In this document: piece after piece, positions 1-64,000 of the stretch
How the letters are laid out: every line of letters begins with the position of its first letter
Numbering within the stretch: position 1 is the stretch's first letter
DNA from: Jiella endophytica
Lineage (GTDB): Bacteria; Pseudomonadota; Alphaproteobacteria; Rhizobiales; Rhizobiaceae
Length of the DNA stretch: 64,000 nucleotides
Reading direction: 5' to 3'
Assembly: GCF_004519335.1 (NCBI RefSeq)
Contig: NZ_SOZD01000006.1
Coordinates: forward strand, 62,001 to 126,000
Notes under the pieces: model-generated
The model's database searches: none
Told to the model about the DNA's origin: nothing
The model's input: only the letters and a program-made list of their open reading frames with translations
Position numbers and translations under genes: made by a program

Positions 1-403
1 GACACGGGAGAGCGATCCGCATTCGCAGTGGTCGCAGCCGGAAAGCCCCGAGGAGCCGGCGGAGGCTTCAACGCCGGCACCGAGGCCACAGGCGCCGCGC
101 CGGGCCCCCGCAGCGTCTCCAGAGCCGGAGACCACCGCACAGGCAGAGCCATCGACGCGCAGGCCCGCTCCGTCGGCCAAGAGCGATGCAGCGACCCAGC
201 CGGCCCGGCCGGCAGCCCGCGCTGCGGCGCCTACCGATCAGGCGGCTGGCGAACAGCGCTCGGACGATGCGTCCAGGCCAGAGACCCCGCAAAACGGGCC
301 ACAGTCCGGGCAAAAGTCCGAGGAAATCAATCTCGAGGAGGAGATGAAGCGGCTTCTCGGCGAGCTCGACTTCGACCGACCGACCCAGCGCCAGCGGCAG
401 TGA
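1..403 (+). CDS. C-terminal part of a Pro/Ala-rich protein (unknown, possibly FliO-like)
   Basis: This is the 3' end of a gene that starts before the window. The frame beginning at base 2 is open for 133 codons and stops with TGA at 401-403. The visible part is a low-complexity Pro/Ala/Glu/Ser-rich tail followed by an acidic, amphipathic end containing EEINLEEEMKRLLGEL. A short conserved helix after a disordered linker resembles the C-terminus of alphaproteobacterial FliO/MopB-like flagellar proteins, but no membrane segment or catalytic motif is visible, so this is only a guess. The overlapping frame 28-468 looks like a shadow because its translation is arginine-rich and shows no motif. The gene converges with the lipoprotein gene ending at 595, and nothing recognisable lies between them. 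Confidence 0.5.
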   Translation, partial: TRESDPHSQWSQPESPEEPAEASTPAPRPQAPRRAPAASPEPETTAQAEPSTRRPAPSAKSDAATQPARPAARAAAPTDQAAGEQRSDDASRPETPQNGPQSGQKSEEINLEEEMKRLLGELDFDRPTQRQRQ

Positions 404-594
404 TCGCCGCGCAAGTCGCGGGCGGGATCGGCCTATCCGTGAAACGAGCAGCCCGACCGCGTGGATGACCATCGCGATCGGGCTCTGTCACGCCTGGAGG
501 TCGGCGCTGCGACGTATCGGGGCCCTCGGTCGGCTCTCCCATCCGGCCGCGACCGGCCGGACTGGCCGGTCGGCCCCTGCCGTTCTCCCGGCCC

Positions 595-1896
595 CTATTG
601 GAGGAACTTCATCGGATCGACGGGCGTCGAGTTCTTGCGGACCTCGAAGTGCAGCACCGGCACGTCGGTGTCGCCGCTCATTCCGGACTGGGCGATGACC
701 TCGCCGCGCCGGACGGTTTCGCCCTTCTTCACGGCGAGCGTGTCGGCATGGCCGTAGACGGTGACGAGGCCGTCGTCATGCTTGACGAGAACGGTGTTGC
801 CGAACTCCTTGAGCCCGTCGCCGGCATAGATGACGACGCCGTTCTCGGCCGCCTTCACCGGCGTGCCACGCGGCACCGAGATGTTGACGCCGTCGTTGCG
901 GCGGCCATCGACCTTCTCGCCATAGCGGTTGACGACCCTGCCCTGCACGGGCCAGCGGAACTGGCCGATGCCGGTCGAATTCGGCGCGACCGCGGCGACT
1001 TCCTGTTCGACTTCCTTCTTCACCGAGCCGGTCGCGGTCGTGTCGACGGCGGGTGCCGCAGGCTCCGATGCCTGGGCGACGCGGCCGCTCTTCTCCGTTT
1101 CGACAGGCGAGCGCTGGGTGCGCACCTCGGCGACCTTCTGGGCCGGCACTTCGGGCTTGGCGGCGGGGGCGTTCTTCGCCGCGGCAACCTCGGTCGAGCG
1201 GGCCGGCATCTTGCCGCCGGCCGGGATCATCAGCGTCTGGCCGAGCCGGATGGTGTCGGAATCGAGATTGTTGGCGCGGCGGATCGCATCGGCGGAAACG
1301 CCGGTCTTGCGGGCGATGCCGAGAAGCGTGTCGCCGGAGACGACGGTGACGCTGCCGGCGGCCGCGGAACTGCCGTTGCTCGCCGAGGCGCTGCGGGTCT
1401 CGTTGATCGGCCGCGCCTGCGGCGTCGCCAGGCGCTGGGCCTGCGATTCGAGGCTGGAGGGCGGCGCACCGCGGGTCGCCGGAATGCTCGCCTGGGCCGC
1501 GCGGACCGGCTGCGGGGCGCTGGTGGCCATCGGCTCGGAGCGGATGGTCGTGGTCTGGCTCTGGTAGCTCGGCTCGGGCGGCGGCGGCAGCTGGCTGCGC
1601 TGCATCTGCTGGCCGCCGGCCGGATAGCCGGAGCTTGCGGGGCTTGCGAGATAGCCGCCGCCGGAGCGGCTGGCCGGCGCGATGGCGCCGGTCGTCGTGC
1701 CGTCGACGGTTCCGGGATAAGGCTGCGAGACGGCGGTCTGCTGCATCGGCGGGGTCTGCGGCACGGCGCCGGTGTAGAAGCCGTCGTCGAAACGCACGAC
1801 ATCGCTGCTGCAGCCGGCAAAAAGACCTGCCACGGCGATGGCGGCAACGGAACCGAACATGCGTCGGCGCGAACGACTGAGCACAGGGAAGCGCAT
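595..1896 (-). CDS. NlpD/DipM-like lipoprotein with LysM and degenerate M23 (LytM) domain
   Basis: A predicted outer-membrane lipoprotein of 433 residues. The chosen ATG at 1896 gives a basic N-terminus, a hydrophobic segment and a lipobox ending LFAGC; an upstream ATG at 1935 would bury this signal. A long Pro/Ser/Gln-rich linker follows, then a LysM peptidoglycan-binding domain (about residues 184-228, SGDTLLGIARKTGV) and a C-terminal M23/LytM domain (about 312-433). The first zinc-binding motif of active M23 peptidases (HxxxD) reads NDGVN here, so both metal ligands appear replaced, whereas the later GHAD and LHFEVR blocks are kept. This is the pattern of E. coli NlpD, a non-catalytic activator of periplasmic amidases in septal peptidoglycan splitting. 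It lies downstream of pcm-surE on the same strand. Confidence 0.88.
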   Translation of the reverse strand: MRFPVLSRSRRRMFGSVAAIAVAGLFAGCSSDVVRFDDGFYTGAVPQTPPMQQTAVSQPYPGTVDGTTTGAIAPASRSGGGYLASPASSGYPAGGQQMQRSQLPPPPEPSYQSQTTTIRSEPMATSAPQPVRAAQASIPATRGAPPSSLESQAQRLATPQARPINETRSASASNGSSAAAGSVTVVSGDTLLGIARKTGVSADAIRRANNLDSDTIRLGQTLMIPAGGKMPARSTEVAAAKNAPAAKPEVPAQKVAEVRTQRSPVETEKSGRVAQASEPAAPAVDTTATGSVKKEVEQEVAAVAPNSTGIGQFRWPVQGRVVNRYGEKVDGRRNDGVNISVPRGTPVKAAENGVVIYAGDGLKEFGNTVLVKHDDGLVTVYGHADTLAVKKGETVRRGEVIAQSGMSGDTDVPVLHFEVRKNSTPVDPMKFLQ

Positions 1897-2016
1897 CACA
1901 GTTCCTTCGGTAGGCGAGGATTCATCGAGGAACATTGAAGCGCGTTAATCTTACTGCCCGGTTAAGTCTTCCCGTCGAAAGGTGAATTTTCCAATGTCGC
2001 CGTGCCGGAACGGCTC

Positions 2017-2667
2017 TCAGAGCACATCGGCCTTGCCGAAGCCGATCGGCTGGTAGCGCACGACCCCGAGATCTTCGCGCTCGAAGCGGCTGCCGACCTT
2101 GCGCAGCCGCACCAGCATCTGCTCGCCGTCGCCCGGCCCGATCGCGCAGACCAGCGAGCCATGCATGCCGAGCTGTTCGAGAAACTGCTTCGGCGGCGCG
2201 GGAAAGGCCGCGTGGACGACGATGCGGTGATAGGGGCTGCCGCTCGGAAAACCGTCGCGGCCGTCCTCGAAGATCGGCGTGACGTTGCTGATGCCGATGT
2301 CGCGGAATCTTTGCGCCGCCGCCTTGAGCAGCCGGCGATAGCGCTCGAAGGTGGTGACGTGGCCGACGACGCGGGCCATCAGCGCCGTAACGTAGCCGCT
2401 GCCGGTGCCGACCTCGAGGACCCGCTGCTCGGCCTCTGGCTCCAGCGCGGCGACGAGCCGCAAGGCCGTCAACGCGCCCGGCATGGTCTCACCGCAGGGG
2501 ATCGGTGCGGTGCGATCCTCATAGGGGTCGTCGATGCCGCCCGGCAGGAACAGCCGCCGCGGCACGCTCTCGACCGCCTTGAAGAGCGCCGGCGAAACGC
2601 CGGGGGCGCCGCGCAGCCGGACGAGGAATTCGGCGAGCTTCTCGCGGTCGGGATCGCCAGGAGTCAT
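2017..2667 (-). CDS. pcm: Protein-L-isoaspartate O-methyltransferase
   Basis: This 216-residue S-adenosylmethionine-dependent methyltransferase repairs isoaspartyl residues in aged proteins. The SAM-binding motif I is clear ([16 protein letters not shown], about residues 80-95), preceded by the PCMT-typical block around [17 protein letters not shown], in which the usual TISQP is changed. The ATG at 2667 overlaps the surE stop as ATGA, which fixes the start; the longer open frame to 3012 only reads through surE in another frame. Pairing with surE is conserved in many proteobacteria and suggests a stress or stationary-phase repair role. Translational coupling to surE is likely. Confidence 0.9.
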
Positions 2668-3419
2668 CGCAGCGCTTCGGCCAGCCCGCCACGCAGCGCC
2701 TCGGCGGTGAGGTCGAGCTGCAGCGGGGTGACCGAGATCATCCCGGCGGCGAGCGCCGCAATGTCCGATTCGGCGACCTCGGGACCGGCCTGGCGGCCGA
2801 ATTTCAGCCAGAAATACGGAAAGCCTCGGCCGTCGCGCCGCTCCTCGATGCCGAGTGCATAGTCGAGCTTGCCCTGCCGGGTGACGGCGATCCCTTCGAC
2901 GGCCTCCGCCTCGACGGCGGGGAAGTTGACGTTGAGGAGATGGCCCTGCGGCAAATCGAAGCCCGCCAGCTTCTCGATCACCGCCGGCGCGTGGCTTTCG
3001 GCGGTGTTCCACAGCGCCTCGCGGTCGCTGCCCGGCGAAAAGGCCTGGCTGAGGGCGATCGACCGGATCCCCAGCATCATCCCTTCCATCGCGCCGGCGA
3101 CGGTGCCCGAATAGGTGACGTCCTCGCAGATGTTCTGGCCGGCATTGATGCCGGAAAGGACGAGATCCGGCATTCCGTCCATCACCTTGCGCACCGCCAT
3201 GATGATGCAGTCGGTCGGCGTGCCGCGGACGGCGAAGCGCTTGTCGCCGAGCTTGCGCAGCCTCAGCGGCGAGGACAGCGTCAGCGAATGGGACAGGCCG
3301 CTCTGATCGGTTTCCGGCGCGACGATCCAGACGTCGTCGGAGATCTGCCGCGCGACGCGCTCGAGCACTGCCAGTCCCTCGGCATTGATGCCGTCGTCAT
3401 TGGTCAGGAGTATCCGCAT
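2664..3419 (-). CDS. surE: 5'/3'-nucleotidase SurE
   Basis: A 251-residue metal-dependent nucleoside-monophosphate phosphatase. The N-terminal [13 protein letters not shown] motif with the catalytic metal-binding Asp pair and the SGINAGQN loop (about residues 92-99) are diagnostic. Its length matches the family (about 250). It starts 3 bp after the serS stop codon and its own stop overlaps the pcm start (ATGA), so serS-surE-pcm read as one transcript. The family acts in the cytoplasm, often with Pcm, in survival of stationary phase and stress. Confidence 0.95.
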
Positions 3420-3422
3420 CGG

Positions 3423-4703
3423 TCAGCCAGCCGCGATGATTTCGAGACCGCCCATATAGGGCCGCAGCGCCTCCGGCACGGTGATCGAACCGTCGGCGTT
3501 CTGGTAGTTCTCCATCACCGCGATCAGCGCACGGCCGACCGCGACTCCCGAGCCGTTCAGCGTATGGACGAAGCGCTGGGCCTTTTCCCCGGCGACCTTG
3601 TAGCGGGCGTTCATCCGCCGGGCCTGGAAGTCGCCGCAGACCGAGCAGCTGGAGATCTCGCGATAGGTGCCCTGTCCCGGCAGCCAGACCTCGATGTCGT
3701 ATGTCTTGCGGGCGCCAAAGCCCATGTCGCCGGTGCAGAGCGTCACCACCCGGTAGGCAAGGCCGAGGCGCTTCAGCACCTCTTCGGCCGAGGCTGACAT
3801 CCGCTCGAGCTCGTCGAGCGAGGACTCCTCGTCGGTGATCGAGACGAGTTCGACCTTGTAGAACTGGTGCTGGCGCAGCATGCCGCGCTGGTCGCGCCCG
3901 GCAGCCCCCGCCTCGGAGCGGAAGCAGGGCGTCAGCGCGGTGACGCGGATCGGCAGCTCGGCAGCGTCGAGGGTCTTTTCCCGCACCAGATTGGTCAGCG
4001 AGACCTCGGCAGTCGGGATCAGCCAGCGGCCTTCGGAGGTGTGGAAGAGATCCTCGGCGAATTTCGGCAGCTGGCCGGTGCCGAACAGCGCCTCGTCGCG
4101 CACCAGCAGCGGCACCGCCGTCTCGCTGTAGCCGTGCTCGCCGGTGTGAAGGTCCAGCATGAATTGGCCGAGGGCGCGTTCCAGCCGGGCGAGCTGCCCC
4201 TTCAGGATGGTGAAGCGGGCGCCGGAAATCTTCGCCGCCTGCTCGAACTCCATCATGCCGAGCGCCTCGCCGATGTCGAAATGCTCCCTCGCCTCGAAGT
4301 CGAAGCGCGGCGGCTCGCCGATCCTGCGGATCTCGACATTGTCCGCCTCGTCGGCGCCGACCGGCACGTCGTCGAGCGGCACGTTCGGGATGCGCGCGAG
4401 CACGTCTTCGAGGTCTGCGTCGATGCGCCGCTCGGTCTCCTCGCCGTCCTGGATCTCGGCCTTCAGCTTGCCGACTTCCTCGATCAGCGCGTCAGCGCGG
4501 GCATTGTCGCCGGAACCCTTGGCCTTGCCGATTTCCTTGGAAGCCTCGTTGCGGCGATTCTGCAGGTCCTGCAGGATCTTCAGGTGATCGCGCCGCCGCT
4601 CGTCGAGCTTGATGATGTCCGTGGCCGCCGGCGATGCGCCACGCTTTTCCAGCGCCGCGTCCAGCTTGCCCGGATTGTCCCTGATCCACTTGATATCGAG
4701 CAT
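3423..4703 (-). CDS. serS: Seryl-tRNA synthetase
   Basis: This 426-residue class II aminoacyl-tRNA synthetase charges tRNA-Ser. The N-terminal quarter is a helical, charged coiled-coil arm (about residues 25-100, rich in Glu/Lys/Arg) that contacts the tRNA long variable arm. The catalytic core carries motif 2 ([20 protein letters not shown]) and motif 3 ([18 protein letters not shown]) near the C-terminus. It is full length for the family. It sits between tatC (48 bp upstream) and surE (3 bp downstream), as in rhizobia. Confidence 0.97.
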
Positions 4704-4751
4704 CTTTCCCCCGTCGTCGGCGGCGAGGGAGGAAGGCCCGGCAAGCCGTCG

Positions 4752-5567
4752 TCAGGCTTGGCTCTGGGCCTCGCGTTCGGCGGTCTGTTCCGCCTGCTTC
4801 TTTTCGATCATCCGCGCCGCCAGGATGGAAATCTCGTAGAGAATGATCGTCGGCAGGGCAAGGCCGATCTGGGACATCGGATCGGGCGGCGTCAGCACCG
4901 CCGCGGCGACGAAGGCCAGCACGATGGCGTATTTGCGCTTGCCCGCCAGGCCCTTCGCCGAGGTCATGCCGGCCCGCACCAGCAGCGTCGCCACCACCGG
5001 CAGCTGGAAGACCAGCCCGAAGGCGAAGATCAGCGTCATGATCAGCGACAAATATTCCGACACCCTCGGCAGGAGCTCGATGCTCGCCTCGCCAGGGGCG
5101 CCCGTCTGCTGCATCGACAGGAAGAACCACATCACCATCGGGGTGAAAAAGTAATAGACCAGCGCCGCGCCGAGAATGAACAGGAGCGGCGTTGCGATCA
5201 GGTAAGGCAGAAAGGCGCCACGCTCGTTGCGGTAAAGGCCGGGCGCGACGAAGCGGTAGATCTGCGTGGCGATGACCGGGAAGGCGAGGAAGAAGCCGCC
5301 GAAGGCCGCGATCTTCACCTGGGTGAAGAAGAACTCCTGCGGCGCCGTGTAGATCAGCCGCACCTGCTCGCTGTGCAGCCCGGCCCAGCCGGTGGCAACC
5401 TGATACGGAATGACCAGGAAGTTGAAGATCGGCTTGGCGAAATAGAAGCAGATCAGGAAGGCGACGAAAAAGCCGGCGATCGACCAGATCAGCCTCTTTC
5501 GCAATTCGATCAGGTGTTCGATCAGCGGAGCGGATGACGCCTCGATATCGTCTTCGCGACGGGTCAC
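4752..5567 (-). CDS. tatC: Sec-independent protein translocase subunit TatC
   Basis: TatC is the multispanning receptor of the twin-arginine translocase that exports folded proteins across the inner membrane. The 271-residue protein has six hydrophobic segments. The conserved N-terminal block APLIEHLIELRKRLIW and the first periplasmic loop followed by PLFILGAALVYYFF match the family. The start codon is GTG at 5567, overlapping the tatB stop as GTGA, which implies translational coupling. The C-terminal tail is charged and cytoplasmic. A likely Tat substrate in this window is the GH25 lysozyme at 37857. Confidence 0.96.
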   Translation of the reverse strand: MTRREDDIEASSAPLIEHLIELRKRLIWSIAGFFVAFLICFYFAKPIFNFLVIPYQVATGWAGLHSEQVRLIYTAPQEFFFTQVKIAAFGGFFLAFPVIATQIYRFVAPGLYRNERGAFLPYLIATPLLFILGAALVYYFFTPMVMWFFLSMQQTGAPGEASIELLPRVSEYLSLIMTLIFAFGLVFQLPVVATLLVRAGMTSAKGLAGKRKYAIVLAFVAAAVLTPPDPMSQIGLALPTIILYEISILAARMIEKKQAEQTAEREAQSQA

Positions 5568-6061
5568 GCTATGTCCTTCGCCTTGTCGGCGGTCTCGCGC
5601 CCGGCGTCATGCGCGGGTTCCCGCTTCGCATCGTCTTCTTTCGAAGAGGCAGCCTTATCGGCCGCATCGTCACCGGCCTCGAGGGCACCGGTCTTGGCCG
5701 GCTCGCCCTCCGGGACCGGCCGGTCGTCAGGCGATGGCACGCGCGGCTCGGGCGATGCCGTCGCGCTGTTCAGCGACGAGCGGATGTCGTCGCCGATCGC
5801 CTTCATCGGGTTCATCGCCTCGCGAATCGATTTTCGCGGGTCGAGAGAGCGGACGTCGTCGATGCCCTTGCGGACGTCGTCGAGTTCCGCCTCCTTCAGC
5901 GCGTCATCGAACTGCCGGCGGAAATCGCCGGCCATCGCTCGCAGCTGCTTGGTGACGCGGCCGAAAGTCCGCAGCATTCCAGGCAGGTCCTTCGGGCCGA
6001 CGACGACCACGAGGACCACCGCGATCACCAGGAGTTCGGACCAGCCGAGATCGAACAGCAC
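5564..6061 (-). CDS. tatB: Sec-independent protein translocase subunit TatB
   Basis: A 165-residue protein with one N-terminal membrane helix (about residues 3-21, LGWSELLVIAVVLVVVVGP), the Gly-Pro hinge, then a long amphipathic helix and an acidic, disordered tail. This is the TatB arrangement; TatB forms the substrate-receptor complex with TatC. The start is GTG at 6061 with only a weak ribosome-binding site visible. The gap to tatA is 95 bp, and the stop overlaps the tatC start. Confidence 0.93.
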   Translation of the reverse strand: MLFDLGWSELLVIAVVLVVVVGPKDLPGMLRTFGRVTKQLRAMAGDFRRQFDDALKEAELDDVRKGIDDVRSLDPRKSIREAMNPMKAIGDDIRSSLNSATASPEPRVPSPDDRPVPEGEPAKTGALEAGDDAADKAASSKEDDAKREPAHDAGRETADKAKDIA

Positions 6062-6156
6062 AACTCAACTGCCTAGAGACGTCGCGGCCATGCCGGCATC
6101 ACGACTTCGAGAAACAACCCGCCGGCGCATGACGCACCGGCGCCGAACCATTCGGC

Positions 6157-6390
6157 TCAGCCCACCGACTTCTCGGTATTGACGTCGCGCGAGACCACTT
6201 CGCCCTCGCGATTGTCGATCGAGCGGCGCTCGGCCGGCTTGGCCTCGGCCTCGTCGTCCGACATGCCCTTCTTGAAGCTCTTGATGCCCTTCGCGACGTC
6301 ACCCATCAGCTCGGGGATCTTGCCGCGACCGAACAGGAGCAGCACGACGGCCAGAACGATGAGCCAGTGCCAGATGCTGAAGCTACCCAT
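6157..6390 (-). CDS. tatA: Sec-independent protein translocase subunit TatA
   Basis: A 77-residue pore-forming Tat component. It has one N-terminal membrane helix ([16 protein letters not shown]), the Phe-Gly hinge, and the conserved amphipathic helix [19 protein letters not shown] followed by a charged tail. The ATG at 6390 has GGAGA about 7 nt upstream. It is first of the tatA-tatB-tatC set. In rhizobia scpA-scpB normally lie just upstream, but here an ABC ATPase gene occupies that position. Confidence 0.95.
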
Positions 6391-6430
6391 AACTTGTCTC
6401 CATCGAGCGCGTTGATCGCTCGCGTTTTAG

Positions 6431-7555
6431 CTAGCGATCCGCAGGGGCCTTTTCAAACACGATAACGTCCTGCGGATCAATGGAAACGACGACGTCGCGC
6501 TGATTTTCCGGAACCACGCCGGCCCGCATCCTCGAGCGGAGCGGCTGATCGAGGCCCTCGATCGCCACCGTCATCAGGTCGACGACACCGAGAAAACGCC
6601 GCGCGACGATCCGGCCGCTGACGCCGGCGTCGCGCTCTGCGAGCCTGAGGCCCGAAAGCCGCAGCGCCACCGTCACCCGGCTACCGTCCGATGATGGCGA
6701 ATCCGCGACCGGGCCAAGCGCGGTGACGACGCGCCCGCCCCTCACCTCGCCCTCGAGGACGTTGAGTTCGGAAAAGAAACCCGCGGCAAAGAGATCGGCG
6801 GGACGGCTGTAGAGCTCGGCCGCAGTGCCCACCTGGACGAGGCTGCCGTCCTTGATCAGGGCGATGCGGTCGCCGAGGCGCATCGCCTCCTCGGCATCAT
6901 GGGTGACGATGATCGCCGTCGCATGGGCCTCGCGCAGGATCTGCAGCGTGTCCGAGCGCACGACATCCTTCAGCCGGCTGTCGAGGCCGGAGAACGGCTC
7001 GTCCATCAGGAGCACCGAGGGCCGCGGCGTCAGCGCGCGCGCCAGCGCCACCCGCTGCTGCTCGCCGCCGGACAGCGTGTGCGGATAGCTCGATGCGGCA
7101 TCCTCGAGCCCGACCCGGGCGAGCGCCGCCATCGCCTCACTCTTGGCCGCAGCGCTCTTCAGCGCGGTCAGGCCGAAGCGGACATTGTCGAGGATGGTCA
7201 TGTGCGGGAAGAGCGCGAAGTCCTGGAACATCAGCCCGACGCCGCGCCGTTCGGGCGGCATGAACGTGTCCGGGCCGGCGATCTCACGGCCGCCGAGCAG
7301 CAGCCGGCCGCTCGTCTGACGCTCGATGCCGGCGGCGATTCGCAGCATCGTCGTCTTGCCGGAGCCCGACGGCCCGAGCAGGCAGAGCACTTCGCCGGGC
7401 TCCGCGGACAGGCTGATGTCCTTCAGGATCTCTGTCGAGCCGACCCTGTGCCCGACATGTTCGAAGGCAAGGCTCGCGGCGAAGCTGACGCCGGCGCTGG
7501 TGCGCTGCCTGGCGGTGTCGGTGGCCGTCGATCGGGTGGCGGAACTGGCTGGCAA
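6431..7555 (-). CDS. ABC transporter ATP-binding protein, Fe3+ (FbpC/AfuC)-type, orphan
   Basis: A 374-residue ABC ATPase: Walker A GPSGSGKTT, Q-loop (LMFQDFALFPHMT), signature LSGGEQQRVALARAL, Walker B VLLMDEPFSGLD, H-loop IIVTHD, and a C-terminal TOBE-like domain (about residues 275-370). The PPERRGVGLMFQDFALFPH spacing is typical of the Fe3+/putrescine/sulfate importer class, closest to FbpC. No permease or binding-protein gene is nearby, so the partners must be elsewhere. The longest frame begins with TTG at 7555 and has no clear ribosome-binding site, so the first 25 or so residues are uncertain. It sits where scpA-scpB usually lie between nagZ and tatA. Confidence 0.85.
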   Translation of the reverse strand: MPASSATRSTATDTARQRTSAGVSFAASLAFEHVGHRVGSTEILKDISLSAEPGEVLCLLGPSGSGKTTMLRIAAGIERQTSGRLLLGGREIAGPDTFMPPERRGVGLMFQDFALFPHMTILDNVRFGLTALKSAAAKSEAMAALARVGLEDAASSYPHTLSGGEQQRVALARALTPRPSVLLMDEPFSGLDSRLKDVVRSDTLQILREAHATAIIVTHDAEEAMRLGDRIALIKDGSLVQVGTAAELYSRPADLFAAGFFSELNVLEGEVRGGRVVTALGPVADSPSSDGSRVTVALRLSGLRLAERDAGVSGRIVARRFLGVVDLMTVAIEGLDQPLRSRMRAGVVPENQRDVVVSIDPQDVIVFEKAPADR

Positions 7556-7705
7556 CGTATCGCCCGATGGCTGAAGCGAAAGGACGAGGCGGACGATCCG
7601 GCTTTCGCCACGGAAACGGCAGGGCGCCCTCCGCCTCGATCGAACGTCCGCGCCTCGCCCGATTGCCTAGCCGCTCGGCCGAAAAGGCGCAAGCGCGAGC
7701 GGCCG

Positions 7706-8728
7706 TCAGCCGACGCTCGCCATCAGCGTCTCGTATTCGGAGCGGAACGCCTCGATCGCGCCGGCCTCGGGCCGCCTTGCAATGATCGCTTCGCAGGCTT
7801 CCGCCCGCCGCTTCGCATCGCCGGAAAGCGGCTGGGCGGCGGCCGCGACCCGGCGCATCTCGTCCATGTCGCCATTGCAGTGAAGCGCGACGTCGCAGCC
7901 GGCCATCAGCGCCGCCGCCGAGAGGTCGTAAAGATCGCCGGACAGCGCCTTCATCGACATGTCGTCTGTCATCAGCAGGCCGTCGAAGCCGATTTCGTCG
8001 CGGATCACCGATTCGATGACGATCGGCGAGAGCGTCGCCGGGTGGGCCGGATCGATGTCGGTGTAGAGGATATGGGCGGTCATCGCCGCCGGCAGGGTGT
8101 GCAGCGCCCTGAACGGCGCGAAGTCCGACCGGGCGAGTTCGGTGCGCGGGGTGGCAACCCGCGGCAGCTCGAGATGGCTGTCGGCATTGCCGCGGCCATG
8201 GCCCGGCACGTGCTTCATCACCGGCAGCACGCCGCCGGCCATCGCTCCGTCGGCGACCGCCCGGCCGAGGGTCGCGACGCTGTCGGGGGTAAGGCCATAG
8301 GCCCGGTCGCCGATCACCGAATGGGCGCCGGGCACAGGCACGTCGAGACAGGGCACGCAGTCGGCATTGATGCCGTAAGCCATGACATCCTCAGCAAGCA
8401 GCCGGCCCTGCAGCCAGGCGGCGCGCTCGCCGGCCTTCGGATCGCGGACGAACAGCCTGCCGATTGCCGCCGGCGGCGGATAGGACGGCGCCAGAGGCGG
8501 CTTCAGCCGATTGATCCGGCCACCCTCTTGGTCGATGAAGATCGGCGTCGTGTCGCGCCCGCCGACCTCCTTCAGCGCGCCGACGAGATCTGCGACCTGC
8601 GCCCTGGTCTCGATGTTGCGGGCAAAGAGGATGAAGCCCCAGGGCCGCTCGTCCGCGAAGAAGCGGCGCTCCTCGCCGGAAAGGGTCAGGCCCGCGGGCG
8701 CGGCGATCCAGGCTTTCGAACCAGTCAT
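7706..8728 (-). CDS. nagZ: Beta-N-acetylhexosaminidase NagZ
   Basis: A GH3 family cytosolic enzyme of 340 residues that removes N-acetylglucosamine from 1,6-anhydro-muropeptides during cell-wall recycling. The signature KHVPGHGRGNADSH with the catalytic His/Asp loop is present (about residues 160-175), as are the N-terminal WGFILFARNI block and the nucleophile region LLMTDDMSMKAL. The ATG at 8728 matches the usual start of rhizobial NagZ and has AGGA upstream. A longer frame to 8923 adds a hydrophobic Arg-rich N-terminus overlapping the SPOR gene; I consider it less likely. AmpD at 36035 acts in the same recycling route. Confidence 0.93.
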   Translation of the reverse strand: MTGSKAWIAAPAGLTLSGEERRFFADERPWGFILFARNIETRAQVADLVGALKEVGGRDTTPIFIDQEGGRINRLKPPLAPSYPPPAAIGRLFVRDPKAGERAAWLQGRLLAEDVMAYGINADCVPCLDVPVPGAHSVIGDRAYGLTPDSVATLGRAVADGAMAGGVLPVMKHVPGHGRGNADSHLELPRVATPRTELARSDFAPFRALHTLPAAMTAHILYTDIDPAHPATLSPIVIESVIRDEIGFDGLLMTDDMSMKALSGDLYDLSAAALMAGCDVALHCNGDMDEMRRVAAAAQPLSGDAKRRAEACEAIIARRPEAGAIEAFRSEYETLMASVG

Positions 8729-8874
8729 CCTCTGTCTCGTCCTTGAAGAATCTGCAGAAGCGGATGGAAGACCGCTCCCATCCGCTGATTTACCGGCATG
8801 TTCGGAAGTATCGCGTGCACCGTCCATCGCGAGGCGGGCGACAAGCGCCGCCCCACCGAGGCCGGAGCCGAGGC

Positions 8875-11292
8875 CTAGCGCGAGACGAAGCAGCTGCCGC
8901 CGGCGGATTTCAGGTCGCCGCACAGCCGGGCACCCTCTGTCCTCGAATCGACGGGAACACGGACGCGGTAATAGGTGCCCTTGCCCGGAATGTCGGCCGA
9001 CTGGATGACGACGTTGCGGCCGGCAATGACGCCGGCATAGCGCTGGCCGAGATTGCGCGACGAAGCTTCGGCGGCATCGCGCGAGGGCTGCGACGAGATC
9101 TGGACATAGTAGCCGTCATGCTCGGGTGCCGCCTCGCTCGCGGCCGGCGCCTGGTCGGTCGCCTGGCTCGGGGCCGGCTGGGGCTCGAGCGCCGCCGTCT
9201 GGATTGCATCAGGCTCGGCGGCCGGAGTCGGCGCCACTGGCGCGGCAGGGGCCGCGGCGGCCTGGCGCGGCGCCCCGGCAGGCGACGGGCGGAGCGTCGG
9301 CACGGGAATGTTCGGCGCCGGCACACCGGCGGTTTCCGCCGCTGCCGCGGCGGGTTCGGCCGCGGCCACGCCGGCGGTATCGCCGCTCGCCACCGCACCG
9401 ATGGTGCCGGCGGTCTGCTGCAGGTCGACCGGCCGTGCGGACGCTTCGATCAGCGGTCCGCGCGGGCGGCTTTCCTCGATCGTCTCGCCGGTGGCCGCAT
9501 CGCTGACGACCAGGGTGCCGTCGGAGCGGACCGAATAGGTCTTCGCCCGGCGCGGCGACAGGACGGCAATCGGCGAGGCCTCGCTATAGGCGTCGGCCGA
9601 GCGGTTGCCGGCATCGGCGGTCTCGGTCGGGCGCTCGGCGGCATTGGCGGAGCCGACGCCGAGTTCGACGCCCGGAAGGTCGGAGATCGGCGGATTGTCC
9701 GTCGGCAGGTCGATCGGCTCTTCCTGGGCGCTGACAAGCTCCTTCTGCTCGGGCGTCACCATCGCGTCGCCGCTCTTGACCCGGCTGTAGACCATCTTGT
9801 TCTGGTTCGGGATCTCGCGGCCGCCCGGGTTTTCCGGCTTCACCTTGACCGGATCGGGATCGGCCCTGACGACGAGGACGGAGCCGTCGCTGACGGTTCC
9901 CGGCCCGCTACCGAGGAAGACATAGGCGCCGCCGGCAGCCAGCATCAGCGCGAGGGCACCCAGGCCCGCGCCGACGAAACCGCTGCGCCGTGCAAAGCCG
10001 CGCGAGGCATAGGCAGCAGCAGGGCGCGGCATCTCGTCATACTCGACGCCGGCAGAGCCGAAATCGCCGTCGGATCCGAAGGAATCGGGCCATTCCGGCT
10101 CGTAGCCGTTGTCCGCCGGGGCTTCCTCGGCGGCCGCGGCAGCCTGCGGCGCTTCCTGCTTGATCGCCGCGAGCTCGCTGGCGATCAGCTCGTCGAAATC
10201 GTCGAAGACCTGCGAGGCGACGGCCTCCTCGGCGGCCACCGGCTGGCGGTCCGGCGCGAAGGCCTCGGCGTGATGGAACATCGTCTGGCGCGGATTGGCC
10301 GGCTCGGAGAGGCCGCGCAGGGCCTGCTCGAACTCCAGATCGAAACCCGCAAGCGCCGCCGCAGCGGCGGCCGGCTCGGCATGAGCGGCAGGCTGCTTCG
10401 GCGCCGGGGCCTTGGGAGCCGGGGTGGCGGCAGCCGGCTGAGCCTTCGGCGCGGGACGCTTCGGGGCCTCAGCCTGCGGAGCCGGCGCAGCAGCGGCCTG
10501 CTGGGGCTTCTGTGCCGATGCCTGCGGAGCCGGCACCGCCGCGGCCTGCTGAGGCCTCGGTGCGGGTGCCTGAGGAGCCGGCGCGGCCGCTACGGGCTGC
10601 GGCTTCGGTGCGGGACGGTGCGGGGCTTGTGCCTGCGGAGCCGGCGCAGCAACGGCCTGCTGGGGCTTTGGTGCGGGCGCGTGAGGAGCCGGCGCCGCGG
10701 CGGCCGGCTGAGGCTTCGGTGCGGGCGCTTGAGGAGCCGGCGCGGCCGCTACGGGCTGATCCTTCGGAGCGGCAGGCTGCGGCGCCTGAGCGACGGCAGC
10801 CTGTTGCGGCCTCGGCGCGGGGGCCTGCCGGGCCGGCGCGGCGGCGGCTGGCTGCGGCGCGGCAGCCTGCGGCTTGACCTCAGGCGCCTCGACAGATGCG
10901 AGATCGGCGGTCTCCTCGGCCAGCGCCGCCTCGAAGTCGGCAGCGGCGAGATCCAGCGCGTCGGACAGTTCCTGCGTGAGCGCCGCACTCATCATCTCCG
11001 ATTCGGAGAGGTCCTGGTGAGTCTCGGCCGGATCGGTGGCCGGCGCGCGGGGCGCAGCCGGCTCGACCTTGGCGGGAGCGGGCTTGGCGGCCACCTGCGG
11101 CCGGCTGTCGGCAAGGGGTTCCACGGCCTCGGGCGCAACCACATGGGGCTGGACGGTGGGTTTGCCGGGATGGGCGCCCGCCTGCAGCGGCGCCTCGAGA
11201 ATCCGCGCCAGCTCCTCGAAAGGGTCATCGAGTTCGGCGTCGAACGCCTGGCCGCCCGCACGGGCGGAACCGTTGAGGTCCCCCATCGACAT
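8875..11292 (-). CDS. SPOR domain-containing membrane protein with long Ala/Pro/Gln repeat region
   Basis: An 805-residue protein with an acidic cytoplasmic N-terminus, a very long Ala/Pro/Gln/Lys low-complexity region (about residues 135-305), one membrane helix (about 437-458, GLGALALMLAAGGAYVFLG), a periplasmic linker and a C-terminal SPOR domain (about 724-803, GYYVQISSQPSRDAAEASS...). SPOR domains bind denuded glycan strands at the septum. The ATG at 11292 has GGGGA 6-10 nt upstream; the longer frame to 11400 has no such site. In rhizobia a protein of this architecture also lies between argS and nagZ. The linker probably spans the periplasm. Confidence 0.9.
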   Translation of the reverse strand: MSMGDLNGSARAGGQAFDAELDDPFEELARILEAPLQAGAHPGKPTVQPHVVAPEAVEPLADSRPQVAAKPAPAKVEPAAPRAPATDPAETHQDLSESEMMSAALTQELSDALDLAAADFEAALAEETADLASVEAPEVKPQAAAPQPAAAAPARQAPAPRPQQAAVAQAPQPAAPKDQPVAAAPAPQAPAPKPQPAAAAPAPHAPAPKPQQAVAAPAPQAQAPHRPAPKPQPVAAAPAPQAPAPRPQQAAAVPAPQASAQKPQQAAAAPAPQAEAPKRPAPKAQPAAATPAPKAPAPKQPAAHAEPAAAAAALAGFDLEFEQALRGLSEPANPRQTMFHHAEAFAPDRQPVAAEEAVASQVFDDFDELIASELAAIKQEAPQAAAAAEEAPADNGYEPEWPDSFGSDGDFGSAGVEYDEMPRPAAAYASRGFARRSGFVGAGLGALALMLAAGGAYVFLGSGPGTVSDGSVLVVRADPDPVKVKPENPGGREIPNQNKMVYSRVKSGDAMVTPEQKELVSAQEEPIDLPTDNPPISDLPGVELGVGSANAAERPTETADAGNRSADAYSEASPIAVLSPRRAKTYSVRSDGTLVVSDAATGETIEESRPRGPLIEASARPVDLQQTAGTIGAVASGDTAGVAAAEPAAAAAETAGVPAPNIPVPTLRPSPAGAPRQAAAAPAAPVAPTPAAEPDAIQTAALEPQPAPSQATDQAPAASEAAPEHDGYYVQISSQPSRDAAEASSRNLGQRYAGVIAGRNVVIQSADIPGKGTYYRVRVPVDSRTEGARLCGDLKSAGGSCFVSR
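10380..10880 (-). repeat. Degenerate in-frame repeats in SPOR gene (Ala/Pro/Gln/Lys)
   Basis: Within the SPOR gene, units of roughly 13-18 codons recur, built around APAPQAPAPKPQ with variants (APAPHAPAPKPQ, APAPQAPAPRPQ, and units with HRPAPKPQ or KRPAPKAQ). At DNA level the segments around gcctgaggagccggcgc recur with few changes. This is a coding repeat, giving an extended flexible linker. It should be prone to length change by slippage or recombination and could be hard to assemble from short reads. Confidence 0.8.
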
Positions 11293-11377
11293 GAATATCC
11301 CCGCTCTTCCCCTCGTGAAGGCCCCATCCTCCACGGTTTCGATGGCTAGGCGAGGAAATTGGCCAAAGCGTGATGAC

Positions 11378-13123
11378 CTAGCGCATTTCATCCGGCGCAT
11401 CGGCGCCGATCAGATCGAGGCCGACATGGAGGACGGTCGCGACCGCTTTGACGAGTCCAAGCCTCGCAACGGATAGTTCTGGCTCAGCTTGGTTAACAAA
11501 GCGTAACTCGGGAAGATCCTTGCCGCGGTTGTATTGGGCATGAAAAGCCGCAGCGAGATCATTGAGATAGAAGGCAAGACGGTGGGGTTCCTTGGCCTCT
11601 GCCGCCTGGCCGATCAGCCGCGGGAACTCGGAGAGCTTGCGCAACAGGCCGACTTCGCCGACATCCGCCAGTCCCTCAAGCGCCGCGACGTCAACCTTGC
11701 CGTAAGCTGGAGTGGCGATCCCGGCTTCCCGCGCCTGGCGGAAGATCGCCGCCGACCGGGCATGGGCGTATTGCACGTAGAAGACCGGGTTGTCCTTCGA
11801 CTGCTCCGTCACCTTCTTGAAGTCGAAGTCCAGCGGCGCGTCGCTCTTTCTGTAGAGCATCATGAAGCGCACCGGATCGCGGCCGACCTCCTCCACCACC
11901 TCGGCGAGGGTGACGAAGTCGCCGGAGCGCTTCGACATCTTGACCGGCTCGCCGTCGCGATAGAGCTTGACCAGCTGGCAGAGCACGCAGTCGGCCCGCG
12001 CCGCACCGCCGGAGATCGCCCGCGCCACCGCTTCCAGCCGCTTGACGTAGCCGCCATGGTCGGCGCCGAGGACATAGATCATCTCGGAGAAGCCGCGCTC
12101 GTACTTGTCGCGGAAATAGGCGACGTCGGCGGCAAAATAGGTGTAGGCGCCATTCGACTTGACCAGCGGCCGGTCCTGGTCGTCGCCGACCTCGGTGGAC
12201 CTCAGCAGGGTCTGCTCGCGGTCTTCCCAATCCTCCGGCAGCTGGCCCTTCGGCGGCGGCAGCGTGCCCTGATAGACGAAGCCCTTGTCGCGCAGGTCGG
12301 CGATCGCCTCGGCGATCCTGCCGCCATCTTCGGCATGCAGCGTGCGTTCGGAAAAGAACACCTCGTGCTCGACGCCGAGCGCCTTCAGGTCGGAGCGGAT
12401 CATCGCCATCATCGCGTCGATCGCCCGATCCTTGACGATCGGCAGCCATTCGGCCTCGTCCTTGCCGACCAGCGTGTCGCCGAATTCCGCCGCCAGTGCC
12501 TCGCCGACCGGCTTGAGATAGTCGCCGGGATAGAGCCCCGCGGGGATCTCGCCGATCGCCTCGCCGAGGGCCTCGCGATAGCGCAGAAAGACCGAGCGGG
12601 CGAGAACGCCGACCTGCTCGCCGGCATCGTTGATGTAGTATTCCCGGGTGACGTCGTCGCCGGCGAAGGCGAGCAGCCGGGCGATGACGTCGCCGACGAC
12701 GGCGCCGCGGGTATGGCCGACATGCATCGGGCCGGTCGGGTTGGCCGAGACATATTCGACATTGACCTTGCGGCCGGTGGGCGCCCCGCGGCCGTAGTCG
12801 AGGCCGGCATGGAGCAGCGTCGCGAGATGCGCCGTCCAGAAGGCCGGCGAGAGCGTCATGTTGATGAAGCCCGGCCCGGCGATGGCGACCGTCGCGACAT
12901 CCGGGTCGGCGCCAAGCGCCGCGGCGATTTTCTCGGCGAGATCGCGGGGTTTCATGCCGAAGGGCTTGGCCAGCACCATCGCCGCATTGGTCGCGAGATC
13001 GCCATGGGCCGCATCGCGGGGCGGTTCGACCGTGACGCGGGAGAGATCGATTTCTTCGCCAGCGGGGACAAGAGGTTGCACCGCTTGCTTCACCCGATTC
13101 TCGAAGTCGGCAAAGACGTTCAT
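11378..13123 (-). CDS. argS: Arginyl-tRNA synthetase
   Basis: A class I aminoacyl-tRNA synthetase of 581 residues that charges tRNA-Arg. It has the N-terminal Add-1 domain, the HIGH-type motif as [14 protein letters not shown] (about residues 130-143), and the KMSKR motif [11 protein letters not shown], followed by the helical DALR anticodon-binding domain at the C-terminus. Length is normal. It lies between dgt and the SPOR gene on the same strand, as in rhizobial genomes. Confidence 0.97.
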
Positions 13124-13228
13124 CGATCAATCCTCTGGGCGGCCCGCGGCCGTTGCGGCCGCCCGCCCTACGGTTCCGGCGAGCCGCGCCTTGCGGGCTC
13201 TCTCGTGGCAAGATGGTGGGCCCGGCGG

Positions 13229-14458
13229 CTAGCGCAATTGCGGCACGGCGTCAAACAGGCGCTGATATTCGCCGATGGCATAAGTGTCGGTCATGCCGGA
13301 GAGGTAGTCGGCGATGCGCCGCATCAGCCTGTCCTCGGAGAGGTCCGCCAGCCCGGCCGACCAGTCCCGCGGCATCAGTTCCGGCCGCTCGGCGAACCGG
13401 TCGAACAGCGCCTCGACCACCCGCTCGGCCTCGAGCATCACCCGCATCACGCTGTCGCAGCGATAGAGCCGGGTGAACAGGAACCGCCGGGTCTGGGTCA
13501 CCGCCGCCTCCATGTCGGGCGAAAAGCGGATGATCTGCCGGCCGGCATCGCGGACGTCGTCGGCACTTTGCGGGCCGATCTCGGCGAGCCCCTTCGCGGT
13601 CGCCCTGATGACGTCCTCGACGAGGCGGGTGATGTGCCGCCGCATGATCTCGTGGATCGTCCGGGACGGGTCCAGGCCGGGATATTTCGTCCTGACTTCA
13701 CGAAGGATCGAACCGGCGAGGTCGAGCTCCTCGATATCGGACAGCGCGATCAGCCCGGCGCGCAGGCCGTCGTCGAGATCGTGGGTGTTGTAGGCGATGT
13801 CGTCGGAAATCGCCGCGGCCTGGGCCTCGAGATCGGCGAAGCGGCCGAGCCCGAGCGGCATCTGGGCGTCGAAGTCGAGGATCGGCCTCGGCACCGGATG
13901 GCCCTCGCCGCCTTCGCCAACGGCGTGCGGGCCGGTCAGCGGGCCATTGTGCTTGACCAGCCCCTCCAGCGTCTCGAACGAGAGGTTCAGCCCGTCGAAC
14001 TCGGCGTAGCGGCTTTCGAGGGCGGTGACGATCCGCAGCGACTGGGCATTGTGGTCGAAGCCGCCATAGGCGCTCATGCGCCGGTCGAGCGCCCGCTCGC
14101 CGGCATGGCCAAAGGGCGTGTGGCCGAAGTCGTGGACCAGCGCGACCGCCTCGGTCAGGTCCTCGTCGAGACTGAAGGCCCTGGCGAGCGCCCGGGCGAT
14201 CTGCGAGACCTCGATCGTATGGGTCAGGCGGGTGCGGTAGGTGTCGCCCTCATAGGGCACGAAGACCTGTGTCTTGTGCTTCAGCCGGCGGAAGGCGGCG
14301 GAATGGACGATGCGGTCGCGGTCGCGCTGGAAGGGCGTGCGGGTCGGGCTCGACGATTCGGCAAAGAGGCGGCCGCGCGAGGCCGCCGGATCCTCGGCAA
14401 ACGCCGCCCGGCCGGACTGGCCTGCGGCAAGCGCGAATGCGTCTTCCGGCATGACCAT
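13229..14458 (-). CDS. dgt: Deoxyguanosinetriphosphate triphosphohydrolase-like protein
   Basis: A 409-residue HD-domain dNTP triphosphohydrolase that hydrolyses dNTPs to deoxynucleosides and triphosphate. The metal-binding HD signature is seen as [15 protein letters not shown] and [14 protein letters not shown] (about residues 75-125), with a later D in [13 protein letters not shown]. The ATG at 14458 has AGAAGGG 8 nt upstream; a second ATG lies two codons in. It belongs to the short Dgt type common in alphaproteobacteria. It is divergent from erpA. Confidence 0.93.
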
Positions 14459-14556
14459 GGATCGAGCCCTTCTGCCCTCCTCCGGCCCGCTGGAGTGCCA
14501 GCGTGGGTGATTGACCGGTCGCTTCCGCGTCCATAACTAATGGGCTTCAAACGAAC

Positions 14557-14598
14557 AAGGAGCGGCACGGGCGGCGACGCCGTGCCGACGATCAGATG
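14557..14598 (+). promoter_or_regulatory. Shine-Dalgarno separated from the erpA start by a GNRA hairpin
   Basis: The only good ribosome-binding site upstream of erpA, AAGGAG at 14557-14562, is 33 nt from the ATG, too far for normal initiation. Between them, 14563-14587 can fold into a stable hairpin: CGGCAC pairs with GTGCCG, one G is bulged, GGCG pairs with CGCC, and the loop is the GNRA-type tetraloop GCGA. Eight nt separate the hairpin from the ATG at 14596. With the hairpin folded, the effective distance from site to start becomes the optimal 8 nt. No in-frame ATG, GTG or TTG lies closer to the AAGGAG. The pairing is read from the sequence; the function is inferred. Confidence 0.6.
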
Positions 14599-14937
14599 AG
14601 CGAGACACTCTCGAAGCCGGTGGTCCTTTCGGACAGTGCGGTCAGGCGCATCTCCTCGATCCTGTCGAAGTCGGAAGGCAGCCCAAGCCTGCGCATTTCC
14701 GTCGAGGGCGGCGGCTGCTCGGGCTTTTCCTACAAATACGACCTCACCAGCGATCGCGAGGAGGACGACCTCGTCATCGAGAAGGACGGCGCGCGCGTCG
14801 TCGTCGATCCGGTCTCGCTGGTCTATCTCGAAGGCTCGGTGGTGGATTTCGTCGACGACCTCATGGGCCAGTCCTTCCAGATCCGCAATCCGAACGCCGT
14901 CGCGTCCTGCGGCTGCGGCACGTCCTTCTCGGTCTGA
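14596..14937 (+). CDS. erpA: Iron-sulfur cluster insertion protein ErpA (A-type carrier)
   Basis: A 113-residue A-type Fe-S carrier that delivers clusters to apoproteins. The three cluster-binding cysteines occupy the family positions: one in EGGGCSGFSYKY and two in the C-terminal ASCGCGTSFSV. Length is standard. It is divergent from dgt and followed after 8 bp by xthA, forming a short operon. The initiation region has an unusual hairpin between ribosome-binding site and start, described separately. Confidence 0.95.
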   Translation: MSETLSKPVVLSDSAVRRISSILSKSEGSPSLRISVEGGGCSGFSYKYDLTSDREEDDLVIEKDGARVVVDPVSLVYLEGSVVDFVDDLMGQSFQIRNPNAVASCGCGTSFSV

Positions 14938-14945
14938 CCGCACCG

Positions 14946-15728
14946 ATGCTGATCGCCACCTGGAACATCAACGGCGTCAAGGCGCGCCTCGACGCACTCA
15001 CCGCCTGGCTCGAGGCGGCGTCGCCCGACATCGCCTGCCTGCAGGAGATCAAGAGCCAGGACGAGACCTTCCCGCGGGCGGCGATCGAGGCGCTCGGTTA
15101 TCATGTCGAGACGCATGGCCAGAAGGGCTTCAACGGCGTCGCGCTGCTGTCCAAGGAGAAGCCCGCCTCGGTCATGCGCGGCCTGCCGGGCAACGATACC
15201 GACGAGCATGCCCGCTATATCGAGGGGGTATGGGAGGTCGGCGGCCGGCGGCTTCGGGTCGCCTCGATCTATCTGCCCAACGGCAATCCGCTCGGCACCG
15301 AGAAATTTCCCTACAAGCTCGCCTGGATGGAGCGGCTGATCGCCCATGCGGCAACGCTGCTCGAAGCGGAGGACGACCTCGTCCTCGCTGGCGACTACAA
15401 CGTCATCCCGATGCCGGTCGACGCGGCGAATCCGGAGGCCTGGCTCGGCGACGCGCTGTTCCAGCCGGAAAGCCGCGGCGCGCTGCGGCGGCTGGTCAAT
15501 CTCGGCCTGACCGACGCGCTGCGCGCCACCACCGACCAGCCAAAGACCTATACCTTCTGGGATTATCAGGCCGGTGCCTGGCAGAAGAATGCCGGCATCC
15601 GCATCGACCATCTGCTGGTCTCGCCGGAAGTCCAGGACCGGCTGGTCTCGGTCGGCATCGACAAGCATGTCCGCGGCTGGGAGAAGCCGTCGGACCACGT
15701 GCCCGTGCTGATCCAGCTCGCCGCCTGA
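14946..15728 (+). CDS. xthA: Exodeoxyribonuclease III
   Basis: An AP endonuclease / 3'-5' exonuclease of 260 residues for base excision repair. EEP-fold motifs are all visible: ATWNINGVKAR (N-terminus), LQEIKSQDE with the catalytic Glu, GDYNVIP, and the C-terminal RIDHLLVSPE and SDHVPVLIQL. It is co-directional with erpA (8 bp gap), and convergent with exoR. Confidence 0.95.
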   Translation: MLIATWNINGVKARLDALTAWLEAASPDIACLQEIKSQDETFPRAAIEALGYHVETHGQKGFNGVALLSKEKPASVMRGLPGNDTDEHARYIEGVWEVGGRRLRVASIYLPNGNPLGTEKFPYKLAWMERLIAHAATLLEAEDDLVLAGDYNVIPMPVDAANPEAWLGDALFQPESRGALRRLVNLGLTDALRATTDQPKTYTFWDYQAGAWQKNAGIRIDHLLVSPEVQDRLVSVGIDKHVRGWEKPSDHVPVLIQLAA

Positions 15729-15791
15729 CGAGCCGGCGGGCACCCTGCCCGGCCAACTGACGTCCCTGCCCGGCAGCCAGATGGGGGCCGG

Positions 15792-16620
15792 TCAGTTCTT
15801 GGCGCTCACCACCGACTGGCTGGCCGGCACTTCGGTGTGCTGGTCGGCATAGGCGAGCGCCTCGCGCCTGGTATCCTCGCTGGCGACCGAAAAGGTCTCT
15901 TCCTGCAGCGGCCGGATCCACTGCTGGTCGCTCGGACCCGCCTGGCGCAGCGCCAGAGTCAGCATGGCGAGCCCGCGGACCGGCTCCGGCCGCAGCGAAA
16001 TCTTCTTGCCGTCGAACAGCAGGTAGCCGAGCAGCGCCTTGGCGCCGACATGGCCCTTTTCCGCCGCGAGATTGAGCCAGCGGGCCGCCTGGCGGGGATT
16101 GGCGCGGCCGCCATCGCCATAGAGCAGCATCCGGCCGAGTTCGAACTGCGCCTTGGCGTCGCCGAAGAACGAGGCGGCATGGAAATAGAACTGCCGCGCC
16201 CGCGGCAGATCGACCGTCACCGGGCTGTTCGGAATGCCGACCCTCAGATAGTCGGCAAGCGCCACGACGGCGCTCGCGACATAGGCGGCATTCGAATAGC
16301 TGCCGTTCTCGTCCTCCTGGTCGCGGACGATCTGCTCGAAGATCTTGAACGCCTCATAGTCGTTCTCGGGCACCCCGTCGCCCTCGGCATACATCTTGCC
16401 GAGCTTCCAGCGAGCGCCGGGATGGCCCTTGTCGGCGGCATAGCGCAGCGCCTCGAAGGCCTCGAGCTTCTCGCCGCGCTGATAGGCCTTGAAGCCGAAG
16501 GAAAACAGCTCCAGCGGCCCGGCGTCGGGATTGACCTGGGCGTCGGGATCAAGCGCCAGGCTCCCCTGTCCCGCAGCCAGGACAACGGCGGAGGCGACGA
16601 CGCAAACCGAAAGGATGCGC

Positions 16621-16634
<14 letters not shown>
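15792..16634 (-). CDS. exoR: ExoR-like periplasmic Sel1-repeat regulator
   Basis: A 280-residue secreted protein with a signal peptide (hydrophobic stretch ending near [10 protein letters not shown]) and Sel1/TPR-like repeats, e.g. [53 protein letters not shown]. The central block [20 protein letters not shown] and the WIRPLQEE end closely match my memory of Sinorhizobium ExoR, the periplasmic inhibitor of the ExoS-ChvI two-component system controlling exopolysaccharide and motility. I prefer the ATG at 16634; one at 16652 is also in frame. Either start lies inside the ilvD end, so exoR is probably co-transcribed with ilvD. Confidence 0.85.
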
Positions 16635-18345
<1,711 letters not shown>

Positions 18346-18540
18346 GCACTCCCCCTCGTCATTGAGCCGAATCCTCCGCCGAGAGTTCGACTACGGATCG
18401 AGGTGACGGTGTTTTGTGGCGGCAACGGGGCACCTGATCCGTCCCCGCGACTATAGCCGATGCAACGATGCAATAGTGTTGCCCCGCAAGCACAGCCGAT
18501 TTTTCGCAGAAAAGTGACGGAACCTTTTGGCCGCACACGA

Positions 18541-18570
18541 AAAAGGCGCGCCGTGAAAGGCGCGCCTTTT
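18541..18570 (-). terminator. Perfect 12-bp stem intrinsic terminator of the FadL-like gene
   Basis: AAAAGGCGCGCC at 18541-18552 and GGCGCGCCTTTT at 18559-18570 form a perfect 12-bp stem with a 6-nt loop, with A/T ends on both sides so that it works in either direction. It lies 50-80 nt beyond the stop of the minus-strand FadL-like gene (18621), so it most likely ends that transcript. It also insulates ilvD from it. Confidence 0.85.
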
Positions 18571-18620
18571 GTCGATGAAGCTTATCTGAAACTTGCGGCT
18601 GCGGGGCAACCTCTCCTGGA

Positions 18621-19925
18621 TCAGAAGGTGAGCCGGAGCGATGCGTTGAGACCGTAGACGAAATCGTCGCCGACGGTCGCATTGTAGTAGCTGTCCTCGG
18701 CGATCGACTGGCTGCCGTCGGTCCAGTAGCCGACGAGGCCGCCGAAGCGCAGGTCGGCCATCTTGTTCGGCTTGAAGGAGACGCCGCCGGACAGGGTGTA
18801 GATGTCGGTATAGGTGGTCTCCGCGCCGGTCGAGACGCCGCGATCGTAGCCGAGCGCGACAGCGCCGGAGATCTCGTCGTTGAAGGCATGGCCGACGCCG
18901 ATCGACGCGGTGTAGCCGTCGCGCCAGTGATAGGGCGCATAGGAGGAGGTGGTGCCGATCAGCGGGCTGGAAATCGTCAGCACCGAAGCCTCGTTGGTCG
19001 ACCAGTCGGTCCAGCGGAACGAGCCGAGCAGCAGCCAGCCGGGCGCGACGCCGGTCTGCGCCTTGATCTCCACCGACTGCGGGCTGATCGCCTCGCTAAG
19101 GAAGGAATCGACCGGGACCACCGTGCCTGCCGGCAGCGTCGGCGCCAGCGAGGAGAGGATCGTCACCGTGCCGTCGCCGGAAATGTCGTCGTGCTTGACC
19201 TCGGAGCGGTACATCGCCTGAACGCGCAGGGCGTATTCCGGGATCTCGTAGGCGGCGCCGATGCGGAAACCGGTCTTGTAGTCGCCGTCGCTCTCGACAT
19301 CGATGCGGCTGGTCACCGCGGCGATCGGCACACCGGGCGCCGCATAGCGGGTACCGAGGCTGGTGCCCTCGAAGTGGAAGTCCTCGACGAAGACGCCGCC
19401 GAGCAGGCTGTACCGGCCCGATTCGGCAGCGTAGCTCACGCGGCAGGTGAGACCGAGTTCGGTGGAGTCGAAGGCGAGCCGCTGGGTCTGCGAGACCGCG
19501 GTGGTCGTCGCACCGAAGATGTCCGTCCGCGCGGCGGTCGAGGTGCCGACGGGAAGGCCGGTGGAAAGGCCGCTGACCTGCGCCGGCAGCGCTCCGCCCG
19601 GAAGATCGGAATAGTCGGACTCACCGGCAAACGATTCGGTCGCGGTTCCCGCGCAGCCGACGGTGTCGTTGCCGAGCGACAAAGCATAGTTCGGCACGAC
19701 ATAGTCGCCGGTGTAGTCGCCGCCATCGACGTCGACGCCGTTGATCGAGGTGAAGCCGCGCTGCGGGCTGATATAGGTCAGGCTGGCGCGCGTATTGACG
19801 GTGCCCTGCTCGAACAGGATGTCGGTGTCGGCGGTGCCGCGCTGGAAGCCTCCGGCGAGCGCCCCGGTGCTGCAGCTGAGCGCGACGACGGTGGCGACCG
19901 ACAGGCTCTTCCGATTGAATGTCAT
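18621..19925 (-). CDS. FadL/OmpP1/TodX-family outer-membrane protein
   Basis: A 434-residue beta-barrel precursor. It has a signal peptide (RKSLSVATVVALSCSTGALA), then GGFQRGTADTDILFEQG, typical of rhizobial FadL-like proteins, alternating hydrophobic beta strands and a C-terminal aromatic residue (SLRLTF). FadL proteins import long-chain fatty acids or other hydrophobic compounds. The start is the ATG at 19925 because GGGGGGA just upstream is its ribosome-binding site; the ATG at 19937 would use that site as codons. It is monocistronic: a 490-bp region lies upstream and a strong terminator downstream. Substrate is not known. Confidence 0.82.
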   Translation of the reverse strand: MTFNRKSLSVATVVALSCSTGALAGGFQRGTADTDILFEQGTVNTRASLTYISPQRGFTSINGVDVDGGDYTGDYVVPNYALSLGNDTVGCAGTATESFAGESDYSDLPGGALPAQVSGLSTGLPVGTSTAARTDIFGATTTAVSQTQRLAFDSTELGLTCRVSYAAESGRYSLLGGVFVEDFHFEGTSLGTRYAAPGVPIAAVTSRIDVESDGDYKTGFRIGAAYEIPEYALRVQAMYRSEVKHDDISGDGTVTILSSLAPTLPAGTVVPVDSFLSEAISPQSVEIKAQTGVAPGWLLLGSFRWTDWSTNEASVLTISSPLIGTTSSYAPYHWRDGYTASIGVGHAFNDEISGAVALGYDRGVSTGAETTYTDIYTLSGGVSFKPNKMADLRFGGLVGYWTDGSQSIAEDSYYNATVGDDFVYGLNASLRLTF

Positions 19926-20427
19926 GTTTCCCCCCAATTCTCCGACGCCGGGCCGATTTCGGCTTCACGACGTCATCAATGGGAGAAGCGTAATGCAATC
20001 TCGGCGATTTGGGTATGCGTCCAATGCTTCACCGCATGCATCAAAGAAGCATGTAATGATACCAAAGTATCAGATAATTACTGAACGACCGAAGCAATGT
20101 CACAGTCTGTATTGAAGTCGCAATTGATCGCTTCTTCACCGCCGCGGGGCTGCGCCCCTCCATAAGGCACGTTGAACGTGCGAATTCCGAACACCGAGTG
20201 GCGGAAATGTGACAAGTTTTGCCGTTTACGCAAACGTCAATGGCGCTGGCCGGCATCGGTGCAAATGGAATCCGCCACAGGCGGAAGAATTACCAAAAAA
20301 GGAATTGGGCCGAGGCCGAAGCCACACACAAACGGGATCCTTCCGCCTCAGCGGCAGCGGGCGCGTTGCAATTCGCCATTCGCCACCCCGGCGCCATTCC
20401 GCTGCCCGAAACCCTGCCGTGCGCCGG
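19926..20427. promoter_or_regulatory. Gene-free, AT-richer region with several palindromes between murB and the FadL-like gene
   Basis: No convincing gene is seen. It contains perfect inverted repeats: TGATAC-CAAA-GTATCA at 20057-20072, flanked by GTAAT (20053-20057) and ATTAC (20077-20081), about 130 bp upstream of the FadL-like start; GCACGTT-G-AACGTGC at 20167-20181; and TTTGC-N7-GCAAA at 20218-20234. A short GC hairpin (GGGGC-TGC-GCCCC) lies near 20145. The first is a good candidate operator for the FadL-like gene; the others could be operators or the 3' end of the mur transcript. This is also where the dcw cluster stops. Confidence 0.5.
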
Positions 20428-21369
20428 TCACACGGCGGACTCGACGATTCGCCCCGCAGCGAAACGGCCGAGCCGCTTGATTTCCCAGTCGAGGAGAATG
20501 CCCGATGAGGCGTTGACGCGGCGGCGCACCGTCTCGCCCAGGCTTTCAAGGTCGAAGCCGGTCGCATCGCCGGTATTGATCATGAAGTTGCAGTGCATCT
20601 CGGACATCTGCGCGCCGCCGATCGTCATACCGCGGCAACCGGCCTTGTCGATCTCCTTCCAGGCCGAGGTTCCGGCCGGGTTCTTGAAGGTCGAGCCGCC
20701 GGTCTTCTCGCGGATCGGCTGGACCGTCTCGCGGTGGTGCTGCACCTCGCCCATCTTCGCGCGGATCGCCTCGCGCTCGGCCGGATAGCCCTCGAAGACG
20801 GCGCCGGTGAAGATCAGCTCGGCAGGCGCCTCGGAGTGGCGGTAGGAATAGCCCATCTCGGCGTTGGAGAGCACATGGCGTCCGCCCTTGCGGTCGAGCG
20901 CGTGGACCTCCACCACCCGCTCGACGGTCTCGGTGCCGTTCGCCCCGGCATTCATCCTGAGCGCGCCGCCGATCGCTCCCGGAATGCCGTGATAGAAATG
21001 AAAACCGCCGATCCCGGCGTCGAGGGCCGCTGCCGCCAGCCGCTTGTCCGGAAGCGCTGCGCCGGCCCGGAGGCGATTGTCGGACAGCTGCTCGGTGCTG
21101 CCGAAACCCTTCGCCGACAGGCGGATCACCACCCCCTCGATGCCGCCGTCGCGGACGAGGAGGTTGGAGCCGACGCCGACCGTCAGGACCGGGATTTCCT
21201 CGGGCAGCCGTTCGAGGAACAGCGCGAGATCCTCTTCGTCGGCCGGCTGGAAGAACAGATCGGCCGGGCCGCCCACCTGAAACCAGGTGAGCTTGGCCAT
21301 CGCCGCATCGGGCGTCAGCCGCCCGCGGATCCCGGAAAGACGCTCGCCGAGCCGGTCGAGCAGCGTCAC
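20428..21369 (-). CDS. murB: UDP-N-acetylenolpyruvoylglucosamine reductase
   Basis: This FAD-dependent reductase of 313 residues makes UDP-N-acetylmuramate. The FAD-binding segment [19 protein letters not shown] and the [18 protein letters not shown] block are present; the C-terminal GGSTFKNP carries the catalytic Ser and [11 protein letters not shown] follows. The start is GTG at 21369, overlapping the murC stop as GTGA; the longer frame to 21432 only reads inside murC. It is the last gene of the dcw cluster here; ddl does not follow. Confidence 0.95.
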
Positions 21370-22793
21370 GCCGAGGCTCCGGCGTCGCCCATGCCGAGCT
21401 TCTCCAGTTCCTTCGGCAGCGCATAGGCCCACTGGGTGATCGAACCGGCGCCGAGGCAGATGACCATGTCGCCGGAATTGGCGATCTGCTTGACCAGCGG
21501 CGCGATTTCCTTCGGCCCGTCGATCAGCCGGGCGTCGCGGTGGCCGCCGAGTTTCAGCCGCTCCACCAGCATTTCCGAGCTGACGAATTCGATCGGCTCC
21601 TCGCCCGCCGCGTAGACCGGCGCGATGATCACCGTGTCGGCATCGTTGAAGCAGGAGGCGAAGTCGGAAAACAGCGACTGCAGACGGGTGTAGCGATGCG
21701 GCTGGACGACGGCGATCACCCGGCCGGTCGCCGATGAGCGGGCGGCGGCGAGGACGGCACGGATCTCCACTGGATGGTGGCCGTAGTCGTCATAGACGGC
21801 GACGCCGCCGACGGTCCCCGTCAGCGTGAAGCGGCGCTTGACGCCGCCGAAGCCGGCGAGCCCGGTGCGGATCGCCTCCGCCGGGATGCCGAGGCGGTGG
21901 GCAACGGCGATCGCCGCGGTGGCGTTGGAAACGTTGTGGCGGCCGGGCATCGGCAGAGCAAGGTTCGGGATCGTCTCCGTCTCGCCGGTGACACGGTCGC
22001 GCATCGTCACGTCGAACAGCGACTTGCCCGGCTCGAAACGCAGATTCTCGAAGCGGACGTCCGCCTGGAGGTTCTCGCCATAGGTGATGACCCGGCGGTC
22101 CTCGATCTCGCCGACCAGCGTCTGCACCTCGGGATGGTCGAGGCACATCACCGCGAAGCCGTAGAACGGCACGTTCTCGACGAAGGCCCGGAAGGCGGCG
22201 CGCACCGCATCGAAGGTGCCGTAGTGGTCGAGATGCTCGGGATCGATATTGGTGACCACCGCGACGTCGGCGGGAAGCTTCAGGAAGGTGCCGTCGCTCT
22301 CGTCTGCCTCGACCACCATCCAGTCGCCGTCGCCCATCCGGGCGTTGGTGCCATAGGCGTTGATGATGCCGCCATTGACGACGGTCGGGTCCATGCCGCC
22401 GGCATCGAGCAGCGTCGCGACCATCGAGGTGGTCGTCGTCTTGCCATGGGTGCCGCCGATGGCGATCGCCTGGCGAAAGCGCATCAGCTCTGCCAGCATC
22501 TCGGCGCGCCGGACGATCGGCAGCAGCCGCTCGCGGGCGGCGGAGAGTTCGGGGTTGCTGCGGCGGATCGCCGTCGAGACCACCACAACCTCGGCCTTGC
22601 CGAGGTTTTCGGCCGAATGGCCGACATGGACGGTGACGCCCTTTTCGCGCAGCCGCTGGACGTTGGCGTTCTCGCTCTGGTCGGAGCCCTGCACCGTATA
22701 GCCGAGATTGACCAGAACCTCGGCAATGCCGCTCATGCCGATGCCGCCGATCCCGATAAAATGGACCGGTCCGATATTCGGCGGCATCTTCAT
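21366..22793 (-). CDS. murC: UDP-N-acetylmuramate--L-alanine ligase
   Basis: A Mur ligase of 475 residues that adds the first amino acid, L-Ala, to UDP-MurNAc in the cytoplasm. The N-terminal Rossmann-like [17 protein letters not shown], the ATP-binding P-loop [13 protein letters not shown], and [11 protein letters not shown] are diagnostic. It follows murG after 28 bp and its stop overlaps the GTG of murB. Confidence 0.97.
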
Positions 22794-22821
22794 GGCGATT
22801 CCCCTTGGACCTTGCGAAATT

Positions 22822-23922
22822 TCATTGATCTATAGCGGCCCCGGGCATAGAGGCAACGAGATCGGCGAGCAAGGCGGCAGCGTTCGGCACGCCGGTTCCC
22901 CTGGCCGCCGACGCCATGGCCGCGGCGCGGTCCGGATCGCCGGCGATGCCGCCGATCAGCTCGGCGAGACGCTGCGGCGAGAGCTCGGCCTGCGGAGCAA
23001 CGACCGCGCCACCCTCGGCTTCGATCCGCGCGGCATTCGCCGCCTGGTCATGGTCGAGCGCGTAGGGGAACGGCACCAGGATCGCCGGCCTGCCGATCAC
23101 CGCGATTTCCGAAACGGTCGAGGCGCCGGAGCGGCTGACGACGAGATGCGCGGCACCGATCCGCGCCGCCATGTCGGTGAAGAAGGGCGAGACATCCGCG
23201 ACGATGCCGCGCTCCTCGTAGAAGGCTCGTACACGCACCTCGTCCTCTGCGCGCGCCTGCTGGGTGACCCTCAGCCGGTTGCGGATCCCCTCAGGCAGAA
23301 GCTCGACCGCCTGCGGGACCGCGTCGGAAAAGAAAGCCGCGCCCTGGCTGCCGCCGAAGACGACGAGATTGAACGGCTCGCCCTCGCCGGCCGGGCGATA
23401 GGGCATCTTTGCCGCCTCGATCACCGCGGGCCGCACCGGATTGCCGGTGACGGTGATCTTGCCGGCGATGGAGGCGTCGGCCTTGTCCTGCGGGATGCCC
23501 GCGGCGATCCTGTCGACGCGGCGCGCGAGGAAGCGGTTGGCCCTGCCCATGACGGCGTTCTGCTCGTGGATGATCGTCGGCCGCCCGGCCCGCGTCGCGG
23601 CCATCAGCGGCGGCACGGTCGGATAACCGCCGAAGCCGATGACGACCGCCGGGCGCAGCCTGCGGACGAGCGCGCCGGCCTCGCGAAAACCCCGCCAGAG
23701 CGTCCAGAGCGAGTTTGCCACGGCCAGCGGGTTCTTCGACGCGAAGGTCGCCGAGCGGACGCGGTGCACCTCCCTGACGGGAAAGCGGTCGGCAAACCGC
23801 CCTGCCCGCTCGTCGGTGACGAGTTCGACGCCATAGCCCCTGGCGATCAGCTCATGGGCGAGCGCCTCGGCCGGAAAGAGATGGCCGCCGGTACCCCCGG
23901 CAGCAAGAAGGATGGTGGTCAT
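22822..23922 (-). CDS. murG: Lipid II synthase MurG (undecaprenyl-PP-MurNAc-pentapeptide GlcNAc transferase)
   Basis: A GT-B glycosyltransferase of 366 residues, peripheral on the inner membrane, that converts lipid I to lipid II. Family motifs: [18 protein letters not shown] at the N-terminus, [11 protein letters not shown], and [16 protein letters not shown]; the sugar-nucleotide region follows ([18 protein letters not shown]). In most rhizobia it directly follows ftsW; here two tiny membrane-protein genes and about 200 bp intervene. Confidence 0.96.
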
Positions 23923-24119
23923 GAGGACTCGTGGAAAGCGGACCGGAAACTGGCTTCGTCAGCCGTCGATATCGCAAGTCGATCAGCAGCGACACCGCCT
24001 TCGCCTGCCTAAGTCGAGTGAGAGCGCGGTCGTTTCTCGATGCCGCCCGGCGTGCATCTCGTGCGAGACACCTCCCGAAGGGCGAGCGGAGCGGCGGCGA
24101 AAGCGGCAGAAACTGGCGG

Positions 24120-24260
24120 TTATGGCCTGTCGGCCTGACGGCGGGCGCGGGCATGCGCCTGCTCGGTAATGCGGCGGGCGTCCCGCAGGACGAGAGCGGC
24201 AATGACAAGCGCGCTGACCGGCATCAGGGATGCGAGCAGAATGGTCTCCATCAGGCTCAT
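24120..24260 (-). CDS. Tiny single-span membrane protein (46 aa), unknown
   Basis: A short open frame of 46 residues with an ATG at 24260 that overlaps the stop of the preceding gene as ATGA, and a TAA stop at 24120. The translation starts MSLMETILLASLMPVSALV, continues as a hydrophobic helix (about residues 5-24) and ends in a basic Arg/Ala/Gln tail. Translational coupling to the 97-residue membrane protein argues that it is real. I do not recognise a family. A role with the septal machinery is only suggested by position between ftsW and murG. Confidence 0.55.
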   Translation of the reverse strand: MSLMETILLASLMPVSALVIAALVLRDARRITEQAHARARRQADRP

Positions 24261-24550
24261 CGATCCAGCTCCTTAAGTGAGCGCTTCGCTGCTTTATGTA
24301 GGATAAAACTGGCCACAAAGCAAAACGGCGCAAAAATCACGGCAAAGACGTAGTCGCCGGAATTAAGGACGATCGACGTCGGAATGGTGAAGCCACCGAC
24401 GATGAAGACGCCGATGGCGATGCCGTTCATGTAGTTGGCTTCGAGCTTCACCTGCTCGCGTTCACCTTCGGTCTTGTTGCCGCCGGCAGCGCCGGCGGCC
24501 GGCGGGACGGGCGATGTCGCTGTTTCTGCCGGTCTCTCCTCGCCCTCCAT
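24257..24550 (-). CDS. Small two-span membrane protein inserted in the dcw cluster, unknown
   Basis: A 97-residue protein with an acidic, Pro/Ala-rich N-terminal tail (about 40 residues) followed by two hydrophobic segments (GIAIGVFIVGGFTIPTSIVL and YVFAVIFAPFCFVASFIL) and a basic end. The ATG lies 6 bp after the ftsW stop, and the stop overlaps the next tiny gene. Base composition in the second half is noticeably more AT-rich than the surrounding mur genes. No family is recognised with confidence. The tight spacing implies it is expressed with the division genes. An internal ATG at 24430 would give only the membrane part. Confidence 0.7.
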   Translation of the reverse strand: MEGEERPAETATSPVPPAAGAAGGNKTEGEREQVKLEANYMNGIAIGVFIVGGFTIPTSIVLNSGDYVFAVIFAPFCFVASFILHKAAKRSLKELDR

Positions 24551-24556
24551 GCCGGT

Positions 24557-25723
24557 TCACGCGCCGTGCAGCACCATCGTCCTCTGCACCAGCTGGTCGG
24601 TATAGGAGCGGTTCTCGGCGCGCCTGCGGGTGAGCGCGAGGATGAAGCCGGCGGACATGGCGATCGCCAGCATCGACGAGCCACCGTAGGAGATGAACGG
24701 CAGCGTCATGCCTTTCGCCGGCATCAGCTGGAGATTGACGGCCATGTTGATGATCGACTGCAGGCCGAAGATGAAGACGAGACCGCAGATCGACAGCCGG
24801 ACGAAGGGATCGCGCTGCTTCAGTGCGGTGGAAAGACCGCGCAGGACGACGAAGGCGAAGAGCGTCGCCAGCACCATGCAGGCGATGATGCCGAATTCTT
24901 CGGCGAGCACCGAGAAGGCGAAGTCGGTGTGGCTGTCCGGCAGAAGACGCTTCACCGTGCCCTCGCCCGGTCCCTGGCCGAGCCAGCCGCCATTGAGGAT
25001 CGCCTCGCGCGCCCGATCGGTCTGGAAGGTGTCGCCCTCGCCGGTCCAGAAGCGGTTGATGCGACTCGCCACGTGATCGAACATCAGATAGGCGCCGGCC
25101 GCACCGACGACGCCGACGCCGCCGAGGAGCACGATCCACAGCCAGGAGAGGCCGGCCATGAAGACGAGGCCGCCCCAGGCGCTGGCGACCAGCATGGTCT
25201 GGCCGAGATCGGGCTGGGCGACGAGCAGCGCGGTGACGATCAACAGGAGGATCAGCGCGTAGAGATTGCCCGGCACGTCGGCGCGCTTGACCTTCTCGGC
25301 GAGCAGCCAGGCGCAGACGACGATGAAGCAGGGCTTCATGAATTCCGACGGCTGGATGTTCAGCGGGCCGAAGTCGATCCAGCGGCGGGCGCCCTTGATC
25401 TCGGTGCCGAAGAACAGCGCCGCGACCATCAGGAGGATCGCACCGATCAGGATGACGAAGGAGGCCCGCCTGACGCCCCGCGGCGTCAGCAGCGACGCAC
25501 CGAGCATCACCATCACCGACGGGATGAGGAACAGCGCATGGCGCTTGACGAAGTGGAAGGGCTCGAGACCGATGCGTTCGGCGACCGGCGGGCTCGCCGC
25601 GAAGGAGAGCATGAAGCCGGCGACGAGCAGGATCATGAAGGCCGCGAGCAGCCAGCGGTCGACGCTCCGCCACCAGTCGGCGATCAGCGTTGCCGTCGCC
25701 TGCCTCGTCCATGCGCTCGTCAT
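24557..25723 (-). CDS. ftsW: Septal peptidoglycan glycosyltransferase FtsW
   Basis: A SEDS-family polymerase of 388 residues with about ten membrane segments; it polymerises lipid II at the septum with FtsI. Conserved blocks: [31 protein letters not shown], the periplasmic [15 protein letters not shown], and [13 protein letters not shown] near the C-terminus. The ATG overlaps the murD stop (ATGA). Confidence 0.96.
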
Positions 25724-27120
25724 CGCGAATCCCCGCGGGTTGCCTCGACGTCCGGAAGGGCGGCCACCGCCGCGCGGAAGGCATCGCCCCGGACCTCGAA
25801 ATTACGAAACTGGTCGAAGCTTGCGCAGGCCGGGGATAGCAGAACCACCGCATCCTCTCCGGCCGCTTTCGCATCGGCCGCCGCATGTTCGACGGCGATA
25901 TCCAGTGTGCCAGAGATTTCGTAAGGAATTCGTTCACCAAGAGTCGCAGCAAAGGCCGGAGCCGCCTCGCCGATCAGGTAGGCCTTGGCGAGGCGGGGAA
26001 AAAACGGCCGCAGCGAGGCGATGCCGCCCTCCTTCGGCAGACCGCCGGCGATCCAGTAGATGCGCTGGAAGGCGGCGAGCGCCGGCGCTGCGGCATCGGC
26101 GTTGGTCGCCTTGGAATCGTTTACGAAGAGGACGCGGCCGGCGCGGCCGACCTCCTCCATCCGATGCGCCAGGCCCGGAAACGTCGCAAGGCCGCGGGCG
26201 ATCGTCGCGTCGTCGACCCCGAGAAGCGTCAGCGAGGCGACCGCGGCGGCGGCATTCTGGGCATTGTGGCGTCCACGCAGCGAGCCGATCGCCGTCAGGT
26301 CGAAGCTCGCCTCGCCATAGCCGGGCATGCGCCGCTGCAGCGATTTTCCGTCGAAGCCGACGCCGCGATCGAGAATGTCGGCCTGCGAGATCCGCGTCAC
26401 GGCCGCACCGTCCGATTCGAGACCATTGGCGATCTCGCGGCATGGCGCGGTGTCGACGCCGATCACCGCAGCTTGCGCATTGGCGACGAGCCGCGCCTTG
26501 ATGGCGGCGTAGTTGCCCATGGTGCCATGCCGGTCGAGATGGTCCGGCGACAGGTTGAGGAGGATGCCGACGGTGGGCTCGATCGTCGGCGCGAGGTCGA
26601 TCTGGTAGGAGGAGCACTCGACGACGTAGTGGCGCTCTGGCGCCGGCGGATCGAGCGTCAGGACGGCGACGCCGATATTGCCGCCGAGCTGGGTGTCCTT
26701 GCCGGCAACCTTCAGGCAGTGGGCGATCAGCGCCGTCGTCGTCGACTTGCCGTTGGTCCCGGTGATCGCGACGAACGGCGCGCCGGGGGCCTCGGCGCGG
26801 CGCTCGCGCGAGAAAAGTTCGATGTCGCCGATCACCGGCACCTGGTGGAGGCGCGCGAGATCCACCGTCCAGTGGGGTTTCGGATGGGTCAGCGGCACGC
26901 CGGGCGAGAGCACCAGCGCGGCATAGCGCGTCCAGTCCGCCGATCGAAGATCCGCCGTCGCGATCCCCTCGGCGCCGGCCTTGTCGACGCTCGCCGGATT
27001 GTCGTCGTAAGCGGTGACCTTCGCGCCGCCGGCGACCAGCGCCCGCGCGGTCGCAAGGCCCGAACCGCCGAGGCCGAACAGGGCGACGCTCGCACCGGCG
27101 AAGCTCCTGACAGGGATCAT
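25720..27120 (-). CDS. murD: UDP-N-acetylmuramoyl-L-alanine--D-glutamate ligase
   Basis: A 466-residue Mur ligase adding D-Glu to UDP-MurNAc-L-Ala. It shows the N-terminal [14 protein letters not shown] nucleotide-like fold, the P-loop [16 protein letters not shown] and the [13 protein letters not shown] block, plus the C-terminal domain with [13 protein letters not shown]. It starts 10 bp after mraY stops and overlaps ftsW by 4 bp. Confidence 0.97.
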
Positions 27121-27130
27121 CGCGACCTGC

Positions 27131-28213
27131 TCATCTGAGTTTCAAAGTCGACAGACCGATGAAGGCCAGCATGAAGGCAATGATCCAGAAGCGTACCACC
27201 ACCTGGCTTTCCGTCCAGCCGAGTTTTTCGAAATGGTGGTGGATCGGCGCCATCAGGAAGACCCGCTTGCCGGTCAGCTTGAAGGAGGCGACCTGGATGA
27301 TCACCGACATCGCCTCGATGACGAACAACCCGCCAATGATCGCCAGGACGATCTCGTGCTTGGTGGCGACGGCGATCGCCCCGGTCATGCCGCCGAGTGC
27401 CAGGGACCCCGTGTCGCCCATGAAGATCGCCGCCGGCGGCGCGTTGAACCAGAGAAAGCCGAGCCCGGCCCCGATCACCGCGCCGCAGAGCGGCGACAAC
27501 TCGCCGGTGCCGGCGACATAGTGGATCTGCAGGTAGTTGGAGAAGTTCACATTGCCGGAGATGTAGGCGATCAGCCCGAAGGCGGCGGCAGCGATCATGA
27601 TCGGCACGATGGCGAGGCCGTCGAGCCCGTCGGTGAGGTTCACCGCATTCGCCGCGCCGACGATCACCACCGCGGCGAAGACGATGTAGAACCAGCCTAG
27701 ATCGAGGAGGAATTCCTTGATGAAGGGGAATGCCAGCGAGGTCGCGAAACTGCCTGTCCCGGCATAGACGATCGCGCCGATGGCCAGCGCCGCGATCACG
27801 AATTCGAGCCCGAGCCGCGCCCGGCCGGAAAAGCCGAGATGGCTCTGCTTCGTCACCTTCAGATAGTCGTCGTAAAAGCCGATGGCGCCGAAGCCGACGG
27901 TCACCAGAAGCACGGTCCAGACATAGACGTTCTTCAGATCCGCCCAGATCAGCGTCGAGACGATGACGCCGGACAGGATCATCAGCCCGCCCATGGTGGG
28001 CGTGCCGGCCTTCTTGAAATGCGTCTGCGGCCCGTCGGCCCGGATCGGCTGTCCCCGCCCCTGGCGGATGCGCAGGGCCGAGATGATCGCCGGTCCGAAC
28101 AGGAAGACGACGATGAAGCCGGTGATCATCGCCGCGCCGGTGCGGAAGGTGATGTAGCGAAAGACGTTGAAGAGCGGGACGGTGTCGGCGAATTCGGCCA
28201 GATAGGCGATCAT
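27131..28213 (-). CDS. mraY: Phospho-N-acetylmuramoyl-pentapeptide transferase MraY
   Basis: A polytopic inner-membrane enzyme of 360 residues that transfers phospho-MurNAc-pentapeptide to undecaprenyl phosphate, giving lipid I. Seen: the PTMGG block ([13 protein letters not shown]), the Asp-rich [22 protein letters not shown], and [12 protein letters not shown] followed by [11 protein letters not shown] near the C-terminus, all MraY hallmarks. The start overlaps the murF stop (ATGA). Confidence 0.97.
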
Positions 28214-29703
28214 TTGGCCCCTCCCGAGGTCTCATCCGCTGCCGCGGCACCGGCGTCGCCGCCGGGCGACGGTGCCTGCGTCCTATCTTCGTGGCGTGAC
28301 AGCAGAGTTTCGACCAAGGGAGAAAATCCAATACTCTTCGAAGCCTTCACGAGGACGACGTCGCCCCCGTGCATCGTTTTTTCGAGATCGGCGACGAGCT
28401 CGTCGTTGGTCTCGTGCCACCGGCAATGGCATTCCCCGACACCCTCCAGAGCGTCGTCAAGCGCCTTCATCTCGTTGCCGGCGAGGAACACGATATCGAC
28501 GCCGGCTTCAAGCACCGATTCCTTCAGGCCGGCATGGAGTTCGCCGGACGACGTGCCGAGTTCCAGCATGTCGCCGAGCACGGCGATGCGCCGGCCGCCC
28601 GCGCCCGGCTCGGCCCGCGCCAGAACGTCGAGCGCCGCGCGCATCGAGGCGGGATTGGCGTTGTAGCTGTCGTCGATCAGCGTCACCGCGCCGCCGCCCG
28701 CAAGCGCCAGCCTGTGGCGGGCGCCCCGGCCCTTCACCGCACGCCAGCCGGCCAGTGACGCCGCCACCGCGCCGACGTCGGCGCCGACCTTTTCGGCCGT
28801 GCCGAGCACGGCAAGAACGTTCTGCGCCATGTGGCGCCCGGGTGTCGCAAGGGTCACGCGCAGCGGCTCGCCGGCGATCTCCGCGTCGATCTTGGCGCCC
28901 TCGCGGGTCGCCTCGAAGGCGATCAGCCGGAAGTCGGCGCCGGCGCCCTCGCCGAAGGTGGCGATGCTGGTGACCCCGGCCTTGCGGGCATAGTCGGCCA
29001 GGAGGCCGCACCTGTCGTCGTCGGCATTGAGGATCGCCGTTCCCCCAGGCACCAAGCCCTCGAAGATCTCCGCCTTCGCCTCGGCGATCTCGTCGAGGTC
29101 GCGGAAGTGGCCGAGATGGGCCGGCGCGATCAGCGTGACGATGGCGACATGCGGGCGGACGAGCTTGACCAGCGGCCGGATCTCGCCGGGATGGTTCATG
29201 CCGATCTCGAAGACGGCGAAGCCCGTTTCGGCGGGGAGTCGTGCGAGCGACAGCGGCACGCCCCAGTGGTTGTTGAAGGAGGCGGCGCTGGCATGGACGC
29301 TGCCGACGGCGGACAGCCCGTGGCGCAGCGCCTCTTTGGTGGTGGTCTTGCCGACGCTGCCGGTCACCGCGACGATCTTCGCCTTCGAGCGGGCGCGCGC
29401 CGCCTCGGAAAGCCGCGTCAGGGCGTTCATCACGTCGTCGACGACCAGCATCGGCGCCTGGACGCGGCCGAGCGCCGGCAGCTTGTGCTCGGCGACGACG
29501 ACCAGCCCCGCCCCGGCCCGCTGGGCCGTGGTAAGGAATTCGTGCCCGTCGAAGCGTTCGCCCTTGATGGCGAAGAACGCGTCGCCCGGCTCGAGCGTGC
29601 GGGTGTCGATGGAGATGCCGGTCACGCCCTGCGGCAGGCTGCCCATCGGGCGCGCCTGCATCGCGTCGAGAAGGACGCTGGTCTCCCAAAGCCATTCGGT
29701 CAT
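28210..29703 (-). CDS. murF: UDP-MurNAc-tripeptide--D-alanyl-D-alanine ligase
   Basis: A 497-residue Mur ligase that adds D-Ala-D-Ala to the stem peptide. Features: N-terminal substrate domain with [26 protein letters not shown]-loop [27 protein letters not shown], and [15 protein letters not shown] in the C-terminal part. The terminal ~30 residues are a Gly/Ala-rich tail. It is coupled to murE and mraY through 4-bp overlaps. Confidence 0.97.
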
Positions 29704-31148
29704 TTCTGAAGCTCCGCGATCGCCGACCGCACTTCCTCGTGGTCGCTGAAGGGATGCGTCACCTCGCCGATCTTCTGGCCGGTTTCGTGTCCCTTGCCGG
29801 CGACGATGACCGTATCGCCCGCAGTGGAGGCGGAAATCGCCGTCCGGATCGCCTCATGGCGGTCGCCGATCTCGGTGGCGCCGGGCGCTGCCGCCATGAT
29901 CGCGGCGCGGATCGAGGCCGGCTCTTCCGTGCGCGGATTGTCGTCGGTGACGATCACCATGTCGGCGAGGCGGGTCGCGATCTCGCCCATCATCGGGCGC
30001 TTGGCCCGGTCGCGATCGCCGCCGCAGCCGAAGACGACGACGACGCGGCCGGTGGTGAAGGGCCGGACCGATTCGATGACGTTTTCCAGCGCCTCGGGCT
30101 TGTGGGCATAGTCGACGAAAACCGGAACGCCCGACGGCGTGGTGCCGGCAAGTTCCAGCCGGCCGCTGGCGCCCTTCAGATGCTCCAGCGCGCCGAGCGC
30201 CTCGCTCACGCCCACGCCGGTGGCGATCGCCAGCCCCGCCGCGACGAGGGCATTGGCCATCTGGAAGCTGCCGGCGAGCGGCAGGACGATCCGGTGGATG
30301 CGGCCCTCCGCCTCGATCTCGGCGATCTGCCGGCTGCGCTCGTGTTCGAGGCGCTTCAGCGTCAGGAAGCTGCCGGCGCGACCGACCGTCATGACGTTGG
30401 CCGAGACGCCGGTCGCGACCTCGACGGCCCGGCCAGACCAGGCGTCGTCGGCATTGATCACCGCCGGAGCGCCCTTCGGCAGCAGCGCCGTGAAGAGCCG
30501 CATCTTGGCGGTGAAATAGCTGTCGGGATCGGGATGATAGTCGAGGTGGTCGTGGCCGAGATTGGTGAAGCCTGCGGCCGACAGCCGAACGCCGTCGAGG
30601 CGGCGCTGGTCGAGGCCGTGGCTGGAGGCCTCCATCGCCGCATGGGTGACGCCGTCGCCGGCAAGCTCCGCCATCAGCGCGGCGAGCTCCACCGGATCGG
30701 GCGTCGTCAGCGTGCCGTCGATGACGCGCTTCGGCGAGACGACGCCGGTGGTGCCGATCGAGGCGCTGGCGCGTCCGGTCCGCTCCCAGATCTGGCGGGT
30801 GAAGGTGGCGATCGAGGTCTTGCCAGCGGTGCCCGTCACCGCGACGACATGTTCCGGCTGGGCGCCGAAGAAGCGCGCCGCCATCACGGCAAGGGCGTGG
30901 CGCGGATCGGCGCTGCGCAGCACCGGCAGGCTGGTGGAAAGCGAAACGTCCTCACCGCAGAGGACCGCCGCGGCGCCCTTCGCCTCGGCATCGGCGACGA
31001 AGGCCGAACCGTCGGCCCTGGTGCCCGGCAGCGCCGCGAACAGCGCGCCCGGCGTCACCTTGCGGGAATCGGCGGTCAGCGAGGCGATCTGCGGGTCGGT
31101 ATCGCCTTCGAGCGAGCCGAGCTCCTGTGCCAGAAGGGAGAATTGCAT
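29700..31148 (-). CDS. murE: UDP-MurNAc-L-alanyl-D-glutamate--2,6-diaminopimelate ligase
   Basis: A 482-residue Mur ligase adding meso-diaminopimelate. The P-loop is [14 protein letters not shown]; the meso-DAP specificity motif DNPR occurs as [11 protein letters not shown], and HDHLDYHPD is the metal/substrate block. The ATG at 31148 with AAGGA upstream is preferred; the frame extends to 31244 without family similarity. It follows ftsI after 139 bp and overlaps murF. Confidence 0.96.
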
Positions 31149-31287
31149 CGATGCTGGTCCTTGCCCGGAGGGCGGCCGCAACGATCGACCGCCCGACTGA
31201 TCTTCTAGTGGAGCGCGACCGACATTTGAATGGCGCTCGGACAATCTCCAGGGGCAATTCCCGCGGCCAGCGTCGATGCGCCCCCTC

Positions 31288-33033
31288 TCAGTAGGAAACC
31301 AGCAACTGCTTGCCTTCCTCGCCGAACTCCGGATGGACCCCGAGGAAGGTGGCGGAGCGGCGGATGATGTTGCCGGCCATGACGGCGGCGTTCATGCCGG
31401 CCGTCGCATAGTACTTGCCCTTTTCCGGATGCGGCTCGTCGATGATCGTCAGGACGATGTAGCGCGGGTGGTCCATCGGGAAGGACGCTAGGAAGGCGTT
31501 GAACTTCTTGGTGTTGGAATAGCGGCCATGGACCACCTTGTTGGCGGTGCCGGTCTTGCCGCCGACCATGTAGCCGGAGACCGCGGCATTGTTGCCGGAG
31601 CCGCGCTGGTCGGCGACGTTCAGCCGGAAGAGATAGCGCATCTCGTCGCTGGTCTTCGGGTCGACCACCTGCACCGCCAGCTTGTCGGCCTCTTCCTTGG
31701 TGCGCGGCAGGAAGGTCGGCGGGATCAGCCTGCCGCCGTTCATCAGCGCGGCGGCCCCGACCGCGGTGTTCATCGGCGTCGTCGAGACGCCGTGGCCGAA
31801 GGAGATCGTGATCGAGTTGATCAGCTTCCAGACCTTCGGCTGCGTGGGCGTCGCGACCTCGGGAAGCTCGGTCTTCCACTTGGAGAGAAGGCCCATCTTG
31901 GTGAGGAAGGCCTGGTGCCCCTCGATGCCGACCTTTTCGGCCTCTTGGGCCGTGCCGATATTCGACGAATAGATGAAGATCTCCGGCACCGACAGCACCC
32001 GGCGCTTGCCGTGGAAGTCGCTGATCGAGAAGCCGCCGATGCGGATCGGCTTGCTGGCGTCGAAGGAGTCGGTCAGCTTCACCTTGCCGGAATCGAGCGC
32101 CATCGCCGTGGTGAAGGTCTTGAAGGTCGAACCCATCTCGTAGAGGCCGGCCGACATGCGGTTCAGGCGGTTCTTGTCGAGCGCCTGGGATGGAATGTTC
32201 GGGTCGTAGTCCGGCACCGAGGTCATGGCGACCACCTCGCCGGTCTCGACGTCGAGCACGATGCCGCCGGCGGCGAGCGCCTGATAGCGCTCCATGCCCT
32301 GGGTCACCTCGTCCTGGACGATGTGCTGGACGCGCAGGTCCATCGACAGCTTGACCGGCTTCAGATCGGCCTCGCTGGCAAGGCCCGACGTCTGCAGCGC
32401 CTTGAAGCCCTGATCGTCGATCCACTTCTCCATCCCCGCCGTGCCCTGATTGTCGACATTGACGTGGCCGACGATGTAGGCGGCCGTCGAACGGCCGGGA
32501 TAGAAGCGGCTCTTCTCGGAGCGGAAGCCGATGCCGGGGATGCCGAGGTCGAGGATCGCCTGCTTCTGGCTCGGCGTTAGTTCGCGGCGCAGCCAGACGA
32601 AGCCCTGGTCGCCAGAGAGGCGCTTGTAGAGCCACTTCGGATCGAGATCCGGCATCACCGTCAGGAGAAGCTCACTCGCCTCGTCGGCATCGATGATCCG
32701 CCGCGGCTCGGCAAACAGCGAGAAGGTGGTGATGTCGGTCGCAAGCACCCGGCCGTTGCGGTCGAGGATCTGCGGGCGCGCCGTCATGATCTGGTTGTTG
32801 TGGAAATAGGTCGCCGTGTCGTTCGGCTGGACGCCCCATTCGACGAGCCTGGCGCCGATGACCAGATAGACCGCGGCGAACAGGCCGAGCGCGAGCGAGA
32901 AGCGGCCGGTGTTGCGCGGCGCCTCGGCGCCGCCCCTGCGGCGGCCGAAGCGGTCGTAGCGCGAGACGCCGGGCGCCGTCTCCGGCGCCTTCGCGGCGCG
33001 CCTGCGCGTCAAGAACTCGGTGAAACGCTTCAT
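31288..33033 (-). CDS. ftsI: Septal peptidoglycan D,D-transpeptidase FtsI (PBP3)
   Basis: A class B penicillin-binding protein of 581 residues. A basic cytoplasmic N-terminus is followed by one membrane anchor (about residues 43-62), the dimerisation domain, and a C-terminal transpeptidase domain with the catalytic triad motifs: STFK (in [12 protein letters not shown]), SSN (YSSNIGTAQ) and KTG (GGKTGTANK). It crosslinks septal peptidoglycan with FtsW. The ATG overlaps the ftsL stop (ATGA). Confidence 0.97.
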
Positions 33034-33383
33034 TTCTCGGACGTCCCGGTATTGTAGGCGTAGCGCCCTTCCTTGGGGAATGTCGGCAGCGGCACGGCGC
33101 GGGGCGCCGGCAGCTCGTCCGGCTCGACGATCTGGTCGGGGCGGATCGGCTGCAGGGTCAGTTCGCCGGCATAGATATCGACCAGGCGCTGCAGGCGGCC
33201 CGGCTGATCGAGCAGCGTCCAGTCGGCCTGGAGCAGCGAGATCGTCTCCTTCTCCAGCGCGATCTTGCGGTTGACCTTGCTGACCGCCTCCTCGATCAGC
33301 TCCGCCTCGTGCTTGATTTGGTAGGTGTAGGCGGCCGCGCCGATCATCACCGTGATGAGCAGGATGTTGAGGGTCTTCAGCAC
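33030..33383 (-). CDS. ftsL: FtsL-like cell division protein
   Basis: A 117-residue bitopic protein with one N-terminal membrane helix (LKTLNILLITVMIGAAAYTYQI) and a periplasmic Glu/Lys-rich coiled-coil stretch (about residues 25-65). This size, topology and position between rsmH and ftsI are those of alphaproteobacterial FtsL, which links FtsI/FtsW to the divisome. The start is GTG at 33383, 3 bp after the rsmH stop. Sequence similarity among FtsL proteins is weak, so context carries much of the call. Confidence 0.85.
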   Translation of the reverse strand: MLKTLNILLITVMIGAAAYTYQIKHEAELIEEAVSKVNRKIALEKETISLLQADWTLLDQPGRLQRLVDIYAGELTLQPIRPDQIVEPDELPAPRAVPLPTFPKEGRYAYNTGTSEK

Positions 33384-33386
33384 GGC

Positions 33387-34421
33387 TCAGGCTCCCGTCT
33401 CAGGCAGGTCGGCAAGGGTGGGCAGATCGGCAAAGGCGATCGGGTCGGCGTCGTCGCGCGGCGCCGCATCGGTGCGGGTGCCGAGCCGCAGCTTGGCCGA
33501 GCGGGCCCGCGGGTTGTCCTCGGCCTCGGCGGCGCTCGCCGCCACCGCCTTGTTGGCGGCGCGGAAGGTCAGCGCCCGGACGGCGGCGTCCGGCAGGTGC
33601 CGCGAGCCGGAGGGCTGCATCGAGCGATCCTTCAGGAAGCGCTTGACGATCCGGTCCTCGAGCGAATGGAAGGTGACGACGACGAGCTGCCCGCCGGGCT
33701 TGAGGATCCGTTCGGCGGCGACCAGCGCTCGGGCGAGTTCGCCGAGCTCGTCATTGACGAAGATGCGCAGCGCCTGGAAGCTGCGGGTGGCCGGATCGAT
33801 CTTGTCCTTCGGCGAACGGCCGACGACGCGGCCGATCACTTCGGCCAGGTCGAGGGTGCGCTCGAACGGCCGCTCCTCGCGCCGCGCGACGATCGCCCGG
33901 GCGATGCGCCCGGCCTGGCGCTCCTCGCCGTAAAAGCCGAGCACCCGCGCGAGATCGCCGGGCTTCAGGCTGTTGACGACATCGGCGGCACTGGCGCCGG
34001 CGCCGCCCATCCGCATGTCGAGCGGGCCGTCCTTCTGGAATGAAAAACCGCGTTCGGCGGCGTCGATCTGCATGGACGAAACGCCGATGTCGAGGACGAC
34101 GCCGTCGACGCCCGCCGGATGATGGGCAGCAGCGATCGCGTCCAGTTCGGAAAAACGGCCCTCGACGAGGGTCAGGCGCCCAGCCGCCGCCGCGATGAGC
34201 GGCTGGCCGGCAGCGATCGCCGTCGGGTCACGGTCGATCGCCAGAACCTCTGCGCCACCGGCGAGCAATGCCCTGGTGTAGCCGCCGGCCCCGAAGGTGC
34301 CGTCGACGACGATCTGGCCGGTGGTCGGCACCAGGGCGCCGACCACCTCTTGCAGCAGCACCGGAACATGACGGACTGGTCCGCCAACGCCGGGATCCTC
34401 GGTCCCTTTGTCGCCCGCCAT
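33387..34421 (-). CDS. rsmH: 16S rRNA (cytosine1402-N4)-methyltransferase
   Basis: A 344-residue SAM-dependent methyltransferase (MraW) modifying C1402 in the ribosomal decoding site. Seen: [13 protein letters not shown], the SAM motif [35 protein letters not shown], and the C-terminal [18 protein letters not shown]. The ATG at 34421 overlaps the mraZ stop by one base (TAATG); the longer frame to 35096 is a read-through of mraZ. Confidence 0.96.
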
Positions 34422-34891
34422 TATTCCGGTGTTTCGACGGAAGCCGAAGCCCCGCGATCGCGTGTCAGTCTGTCCCTCAGCTTCTCCCGCAGCGCCCCGC
34501 GGAAAGCCTCGAAGCGTTCCGGCTCCCAGAGCTGGAACGAATTCTTCATACCGACGAAGGCGACGCGATCCGAAATCCCGGTATGAGCCCGAATGAAGTC
34601 GGTCATCAGGATGCGCCCCTCCGTATCGAACTTCAGATAGGCCCCGTCGCCATAGGCGTAGATCGCCATCTCCTGATAGAGGTCGCTGAACGGATCCATC
34701 GCCTCCATCTGCGCCTCGAAATGCTCCATCAGCTCCGCGCCGCCGACGTCGATCGCCGGCTGCGATAACGAGCGCATGGCGAACAGCTCCTGGATGCCGC
34801 GGCTGGCAATCACCTGCCTGAACGAGGACGGGACCGAGACGCGCCCCTTGGCGTCGACGTTGTGGACGAAGCTCGAAAGAAATCGGTTCAT
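34421..34891 (-). CDS. mraZ: Transcriptional regulator MraZ
   Basis: A 156-residue protein with two tandem SpoVT-AbrB/MraZ DNA-binding modules: N-terminal [18 protein letters not shown] and second [18 protein letters not shown]. MraZ forms rings and represses its own dcw operon by binding TGGGN repeats. Such repeats are seen 195-230 bp upstream of this start. It is the first gene of the cluster and ends with TAATG into rsmH. Confidence 0.95.
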
Positions 34892-35499
34892 CGCCGACTA
34901 CTCGCCCCACACCTCTACGCACCTTCGCACCGTTCACACCCACCCCCACGACCGACCGACCGTAGGCACAGAGCCAGACCCCGGCCGAAGCTTGCGACGA
35001 AGCTACGACCGCTCCTTCCGTCATCCGGAAGCACGCCATGCACTGCTTGATTTCGGACCGGAACCGGTCCTGTCGATGTGACAATTGGGATATCATGGGC
35101 GTCCGTGGGCGTCAATGGGAAGAGGCCGGATCGGGCCCTTCGAGGCGCTTTCGGACAGTCTACAAACAATGCCCTTAACGGCTTACTAACATTAAGAAAT
35201 CCCTATCCGATTATGACGAGTTTCCGATTTGGTAATGACTCCCGGTCGCCTCGCCTGTGCCGTCCCGCACAAGGCTCGGACAAGCCTCGTCGGCGCCCCC
35301 GAAAAAATCTTCCCTTCGCTTCCGGCGAGAAAAGTGGTGGGATGGCGCAGACGAGCGAAATGCCCGCGGCCCGAAGGTGAGCCCCAGCCGAAATTCATAA
35401 GTGACTGATAGAAATTCCGTTTCGCCGACGCGCCGAGGATCGGTTCTCGGCTTCCACCCGCTGCGACGCGATGGGCGAGCGGAAACGGAATGATCGAGT
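34892..35499 (-). promoter_or_regulatory. Long mraZ upstream region (leader and promoter) between dcw and rnpB
   Basis: About 600 bp without a gene. The first 190 bp would be the mraZ leader. The MraZ-type operator is at 35086-35120. A more AT-rich tract lies around 35170-35240. The 10-bp inverted repeat ATTCCGTTTC (35415-35424) and GAAACGGAAT (35482-35491) is just beyond the 3' end of rnpB and might take part in its termination or processing. Nothing else is recognised. Confidence 0.4.
35086..35120 (-). promoter_or_regulatory. Four-box MraZ operator overlapping a candidate dcw promoter
   Basis: On the plus strand four pentamers TGGGA, TGGGC, TGGGC and TGGGA begin at 35086, 35096, 35106 and 35116, each separated by exactly 5 bp. 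This is the TGGGN-N5 direct-repeat pattern known for E. coli MraZ (three boxes there). On the minus strand a sigma70-like pair overlaps the array: TTGACG (35115-35110), 17-bp spacer, TATCCC (35092-35087). Binding by MraZ would therefore cover the promoter, consistent with autorepression. Confidence 0.75.
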
Positions 35500-35941
35500 G
35501 TCAGCCGACCTGTAAGCCGGGTTCTGTGAGCGGCAGAGCCGCCCGGCGACCATTCCTCTGGGACGGCCCTTGCGGACCGCCTCTAGCAACCTACCCGGAC
35601 GACCGGCCCGGAGAATGGCTGGCGGTGGGACGAAATCCCACCCCCGCGTCGTCCCTATTCGGTCTTGCTCCCGGTGGGGTTTACCATGCCGGCCCTGTTG
35701 CCAGTTCCGCGGTGGGCTCTTACCCCACCCTTTCACCCTTACCCCGCCAATACTGCGGCTCGGCCATCATCTCACGGGTGGATGGAGCCGCACTATAGGC
35801 GGGGCGGTCTGCTTTCTGTGGCACTTTCCCTGGGGTCGCCCCCGCCGGACGTTATCCGGCACCGTCTCTCCGTGGAGCCCGGACTTTCCTCCCCCGCCGT
35901 CTTTCGACATGTGACGGGAGCGGCCGCCCGGCCGGCTGACG
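35500..35941 (-). ncRNA. rnpB: RNase P RNA, bacterial type A
   Basis: The catalytic RNA of RNase P, which trims tRNA 5' ends. On the minus strand the 5' conserved block reads GAGGAAAGTCCGGGCTCC (about 35890-35873). The 3' conserved block ACAGAACCCGGCTTACA is the complement of 35511-35527, and the middle has GGTAAGGGTGAAAGGGTG and AGAGCCCACCG. The P1 helix is formed by GTCAGCCG at the 5' end (35940-35933) and CGGCTGAC at the 3' end (35507-35500), which sets the ends. Size, about 440 nt, is normal for alphaproteobacteria. Confidence 0.95.
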
Positions 35942-36034
35942 GCGCTTCCCTCGACCAATGGCAGCGCCTTGTCAATCGCCGGGGCCGAGCTTCCGGCGAG
36001 AAGCGGGCCGGCGTCTGGGCCGGCCGGCAAGACG

Positions 36035-36805
36035 TCAACTCGTCGCCGGCTCTTCCCGCTCTTTCAGCGCCGCGAGGAGATCGTCCAGCGTCTCGACCGT
36101 CGAGATGTCGGCGATCCCGTCGACCAAAGCCGGCCGGAAATGCCGCTGGAAGGCGATGACAACATCGCGCGTCGCCGCGTCGAAAACGCCCGTCGGCTCG
36201 ACCGCATAGCCATAGGCGGCGAGCTTTCGCTGCAGGGAGACGACGGCCGGACCCGTCTCGCCTTCCGACAGGGCGACGCCCTCGCGGATCGCCGCCGGTT
36301 GCACGAAATGGCCGATGCCGGCGGCATGGAGCCTCGCCCAGGGGAACTTCTCGCCCGGATCCTGCTTGCGCGCCGGCGCAATATCCGAGTGGCCGAGCAC
36401 CCGCTCCGGCGGGATCGGATGCCGGTGCAGGATGTCAGAGGCCAGCGCGATCACCGCGGCGATCTGCGGTTCGCAGAAATCCGGGCAGCCGCCGGCATGG
36501 CCGGGATTGACGATCTCGATGCCGATCGAATGGGAATTGACGTCGGCGACGCCATGCCAGCTCCCCTGCCCGGCATGCCAGGCGCGATCGGCCTCGCGGA
36601 CCATCTGGACGATGCGGCCGTCCTCGTCGACGACATAGTGACAGGAGACCTCGCTCACCGGATCCTCCAGCCAGCGCAGCGCGGACTCGGCGCTGCCCAT
36701 GCCGGTATAGTGGAGAAGCAGCATGGTCGGCCCGCCAGCGATGCGGCGCACGTTGAAGTTCGGCGAAGGCCGGATCTCGCAGGCCAGCCCTGTGTCGGGT
36801 TTCAA
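36035..36805 (-). CDS. N-acetylmuramoyl-L-alanine amidase, AmpD-like, with peptidoglycan-binding domain
   Basis: A 256-residue Amidase_2 enzyme that cleaves the MurNAc-L-Ala bond, probably of anhydro-muropeptides in recycling. Zinc ligands: His in LLLHYTGM, His in VLGHSDIAP and Asp in RKQDPGEKFPW; the catalytic Glu is in SIGIEIVNPG. A PG_binding_1 domain follows (about residues 175-235). No signal peptide is visible, which fits a cytoplasmic AmpD. It overlaps the DjlA-like gene by 4 bp. Confidence 0.93.
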   Translation of the reverse strand: MKPDTGLACEIRPSPNFNVRRIAGGPTMLLLHYTGMGSAESALRWLEDPVSEVSCHYVVDEDGRIVQMVREADRAWHAGQGSWHGVADVNSHSIGIEIVNPGHAGGCPDFCEPQIAAVIALASDILHRHPIPPERVLGHSDIAPARKQDPGEKFPWARLHAAGIGHFVQPAAIREGVALSEGETGPAVVSLQRKLAAYGYAVEPTGVFDAATRDVVIAFQRHFRPALVDGIADISTVETLDDLLAALKEREEPATS

Positions 36806-37515
36806 GCCGCGTGCCTCTTGGCAATCTTCGAATAGGCGTCGTTGATCGCCTTCATCCGCTCGGAGGCGATGAACATGAACTCGTCGGGAACGCCCCGCGC
36901 CGCCAGCCGGTCCGGGTGGTTTTCCTTGACCAGGGTCAGATACTGGCTGCGTGCCTCGGCGGCGGTGGCGTCGGTGTCGAGGCCGAGCACCGCATAAGGA
37001 TTGTCGGGCCCGGCGACGTGCCTCTCGCGCAGCCGCGCGAAACCCGCCTCGTCGAGACCGAAGATCGTTGCAACCTCCTCGAGGAAGGCGAGTTCGCGCT
37101 CGTGCACCACGCCGTCGGCCTTGGCGATGTGGAACAGGCCGTCGAGCACGTCACCGAGCAGCTGGCAGTTGCCGTTCTCGTCCTCGCAGAGCGAGCGCAG
37201 CCGGCCGGCATAGATCTCGAAGCCGGCGATGTCCTGCTTGGCGATGTCGTAGAGCCGGAAGACGTTGCGCATCTCCTCCGGCGGAATTTCGAGGATCTGC
37301 CGGAAGGCCGAGACCTCGGCGGCCGAGACGACGCCGTCCGCCTTCGCCATCTTGGCGGACAGGGCGATCAGCGCCACCGAAAAGGCGACCTTGCGGCGCG
37401 TGTCGCGATCGCCGGAGAACATCGAGCGGATGGCGTCGAGCACGGCTTCGAGCGTCGCCCGGCCGGGGATCGCCTGGAGAAGCGCAGTGAAGTTCGAAAG
37501 GATCGCCATCGGCAT
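36802..37515 (-). CDS. DjlA-like protein with TerB-type and C-terminal J domain
   Basis: A 237-residue protein with a TerB/DjlA helical acidic domain (about residues 35-155; MAKADGVVSAAEVSAF and IAKADGVVHERELAFL are the paired metal-binding-like repeats) and a C-terminal J domain (about 170-235) with the HPD motif in VKENHPDRLAARGVP. J domains stimulate DnaK. Unlike E. coli DjlA no strong N-terminal membrane helix is seen. It is upstream of the amidase and coupled to it (ATGA). Confidence 0.88.
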   Translation of the reverse strand: MPMAILSNFTALLQAIPGRATLEAVLDAIRSMFSGDRDTRRKVAFSVALIALSAKMAKADGVVSAAEVSAFRQILEIPPEEMRNVFRLYDIAKQDIAGFEIYAGRLRSLCEDENGNCQLLGDVLDGLFHIAKADGVVHERELAFLEEVATIFGLDEAGFARLRERHVAGPDNPYAVLGLDTDATAAEARSQYLTLVKENHPDRLAARGVPDEFMFIASERMKAINDAYSKIAKRHAA

Positions 37516-37856
37516 TCACCGGTTCGATTCGAGTCCGTGCCCGATCGCCTGCCATAGGGAGAATGCCCGCCGGCGGGCCGCGCCCGAACGATGACTCGTC
37601 GCCCGTCAGGCTCTCGTGAAGCGATGAAAGGCAGCAGCCGCACTATCGACGATGGTGCAGCGCGACGCAAACGAGGAATCGCTATTGCCTCTCGGCAAGC
37701 CCCGGTCAAGTTGGTCGTGCTTGGTTCCGCCTCCAGATCGACGCCGTCGCCACGGTAAGCAACCGACCGGCGTTTGTGGCTTTTGAGCAATTGCGCCGCG
37801 CGCGCCGTCCCATGAGAATCTCCGTCGGCTCGGCGGATCGGGGAGGATCATCGACG
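37516..37856. other. Gene-free region between divergent DjlA-like and GH25 genes
   Basis: About 340 bp without a supported gene; promoters for both flanking divergent genes should lie here. The only clear signal is GGGGAGGA about 10 nt before the GH25 start. Nothing else is recognised. Confidence 0.3.
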
Positions 37857-38663
37857 ATGACTGACCGCATTCACATTCGCAGGCAAGAGGATGCCGAAGC
37901 GCCGCAGGCCACGCGGCGGGCCTTTCTCGCTGGCCTCGCCGCATCCGCGGCCCTCGCCGGCTGCCGTTCGACGGCGATGAGCGTCGAGGATCTCGGCCTA
38001 TCCAATTTCGCCGCCGAGGCGGCCCATCACTATCCCGTGCACGGCATCGACGTTGCGAAATATCAGGGCGACGTCGACTGGTCGGCCGCCCGGCAGGGCG
38101 GCGTCGCCTTTGCCTGGCTGAAGGCCACCGAGGGCGGCGACCGGGTCGACGACCGGTTCGACACCAACTGGCGCGGCGCCGCCACGGCGCGGATCCCGCG
38201 CGGCGCCTATCATTTCTGGTATCACTGCCGGCCGGGGCACGAGCAGGCCGCCTGGTTCATCGAGAACGTCCCCAGGCAGCGGGGCGCGCTGCCGCCGGTG
38301 ATCGACGTCGAGTGGACGCCGTTTTCGCCCACCTGCACGATCCGGCCGCCGCGCGACGAGCTTGTGCGCGAGGTCGGCGAGATGTCGCGGATCCTCGAGA
38401 AGCACTACGGCCAGCGACCGATCCTCTATGTTCCGATCGACGTTCACCGCGACCGTCTGGTCGGCGCCTTTCCGAACCACGAATTCTGGCTGCGGGCGGT
38501 CGCTGACCATCCGGAGAATGTCTACGAGAACCGCAAATTCCGCTTCTGGCAATATACCGCGACGGGCACGGTGCCGGGGGTCGAGGGCGAGGTCGACCGC
38601 AACGCTTTTGCCGGCAACAAGGACGACTGGGTGAAGTGGCTGAAGGGCAATCTCGCCGCCTGA
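37857..38663 (+). CDS. GH25 lysozyme (muramidase) with twin-arginine and lipobox signal
   Basis: A 268-residue GH25 family muramidase. The start at 37857 is set by GGGGAGGA about 10 nt upstream. The N-terminal region carries a twin-arginine motif TRRAFLAG, a hydrophobic stretch, and a lipobox ending ALAGC, so it may be a Tat-exported lipoprotein. The catalytic domain begins HGIDVAKYQGDVDW and holds the Asp/Glu pair in PPVIDVEWTPF; GAYHFWYHCRPG and RFWQYTATGTVPG are also family blocks. It cleaves the glycan backbone of peptidoglycan. It is followed after 71 bp by a lytic transglycosylase. Confidence 0.9.
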   Translation: MTDRIHIRRQEDAEAPQATRRAFLAGLAASAALAGCRSTAMSVEDLGLSNFAAEAAHHYPVHGIDVAKYQGDVDWSAARQGGVAFAWLKATEGGDRVDDRFDTNWRGAATARIPRGAYHFWYHCRPGHEQAAWFIENVPRQRGALPPVIDVEWTPFSPTCTIRPPRDELVREVGEMSRILEKHYGQRPILYVPIDVHRDRLVGAFPNHEFWLRAVADHPENVYENRKFRFWQYTATGTVPGVEGEVDRNAFAGNKDDWVKWLKGNLAA

Positions 38664-38734
38664 CCCTTCAAACGGCGGGCAAGACGCGGTAACCGGTCAC
38701 CCCGCTACCCTTTTTCGTCTGGAGTGCGAGTTCG

Positions 38735-39922
38735 ATGACAATTCTGCCGCGCCTTGCCGTCACCGCAGCCCTTCTCGTCGCCGGGGCCGGCACCGCCGCC
38801 GCCCAGCAATGCGGTGGCGATTTCGGCGCCTTCCTGGAGGGCGTCAGGCAGGAGGCGCTGGCCAAGGGCCTGTCCCCGGCGGCCGTCGAGCACGCCGTTG
38901 CCGACATGCGGATCGACAACAAGGTGCTGGCACGCGACCGCGCCCAGGGCGTCTTCGCCCAGGACTGGCGCCAGTTCGCCAGCCGCATGGTCAGCGGCTA
39001 CCGGCTGAAATTCGGCCGGCAGAACATGCAGAAATATGCCAGCACCTTCGACCGCGTCGAAGCCGAGACTGGCGTTCCCGCCCCCGTCATCACCAGCTTC
39101 TGGGGACTCGAGACCGATTTCGGCGCCGTTCTCGGCGACTTCGAGACGCTGCCGGCGCTGGCGACGCTCGCCCATGACTGCCGTCGGCCACAACTGTTCC
39201 GGCCGCATCTGATGGCGGCGATCGAGATCGTCGACAAGGGCTATCTCACGCCGCAGGAAATGCGCGGTGCCTGGGCTGGCGAGATCGGCCAGACCCAGCT
39301 TCTGCCGGAGGAATACATCGCCTTCGGCACGGACGCCGACGGCAACGGCCGGGTCGATCTGCGCAAGGACACGCCGGACGTCCTGATGACCACCGGCAAA
39401 TACATCGCCTCGCTCGGCTGGCGGCGCGGCGAGCCCTGGCTGGAGGCGGTCAAGGTGCCGTCGGACTTTCCGTGGGACCGCGCCGCTCTCGTCAACAAGG
39501 AGCCGCGGTCGAGCTTTGCAGCGCTCGGCGTCACCAAGGCCGACGGGTCGCCGCTCGAAAACGACGGCCTTTCCTCCGCGCTGATCCTGCCGATGGGGCG
39601 GGACGGCCCGGCGTTTCTCGCCTTTCCGAATTTCGAGATCTATCTCGCCTGGAACAAGTCGTTGGTCTATTCGCTCACCGCCGCCTATTTCGCGACGCGG
39701 CTCGCCGGCGCCGAGCCCGTCGACATGGGCAATCCGACGCCGGGCCTGTCGGTCGACCAGACTAAGGTGCTGCAGGAGAAGCTGACCCAGCGCGGCCACG
39801 ATGTCGGCGGCATCGACGGCATCATCGGCGAGAATACCCGGGCGGCGGTCCGCACCGAGCAGCAGCGGCTGGGCCTGCCCGCCGACGGCTGGCCGACCCA
39901 GGACCTTCTCTCGGCGCTGTAG
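38735..39922 (+). CDS. Lytic murein transglycosylase, MltB-like, with peptidoglycan-binding domain
   Basis: A 395-residue secreted enzyme with a signal peptide cleaved after about residue 23 (AGTAAAQQ). The SLT_2/MltB domain (about residues 30-320) has the catalytic Glu in FWGLETDFGAVLGD and the GQTQLLPEEYIAFGTDADGN block; a C-terminal PG_binding_1 domain follows (about 335-393, VLQEKLTQRGHDVGGIDGI). No lipobox is present, so it is probably soluble in the periplasm. It cleaves glycan strands to 1,6-anhydro-muropeptides, the substrates of NagZ and AmpD encoded in this window. Confidence 0.93.
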   Translation: MTILPRLAVTAALLVAGAGTAAAQQCGGDFGAFLEGVRQEALAKGLSPAAVEHAVADMRIDNKVLARDRAQGVFAQDWRQFASRMVSGYRLKFGRQNMQKYASTFDRVEAETGVPAPVITSFWGLETDFGAVLGDFETLPALATLAHDCRRPQLFRPHLMAAIEIVDKGYLTPQEMRGAWAGEIGQTQLLPEEYIAFGTDADGNGRVDLRKDTPDVLMTTGKYIASLGWRRGEPWLEAVKVPSDFPWDRAALVNKEPRSSFAALGVTKADGSPLENDGLSSALILPMGRDGPAFLAFPNFEIYLAWNKSLVYSLTAAYFATRLAGAEPVDMGNPTPGLSVDQTKVLQEKLTQRGHDVGGIDGIIGENTRAAVRTEQQRLGLPADGWPTQDLLSAL

Positions 39923-40376
39923 CGGCACCGCGTTCCGGGTCTCCCGGCCCCCCCTTCGGCGCCGGCGGAGCTACATCCTTTTCGGCGGCCGGCGCCGGCG
40001 ACGGGCGCGGCATCCCGCGGGACGCATCGCCCTACGACCAATGGGTGACTTCACACCCGGCGAGGTTCTGCTATCGAGGCAGAGTGCCTCGAGCGTGCCC
40101 CGCAAGGCCTGCCGCCTCGCGGTGGGGCGCCTTACGCGTTGCCGCATCGCCGGCTGCAAGGTCTCTCTGCCGCCGTCCTGGATTTTCCGAAATTTCCGGA
40201 CGAGACGGTCGTCTGGCTCCTCCGACAGGACAAGTTCCACGGGAATCGGTTCCGAACGATACTGTCGGCCTCTGGCGGTCCGGCATCTTTCGGATCGGTT
40301 AATCTTTACGAGATGTTGACGTAACAATGAAATCGTTGTTCTCCTCAAGGGGAGACTTGGGACACAGCAGGCTGCC
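39923..40376. other. Gene-free region upstream of luxR
   Basis: About 450 bp without a supported gene. A perfect stem-loop, CGAGGCA-GAG-TGCCTCG at 40075-40091, lacks a T tract and could be a transcript end for the transglycosylase gene. The last 120 bp before luxR are more AT-rich and include TTGACG near 40316, a possible -35 element for luxR, without a convincing -10. Confidence 0.35.
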
Positions 40377-41108
40377 ATGGGCCAGACCACGACCGACGAC
40401 ATGTTTCGATTCGTCGACTGCATCCAGCACCTGGAGGACAAGGACGCGATTGCCGACGAGCTGTTTCGCACCGTCCGCACCTTCGGCTTCACCAGTTACG
40501 GGATTTCGGGCCTGCCCCAGCCGGGGGAATCGATCGAACCCTACTTCCTTCTGTCCGGCTGGCATCCCGAATGGTTCGATCGCTATGTCGGCAACGACTA
40601 CGTCCACCACGACCCCGTCATCGCCAACACGCTGAGGACGGACGACCCGTTTACCTGGAAGGAGGCCTGCGAAGGCCGCAAGCTGGGGCCGAAGGCGCGC
40701 GCCGTCATGGACGAGGCGACCGAGTTCGGCATGCATGACGGCCTCACCGTGCCGATCTACTCGCTGAACGGACTATCGGCGGTCGTCACCTTCGGCGGCG
40801 AGCGGATCGACCTTTCGGCTCGCGATCGCGGCGCCCTGCACCTGATCGCCATCTATGCCCACAGCCAGATCCGGCGTCTGATCAGCCAGCGCAGCGAGAA
40901 GCTCGAGGATTCCGCACCGTTTTCGCACCGCGAGCGGGAATGCGTGCTCTGGTGCGCCGCCGGCAAGACCAATTGGGAGATCGGCCGCATCACCGGCCTC
41001 GCCGAGAAAACCGTCGAAACCTACCTGCGCAACGCCAGCGCCAAGGTCGGCGCGATCAATCGCGCCCAGCTCGTCGCCGAAAGCTTCCGCCAGCGCCGCA
41101 TCAACTGA
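40377..41108 (+). CDS. LuxR-family acyl-homoserine-lactone-responsive regulator
   Basis: A 243-residue quorum-sensing regulator. The N-terminal autoinducer-binding domain (about residues 15-165) has the conserved Trp, Tyr, Asp and Pro in PEWFDRYVGNDYVHHDPV and a Trp in DDPFTWKEA, plus GMHDGLTVPIY. The C-terminal LuxR HTH (about 178-240) reads SHRERECVLWCAAGKTNWEI and ITGLAEKTVETYLRN. The full set of ligand-contact residues suggests a true AHL receptor. It is 349 bp upstream of luxI in the same direction. Confidence 0.93.
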   Translation: MGQTTTDDMFRFVDCIQHLEDKDAIADELFRTVRTFGFTSYGISGLPQPGESIEPYFLLSGWHPEWFDRYVGNDYVHHDPVIANTLRTDDPFTWKEACEGRKLGPKARAVMDEATEFGMHDGLTVPIYSLNGLSAVVTFGGERIDLSARDRGALHLIAIYAHSQIRRLISQRSEKLEDSAPFSHRERECVLWCAAGKTNWEIGRITGLAEKTVETYLRNASAKVGAINRAQLVAESFRQRRIN

Positions 41109-41457
41109 CCGGCGATCACCTCAAGTCTTCATCGCATCGCCCTCAGACTGCCACCAGTCGTCGCAAGACGATCTGCACGCCGAACTTTCGTTGCAACTCC
41201 CACTACCTCACATTGTATTTGGCGAATACGGCAGATGCCAGGACAAGATGCATGACTGTTTGTCCAAAAATGAATTTCTGTCCCGGATAATAAATCCCTG
41301 AGCGGCAAAGAAGATATATTTTCCAGCGGATTGACGCCACAATACAATTTTGCTGCACTTATCCATCTGCAGCAGCGTGGTCAATACGGGGAAATCCCCG
41401 GATTTGGGAACTGCCTTCCGTAGCGCAAAAAGCGCCTTAAACGAGAGGGTCCCGACC
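41109..41457 (+). promoter_or_regulatory. Low-GC luxI promoter region with candidate lux-box palindromes
   Basis: About 350 bp without a gene, visibly more AT-rich than the flanks. Three inverted repeats stand out: GGACAA-N13-TTGTCC (41241-41265), TGCTGCA-N10-TGCAGCA (41351-41374) and CGGGGA-AA-TCCCCG (41387-41400). The last two are 84-107 and 58-71 bp before the luxI ATG at 41458 and are candidate LuxR-binding sites. None matches a known lux-box consensus exactly. A GAGAGGG ribosome-binding site precedes the ATG. Confidence 0.45.
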
Positions 41458-42195
41458 ATGATGCAGATGATTACCGAGGCGAACATGGCTCTTCACGAGA
41501 AAACCATGGAAGACGTCTGGGCGTTCCGGCATCGACACTTCGTCGACCGGTTCGAATGGCATGCGCTTCGCAAGCCCGACCAGCGCGAGATCGACCAGTT
41601 CGACGACGACAACGCCATTCATCTGCCGCTCGTCCTCGACGGGCGCGTCGTCGGCTATACGAGGCTTCTGCGAACCGACGGGCCGCATCTCCTGTCCGAC
41701 GTCTACCCCGAGCTGATGGACGGTGCGCCCTGGCCGCGCGGCGAGGACATCGTCGAATGGACGCGCTGCGTCGCCGAACCCGGGGTGACGGACGCCGCCG
41801 GCGTCAGCGTCAACAATCTGGTGTTTGCCGGGGTCGCCGAGGCCTTCGTCGCTCTCGGCCTGCGGGGGATCATCGTCCAGACGCATCCCAAGCTGGTGAC
41901 GCGGCTGCTCGAGACAGGCTGGCAGGTGCGGCCGCTGAACGTCCCGCGCCTCTACGACGGCAAGCCGCTGGCGGTGATCTTCGCCGTCGCGACGGAAGAG
42001 ACGGTGCGCACCAGCCACGCGCTCTTCCACATGGACTCACCCGTCCTGTCGATCGATCGGGACCTGCCGCACCCGCTGCACCGCGACGATCCGCTCCGTC
42101 CGAGCTTCGAAGAGGTTGCGACAAATCGGCGCAGTGTTGGGACGAAAGTCGCGACTTCGCACGGTGAAAAACGAATTAACTCAGGGAGGAAATGA
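41458..42195 (+). CDS. LuxI-family acyl-homoserine-lactone synthase
   Basis: A 245-residue autoinducer synthase that makes N-acyl-homoserine lactones from S-adenosylmethionine and an acyl-ACP or acyl-CoA. LuxI hallmarks are present: VWAFRHRHFVDRFEW (Arg, Phe, Trp), the Asp residues in QFDDDNAIHL, the Arg in VVGYTRLLRTDG, and EWTRCVAEP replacing the usual ESSRF block. The start is the ATG at 41458 (a second one follows directly) after GAGAGGG. The C-terminus is about 30-40 residues longer than usual and basic. The acyl chain cannot be predicted. Confidence 0.92.
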   Translation: MMQMITEANMALHEKTMEDVWAFRHRHFVDRFEWHALRKPDQREIDQFDDDNAIHLPLVLDGRVVGYTRLLRTDGPHLLSDVYPELMDGAPWPRGEDIVEWTRCVAEPGVTDAAGVSVNNLVFAGVAEAFVALGLRGIIVQTHPKLVTRLLETGWQVRPLNVPRLYDGKPLAVIFAVATEETVRTSHALFHMDSPVLSIDRDLPHPLHRDDPLRPSFEEVATNRRSVGTKVATSHGEKRINSGRK

Positions 42196-42197
42196 GG

Positions 42198-42509
42198 ATG
42201 ATTTCGGAGGACACGATGGGGTTGTCGAGCGCAAGAGAAGCCGCCCACTTCCTCATCTCCAGCTTGTCGGCGGTAAGGGGTCTGTCCAAGGAGGCGGCCC
42301 GCGCGATTGAATTTGCCATCTATCAGTGTGACGATCGGTTGATGATACCGGAGCGCGCGCTGCCGGCCCCTGTCATTAACCGAAATGCGCTACTACATGC
42401 TTTGAATTATGCAATTCCTGAGCTAGAGCAGGGCCGTCCAGAAGCTGCCGCTGCGGTTAGTCTGGCAGTAAGTATTCTGGTTGAACAACCGGAGCGGCAA
42501 AACCAGTAA
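42198..42509 (+). CDS. Small protein coupled to luxI, unknown (possible CinS-like partner)
   Basis: A 103-residue protein starting 2 bp after the luxI stop, with GGAGG 8 nt before the ATG at 42198; another ATG at 42192 overlaps the luxI stop. It looks all-helical and soluble, with Ala/Leu-rich segments (SAREAAHFLISSLSAVRGLS, ELEQGRPEAAAAVSLAVSIL) and no membrane helix. I do not recognise a family. Its place between luxI and an XRE regulator recalls rhizobial cinI-cinS, where the small CinS protein relieves repression by the XRE-type PraR; this is an analogy from position, not from sequence. The DNA is more AT-rich than its neighbours. Confidence 0.75.
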   Translation: MISEDTMGLSSAREAAHFLISSLSAVRGLSKEAARAIEFAIYQCDDRLMIPERALPAPVINRNALLHALNYAIPELEQGRPEAAAAVSLAVSILVEQPERQNQ

Positions 42510-42521
42510 GATAGTCGAACT

Positions 42522-42890
42522 ATGCGTAATTCAAAAGCTGCATCCGATATCGATCGTCAGATCGCCGCCCGAATCAGGCTTGCACGCCTCGAAACGGGTA
42601 TCTCGCAGGAAAAACTGGCCGAGGCTCTCGGAATCACGTTCCAGCAGGTCCAGAAATACGAAAAGGGCCTGAACAGAATCTCGGCCGGCCGGCTGCGTGA
42701 GATCGCCGATACCCTCGGCCGCGAAGTAACGTGGTTCTTCGAGGAGATGCCGACCTTCGAGGCCTATCCGACCCTGTCGAAGGCCGATCTGCGGATGCTG
42801 AAGAACCTCAAGGCGCTCTCGCCCGAGACCCGCCGGGCGCTCGACGCCCTGCTCGTGTCGCTCAACCCGGACGTCGAAACCGCCGAGTGA
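42522..42890 (+). CDS. XRE-family helix-turn-helix regulator (PraR-like)
   Basis: A 122-residue repressor with an N-terminal HTH_3 domain (about residues 12-66: RIRLARLETGISQEKLAEAL, then GITFQQVQKYEKGLNRISAG) of the same type as rhizobial PraR/PhrR-like regulators. The C-terminal half has no known effector domain. It lies 12 bp after the small gene and so in the luxI transcript. A likely role is control of the quorum-sensing genes, inferred from position. A large hairpin follows directly. Confidence 0.85.
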   Translation: MRNSKAASDIDRQIAARIRLARLETGISQEKLAEALGITFQQVQKYEKGLNRISAGRLREIADTLGREVTWFFEEMPTFEAYPTLSKADLRMLKNLKALSPETRRALDALLVSLNPDVETAE

Positions 42891-42901
42891 CATCCCAATC
42901 T

Positions 42902-42937
42902 CCGTTGCCGTCCGGACATTCGTCCGGAGGACAACGG
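42902..42937. terminator. Strong stem-loop between the XRE gene and recJ
   Basis: CCGTTG (42902-42907) pairs with CAACGG (42932-42937), and TCCGGAC (42911-42917) pairs with GTCCGGA (42922-42928) around a 4-nt ATTC loop, with a small 3x3 internal loop. It lies 12 nt after the XRE stop and 87 nt after the recJ stop in the convergent direction, so it may end both transcripts. There is no T tract. Confidence 0.55.
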
Positions 42938-43023
42938 TGATGATCCCATCTCTCAAAGACTGCCAATGCGAAGCTGGACGGGCTTCGCCATTTCCCCCGG
43001 ATGAACAAGCGGCCGCGAATTCG

Positions 43024-44826
43024 TCAGACGAATTTCGCCACCGCCGCATCGGTGATCCGGAAGCTCACCTCCTGCTCGCCGCGGAAATGATCGGCGGAGA
43101 CGCTTCCAGCCACATGCAGCGGGCTCGGCGTGCGTGACTGCAAGAGGTCGCCCAGATCGCTCCCCGCCGCCTTGAAGGCGATGGCCCGCATCGTCGCCCC
43201 ATCCTCCCCCTTCAGCCTGACCGCGATGTGACCGTTGCCGACCACACGCGCATCGGCGACGACGTGCCGGGCGACCGCCAGCATCGGCGTCTCGTGGCCG
43301 GAGCCGTAAGGCCCCGCCTTTTCCAGAAGCTCGTAGAGCGGCAGCGTCAGCCCGGCGGCGCTGATCGCCCCGTCGATCTTCAGGGCATCCGCGGCGCGCG
43401 CCCGCGCGAAGTCCTCCCGCGTGGCGGCCTCCAGAAAGGCCCGCAGCTCGCCGAGCTTCTCCCGCCGGACGGTCAGCCCCGCCGCCATCGCATGGCCGCC
43501 GCCCTTTTCGATCACCCGGCGCTCGACGGCCTCGCGGACGATGCGTCCAAGGTCGATGCCTGCCACCGAGCGCCCCGAGCCCGAACCTTTGCCGCTTCCG
43601 TCGAAGGCGATGGCGAAGGCCGGCCGGCGATAGCGCTCCTTCAGCCGCGCGGCGATCAGCCCGACGATGCCCGGATGCCAGTCATCGGACGCGGCGATGA
43701 GCACCGGTGGCCCCTCGCTTGCGCCGATCTCCGCGCCGACCTCGGCATCGGCCTCGGCCAGCATGCGCGCCTCCATCGCCTGGCGCTCGGCATTCAGCGT
43801 GTCGAGCTGGGCGGCGATCGCCTCGGCGGCGGTGCCGTCGTCGAGGCAGAGCAGCCGGCTGCCGAGCGCGGCATCGCCGATCCGGCCGCCGGCATTGATC
43901 CGCGGGCCGAGCAGAAAGCCGAGATGGCCCGAGCGCACCGGCCCCGAAAGCCGCGCCACCCGGCAGAGCGCCTTCAGCCCGGCATTGTCCTGGCGCCGCA
44001 TCACCGTCAGCCCCTGGACGACGAATGCGCGGTTCAGCCCTTTCAGCGGGACGACGTCGCACACCGTCGCCAGCGCCACGAGATCGAGCAGCGCGATGAG
44101 GTCGAGCGGCAGGCGGGCGATGGCGCCGCGCTGGCGCAGCAGCCGCTGGGTCGCCACCAGCGTCATGAAGACGACGCCGGCCGCGGCGAGATGGCCGAGG
44201 CCGGATAGGTCGTCCTGGCGGTTCGGATTGACCAGTGCCACGACTTCGGGGAGCTCGGTGCCGGTCTGGTGGTGGTCGAGGACGACGACGTCGAGGCCGA
44301 GCGTCCTGGCATGGTCGGCGGTCTCGAAGCTGCCGGTGCCGCAGTCGACGGTGACGAGCAGCCGCGCGCCGGCGACGGCCAGCTCGTCGATCGCCTGGAT
44401 GTTCGGGCCGTAGCCCTCGGTGATGCGGTCGGGAATGTGGACGATCGGATCGAGGCCGTAATGGGCGAGGAACCGCCACAGCAGCGCCGAGGAGGCCGCT
44501 CCGTCGACATCGTAATCGCCGAAGATCGCCACCTTCTCGCCGCGCGTAACCGCGTCTGCCAGCCGCTCGGCGGCTGCGTCCATATCCGTCATGACGGAAG
44601 GATCGGGCATTTCGCTGCGCAGCTTCGGATCGAGGAAGCGGCCGGCGAGCTCGGTCTCGACGCCGCGCGCCGCGAGTACCCTGGCGACGATGTCCGGCAG
44701 GCCGAGCTTCTGCGCCATGGCGAGCGCCTGCGCTTCGCTGCGAAGGTCGAGGGCGCTGATCCAGCGCCGCCCGGTGACGGAGCTGTCGACGCCGAGGAAG
44801 CTGCTGCTGGCGGCTGGTGTCTTCAT
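43024..44826 (-). CDS. recJ: Single-stranded-DNA-specific exonuclease RecJ
   Basis: A 600-residue 5'-3' ssDNA exonuclease of the DHH family acting in RecFOR recombination and mismatch repair. DHH-family metal motifs: IFGDYDVDGAASSALL, VTVDCGTG, VVLDHHQTG, and the DHHA1 domain motif GGGHAMAAGLTV; GPRINAGGRIGDA is also typical. The C-terminal OB-fold region ends the protein. It is downstream of glpX, 148 bp away, and converges with the quorum-sensing operon. recO of the same pathway is at 59990. Confidence 0.95.
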   Translation of the reverse strand: MKTPAASSSFLGVDSSVTGRRWISALDLRSEAQALAMAQKLGLPDIVARVLAARGVETELAGRFLDPKLRSEMPDPSVMTDMDAAAERLADAVTRGEKVAIFGDYDVDGAASSALLWRFLAHYGLDPIVHIPDRITEGYGPNIQAIDELAVAGARLLVTVDCGTGSFETADHARTLGLDVVVLDHHQTGTELPEVVALVNPNRQDDLSGLGHLAAAGVVFMTLVATQRLLRQRGAIARLPLDLIALLDLVALATVCDVVPLKGLNRAFVVQGLTVMRRQDNAGLKALCRVARLSGPVRSGHLGFLLGPRINAGGRIGDAALGSRLLCLDDGTAAEAIAAQLDTLNAERQAMEARMLAEADAEVGAEIGASEGPPVLIAASDDWHPGIVGLIAARLKERYRRPAFAIAFDGSGKGSGSGRSVAGIDLGRIVREAVERRVIEKGGGHAMAAGLTVRREKLGELRAFLEAATREDFARARAADALKIDGAISAAGLTLPLYELLEKAGPYGSGHETPMLAVARHVVADARVVGNGHIAVRLKGEDGATMRAIAFKAAGSDLGDLLQSRTPSPLHVAGSVSADHFRGEQEVSFRITDAAVAKFV

Positions 44827-44974
44827 GCGTGGCTCTGCGATCGAGATTCGGCAGAAAGCTGCCGGCCGCAGTCTATGCCAAATCGCCGGCGCCAGGAGAA
44901 CCGGCGACGGGCGCCCTCTCGCTCGCCTGCCCGGCGGCGCGGCATCCTCGCCGCAGCCCGCTCGACGGGCAGCG

Positions 44975-45946
44975 TCAGGAAAGATCGCTGATGTGATGAT
45001 GGGCGCGCACTTCGCGGATGGTGCGCGAGAAGGAGCGCATCAGAAGCGTATGGGTGGTCACCCGGTCGCGGTAGAAGCGCACGCCGTCGAGGAGATTGCC
45101 ATCGGTAACGCCGGTCGCGGCGAAGATCACGTTGCCCGAGGCCATTTCCTCGGCGGTGTAGATCTTTTCCGGATCGCCGACGCCCATCCGCTCGGCCCTG
45201 ACGCGCTTCTCGATGGTGTTGAGCTGCAGCCGTCCCTGCATCTGGCCGCCGGTGCAGCGCAGCGCCGCCGCCGCCAGGACGCCCTCTGGCGCGCCGCCAA
45301 TGCCCATATAGATGTCGATACCGGTCTCCTCCGGATCGGAGGTGTGGATCACCCCGGCGACGTCGCCATCACCGATCAGGCGGATCGCGGCGCCCGCCTC
45401 GCGCACCGCGGCGATCAGCTGGGCGTGGCGCGGCCGGTCGAGGATGCAGGCGGTGAGGTCGGTGACCCGGACGCCCTTGGCCTCGGCGAGGGCGGCGAGG
45501 TTTTCCTCCGGCGACCGGGCGAGATCGACGACGCCCTGGGGATAGCCTGGGCCGATGGCGATCTTCTCCATATAGACGTCAGGCGCGTTGAGCAGGCTGC
45601 CGCGCTCGGCCATGGCGACGACGGCGAGCGAGTTGGGCAGGTTCTTGGCGCAAACCGTCGTGCCTTCGAGCGGATCGAGCGCGATGTCGACGGCGACGCC
45701 GCCGCGGCCGACCTTCTCGCCGATATAGAGCATCGGCGCCTCGTCGCGCTCGCCCTCGCCGATCACCACCGTTCCCTCGACGTCGATCTGGTTCAGCGCC
45801 TGGCGCATGGCATCGACCGCCGCCTGGTCGGCCGCCTTCTCGTCGCCGCGGCCCCGCACGCGCGCCGCCGCGATCGCCGCCTGTTCGGTGACGCGGGCAA
45901 GCTCGAGGGAGAGCACCCGGTTCAAGTTATCGGCAAGCTCGACCAT
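44975..45946 (-). CDS. glpX: Class II fructose-1,6-bisphosphatase GlpX
   Basis: A 323-residue gluconeogenic phosphatase. Metal/substrate motifs typical of GlpX are present: VIGEGERDEAPMLYIG, DPLEGTTVCAKN, GDGDVAGVIHT and GIGGAPEGVLAAAAL. The ATG at 45946 has GGAAGG about 8-13 nt upstream and begins at the family start (MVELADNLNRVLSLE); an ATG at 45994 would add 16 unmatched residues. It lies between hom and recJ, as in rhizobia. Confidence 0.94.
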   Translation of the reverse strand: MVELADNLNRVLSLELARVTEQAAIAAARVRGRGDEKAADQAAVDAMRQALNQIDVEGTVVIGEGERDEAPMLYIGEKVGRGGVAVDIALDPLEGTTVCAKNLPNSLAVVAMAERGSLLNAPDVYMEKIAIGPGYPQGVVDLARSPEENLAALAEAKGVRVTDLTACILDRPRHAQLIAAVREAGAAIRLIGDGDVAGVIHTSDPEETGIDIYMGIGGAPEGVLAAAALRCTGGQMQGRLQLNTIEKRVRAERMGVGDPEKIYTAEEMASGNVIFAATGVTDGNLLDGVRFYRDRVTTHTLLMRSFSRTIREVRAHHHISDLS

Positions 45947-46272
45947 CCGAATCGCCTTCCGCCATGCTGAAACGCCCGTCACACGCGGGGCCATAATGCC
46001 GCCGCGTCGAACAGGCCAAAGATCCTCCGCCCCGGCCCGACATTAGACCAAGGTGAGCGCCGACCGCCACGGCCGGGCCGCGCCGATATGCGCCGGTCCC
46101 ATGTCGCGGCGATGTCAAGCGACTGCCCATGCTGGAAGGGCCTCCCTGCCCCGGCCTGCGAATTTCGCCGGATCACCGGCGATCTCGACGACCGCATGCC
46201 ACAGACAGAACTCGCAAGCGCCCGCCATCGTTGCGCCGGCGGATGATTTCCACCGCCGCAGCCGGAGATGTG
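45947..46272 (-). other. Gene-free region between hom and glpX
   Basis: About 325 bp with no supported gene. It holds a perfect stem-loop TCGCCGG-ATCA-CCGGCGA at 46165-46182, about 90 nt after the hom stop, with no T tract; it could be a weak transcript end or processing site. The glpX promoter is presumably here but no clear elements are seen. Confidence 0.3.
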
Positions 46273-47574
46273 TCAGTCGAGGTCCTCGATCCGGATCATC
46301 TGCGGATCGCCGCTGAGGTGGCCGTCCTTGGACAAGGCCTCCAGGGCCAGGCGAATCGCCGCCTCGGTGGTCTCGTGGGTGACGAGGATGACCGGCGCGG
46401 TGCCCTCGCCCTTGTGGTCAGCCTTTCGCTGGACGATCGATTCCAGCGAAATGCCGTTTTCCGCCATGCGGTTGGCGATCGAGGCGAAGGCCCCGACCCG
46501 GTCGTAGACGGCGAGCCGGATATAGTAGCCGCCCTCATGGGCGCGCATCCGTGCCCGCAGATAGGGCTGCAGCCGCGAAGGCGGCAGGCCGAGGGTGGGG
46601 GGCACGAAGCCGCCGGCAACGTCCATGATGTCGGAGAGCACGGCCGAGGCGGTGGCAGCGCCGCCGGCGCCGGGGCCTGCCAGCAGGATCGAGCCGAGCA
46701 GGTCGGAGTCCACCGCCACGGCATTGGTGACGCCGTCGACCTGCGCCAGAGCCGAACGCGCCGGGATCATCGCCGGATGCACCCGCTGCTCGATGCCGCT
46801 GTCGGTCTTCAGGGCGACAGCGAGCAGCTTGATGCGGTAACCGAGCTCCGTCGCCGCGGCGATGTCGTCGATGGTGATCTTCGAGATGCCCTCGATGAAG
46901 ATGCTCTCGAGCGAGATCTCCGATCCGAAGGCGAGCGAGGTGAGGATCGCCAGCTTGTGGGCCGCATCGAAGCCGCCGATGTCGAAGGTCGGATCGGCTT
47001 CGGCATAGCCCAGCGCCTGGGCGTCCTTCAGGCAGGCGTCGAAGCCGATGCCCTCCTTCTCCATACGCGTCAGTATGTAATTGCAGGTGCCGTTGAGGAT
47101 GCCGTAGACGCGATTCACCTCATTGGCCGAGAGCGCCTCGCGCATCGTCTTGATGGCGGGGATACCACCCGCGACGGCCGCCTCGAAGAGGATCTCGGTG
47201 CCGTTCTGCGCCGCCCGCTTCGCCAGCGCGACGCCGTGATGGGCGAGCAGCGCCTTGTTGGCGGTGACCACCGGAATGCCGCGGTCGAGCGCCGCCTCGA
47301 CGGCGTCCCGAGCAATCCCGTCGGAGCCGCCGATCAGTTCGACGAAGGCGTCGATCTCGCCGTTCTGGGCAAGGTCCACCGCGTCGTCGAACCACGCCAT
47401 GCCGTCCGTGTCGAAGCCGCGACGCCGGTCCCGGTCGCGGGCCGAGATCGCCGTCACCCGGATGCCGCGCCCGACGCGCTCGGCGAGAAGCTCGGCCTTT
47501 CGTTCGATCAGCTGCGCCACATTGGCGCCCACGGTGCCGAGCCCGACAATGCCCAGCCGCAATTCGGTTTTCAT
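46273..47574 (-). CDS. hom: Homoserine dehydrogenase
   Basis: A 433-residue monofunctional NAD(P)-dependent homoserine dehydrogenase in threonine and methionine synthesis. The N-terminal Rossmann motif VGLGTVGANVAQLI, the NKALLAHHG and GILNGTCNYIL blocks, and AYADPTFDIGGFDAAHKL-like substrate region (seen as GYAEADPTFDIGGFDAAHK) are diagnostic. The C-terminal ~80 residues form an ACT domain for feedback control. It follows the aminotransferase gene by 137 bp. Confidence 0.95.
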   Translation of the reverse strand: MKTELRLGIVGLGTVGANVAQLIERKAELLAERVGRGIRVTAISARDRDRRRGFDTDGMAWFDDAVDLAQNGEIDAFVELIGGSDGIARDAVEAALDRGIPVVTANKALLAHHGVALAKRAAQNGTEILFEAAVAGGIPAIKTMREALSANEVNRVYGILNGTCNYILTRMEKEGIGFDACLKDAQALGYAEADPTFDIGGFDAAHKLAILTSLAFGSEISLESIFIEGISKITIDDIAAATELGYRIKLLAVALKTDSGIEQRVHPAMIPARSALAQVDGVTNAVAVDSDLLGSILLAGPGAGGAATASAVLSDIMDVAGGFVPPTLGLPPSRLQPYLRARMRAHEGGYYIRLAVYDRVGAFASIANRMAENGISLESIVQRKADHKGEGTAPVILVTHETTEAAIRLALEALSKDGHLSGDPQMIRIEDLD

Positions 47575-47711
47575 GACAAATCCGTCTCAGGGCATGGTGG
47601 CCGGGAGGCGCAAGGCCCGCCCGGCGACATCATGCGGCACAATAATCCGGCGAAAGGGGTCGCGTCCGGAACGAACGCGCCCTGCCCGTCAGCCGCCGGC
47701 GCGGCGCTCGA

Positions 47712-48929
47712 TTACGAGCGTGCGCGCAGCGAGACGACGTTCTGCCCGTCTTCGGCGCCCGACGCAAGGAAGCGCCGGATGTTGCGGGCGGCCTGGCGGA
47801 TGCGGTGCTCGTTCTCGACGAGGGCGATGCGCACATGGTCGTCGCCATGCTCGCCGAAACCGATGCCCGGCGCGACGGCGACCTGCGCCTCCTCGATCAG
47901 CAGCTTGGAGAACTCCAGCGAGCCGAGATGGCGGTAGGCCGGCGGGATCGGCGCCCAGGCGAACATCGTCGAGGCCGGCGGCGGCACGTCCCAGCCGGCC
48001 CGGCCGAAGGATTCGACGAGGACGTCGCGGCGCTTGCGATAGACGGTCCGCACCTCCTCGATGGCCGAATCGCCGCCGTTCAGCGCCGCCGTCGCCGCGA
48101 CCTGGATCGGCGTGAAGGCGCCGTAGTCGAGATAGGACTTCACCCTTGCCAGCGCCGCGATCAGCCGCTCGTTGCCGACCGCAAAGCCGATGCGCCAGCC
48201 GGGCATCGAGAAGGTCTTCGACATCGAGGTGAATTCGACGGCGACATCCATCGCTCCCTCGACCTGGAGGATCGAGGGCGGCGGCACGTCGTCGAAATAG
48301 ATCTCTGCATAGGCGAGGTCGGAAAGGACGATGATCTCGTTCTTGCGGGCGAAATCGACGATCTCGCGATAGAAGTCGAGGTCGGCGACATAGGCCGTCG
48401 GATTTGACGGATAGTTCAGGATGATCGCGATCGGCTTCGGGATCGAGTGGCGCACCGCCCGGTCGATCGCCGAGAAGAAGTCGCGGTCGGGCCGTGCCGG
48501 GATCGCCCGGATCGTGCCGCCGGCCATCAGGAAGCCGAAGGCGTGGATCGGATAGGTCGGGTTCGGGCACAGCACAACGTCGCCCGGCGCGGTGATCGCC
48601 TGGGCCATGTTGGCGAAGCCTTCCTTCGAGCCGAGCGTCGCGACCACCTGGGTCGCCGGATCGAGGGTGACGCCGAAGCGGCGCTTGTAGTAGCCGGCCT
48701 GGGCGCGCCTGAGGCCGGCAATGCCCTTCGATGCGGAATAGCGGTGGGTGCGCTGGTCCTGGATGACCTCGCACATCTTGTCGACGATGAACTGCGGCGT
48801 CGGCAGATCGGGATTGCCCATGCCGAGATCGATGATGTCGGCGCCGCCGGCGCGGGCCGCCGCCTTCAGCCGGTTGACTTCCTCGAAGACGTAAGGCGGC
48901 AGGCGCCGGACTTTATGAAATTCTTCCAT
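47712..48929 (-). CDS. Aminotransferase, class I/II (AlaA/aspartate aminotransferase-like)
   Basis: A 405-residue PLP-dependent aminotransferase. The PLP lysine is in SMSKTFSMPGWRIGFAVG, and ILNYPSNPTAYV, LSDLAYAEIYFDD and the C-terminal VRIALVENEHRIRQAARN region match the class I/II fold. Length and the N-terminal EEFHKVRRLPPYVFEEVNRL agree with the rhizobial group annotated as alanine/aspartate or LL-diaminopimelate aminotransferase. Its position upstream of hom fits amino-acid synthesis from aspartate. The exact substrate cannot be decided from sequence. Confidence 0.9.
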   Translation of the reverse strand: MEEFHKVRRLPPYVFEEVNRLKAAARAGGADIIDLGMGNPDLPTPQFIVDKMCEVIQDQRTHRYSASKGIAGLRRAQAGYYKRRFGVTLDPATQVVATLGSKEGFANMAQAITAPGDVVLCPNPTYPIHAFGFLMAGGTIRAIPARPDRDFFSAIDRAVRHSIPKPIAIILNYPSNPTAYVADLDFYREIVDFARKNEIIVLSDLAYAEIYFDDVPPPSILQVEGAMDVAVEFTSMSKTFSMPGWRIGFAVGNERLIAALARVKSYLDYGAFTPIQVAATAALNGGDSAIEEVRTVYRKRRDVLVESFGRAGWDVPPPASTMFAWAPIPPAYRHLGSLEFSKLLIEEAQVAVAPGIGFGEHGDDHVRIALVENEHRIRQAARNIRRFLASGAEDGQNVVSLRARS

Positions 48930-48965
48930 GGTTCTCGTCCTCCGGCACCATGCCGGGAAAAGGGG

Positions 48966-49406
48966 CTACTGGCCGGCTTCGATCCGGCGCAGCACGTCGT
49001 CTGGCGAGCGGCTCGGCGTCTGCTTCGTGCCGACGGACACGCCACTGCCCGTCGGCCTGCTGGCCAGCGCCTCGTCGACGTCCTTCGCCTGCTGGCGCTT
49101 CAGCCGCTGCATCCTGGCGACCTCGGCCTCGTAGCCGCGCGACGAGGCGGCGCCCCGTCGGCGATAGGCGAGCGACGCCGCGCGCCGCTCTTGTGCCGCC
49201 ACCGTCGCATCGTCGACCTGCGGCGCCGCAGCGTTCGGATAGGCGCCGAGCAGCGGATAGCCGTCCGGGCCGAGCCGCTGGCCGGAGCGACCCTCCGGCG
49301 GCACCGGCCGGTAGCTGACGGCCTCAGGCGCCATCGCCGCATCCTGGTAGGACTGGCAGCCGGCGAGCACCCCCGCTGCGACGACGGCGGCCAAGGCGCG
49401 CGGCAT
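48966..49406 (-). CDS. Small lipoprotein, unknown
   Basis: A 146-residue predicted lipoprotein: basic start MPRALAAVVAAGVLAGC with a clear lipobox. The start at 49406 is set by GGAGGG 4-5 nt upstream; the open frame extends to 49667 but the extra part has no features. The mature part is polar, Arg/Ala/Gln-rich, with a Lys/Arg helix (RMQRLKRQQAKDVDEALASR). No family is recognised. It is 36 bp upstream of the aminotransferase gene on the same strand. Confidence 0.75.
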   Translation of the reverse strand: MPRALAAVVAAGVLAGCQSYQDAAMAPEAVSYRPVPPEGRSGQRLGPDGYPLLGAYPNAAAPQVDDATVAAQERRAASLAYRRRGAASSRGYEAEVARMQRLKRQQAKDVDEALASRPTGSGVSVGTKQTPSRSPDDVLRRIEAGQ

Positions 49407-49763
49407 GATCCCTCCGGTCATCGTAACTGCCCTTCCCCAAGCGGCGGTTGCATCCGTCTGCCGGTCCATGCTCCCCAGCACGGGCACCGGCGTCGTCATC
49501 TTCGTCGCCGGCCATCCACCCCGATAGCCGTCGCCGATGGTGCGAAACCTGCCGCCCTCGGCCGAACGAGGTCGCAGGACACGCTTCTCATCCGTGACGC
49601 CTGTGTCATATCCTACAGATAACGCAATTACAAAGAAGAGCGCGTTCGTTTCATGTCGCCGTTGCAATAAAAGCGCTTGGAACCGAAGCGGAGTTCGGCC
49701 AGCAGGAGAGCGCCCTCAGAATGTCGCCCCGCTGCCCGATCGCAAGAGGGAGGAAAGACGACC
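49407..49763. promoter_or_regulatory. Divergent promoter region between lipoprotein gene and phaC
   Basis: About 355 bp between divergent genes, no gene supported. The half near phaC has an AT-richer tract (about 49605-49675) where the phaC promoter most likely lies, but no clean -35/-10 pair is seen. GGGAGGAAAG precedes the phaC ATG. Confidence 0.35.
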
Positions 49764-51599
49764 ATGGCCACCAAAGCCAGAAAGCCCGAATCCGAACCTT
49801 TCGACGTCAAGACGGACGAGTTCGTGGTCAAGGATCCCGAGGCCTTCGGCCGCAACATGGCCCGCATGCTGGAGCAGATCGGCAAGGCCGCGGCCGCCTG
49901 GGTGGCCCCGCGCGAGAAGGGCGACTATGTCGACGGCAGCCCGCTGCAGATGTCGGAGGTGATCCAGACCCTGTCGCGCGTCTCCGAATACTGGATGACC
50001 GATCCGGCCCGGGCGATGGAGGCGCAGACCAATCTCTTCGCCGGCTACCTCACCGTCTGGAACAATTCGATCCGCAAGCTCGCCGGCGAGACGCCCGAAC
50101 AGCCCATCGAGGCGCCGCGCGGCGACAAGCGCTTTTCCGGCGAGGGCTGGAACGACCATCTGTTCTTCGACTTCATCCGGCAGACCTACCTCCTGACCAC
50201 CCGCTGGGCCGACGATCTGGTCGAGCGCGCCGACGGGCTTGATCCGCATACCCGGCAGAAGGCGGCCTTCTACGTCCGGCAGATCTCCAACGCCCTGGCG
50301 CCGTCGAACTTCGTCATGACCAATCCGGAACTCTATCGCGAGACCGTCGCCTCGAACGGCGAGAATCTCGTCAAGGGCATGCGGATGTTCGCCGAGGACA
50401 TGACGGCAGGCCACGGCAATCTCAGGCTTCGCCAGTCCGACTACACCAAATACGAGGTCGGCCGGGACATGGCGGTGACGCCCGGCAAGGTCGTCGCCGA
50501 AAACGAGCTCTGCCAGATCATCCAATATGCGCCAAAGACCGAGACGGTGTTCAAGCGGCCGCTGATGATCGTGCCGCCCTGGATCAACAAGTTCTACATC
50601 CTCGACCTCAACCCGGAAAAATCCTTCATCGGCTGGGCGGTCGAACAGGGGCTGACGGTCTTCGTCGTCTCTTGGGTCAATCCCGACGAGCGCCACGCCG
50701 AGAAGGACTGGCAGTCCTATATCGAGGAAGGTATCCGCTTCGGGCTCGACACGGTGGAAAAGGCCACCGGCGAGACGGAAGTGAACGCCGTCGGATACTG
50801 CGTCGGCGGCACGCTGCTCGGCGCCTCGCTCGCCTATCTCAAGGCAAAGGGCGACGAGCGGATCAAGTCGACCACCTTCCTCACCACCCAGATCGATTTC
50901 ACCCATGCCGGCGACCTGAAGGTCTTCGTCGACGAGACTCAGTTGAAGACGCTCGAAAAGGCGATGGAGCAGAAGGGCTATTTGGAAGGCTCGCAGATGG
51001 CGACGGCCTTCAACCTGTTGCGGTCCGGCGATCTGATCTGGCCCTATTTCGTCAACAACTACCTGCGCGGCAAGGAGCCGCTGCCCTTCGACCTCCTCTA
51101 CTGGAATGCCGATTCCACCCGCATGCCGAAGGCGAACCACCTGTTCTACCTGCGCAACTGCTATCTCGAGAATCGTCTCTCGCGCGGCAGGATGGAGATC
51201 GGCGGCGTCAGGCTCGACCTCTCGAAGGTGACGATGCCGATCTACAATCTCGCCACCAAGGAGGACCACATCGCGCCGGCGCGCTCGGCCTTCCTCGGCT
51301 GCCATGCCTTCGGCTCGAAGGCGCAATTCGTCCTCACCGGCTCCGGCCACATCGCCGGCGTCGTCAATCCGCCCGCCAAGAAGAAGTATCAGTTCTGGAC
51401 CGGGCCGGCGCCGAAGGACGTCGGCAGCTTCGAGGACTGGCTCCTGGCGGCCAAGGAGACGCCGGGCTCGTGGTGGGGTCATTGGCTGGAATGGCTGAAG
51501 CCGCTCTCGGGTGATCAGGTCAAGGCACGCAAGCCCGGCGGGCGCAGGCTGAAGCCGATCGAGGACGCGCCGGGCCGCTACGTCCGGATCAAATCCTGA
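49764..51599 (+). CDS. phaC: Class I poly(3-hydroxyalkanoate) synthase
   Basis: A 611-residue synthase that polymerises (R)-3-hydroxyacyl-CoA into storage granules. The N-terminal PhaC_N domain covers roughly residues 95-265 and the alpha/beta-hydrolase domain follows. The lipase-like box has Cys as nucleophile (GYCVGGTLLG), with the Asp in NLATKEDHIAP and the His in TGSGHIAGVVNPP. The ATG at 49764 after GGGAGGAAAG is preferred to the upstream one at 49677. No phaE/phaR partner gene is adjacent, as expected for class I. A possible terminator lies 67 nt downstream. Confidence 0.95.
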   Translation: MATKARKPESEPFDVKTDEFVVKDPEAFGRNMARMLEQIGKAAAAWVAPREKGDYVDGSPLQMSEVIQTLSRVSEYWMTDPARAMEAQTNLFAGYLTVWNNSIRKLAGETPEQPIEAPRGDKRFSGEGWNDHLFFDFIRQTYLLTTRWADDLVERADGLDPHTRQKAAFYVRQISNALAPSNFVMTNPELYRETVASNGENLVKGMRMFAEDMTAGHGNLRLRQSDYTKYEVGRDMAVTPGKVVAENELCQIIQYAPKTETVFKRPLMIVPPWINKFYILDLNPEKSFIGWAVEQGLTVFVVSWVNPDERHAEKDWQSYIEEGIRFGLDTVEKATGETEVNAVGYCVGGTLLGASLAYLKAKGDERIKSTTFLTTQIDFTHAGDLKVFVDETQLKTLEKAMEQKGYLEGSQMATAFNLLRSGDLIWPYFVNNYLRGKEPLPFDLLYWNADSTRMPKANHLFYLRNCYLENRLSRGRMEIGGVRLDLSKVTMPIYNLATKEDHIAPARSAFLGCHAFGSKAQFVLTGSGHIAGVVNPPAKKKYQFWTGPAPKDVGSFEDWLLAAKETPGSWWGHWLEWLKPLSGDQVKARKPGGRRLKPIEDAPGRYVRIKS

Positions 51600-51666
51600 G
51601 ACCATCGTCCTATTCGCTGTCGGCCTGCACCGTGAGCCACTGACACCGCGCTCCGCACCGACGGCG

Positions 51667-51689
51667 GCAAGGCCAATCGTTCGCCTTGC
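51667..51689 (+). terminator. Possible phaC terminator hairpin
   Basis: GCAAGGC (51667-51673) and GCCTTGC (51683-51689) form a perfect 7-bp stem with a 9-nt loop, 67 nt after the phaC stop. There is no T run, only TGATTATA following, so strength is uncertain. Confidence 0.4.
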
Positions 51690-51703
51690 TGATTATACGC
51701 TGC

Positions 51704-51719
51704 TGTGACGGCGATCACA
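51704..51719 (+). promoter_or_regulatory. CRP-type palindrome upstream of the P450 gene
   Basis: TGTGA (51704-51708), six bases, TCACA (51715-51719), flanked by C and G to give CTGTGA-N6-TCACAG: a perfect CRP-family site. It is 64 bp before the P450 ATG and directly after a possible -10 element TTATAC (51693-51698). At that place a bound regulator would cover the transcription start, suggesting repression; the -35 is weak. Confidence 0.6.
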
Positions 51720-51783
51720 GAACGACCCCGGCCATTCAAGGCATCTGATCTCGCAGAGACACCTCTGACGAAGGATCAGGACG

Positions 51784-53001
51784 ATGAACATGCAGCAAAT
51801 CCCGGAAGCGGCCGTGCCACCCCGGGTCGACCCCCATACGCTGATGGACGACCCGCACACGAAACTGCGCCGCCTGCGGGAAGACCACGCGATCGTGTCT
51901 TTCGCCGACAACCACGTGCTGGCGCTGCGCGCCGAAGACGTCTTCGCGGCCCCCACCGATCCGCGCACCAAGCAGATCGACGGCATCGACTATGTCAGGC
52001 TGAACAAGATCCCGGCCGGCTACGTGGCGCGCCTGTTCGAGGACATCTTCCTGTTCGGCAACGACGAGACCCACAGGGCCAAGCGCGGCCTGTTCGCCCG
52101 GGCCTTCTCGTTCCAGAACATTCGTCGCCGGCAGACCGGCATCCGGGCCGTCGCCGAGGATATCGTCGCCGGACTGCCGCGCGGCGAGCCCTTCGACTTC
52201 GTGGAAGCCATGGCCGCGCGGCTTCCCGCCGAGATGATCGCCGATTTCCTCGGATTGCCGCGGCTCGATTCGCGCTACTTCGCCAGCCTCGTCTACGACG
52301 TCGCCATGGCGATCACGCCGATCTACCCGACCGCCATGCACGACACGATCGAGGCGGCGGCACGCGAACTCTTCACCTATATCGCCGATGCGCTGACCAG
52401 CCGGCTGAAAGCGCCGCAGGACGACCTTCTCTCGGCGATCATGGTCGACTGGCATGAAGACCCCGTCATCCCCTTCGACAGCCTTGTCCATCAGGTCATC
52501 GCCGTCATCATCGGCGGCACCGACACGACCAGAGCCGGCTTTGCCATGCTGGTGTCCCTGCTCCTTCAGCACCCGGAGCAGTGGGAAGCGGTGCAGCAGG
52601 ATCATTCGCTGATCCCGGGCGCCGTCAGCGAGGCCCTGCGCTACGATCCGCCGGTCGGAACGATCACCCGGCTCGTCACCGCCCCCCTCGAGATCGGCGG
52701 GTTCCGGCTGCAGAAGGGCACCATCCTCAAGGTCAGCGTGCTTTCGGCCCTGCGTGACCCGGCGGCCTACGCGCAGCCCGACGAGTTCGACATCCACCGC
52801 ACCGATCATCCGCGGCTTCATCCGATCTTCGGCAACGGTCCGCACCGCTGCATCGGCGAGGTGCTGGCCAAGCTGGAAATGCAGGAGGCCCTGGCCGCCC
52901 TGGTCTCGGCCGCGCCGGACATCAGGCTGATCGACGTGCCGACGATGATCGGTTTCGGCGGCATCCGGCAGATCACCAGGATGACGACGAAGATCGACTG
53001 A
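51784..53001 (+). CDS. Cytochrome P450
   Basis: A soluble bacterial P450 of 405 residues (no membrane anchor). The I-helix oxygen-binding motif is IIGGTDTTRAGFAML, the K-helix ExxR is EALR, and the haem loop FGNGPHRCIGEVLAKLE holds the axial Cys (about residue 357). AGGATCAGGACG precedes the ATG. No ferredoxin, ferredoxin reductase or biosynthetic cluster is nearby, so redox partners must be encoded elsewhere and the substrate is unknown. Upstream is a CRP-like palindrome. Confidence 0.93.
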   Translation: MNMQQIPEAAVPPRVDPHTLMDDPHTKLRRLREDHAIVSFADNHVLALRAEDVFAAPTDPRTKQIDGIDYVRLNKIPAGYVARLFEDIFLFGNDETHRAKRGLFARAFSFQNIRRRQTGIRAVAEDIVAGLPRGEPFDFVEAMAARLPAEMIADFLGLPRLDSRYFASLVYDVAMAITPIYPTAMHDTIEAAARELFTYIADALTSRLKAPQDDLLSAIMVDWHEDPVIPFDSLVHQVIAVIIGGTDTTRAGFAMLVSLLLQHPEQWEAVQQDHSLIPGAVSEALRYDPPVGTITRLVTAPLEIGGFRLQKGTILKVSVLSALRDPAAYAQPDEFDIHRTDHPRLHPIFGNGPHRCIGEVLAKLEMQEALAALVSAAPDIRLIDVPTMIGFGGIRQITRMTTKID

Positions 53002-53205
53002 TCGGGGGCGCCTGTCTCCGATTGCGGCGGATATCAACAACGGCTATACGGACGGCGTGGGTTCGGGACACCCGCCGTCCGCAGGCTTTGGCCATGGTGA
53101 AGCTCCCGATATCACGGTCGATCGCTCTCGCTGGGCATCGCTGGCCGGTGGCAATGCGGATAACCACCGATGGCCGTGACGCGATGCCGGAAAAGAGCAT
53201 CCGAC

Positions 53206-53646
53206 ATGACAATACCACCCCTGCCCTCGCTGCCGGTCCTGAAGGAACAGGCAAGGCGCCTTCGCGCCTCGCTGAACGAAGCCGGCCAGCCGACCACGCA
53301 CTGCCGTGCACTGGAGCTCATCGCCCACCAGCACGGCTTTCATGACTGGAACACCCTGCATGCCCGGATCGGCAATCGGCCGGCGCTGTCGCCCTATACA
53401 ATCGGTGCGCGGGTCGCCGGATCCTATCTCGGCCAGCGCTTTTCCGGCGAGGTGATCGCCGCCAGCGCGTTCGAGTCGGACCCGACCCGCATCCGGCTGA
53501 CGTTGAAGTTCGACGAGCCGGTGGACGTCGTCACCTTCGACAGCTTCTCGGCCTTCAGGCACCGCGTGAACTGCATCGTCGACGACACCGGCCGCAGCCG
53601 CGAGAAGACCTCCGACGGCCGGCCGCATGTGGAACTTGCCTGGTAG
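53206..53646 (+). CDS. Glyoxalase-related small protein
   Basis: A 146-residue protein. The N-terminal part has KEQARRLRASLNEAG, then HCRALELIAHQHGFHDWNT, the pattern of the 'glyoxalase-related' N-terminal domain found in several proteobacterial small proteins. The rest (about residues 70-146) is beta-rich (SYLGQRFSGEVIAAS). The ATG at 53206 is preferred because GGAAAAGAG precedes it; one at 53170 has no such site. Function unknown; it is separate from the P450 gene by about 200 bp in which nothing is seen. Confidence 0.65.
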   Translation: MTIPPLPSLPVLKEQARRLRASLNEAGQPTTHCRALELIAHQHGFHDWNTLHARIGNRPALSPYTIGARVAGSYLGQRFSGEVIAASAFESDPTRIRLTLKFDEPVDVVTFDSFSAFRHRVNCIVDDTGRSREKTSDGRPHVELAW

Positions 53647-53825
53647 CACCACGGCAGACCAGAACGGCGGGCGTCTCGGTGCTTCGGCCCCCGAAGGTCC
53701 GGACGCCCGCGACCTTGCAGTCGTCGCGCGGCGCCATCAACGCGGCGACACAGATCCATCCGCAACGATACGCCATAAGCCGAGGTCCGATTGACCCGCC
53801 GGCGCCGCGCGGCTAACCGCCAGCG

Positions 53826-54530
53826 ATGCAGTTTCCCTCGCCTTTGATTCCCGGCCGCCTGATCCAGCGCTACAAGCGCTTCCTCGCCGATGTCGACATC
53901 GACGGCGCGGTCGTCACCGTCCACTGCCCCAATCCCGGCGCGATGCTGGGGCTGAAGGCGCCGGGCTCGAGGGTCTGGCTGTCGCGCTCGCCGAACCTCA
54001 AGCGCAAGCTTCCCCTCACCCTCGAAATCATCGAGGCGGATGACGGTCTCGTCGGCATCAATACCGGCCTGCCCAACCGCCTCGCCGAGGAGGCGATCGC
54101 CGCAGGGCTCGTTCCCGCCCTTGCAGGTCTCGGCACGGCGCGGCGGGAGGTGCGCTATGCCGCCGCCTCGCGGGTCGACCTTCTTTACGAGGAGCCGGGC
54201 GGCAGGCCGGTCTATGTCGAGGTGAAGAACGTCCATCTGATGCGAGAGCCCGGGCTCGCCGAATTTCCCGACTGCGTCACCACGCGCGGAGCCCGCCATC
54301 TCGATGATCTTGCCGCCGAGGTCGAGGCCGGCAACCGCGCGGTGATGCTCTATGTGATCCAGCGGACCGACTGCGACCGCCTCGCCTTCGCCGCCGATCT
54401 CGACCCGGCCTATGCAGCGGGCTTTGCCGCAGCGAGGCGCCGAGGGGTTGAAGCCTGCGCCGTTCGGTGCGACATCAGCCTTGAGGGGATCACCCCGGTC
54501 AGCACACTTCCGATCGTCGAGCAACCATGA
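53826..54530 (+). CDS. sfsA: SfsA-family DNA/RNA nuclease (sugar fermentation stimulation protein A)
   Basis: A 234-residue SfsA protein: N-terminal OB-like part [20 protein letters not shown] with [18 protein letters not shown], and a nuclease-like core with [20 protein letters not shown] and [17 protein letters not shown]. SfsA has been described as a maltose-metabolism regulator and DNA-binding or nuclease fold; the role is unclear. The start codon follows a short gap and the stop overlaps map by 4 bp, a pairing common in alphaproteobacteria. Confidence 0.93.
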
Positions 54531-55378
54531 CAACCTATCTCGAGGCCGAGGCGAACCCGATCCGCAACACCGGCGCCATCCGGATCTACGGCCCCGAGGC
54601 CTTTGCGGGAATGCGCCGGGCCTGCCAGCTCACCGCCCGCTGCCTCGACGCGCTCGCCGAAATCGTCGTCCCCGGCGTCACCACCCAGACGATCGACGAC
54701 TTCGTCGCGCAGTTCGCACTCGACAACGACACCGTCTCGGCGACGCTGAACTACCGGGGCTATCCGAAGAGCGTCTGCACCTCGATCAACCATGTCGTCT
54801 GCCACGGCATTCCCAACGACAAGCCGCTGAAGGAAGGCGACATCGTCAATATCGACGTCACCTTCGTGGTCGACGGCTGGCACGGCGATTCCTCGCGCAT
54901 GTATCCGGTCGGCAAGCTGAAGCGGGCGGCCGAGCGGCTCTGCGAGGTCACCTACCGCTCGCTCCTCGTCGGTATCGAGGCGGTGAAGCCCGGCGGCCAC
55001 ATCGGCGACATCGGCGAGGCGATCCAGACCTATGCCGAGAGCGAGCGCTGCTCGGTGGTCCGCGATTTCTGCGGCCACGGCGTCGGCAAGCTGTTCCACG
55101 ACGCGCCGAACATCCTGCATTACGGCCGGCGCGGCGAAGGGCCGGAGATGAAGCCGGGCATGATCTTCACCATCGAGCCGATGATCAATCTCGGCCGCCC
55201 GCATGTGAAGATCCTCAATGACGGCTGGACCGCCGTCACGAGGGACCGCACCCTTTCGGCCCAGTACGAGCACTCGCTCGGCGTTACCGAGGAGGGCTGC
55301 GAGGTCTTCACCTTCTCGCCCGGCGGCCTCGACACGCCGGGGATCGACTTCCAGCGCGAACCCGCCGCGACCGCCTAG
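54527..55378 (+). CDS. map: Methionine aminopeptidase, type I
   Basis: A 283-residue metalloprotease that removes the initiator methionine. Metal and substrate residues of the family are visible: [61 protein letters not shown] and [12 protein letters not shown]. The ATG overlaps sfsA (ATGA). radC follows after 8 bp. Confidence 0.96.
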
Positions 55379-55386
55379 GCGCCGCC

Positions 55387-56172
55387 ATGACAGCCTCCGG
55401 CGAAAGCAGCGACGACGAGCTTTCCGACGCCGGAGCGGCCGGCCTTCCCGGCCTCGAGGAGCCGCTGCAGCGCGGCGACGTGCAGCAACGCCCCGGGGCG
55501 CCGCGCCATCACGATGGCCACCGCGACAGGCTGCGCGAGCGCTTTTCCCAGGCAGGAGCGGACGCTCTCGCCGACTACGAGCTGCTCGAACTCATCCTGT
55601 TTCGCACCATCCCACGCCGGGACGTCAAGCCCATCGCCAAGGCGCTGATCGCCCGGTTCGGCTCGCTCGGCGAGGTGCTCGGGGCGCCGCACAAGCGGCT
55701 GACGGAGGTTGCCGGCGTCAAGGATGCCGTCGCCCTCGATCTCCAGGTCGTCGCGGCGATCAACCGCCGGGCGATGCGCTCCGCCGTCCGCCAGCGCGAG
55801 GTCCTCTCTTCCTGGTCGGCGGTCATCGACTACTGCACCGCCCAGATGGCCCATGAGGCGCGCGAACAGTTCCGCATCCTCTTCCTCGACAAGAAGAACG
55901 CGCTGATCTCCGACGAGGTGCTGGGCACCGGCACCGTCGACCACACGCCGGTCTATCCGCGCGAAGTGGTGCGCCGGGCGCTGGAGCTGAATGCCACCGC
56001 GATCATCCTCGTCCACAATCACCCCTCGGGAGACCCAACGCCGTCGCGCGCCGACATCGACATGACCCGGACGATCATGGAAACGGCAAAGCCCCTCGGC
56101 ATCGCCCTCCACGACCACCTTATTGTCGGCAAGAACGGCCATGCCAGCCTGAAGGGGCTGAAGCTGATCTGA
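55387..56172 (+). CDS. radC: RadC-family JAB/MPN-domain protein
   Basis: A 261-residue protein with an N-terminal HhH-like helical part ([20 protein letters not shown]) and a C-terminal JAB/MPN domain with the JAMM motif [18 protein letters not shown] plus the upstream Glu. Despite the name, the family function in repair is unproven. The first ~50 residues are acidic and variable. It is last in the sfsA-map-radC set and converges with panB. Confidence 0.94.
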
Positions 56173-56221
56173 CGTCACGGCGGGCGCAGGCTCGCCTCAT
56201 GACCGGGCTACCTCGCCGACC

Positions 56222-57040
56222 TCACCCGCGCGGCTTGTAGACGTGCTCATCGGCGGGAAATGCCCGCTCCCGCACCTCGCCGGCATAGTCCGACACCGCC
56301 TTGCTCACCGCCTCGCCGATCGCCCCGTAGCGCTTGACGAAGCGCGGCACCCGGTCGGTCAGCCCCAGCATGTCGTTGATGACGAGGATCTGGCCATCGC
56401 AGGCGCTGGAGGCGCCGATGCCGATCGTCGGTATGCTGACGGTTCTCGTGATCTCCTCGGCGAGCGGTGCAACGACGCCTTCGACCACGACGGCGAAGGC
56501 CCCCGCCTCGGACACGGCGACCGCATCGCCGAGGATCTTTTCCCTTGCGGCGGCGTCGTGGCCCTGGCTCCTGAAGCCGCCGAGCGCATTCACCGCCTGC
56601 GGCGTCAGCCCGACATGGGCCATCACCGGGATGCCCCTTGCGGCGAGAAAGCCGATCGTCTCGGCCATATGCGCCCCGCCCTCGAGCTTAACCGCGCCGC
56701 AGCCGGTCTCGGCCATCAGTCGCGCTGCCGACCGGAACGCCGCCTCGGGCGAAGCCTCGTAGCTGCCGAAGGGCATGTCGACGACGATCAGCGACATGGC
56801 CGTCGAGCGCACCACCGCGCGGCCATGGGCGATCATCAGTTCGAGCCCGACACCGAGTGTCGAGTCCATGCCGTGCTCGACCATGCCGAGGCTGTCGCCG
56901 ACGAGGATGAAGTCGACCAACGGATCGACCAGCGGCGCGAAGGCGGCGTTGTAGGCGGTGAGCGAGACGATCGGCGTGCCGCCCTTTCGGGCCTGGATCT
57001 CCGGCGCCGTGCGGCGTCTTGCGGGTTTCTGCGCACTCAT
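56222..57040 (-). CDS. panB: 3-methyl-2-oxobutanoate hydroxymethyltransferase
   Basis: A 272-residue ketopantoate hydroxymethyltransferase, first step of pantothenate synthesis. Family motifs: [30 protein letters not shown] with the metal-binding Asp, [15 protein letters not shown] and [16 protein letters not shown]. It overlaps the panC stop by 4 bp (ATGA). Confidence 0.96.
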
Positions 57041-57900
57041 CGGCCGGCACTTTCCTCGGGTCGCGCCTCGCGCTGGTCGATCAGCAGGACCGGACCGACC
57101 TCGGCCGTCACCAGAAGCACCACCGGCCGGTCGATCCGCTCGACGGCCGCGAGGTCGCGGACGTCGCAGATGTCGAGCGAGCGCAGCGCGACCCCGGACT
57201 CGGCATCGATCATCTGCCGCATCACGGCGTATACCCGCGCGGCATCGCTCTCCCCCGCGGACACCAGAGCGGCGCCCTTTCCCAGCGCTGCGGAAAGAAC
57301 CCGCGCCGCCCGCCGGTTCTCCTCTGATAGCCGGACATTGCGGGACGACATGGCGAGCCCGTCTTCCTCACGCACCGTCGGCACGCCGACGATCTCGATC
57401 GGAAAATTGAGGTCCCGCACCATCCTGCGGATGACCGTCAGCTGCTGGAAATCCTTCTCGCCGAAATAGGCCCTCGTCGGCTGGACGATGTTGAACAGCT
57501 TGGCGACCACCGTCGCGACGCCGGTGAAGTGGCCCGGCCGCACCTTGCCGATCAGCATCTCGCCGAGCGGCTTCAGCGAAATCGAGGTCGCGAGCGGCTC
57601 CGGATACATTGCCTCGACGCCCGGCGTGAACACGGCATCGACGCCAGCTTCCCGCAATAGCTGAAGATCGCGCTCCATGTCGCGGGGATAGCTGGAGAAA
57701 TCCTCGTTCGGACCGAACTGTGTCGGGTTGACGAAGATCGACACCACGACGTGGTCGTTCTCCGCCCTCGCGCGGCGGACGAGCTCCAGATGGCCGGCAT
57801 GCAGGAAGCCCATGGTCGGCACCAGGCCGATGGTCTTTCCAGTCCTCCTGCCAGCGTCGAGCGCTGCCCTGAGCTCAGCAACTGTCTCGTATCGTTCCAC
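57037..57900 (-). CDS. panC: Pantothenate synthetase
   Basis: A 287-residue ligase joining pantoate and beta-alanine. It has the HxGH nucleotide-binding motif in [38 protein letters not shown] and the KMSKS-like MSSRNVRLS. The start is GTG at 57900; no ATG fits between it and the family start, and the frame to 58053 has no similarity. With panB it forms a coupled two-gene operon, divergent from the MFS gene. Confidence 0.94.
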
Positions 57901-58112
57901 GGGTCTTCGTCCGTTTCCTCGCCGAGACGGGGTTCTATCGGCAAGCGGGGCGAAGCGAAAGGTCCGATCCGTTCCGCTTTCGCCCCTGACCGGAGCGAAA
58001 AACCGCCAATCATCGATAGCGCTGATGGCAGCGATCGGAAATCGGCGTTTCATGCCGGACGCGGCATGCAGTATCAGAGAACTCCCAGTTCCGGTCCGAA
58101 GGTCGACCCGCC

Positions 58113-59342
58113 ATGACTGCCATTTCTTCCCGCGATCGCTCGGAGAGCGGCGCGCTCCTCGCCATCGGCGCCGGCTGCCTGATCGCGCTGCTCACCTTCG
58201 GCCCGCGCTCGGCGATCGGCTTCTTCCAGATCCCGATGCTGACCGACACCGGCTGGAGCCGCGACGAATTCGCCATCGCCATCGCCATCCAGAATCTCTG
58301 CTGGGGCGCGGGCCAGCCGCTGTTCGGAGCGATCGCCGACAAATGGGGCACCGCCCGCGTCCTGATTCTCTCGGGCCTCCTCTATGCTGCCGGCCTCGCG
58401 CTCACCGCCGTCGCCCCCTCGCCCTTCTTCCTCACCATCGGCTCCGGCGTCCTCGTCGGCCTCGGCGTTGCCGCCGGCTCCTTCGGCATCGTTCTTGCCG
58501 CCTTCGCAAGGCGGGTCAGCGCCGAGCAGCGCTCCTTCGTCTTCGGCCTCGGCACGGCAGCAGGCTCGGCCGGCATGTTCCTCTTCGCACCGCTCTCCCA
58601 GGCGCTGATCGACAGCTACGGCTGGTCCGATGCTCTCATGGTTCTGTCGGCGATGATGCTCCTCGTGCCGCTTCTCTCGTTTGCCCTGCGCGGCAACAGC
58701 CGGGTGACGCGGGACCTGAAGCCCGAGATCGAGCAGACCATGGGCGCGGCGCTGACCGAGGCCTTCGCGACGAAGAGCTACCTGCTGCTCACCGCCGGCT
58801 TCTTCGTCTGCGGCTTTCAGGTCGCCTTCATCACCGCGCATTTCCCGGCCTTCCTCGCCGATATCGGCATCGCGCCGAAATGGGCGGTGGTGTCGATGGC
58901 ACTGATCGGCTTCTTCAACATCATCGGATCGATCTCCTCGGGAATCATCGGCCAGCGGGTTTCGAAGCCGCATTTCCTCGCCTGGATCTATGTCGCCCGC
59001 TCGATCGTGGTGACGGTGTTCCTGCTGACGCCGATCACCCCGGCGACGGTGGTGATCTTCGCCGTTGTCATGGGGCTTCTCTGGCTATCCACCGTGCCGC
59101 CGACCAATTCCCTGGTCGCGATCATGTTCGGCACGAAATATCTCGGACTGCTCGGCGGCCTCGTTTTCCTTTCGCACCAGATCGGCTCGTTCCTCGGCGT
59201 CTGGCTGGGCGGCTACATGTTCGAGAAGAACGGCTCCTACGACGCGGTCTGGTGGCTCGGCGTCGTCCTCGGCCTCGTCGCGGCGCTGATGCACTGGCCG
59301 ATCCGCGAGACACCGGTGGAGCGGCCGGCGCTAGCGGTGTGA
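58113..59342 (+). CDS. MFS transporter, oxalate/formate antiporter-like
   Basis: A 409-residue permease with 12 predicted membrane segments. The A-motif-like loop between helices 2 and 3 is AIADKWGTARVL. The N-terminal FGPRSAIGFFQIPMLTDTGW and the SxxEQRSFVFGLGTAAGSAG region resemble the OxlT/monocarboxylate group of MFS carriers. Substrate is unknown. It is divergent from panC; no partner gene adjoins it. Confidence 0.88.
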   Translation: MTAISSRDRSESGALLAIGAGCLIALLTFGPRSAIGFFQIPMLTDTGWSRDEFAIAIAIQNLCWGAGQPLFGAIADKWGTARVLILSGLLYAAGLALTAVAPSPFFLTIGSGVLVGLGVAAGSFGIVLAAFARRVSAEQRSFVFGLGTAAGSAGMFLFAPLSQALIDSYGWSDALMVLSAMMLLVPLLSFALRGNSRVTRDLKPEIEQTMGAALTEAFATKSYLLLTAGFFVCGFQVAFITAHFPAFLADIGIAPKWAVVSMALIGFFNIIGSISSGIIGQRVSKPHFLAWIYVARSIVVTVFLLTPITPATVVIFAVVMGLLWLSTVPPTNSLVAIMFGTKYLGLLGGLVFLSHQIGSFLGVWLGGYMFEKNGSYDAVWWLGVVLGLVAALMHWPIRETPVERPALAV

Positions 59343-59349
59343 GAACAGG

Positions 59350-59383
59350 TAGACAGCGGCCAGAACGTATCTTATGATGATAC
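59350..59383 (+). promoter_or_regulatory. higBA promoter with embedded palindromic operator
   Basis: A near-consensus promoter: TAGACA (59350-59355), 17-bp spacer, TATGAT (59373-59378). The -10 is embedded in the inverted repeat GTATC (59367-59371)-N7-GATAC (59379-59383). The GTG of the toxin gene is 16 bp beyond. This is the layout of an autoregulated toxin-antitoxin promoter where the antitoxin binds across the -10. Confidence 0.7.
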
Positions 59384-59398
59384 CATGTTGGTGTTGCC

Positions 59399-59680
59399 GT
59401 GATCCGTTCTTGGAAAGGCCGCACGATCGAACTGCTGGCAGCAGGTCGATCGGTGAAAGGCTTTCCAGTAGAGCTCATACGGCCAGCCCAGCGAAAACTC
59501 CGCTACTTGGCAGATGCGGCACGGCTCAGCGATTTGGCAGTACCTCCTGGCAACCGCTTGGAGGCTCTCAAGGGTGATCGAAGCGGCCAGTATTCGATCC
59601 GGGTCAACGATCAGTGGCCCATTTGCTTTCGGTGGACCGACGAGGGAGCCGAGGACATCGAGATCGTCGACTACCACTGA
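59399..59680 (+). CDS. higB: HigB-type toxin (RelE/ParE superfamily)
   Basis: A 93-residue toxin of the HigB (plasmid maintenance killer) family: FPVELIRPAQRKLRYLADA, then LAVPPGNRLEALKGDRSGQ, QYSIRVNDQWPICFRW and a C-terminal IEIVDYH. HigB toxins are ribosome-dependent mRNA endonucleases. The start is GTG. The gene precedes its antitoxin by 35 bp (toxin first, as in higBA) and its DNA is less GC-rich than the neighbouring core genes. Confidence 0.92.
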   Translation: MIRSWKGRTIELLAAGRSVKGFPVELIRPAQRKLRYLADAARLSDLAVPPGNRLEALKGDRSGQYSIRVNDQWPICFRWTDEGAEDIEIVDYH

Positions 59681-59715
59681 AGGAATGGCTACCTGAACAA
59701 GAGCGAGCCTTTGCA

Positions 59716-60024
59716 ATGGATCTGAAACTACCGCTCATCCATCCTGGTGAGATTTTGCGGGAGGATTTTCTAGTGCCGCTCGCAATTACTCCGTACGGGC
59801 TAGCGAAAGCACTGCACATTCCGCGAACCCGGATCGAACGGCTGGCCCGCGAGGAGACGCCGGTCACCGTCGATACTGCCTTGCGGCTGGCGCGCTATTT
59901 CGACACGACTCCGGAGTTGTGGCTGAACCTCCAGAGATCATACGACCTGCAACTGGAAACCGATCGCAAATACGACGAGATCGCGGCGATCATTCCTCGA
60001 CGGACAGATTCCGCAGCGGCCTGA
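59716..60024 (+). CDS. higA: HigA-type antitoxin (XRE family)
   Basis: A 102-residue antitoxin with the HigA start [17 protein letters not shown] and a helix-turn-helix ([20 protein letters not shown]). [14 protein letters not shown] is the other family block. It should neutralise HigB and repress the operon through the palindrome at 59367-59383. The ATG at 59716 is chosen; the frame is open further upstream, overlapping higB. Its 3' end overlaps the recO 3' end by 35 bp on the other strand. Confidence 0.92.
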
Positions 60025-60745
60025 GGCCATCCTTCTCCAGCGCCGCCAGCAGCCCGTGCCGCGCCTCGGGCTCTTTGATGCCGCGCGGCCCAAAGACGTT
60101 ACGGGCAAGGAAATAGCCGGTCAGGCGAAACGCCTCCTGCAGTTCCCCCGCCCCCTCCTCGCCGCCCTCTGCCGCCAGGAACGCCGGCAGCGGCAGCAGC
60201 TTCTCCGCCCATGGGGCGCCCGCCTCGCGGCTGACGGCGCGGCCGGTGCGCGGCGAGACATAGGTGAGGTCGGTCGTCTGGCCGGTCGCCGCGCATTGCG
60301 TCAGATCCAGCCCGAATCCCAGCTCTTCCAGAAGCGCGATCTCGAAGCGCAGCATCAGGGCGGCTGCGGCCTGCGGCTCGGCGAGATGCTCGATGAGAAC
60401 GGCGAGCCCGTCATAGAGCCGCGGATGCGGGTCGCGCTCGGGAAGCAGCCTCAGATGCGCCGCAGCGAGTTGCACGGCGTTCAGCGCCGCAGCGCTTTCG
60501 ATCAGCGAGGCAGCGCGCAGCGTCAGCGGCTCGAGGACGAAGGTGCCCATATGCTCGTCGAGCCGCGCCCGCCAATGCGCCTCGACGCTGTTTCCCGGCT
60601 GCAGAACCGGCTGCTGGCGGCGCGAGCGCCCGCCGCGCACGATGCCGAGATGCCGCCCGCGTGACCTTGTCATCACCTCGGCGATGACGCTGGTCTCGCC
60701 ATGGCGCCGGACGCCGAGAACGATCGCTTCCTCACGCCATTCCAT
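59990..60745 (-). CDS. recO: DNA repair protein RecO
   Basis: A 251-residue recombination mediator that helps load RecA on ssDNA. The N-terminal OB fold [19 protein letters not shown] with the GRGGRSR-like basic loop and the helical C-terminal part ([18 protein letters not shown]) match alphaproteobacterial RecO. The ATG at 60745 is the family start; the longer frame to 61768 is a read-through of era. It is last in lepB-rnc-era-recO and its 3' end overlaps higA. Confidence 0.94.
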
Positions 60746-60789
60746 AACTTTGGCCCATGATCTGGCCCATGACCTCGCCGGGCCTGCCG

Positions 60790-61749
60790 TCAGCTCGAAA
60801 AATCGAGCCCCATTTCCCGGTAGCGCTCCGGGTCGTCGCCCCAGTTCTCGCGCACCTTCACGAAGAGGAAGAGGTGCACCTTCTGGTCCGCCGCCTCCAT
60901 GATCTCCTCGCGGGCGGCCTTGCCGATCGCCTTGATCGTCTCGCCCTTGTAGCCGAGAACGATGGCCTTCTGGCTGTCGCGCTCGACATAGATCGTCTGC
61001 TCGATCCTGACCGAGCCGTCGGCCCGGGTCTCCCAAAGCTCGGTCTCGACATGGCTCGAATAGGGCAGTTCCTGGTGCAGCCGCAGATAGAGCTTCTCGC
61101 GGGTGATCTCGGCGGCGAGCTGGCGGAGCGGCAGGTCGGAGACCTGATCTTCCGGATAGTACCAGGGGCCTTCGGGCAGCGTCGCGGCGAGCCAGTCCAT
61201 CAGGTCGGCGCAGCCCGAGCCGTCGAGCGCCGAGATCATGAACACCTTGTCGAATTCGGCCCTGTCGGTGATCTCCTTGGTCAGGCCGAGCAGCCTGTCG
61301 CGCTGGATGCGGTCGACCTTGTTGAGAAGCAGCGCCTTCGTCGCCTTGGTGTCCTTCAGACGCTCGAGGATCCGCTCGACATCCTCGCTGACGCCCCGCT
61401 CGGAATCGACGATCGCCATGACGATGTCGGCGTCTCTCGCGCCAGACCAGGCGGTCTTCACCATCGCCCGGTCGAGCCGGCGCTTCGGCTTGAAGACGCC
61501 CGGCGTGTCGACGAAGACGATCTGAGTATCGCCATGGGTGGCAATGCCGCGCACCAGCGCCCGGGTCGTCTGGACCTTGTGGGTGACGATCGTCACCTTG
61601 GTGCCGACGAGCTGGTTGACGAGGGTGGACTTGCCGGCATTCGGCGCGCCGATCAGCGCGACGAAGCCCGAGCGCCGTCCCCCACCGCCCGTCGCCGTGT
61701 CGGCACCGGCCTCTGCCGATTGCGATCTGTCTTCGCCCGTCTCGCTCAA
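60790..61749 (-). CDS. era: GTPase Era
   Basis: A 319-residue ribosome-associated GTPase needed for 30S maturation. G motifs: G1 [11 protein letters not shown]3 DTPG, G4 NKVD, plus a C-terminal KH domain (about residues 225-310; [16 protein letters not shown]). The start is TTG at 61749, overlapping the rnc stop as TTGA and preceded by AAGGA; no ATG fits. The first 25 residues are a Gly/Ala-rich extension. Confidence 0.94.
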
Positions 61750-62453
61750 TCCCTGTCCTTCCAGACACCTTCGCGCCGCAAAACGGCGGCCGCGGCTTCC
61801 TGCTCGGCGATCCGTTTCGAGCGCCCCTGCCCTTCGGCGGGCGCGACGCCCTCGACCACCACGCGGATGGTGAAGACCGGCTCGTGGTCGGGCCCCGAGC
61901 GGTCGATCGTTTCGTAGCGCGGCGGCGTCGGGCCGCTCTGATGCGCCCATTCCTGCAGCGCCGTCTTCGGGTCGCGCCTGGCGATGACGTCGGCGTCGAG
62001 CCGCTCGCCCCAGTGGCGGACGATGAAGTCGCGGGCGGTCTCCAGCCCTTCGCCGAGATAGATGGCGGCGATCAGCGACTCGACGAGGTCGGCACGGATA
62101 TTGCGCGTGCGGTCGCCCTTCAGCTTCTTCAGGTCGCTGCCCTGGCGCACATAGTCGAAAAGGCCGATCTGATCGGCGATCTCGGCGCAGGCCTCGGCGC
62201 TGACGAGCGCATTGAGGCGCAGCGACAATTCGCCCTCGTCGGCCTCGGGAAACTGGCCGAACAGCCGCTCGGCGATGACGAGACCAAGCACCCTGTCGCC
62301 GAGAAATTCCAGCCGCTCATAGCTCTTGGTCGCGCCGTCGCCCTGCAGGCTCGCATGGGTCAGTGCCCGTTCGAACCGCTCGCGGTCGCGGATCGGAACG
62401 CCGATCGTCTCGGCGAGAGCGTCGAGGGTCTTTTCCCGCTTCACCCGAGCCAT
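61746..62453 (-). CDS. rnc: Ribonuclease III
   Basis: A 235-residue double-strand-specific RNase for rRNA and mRNA processing. The catalytic signature [17 protein letters not shown] and the metal-binding [17 protein letters not shown] are present, followed by a C-terminal dsRNA-binding domain (about residues 160-230). I choose the ATG at 62453; another in frame at 62489 would overlap lepB further. It is coupled to lepB upstream and era downstream. Confidence 0.94.
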
Positions 62454-63178
62454 GTGAAGAAGCGGCCCGGTCTCAGGTCGCTCGGCCATTTCCAGATCTC
62501 GAGCGGCGAGACGTCGTCCTTGATCGAGAAGAAGATCACCCGCGCCTTGCCGACCAGATTCTCGAAGGGCACGTAGCCGACGTCGAATCGGCTGTCGAGC
62601 GAGTTGTCGCGGTTGTCGCCCATCATGAAATAGTGGTCCGCCGGCACGACGAATTCGCGGGTGTTGTCGCCCGGCGAGTTCGGCGACAGGTCCAGCGTGA
62701 TGTAGGAGACGCCATTCGGCAGCGTCTCGCGATATTGCTGCGCCTTCGCCCCGTCTTCGAAGTTGAACTCGCCCGCCGGCTCGCGCGGCACGGCCTTGCC
62801 ATTGAGGTAGAGCACGCCCTCGCGCACCTGGATGTGGTCGCCCGGCAATCCGACGAGACGCTTGATGTAGTCGACGTCTTCCTCATGCGGCTTGCGGAAG
62901 ACGACGACGTCGCCGCGATGCGGCTGGAAGGCGAGAACCCGGCCCTCGAACAGGTCCGGCGAGAAGGGCAGCGAATATTTCGAGAAGCCGTAGCTCCATT
63001 TCGACACGAACAGATAGTCGCCGACGAGCAGCGTCGGCATCATCGATCCGGACGGGATGGAAAACGGCTGGAACAGGAAGGTGCGGATGACGAGCGCCAG
63101 GATCAGCGCCTGGATGATGACCTTGACGGTCTCGCCGAAGCCGCCCTTTTCCGTCCGTTCGGCCTGGTCGACCATCAA
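62441..63178 (-). CDS. lepB: Signal peptidase I
   Basis: A 245-residue inner-membrane serine protease that removes signal peptides. One N-terminal membrane helix (VKVIIQALILALVIRTFLF) is followed by the catalytic Ser in PSGSMMPTLLVGD, the catalytic Lys in DYIKRLVGLPGD, and the box E GDNRDNSLDSR. It lies upstream of rnc with a 13-bp overlap. The acpS gene that often precedes it in rhizobia is not here. Confidence 0.95.
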   Translation of the reverse strand: MMVDQAERTEKGGFGETVKVIIQALILALVIRTFLFQPFSIPSGSMMPTLLVGDYLFVSKWSYGFSKYSLPFSPDLFEGRVLAFQPHRGDVVVFRKPHEEDVDYIKRLVGLPGDHIQVREGVLYLNGKAVPREPAGEFNFEDGAKAQQYRETLPNGVSYITLDLSPNSPGDNTREFVVPADHYFMMGDNRDNSLDSRFDVGYVPFENLVGKARVIFFSIKDDVSPLEIWKWPSDLRPGRFFTWLG

Positions 63179-63266
63179 TTATCTCTTCTAGCCAGTTCAC
63201 CGTTGCGCGGCCCGGCCGCAGAGCGCCTTCTACCCACTTGATTGCCGCCCCGCAACGGCGGGAGGA

Positions 63267-63920
63267 TCAAACTTTGTCCGGCTGCGGGCGGACCTGCCCC
63301 TTGCAGCTCGGAGCCGGAGTCTCGCCGCGTCCTGCCAGCCGCCCGACCAGCCGCTGCGGCTGCTGCGGCCCCCGGTTGCGCGCCGCCGCGATCTTCCGCC
63401 TGCGATGGGCCTGGAAGCTGACGACGGCCGAGCGAACGATGACGTAGGCGATGCCGCCGGCAATCAGTCCGAGCGGGATCGAACCGATCAGCATCGGCTT
63501 CACCACCGGGTCCCAGATGGCAAGGAGGTTCCAGGGCGACAGCGCGGATTCGAAGGCGACCGGATGGGCGGCCGCGCTGCTTCCGCGCTGTGACAGCGTG
63601 ATGCCGAGTTCGTAGGTCGCCCCCCAGATGAAGGGGAAGGTGGCGGGGTTGCCGACCGCCGTTCCGAGCGCGGCCGCCGCCATGTTGCCGGCGATCAGAT
63701 AGGCGATCGCGAAGGCCAGCATGAAATGGAAGCCGACAAAGGGCGTGAAGGAGGCCATCGTCCCGGCGGCAAATCCGGCGGCGACGGCGTGAGGCGCCGC
63801 GTCGAGCCGGACGACGCGCTTGACGAAATAGCGATAGGAGCGCCGGAACGACCGTCGCGGCCAAAGCAGGGCGCCAATCCGCGCCCAGCGCCCTTCGGGC
63901 TCGCGCCGTCGAAACAACAT
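63267..63920 (-). CDS. DUF2062 membrane protein
   Basis: A 217-residue protein of the DUF2062 family: basic N-terminus MLFRRREPEGRW and LLWPRRSFRRSYRYFVKRV, then FAAGTMASFTPFVGFHFMLA, GNPATFPFIWGATYELG and three hydrophobic segments, with an Arg/Gln-rich tail. The ATG at 63920 is chosen because it matches the usual MLFRRR start; one at 63944 is also open. The family function is unknown. It is 88 bp upstream of lepB; in rhizobia acpS lies in that place. Confidence 0.87.
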   Translation of the reverse strand: MLFRRREPEGRWARIGALLWPRRSFRRSYRYFVKRVVRLDAAPHAVAAGFAAGTMASFTPFVGFHFMLAFAIAYLIAGNMAAAALGTAVGNPATFPFIWGATYELGITLSQRGSSAAAHPVAFESALSPWNLLAIWDPVVKPMLIGSIPLGLIAGGIAYVIVRSAVVSFQAHRRRKIAAARNRGPQQPQRLVGRLAGRGETPAPSCKGQVRPQPDKV

Positions 63921-64000
63921 CGCCGCTCGGTTCTCCCGGGACACTCGTCGATCCGTCGGCCGCCGCGCCGAGGTGGCGGCGAAGCCTGCGGGCCGACGGA

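Follow-up and report, generated by a model that had tools for sequence, protein, structure and literature searches.

The luxR-luxI locus of Jiella endophytica raises the question of which regulator is the target of the small protein encoded behind the AHL synthase. In the systems known so far, the synthase-linked small protein acts on a PraR whose gene lies elsewhere, whereas in Jiella the proposed target lies in the same locus. Two small proteins and a single short DNA fragment suffice here to test what a luxI-linked small protein acts on, and the bacteria concerned are environmental.

Layout and conservation of the locus

The window, the whole stretch of 64,000 nucleotides analyzed, contains luxR, luxI, a small ORF encoding P0001, and xre, encoding the XRE regulator P0002 (Table 1). 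The preliminary description placed these four genes with gaps of 2 nt before and 12 nt after the small ORF; its coordinates are right and the Pfam domains match. Autoind_synth and Autoind_bind/GerE domains in neighboring genes are those of a LuxI/LuxR AHL system, and the small ORF, co-oriented and directly downstream of luxI, occupies the position of the genes for CinS and MmaP. An upstream in-frame ATG at 42192 offers an alternative start for P0001, giving 105 aa and a 4-nt overlap.

Table 1. Features of the locus (positions in the window)
Feature	Position	Strand	Remarks
luxR, AHL-responsive regulator, 243 aa	40377..41108	+	Pfam Autoind_bind 1.6e-32, GerE 1.8e-15
Lux-box-like palindrome AATACGGGGAAATCCCCGGATT	41383..41404	.	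precedes luxI; 9/11 pairs matched
luxI, AHL synthase, 245 aa	41458..42195	+	Pfam Autoind_synth 1e-19
Small ORF, P0001, 103 aa	42198..42509	+	2-nt gap after luxI
Stretch constrained at synonymous sites, codons 68-88 (about) of the small ORF	42399..42461	.	proposed xre cis-element
TAAGATAGT, Shine-Dalgarno-like site of xre	42507..42515	+	overlaps small ORF stop codon
xre, HTH regulator (P0002), PraR paralogue by sequence, 122 aa	42522..42890	+	Pfam HTH_3 1.1e-14

The order luxR-luxI-small ORF-XRE, proposed earlier as a check in relatives, is conserved in six of the ten Jiella genomes. LuxR is found at the same site in 6/10 genomes, and LuxI shows 67-77% identity in five other Jiella genomes. Presence is nested, with luxRI in 6, the intact small ORF in 9 and the XRE gene in all 10 genomes; P0002 shows 89-98% identity in the nine others. 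The small ORF adjoins the XRE gene in every genome in which it is intact (9/9), including those lacking luxRI.

The three luxRI-less genomes with an intact small ORF form one clade (bootstrap 100). In their gap, the luxR leader and the 3' end of luxI both find matches, with no LuxI match at E ≤ 0.001 in one of them, G297. The small ORF of this clade lies 12 nt from the XRE gene and shows a dN/dS of 0.09-0.22. Since the ORF is retained under purifying selection beside the XRE gene, the XRE regulator and not LuxR is the likely partner, and since relatives without signal genes retain the pair of small protein and regulator, the pair probably carries the signal output. Judged by these sequences, a closer evolutionary tie of P0001 to the XRE gene than to luxRI is supported. 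The losses in relatives reveal the dispensable half of the locus. In G192, the small ORF is interrupted and the XRE gene retained, which indicates that P0002 can work alone; a search for luxRI remnants in this genome found none.

The small ORF and the luxI promoter are AT-rich, as first described, with 55.4% GC in the small ORF and 50.7% in the luxR-luxI gap versus 67.0% in the window. In J. endophytica, the GC3 of the small ORF is 0.37 in codons 61-103 versus 0.75 in codons 1-60. The second part is lower in six of seven other genomes measured and equal in G248; the first part (54-64% GC) also lies under the window mean. Recent acquisition, suggested earlier for the module, is unsupported and was rejected on grounds of synteny: the XRE gene lies in the mltB-recJ gap in all ten Jiella genomes and in a single genome from a different genus, and the luxRI-less clade records a loss of luxRI, not a gain.

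The small protein P0001

P0001 is a real gene, as its conservation and its median dN/dS of 0.19 (36 pairs) indicate. Searches of Pfam, NCBIfam, PADLOC and PHROGs gave zero matches at E ≤ 1. The comparison of the 103-residue protein with luxI neighbors in relatives, proposed at the outset, yielded no homology: neither hhalign nor hmmsearch gave a significant match to the remaining small ORFs of the family that are linked to luxI and that we label CinS-like. G042, G102 and G174 have small ORFs of similar appearance, which score no better against the P0001 family than shuffled decoys. With at most 16 or 12 candidates scored per genome, profile searches gave 11 genomes with E ≤ 0.1 per genome among 291 other family genomes (best 0.0027) and 24 in an overlapping order sample of 395 other genomes (best 0.0039), none of them convincing. 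No relatives were found among PLSDB plasmids at E ≤ 0.1, and a weak match in G140 was discarded, with no luxI nearby within 11 kb of sequence.

The AF2 model of the small protein behind the second luxI of the genome is a two-helix hairpin (residues 12-29 and 33-59; mean pLDDT 79.8), which may represent the architecture of CinS and MmaP. P0001 is modeled with low confidence (pLDDT 59.6) as two helical hairpins with the same 3-residue turn as the second-luxI protein. The model finds no match in the PDB by fold (best Foldseek E 1.5) and the sequence none by profile (best E 0.97). An internal duplication of P0001 is suggestive only: the best self-match covers 11 columns at offset 50 and is equaled by 20/1000 plain and 32/1000 pattern-keeping shuffles, and hhalign of the halves gives a P of 0.007, yet a probability of 5.5%.

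P0002 and its relationship to PraR

P0002 shows 56% identity over residues 4-82 to the likely PraR of the same genome, and 27 of 31 residues agree in positions 28-58, so that its HTH is homologous to that of PraR. The median dN/dS of xre is 0.026 (44 pairs). The likely PraR gene lies elsewhere in the genome, followed by metK-like and trmB-like ORFs (names from translations); the available text of PMC10790750 describes SAM synthetase and tRNA-methyltransferase genes downstream of praR. P0002 sits in the mltB-recJ gap, outside this context, and is therefore classed as a PraR paralogue; the gene beside the metK-like ORF is likely the true praR. The early comparison with PraR-based systems holds in the sense that P0002 is, by sequence, a PraR paralogue.

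In three other family genomes (G042, G115 and G128), luxI, a small ORF and a PraR paralogue are likewise consecutive genes, and each of these genomes has a closer PraR match at another site. By a rough estimate, chance alone would produce 0.04 loci of this kind among 130 (P about 1e-5). The small ORF and the paralogue of G115 are probably separate transcripts, as a terminator-like sequence lies between them. The luxI-linked paralogues do not form a single clade with the Jiella XRE in a tree with long branches and node supports from 19 to 100, which gives one orthologous group no support; the parallel may be convergent.

Promoter and probable cis-elements

The lux-box-like palindrome before luxI is alignable in all six luxI promoters of Jiella and adds a further sequence feature of LuxI/LuxR systems. 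The pattern ATACNGGGARAYYCC has one match per genome in the six luxRI genomes and zero in the other four. Since the match is single and lies only at luxI, the locus is the visible target of LuxR, which would bind at the palindrome. The reported PraR motif is TTGCAA; the luxR-luxI gap contains a single such site, at 41191, which is unaligned in the other five gap sequences and was rejected as a conserved PraR site.

The conserved palindrome and the spacing of the genes make an AHL-controlled luxI-small ORF-xre unit likely. To this extent the proposal of one transcript may hold; it probably gives an incomplete picture at best, as a stretch inside the small ORF is constrained at synonymous sites and is probably a cis-element for xre. 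Synonymous difference falls to between 0.080 (codons 68-78) and 0.126 (codons 69-87), compared to a mean of ∼0.40, and none of 493 and 456 overlapping windows elsewhere is as low. The 30-nt core (42399-42428) is identical in G192 despite the interrupted ORF, and GAWTTATGCAATTC of this stretch is near-unique per genome. The stretch lacks TTGCAA; it contains ATGCAA, which is lost in G027. A conserved RNA structure found no support, with a covariation term of +0.22 and 1/30 pairs changed on both sides. TAAGATAGT, nearly invariant across the Jiella alignment, is presumably the Shine-Dalgarno site of xre, judged by the consensus of such sites. The constraint on the stretch 42399-42461 points to bases of the small gene that serve both coding and regulation.

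Proposed mechanism and alternatives

The explanation that we consider best, and to which we give an even chance, starts from luxI, the small ORF and xre as an AHL-inducible unit under LuxR via the lux box. At quorum, LuxR-AHL would raise LuxI and the small helical P0001, which would bind P0002, the PraR-paralogue repressor encoded in the same operon, and lift the repression of target genes. P0002 would be made as well from its own cis-element within the small ORF, probably with autoregulation. The repressor would then be present below quorum, and the quorum-sensing promoter would mainly shift the ratio of P0001 to P0002.

In the alternative that survives best, which is nevertheless unlikely, the canonical PraR is the target of P0001, and P0002, a paralogue with its own autoregulation, is independent and merely shares the locus. 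CinS and MmaP are both known to target PraR (PMC4149787, PMC10790750), a likely PraR is encoded in the genome beside the metK-like gene, and the XRE gene persists in G192 without an intact small ORF. The adjacency of small ORF and XRE gene in all nine intact-ORF genomes, also where luxRI is gone, argues against this reading, as does the second luxI, whose small hairpin ORF could already serve PraR.

It is improbable that P0001 is a co-repressor or stabilizer of P0002 instead of an anti-repressor. The available text of PMC10790750 describes PraR as a positive regulator of swarming in Methylobacterium, which would fit such a sign; the same source proposes that MmaP inhibits PraR, and the published CinS antagonizes it (PMC4149787). 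All ties between P0001 and P0002 are compatible with either sign.

Quite improbable is a role of P0001 as an anti-activator of LuxR, comparable to TraM, the anti-activator of TraR, which is similar in size. A small protein of ∼100 aa, predicted to be all-helical, beside luxR and luxI would suit this role. Pfam includes a TraM model; P0001 matches neither this nor any other Pfam family at E ≤ 1. Three genomes lost luxR and luxI from the locus with P0001 still under purifying selection, an argument that falls short of proof, since two of the three contain other LuxR relatives.

Least probable is a toxin-antitoxin pair now behind luxI, with a helical toxin and an XRE antitoxin: a small gene closely followed by an XRE gene is a common antitoxin layout and P0002 has antitoxin profile matches under the curated cut-off, but P0001 matches no family in the four collections searched, and the XRE gene of this PraR paralogue is fixed at one chromosomal site in 10/10 genomes, whereas most mobile toxin-antitoxin loci are not fixed in one place.

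A wider reading, possible but on balance doubtful, extends the anti-repressor mechanism to a detachable quorum-sensing output module. It would consist of a double CinS-type hairpin protein and a dedicated PraR paralogue, with the promoter/operator of the repressor inside the anti-repressor frame. The pair would run on another input after loss of the AHL genes, and luxI-linked PraR paralogues would have been recruited several times in the family.

Comparison with known systems

The available texts of PMC4149787, PMC5977203, PMC10790750, PMC3356288, PMC10432266 and PMC13133039 do not describe the Jiella arrangement; the likenesses below follow the same texts. Aeromonas phage XRE-LuxR-smORF modules share a LuxR-type regulator, an XRE regulator and a small repressor-inactivating protein, whose target there is a phage cI (PMC10432266). 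Unlike the Jiella locus, these modules are phage-carried and without luxI, and the XRE regulator helps activate the smORF (PMC10432266). In Burkholderia cenocepacia, BCAM1871 is likewise a genus-restricted gene found with the synthase gene and affecting quorum-sensing output; it is co-transcribed with cepI and affects cepI and cepR expression, and an XRE partner is not described in that text (PMC3356288).

In Methylobacterium fujisawaense, MmaP is encoded by the ORF directly behind mmaI, as P0001 is behind luxI (PMC10790750). MmaP is quorum-sensing induced and binds PraR, both of which would be expected of P0001 by analogy; with 103 compared to 59 aa, the length of P0001 is about 1.75 times that of MmaP. 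Methylobacterium praR lies elsewhere, by metK, and the available text of PMC10790750 describes no in-locus paralogue.

Rhizobium leguminosarum produces CinS together with CinI, and CinS inactivates PraR (PMC4149787). The Jiella locus shares with CinI-CinS/PraR a small protein whose gene accompanies that of the AHL synthase and a PraR-type HTH regulator as the proposed target (PMC4149787, PMC5977203). In contrast to that system, it contains a PraR paralogue itself, with the likely canonical PraR elsewhere, and P0001 would resemble CinS by analogy. This points to a CinS/PraR logic that is more widely distributed and more modular than its two published cases would indicate.

Gene content and conservation of the locus

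The space between an mltB-like and a recJ-like gene holds luxR, luxI, a 103-residue ORF (the small ORF; product P0001) and a 122-residue XRE gene (xre; product P0002). Pfam assigns LuxR, LuxI and HTH_3 (XRE) at this locus, and P0001 shows no match at an E value of ≤1 in Pfam, NCBIfam, PADLOC or PHROGs. The frames and spacings of the four genes are the same as those in the preliminary description, which had named conservation of the luxI-small ORF-XRE order in relatives as a check. Among 10 Jiella genomes including that of J. endophytica (G000, of which the window is C25:62001-126000), luxR-luxI-small ORF-XRE is kept within the same mltB-recJ gap in 6 (G000, G248, G300, G296, G122, and G020). 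The comparison confirms the genes of the locus and their order and shows them to be conserved.

Features of the locus and RNA genes in the window
Feature	Position	Strand	Remark
tRNA-Arg (ccg)	1628-1716		sole tRNA in the window per ARAGORN
RNase P RNA, class A	35497-35939	minus	no other Rfam match in the window reaches the gathering threshold
mltB-like gene	38735-39922		upstream flank of luxR-luxI-small ORF-xre; name from translation
Palindrome	41383-41404		end of the luxR-luxI gap
Small ORF	42198-42509		behind luxI
xre	42522-42890		HTH regulator gene
recJ-like gene	43024-44826	minus	convergent; other flank of the locus; name from translation

The remaining genomes of the genus show a nested reduction. 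In G297, G298, and G299, the gap lacks luxRI but has the small ORF and XRE; in G192, it lacks luxRI as well and has XRE with an interrupted small ORF. XRE is present in 10 of 10 genomes, an intact small ORF in 9, and luxRI at this place in 6; none of the ten has the small ORF without XRE. The XRE proteins of the other genomes show 89 to 98% identity to that of the window. A profile scan for the small ORF in named genomes yields nine loci, with records from Jiella (seven), Aurantimonas sp. 22II-16-19i (one), and a Fulvimarina MAG (one). The small ORF of G248 and G300 stops after codon 98 at a TAG (L024, 4423-4719; L025, 5981-6277), and the bases from there to xre are still close to those of the relatives.

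A tree of four flanking proteins places G192 at the base, followed by G122, with G297 to G299 as one clade. Support is 100 for this clade, for G248 plus G300, and for G192 versus the rest, with 30 to 81 for the remaining nodes. The gaps of G297, G298, and G299 each retain matches to the relatives' luxR leader and luxI 3' part (best E value per gene, 2e-9 to 3e-4; 75 to 86% identity over 29 to 83 bases), which indicates that luxRI was lost in that clade. A loss is likely in G192 as well, where a search of the gap for these remnants gives no such match.

Selection on the small protein and its probable partner

The small ORF has a median dN/dS of 0.19 across all 36 pairs (range, 0.09 to 0.27). 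For luxI, compared over its first 200 codons, the median of all 15 pairs is 0.20; for XRE, it is 0.026 over 44 pairs, a 45th having failed the dS cutoff. The values among the three luxRI-less genomes are 0.09, 0.15, and 0.22, indicating a protein gene that stays under selection even though the locus no longer has its AHL genes. This pattern argues against LuxR or LuxI as the only partner of P0001 and for the ever-present neighbor XRE. G297 has no LuxI match at an E value of ≤0.001; the argument is not proof, because G298 and G299 possess other luxR/luxI relatives.

XRE is, judged by its sequence, a PraR paralogue. Its best other match in G000 shows 56% identity over residues 4 to 82, with agreement at 27 of 31 positions in P0002 residues 28 to 58. 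Downstream of this match lie a metK-like ORF and, at a greater distance, a trmB-like ORF (names from translations), the kind of neighborhood reported for PraR (PMC10790750). Outside Jiella, an XRE orthologue occurs in G027 (80 to 82% identity) at the same mltB-recJ place without luxRI. Five more of 297 family genomes contain XRE matches of 45 to 52% at E values of ≤1e-23, with no luxI in the 9 to 10.5 kb fetched around them.

luxI neighborhoods in the family

Of the 297 family genomes, counting those of Jiella, 104 have LuxI relatives. Beyond the six main Jiella loci, 131 luxI places were examined (127 in other family genomes and four secondary Jiella systems); tblastn located luxI in 130, and in 127 of these 700 nt or more of sequence follow the stop. 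A same-strand PraR-like gene lies within ∼700 bp downstream of luxI in three loci (G115, G042, and G128), each with a small ORF in between, and an opposite-strand one lies ∼200 bp downstream, facing luxI, in G047 and G140 (L161 and L162). No further PraR-like gene is found at an E value of <1e-3 in the fetched sequence. The chance expectation for such linkage is ∼0.04 loci (P of ∼1e-5), a rough estimate using 4.7 PraR-like genes per genome, an average over six genomes that had been selected on other grounds. G115, G042, and G128 each have a closer PraR match (69 to 75%) elsewhere; at an E value of ≤1e-10, nothing besides this match and the luxI-linked gene is found in G042 and G115. Between the small ORF and the PraR paralogue of G115, visual inspection shows an inverted repeat and T-run resembling a terminator (L158, ∼4470-4510).

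Small ORFs that follow luxI, called CinS-like here solely for their position and size, were combined into a profile. It matches 12 loci at an E value of <0.001, of which ten are its own seeds, picked by eye, and two are new (L223 and L225). One seed belongs to a second luxR-luxI pair of G000 outside the window (G000:C24:473847-474368; L034), where a 69-residue ORF lies 12 nt downstream of luxI. Another recurring ORF, with the motif WAWEFLRRNP and ∼80 to 95 residues where intact looking, follows luxI in ∼10 of the loci inspected (e.g., L228, L239, L245, L267, and L268).

Sequence comparison of P0001 with other luxI-linked small proteins is negative. The AF2 model of P0001 (mean pLDDT of 59.6) predicts helices at residues 11 to 27, 31 to 47, 62 to 77, and 81 to 95; that of the 69-residue protein encoded after the second luxI (mean pLDDT of 79.8) predicts helices at residues 12 to 29 and 33 to 59. 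The two models have in common a pair of helices joined by a 3-residue turn, a unit that P0001 has twice, ∼50 residues apart. The best self-match of P0001 also lies at offset 50; 20 of 1,000 plain and 32 of 1,000 pattern-keeping shuffles do as well. Because two-helix hairpins are common among proteins, the modeled resemblance is a likeness, not homology.

Putative regulatory sequences

For codon pairs encoding the same residue, the synonymous difference over the whole small ORF is 0.41, falling to 0.080 in codons 68 to 78, 0.092 in codons 69 to 77, 0.126 in codons 69 to 87, and 0.180 in codons 61 to 87. None of the 493, 503, 456, and 424 equal-length windows elsewhere in the ORF, luxI, and luxR is as low (mean of ∼0.40; minima of 0.146, 0.114, 0.198, and 0.250), a strong constraint although no formal test, since the windows overlap and the stretch was picked after the alignment had been seen. 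In XRE, 9-codon windows go no lower than 0.30. G192 shares the 30-base core without a change, and its ORF is interrupted upstream of it by an in-frame stop; by eye, the C-terminal frame of that genome remains open, so part of this identity may be coding. GAWTTATGCAATTC, with ≤1 mismatch, occurs at this place in 10 of 10 genomes and elsewhere only once, in G122.

According to PMC4149787, PraR is a repressor of its own gene and has the motif TTGCAA. By analogy, the stretch is taken for a putative promoter or operator of xre. It carries ATGCAA, one base off this motif and absent from G027, a likeness that lends weak support to the promoter or operator reading. An RNA structure over the stretch is unsupported. 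GC3 is 0.37 in the part of the small ORF that holds this stretch (codons 61 to 103), compared to 0.75 in codons 1 to 60. This gives a local explanation for part of the AT-richness that had suggested acquisition of the module, but not for that of the luxI promoter or of the first part of the ORF, whose GC content too lies under the window mean.

The end of the luxR-luxI gap aligns in all six luxRI genomes around the palindrome. A 15-base pattern from it finds one site per genome in these six, always before luxI, a circular recovery given that it was built from the same sites, and weaker sites would escape it. The informative part is that no genome has a second fitting site and the four genomes without luxRI have none; the reversed pattern gives one match across the ten. 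If LuxR has this locus as its one strong target, its output must run through the products encoded there.

Proposed mechanism and comparison with known systems

The most economical mechanism is one in which the AHL circuit would raise P0001, which would then act on the neighboring PraR paralogue P0002. The sign of this effect, putatively anti-repression as first proposed, is drawn by analogy from CinS of R. leguminosarum and MmaP of Methylobacterium only. In contrast to both of these systems, the PraR paralogue is encoded within the locus, the small protein is larger, and a constrained stretch lies inside the small-protein gene.
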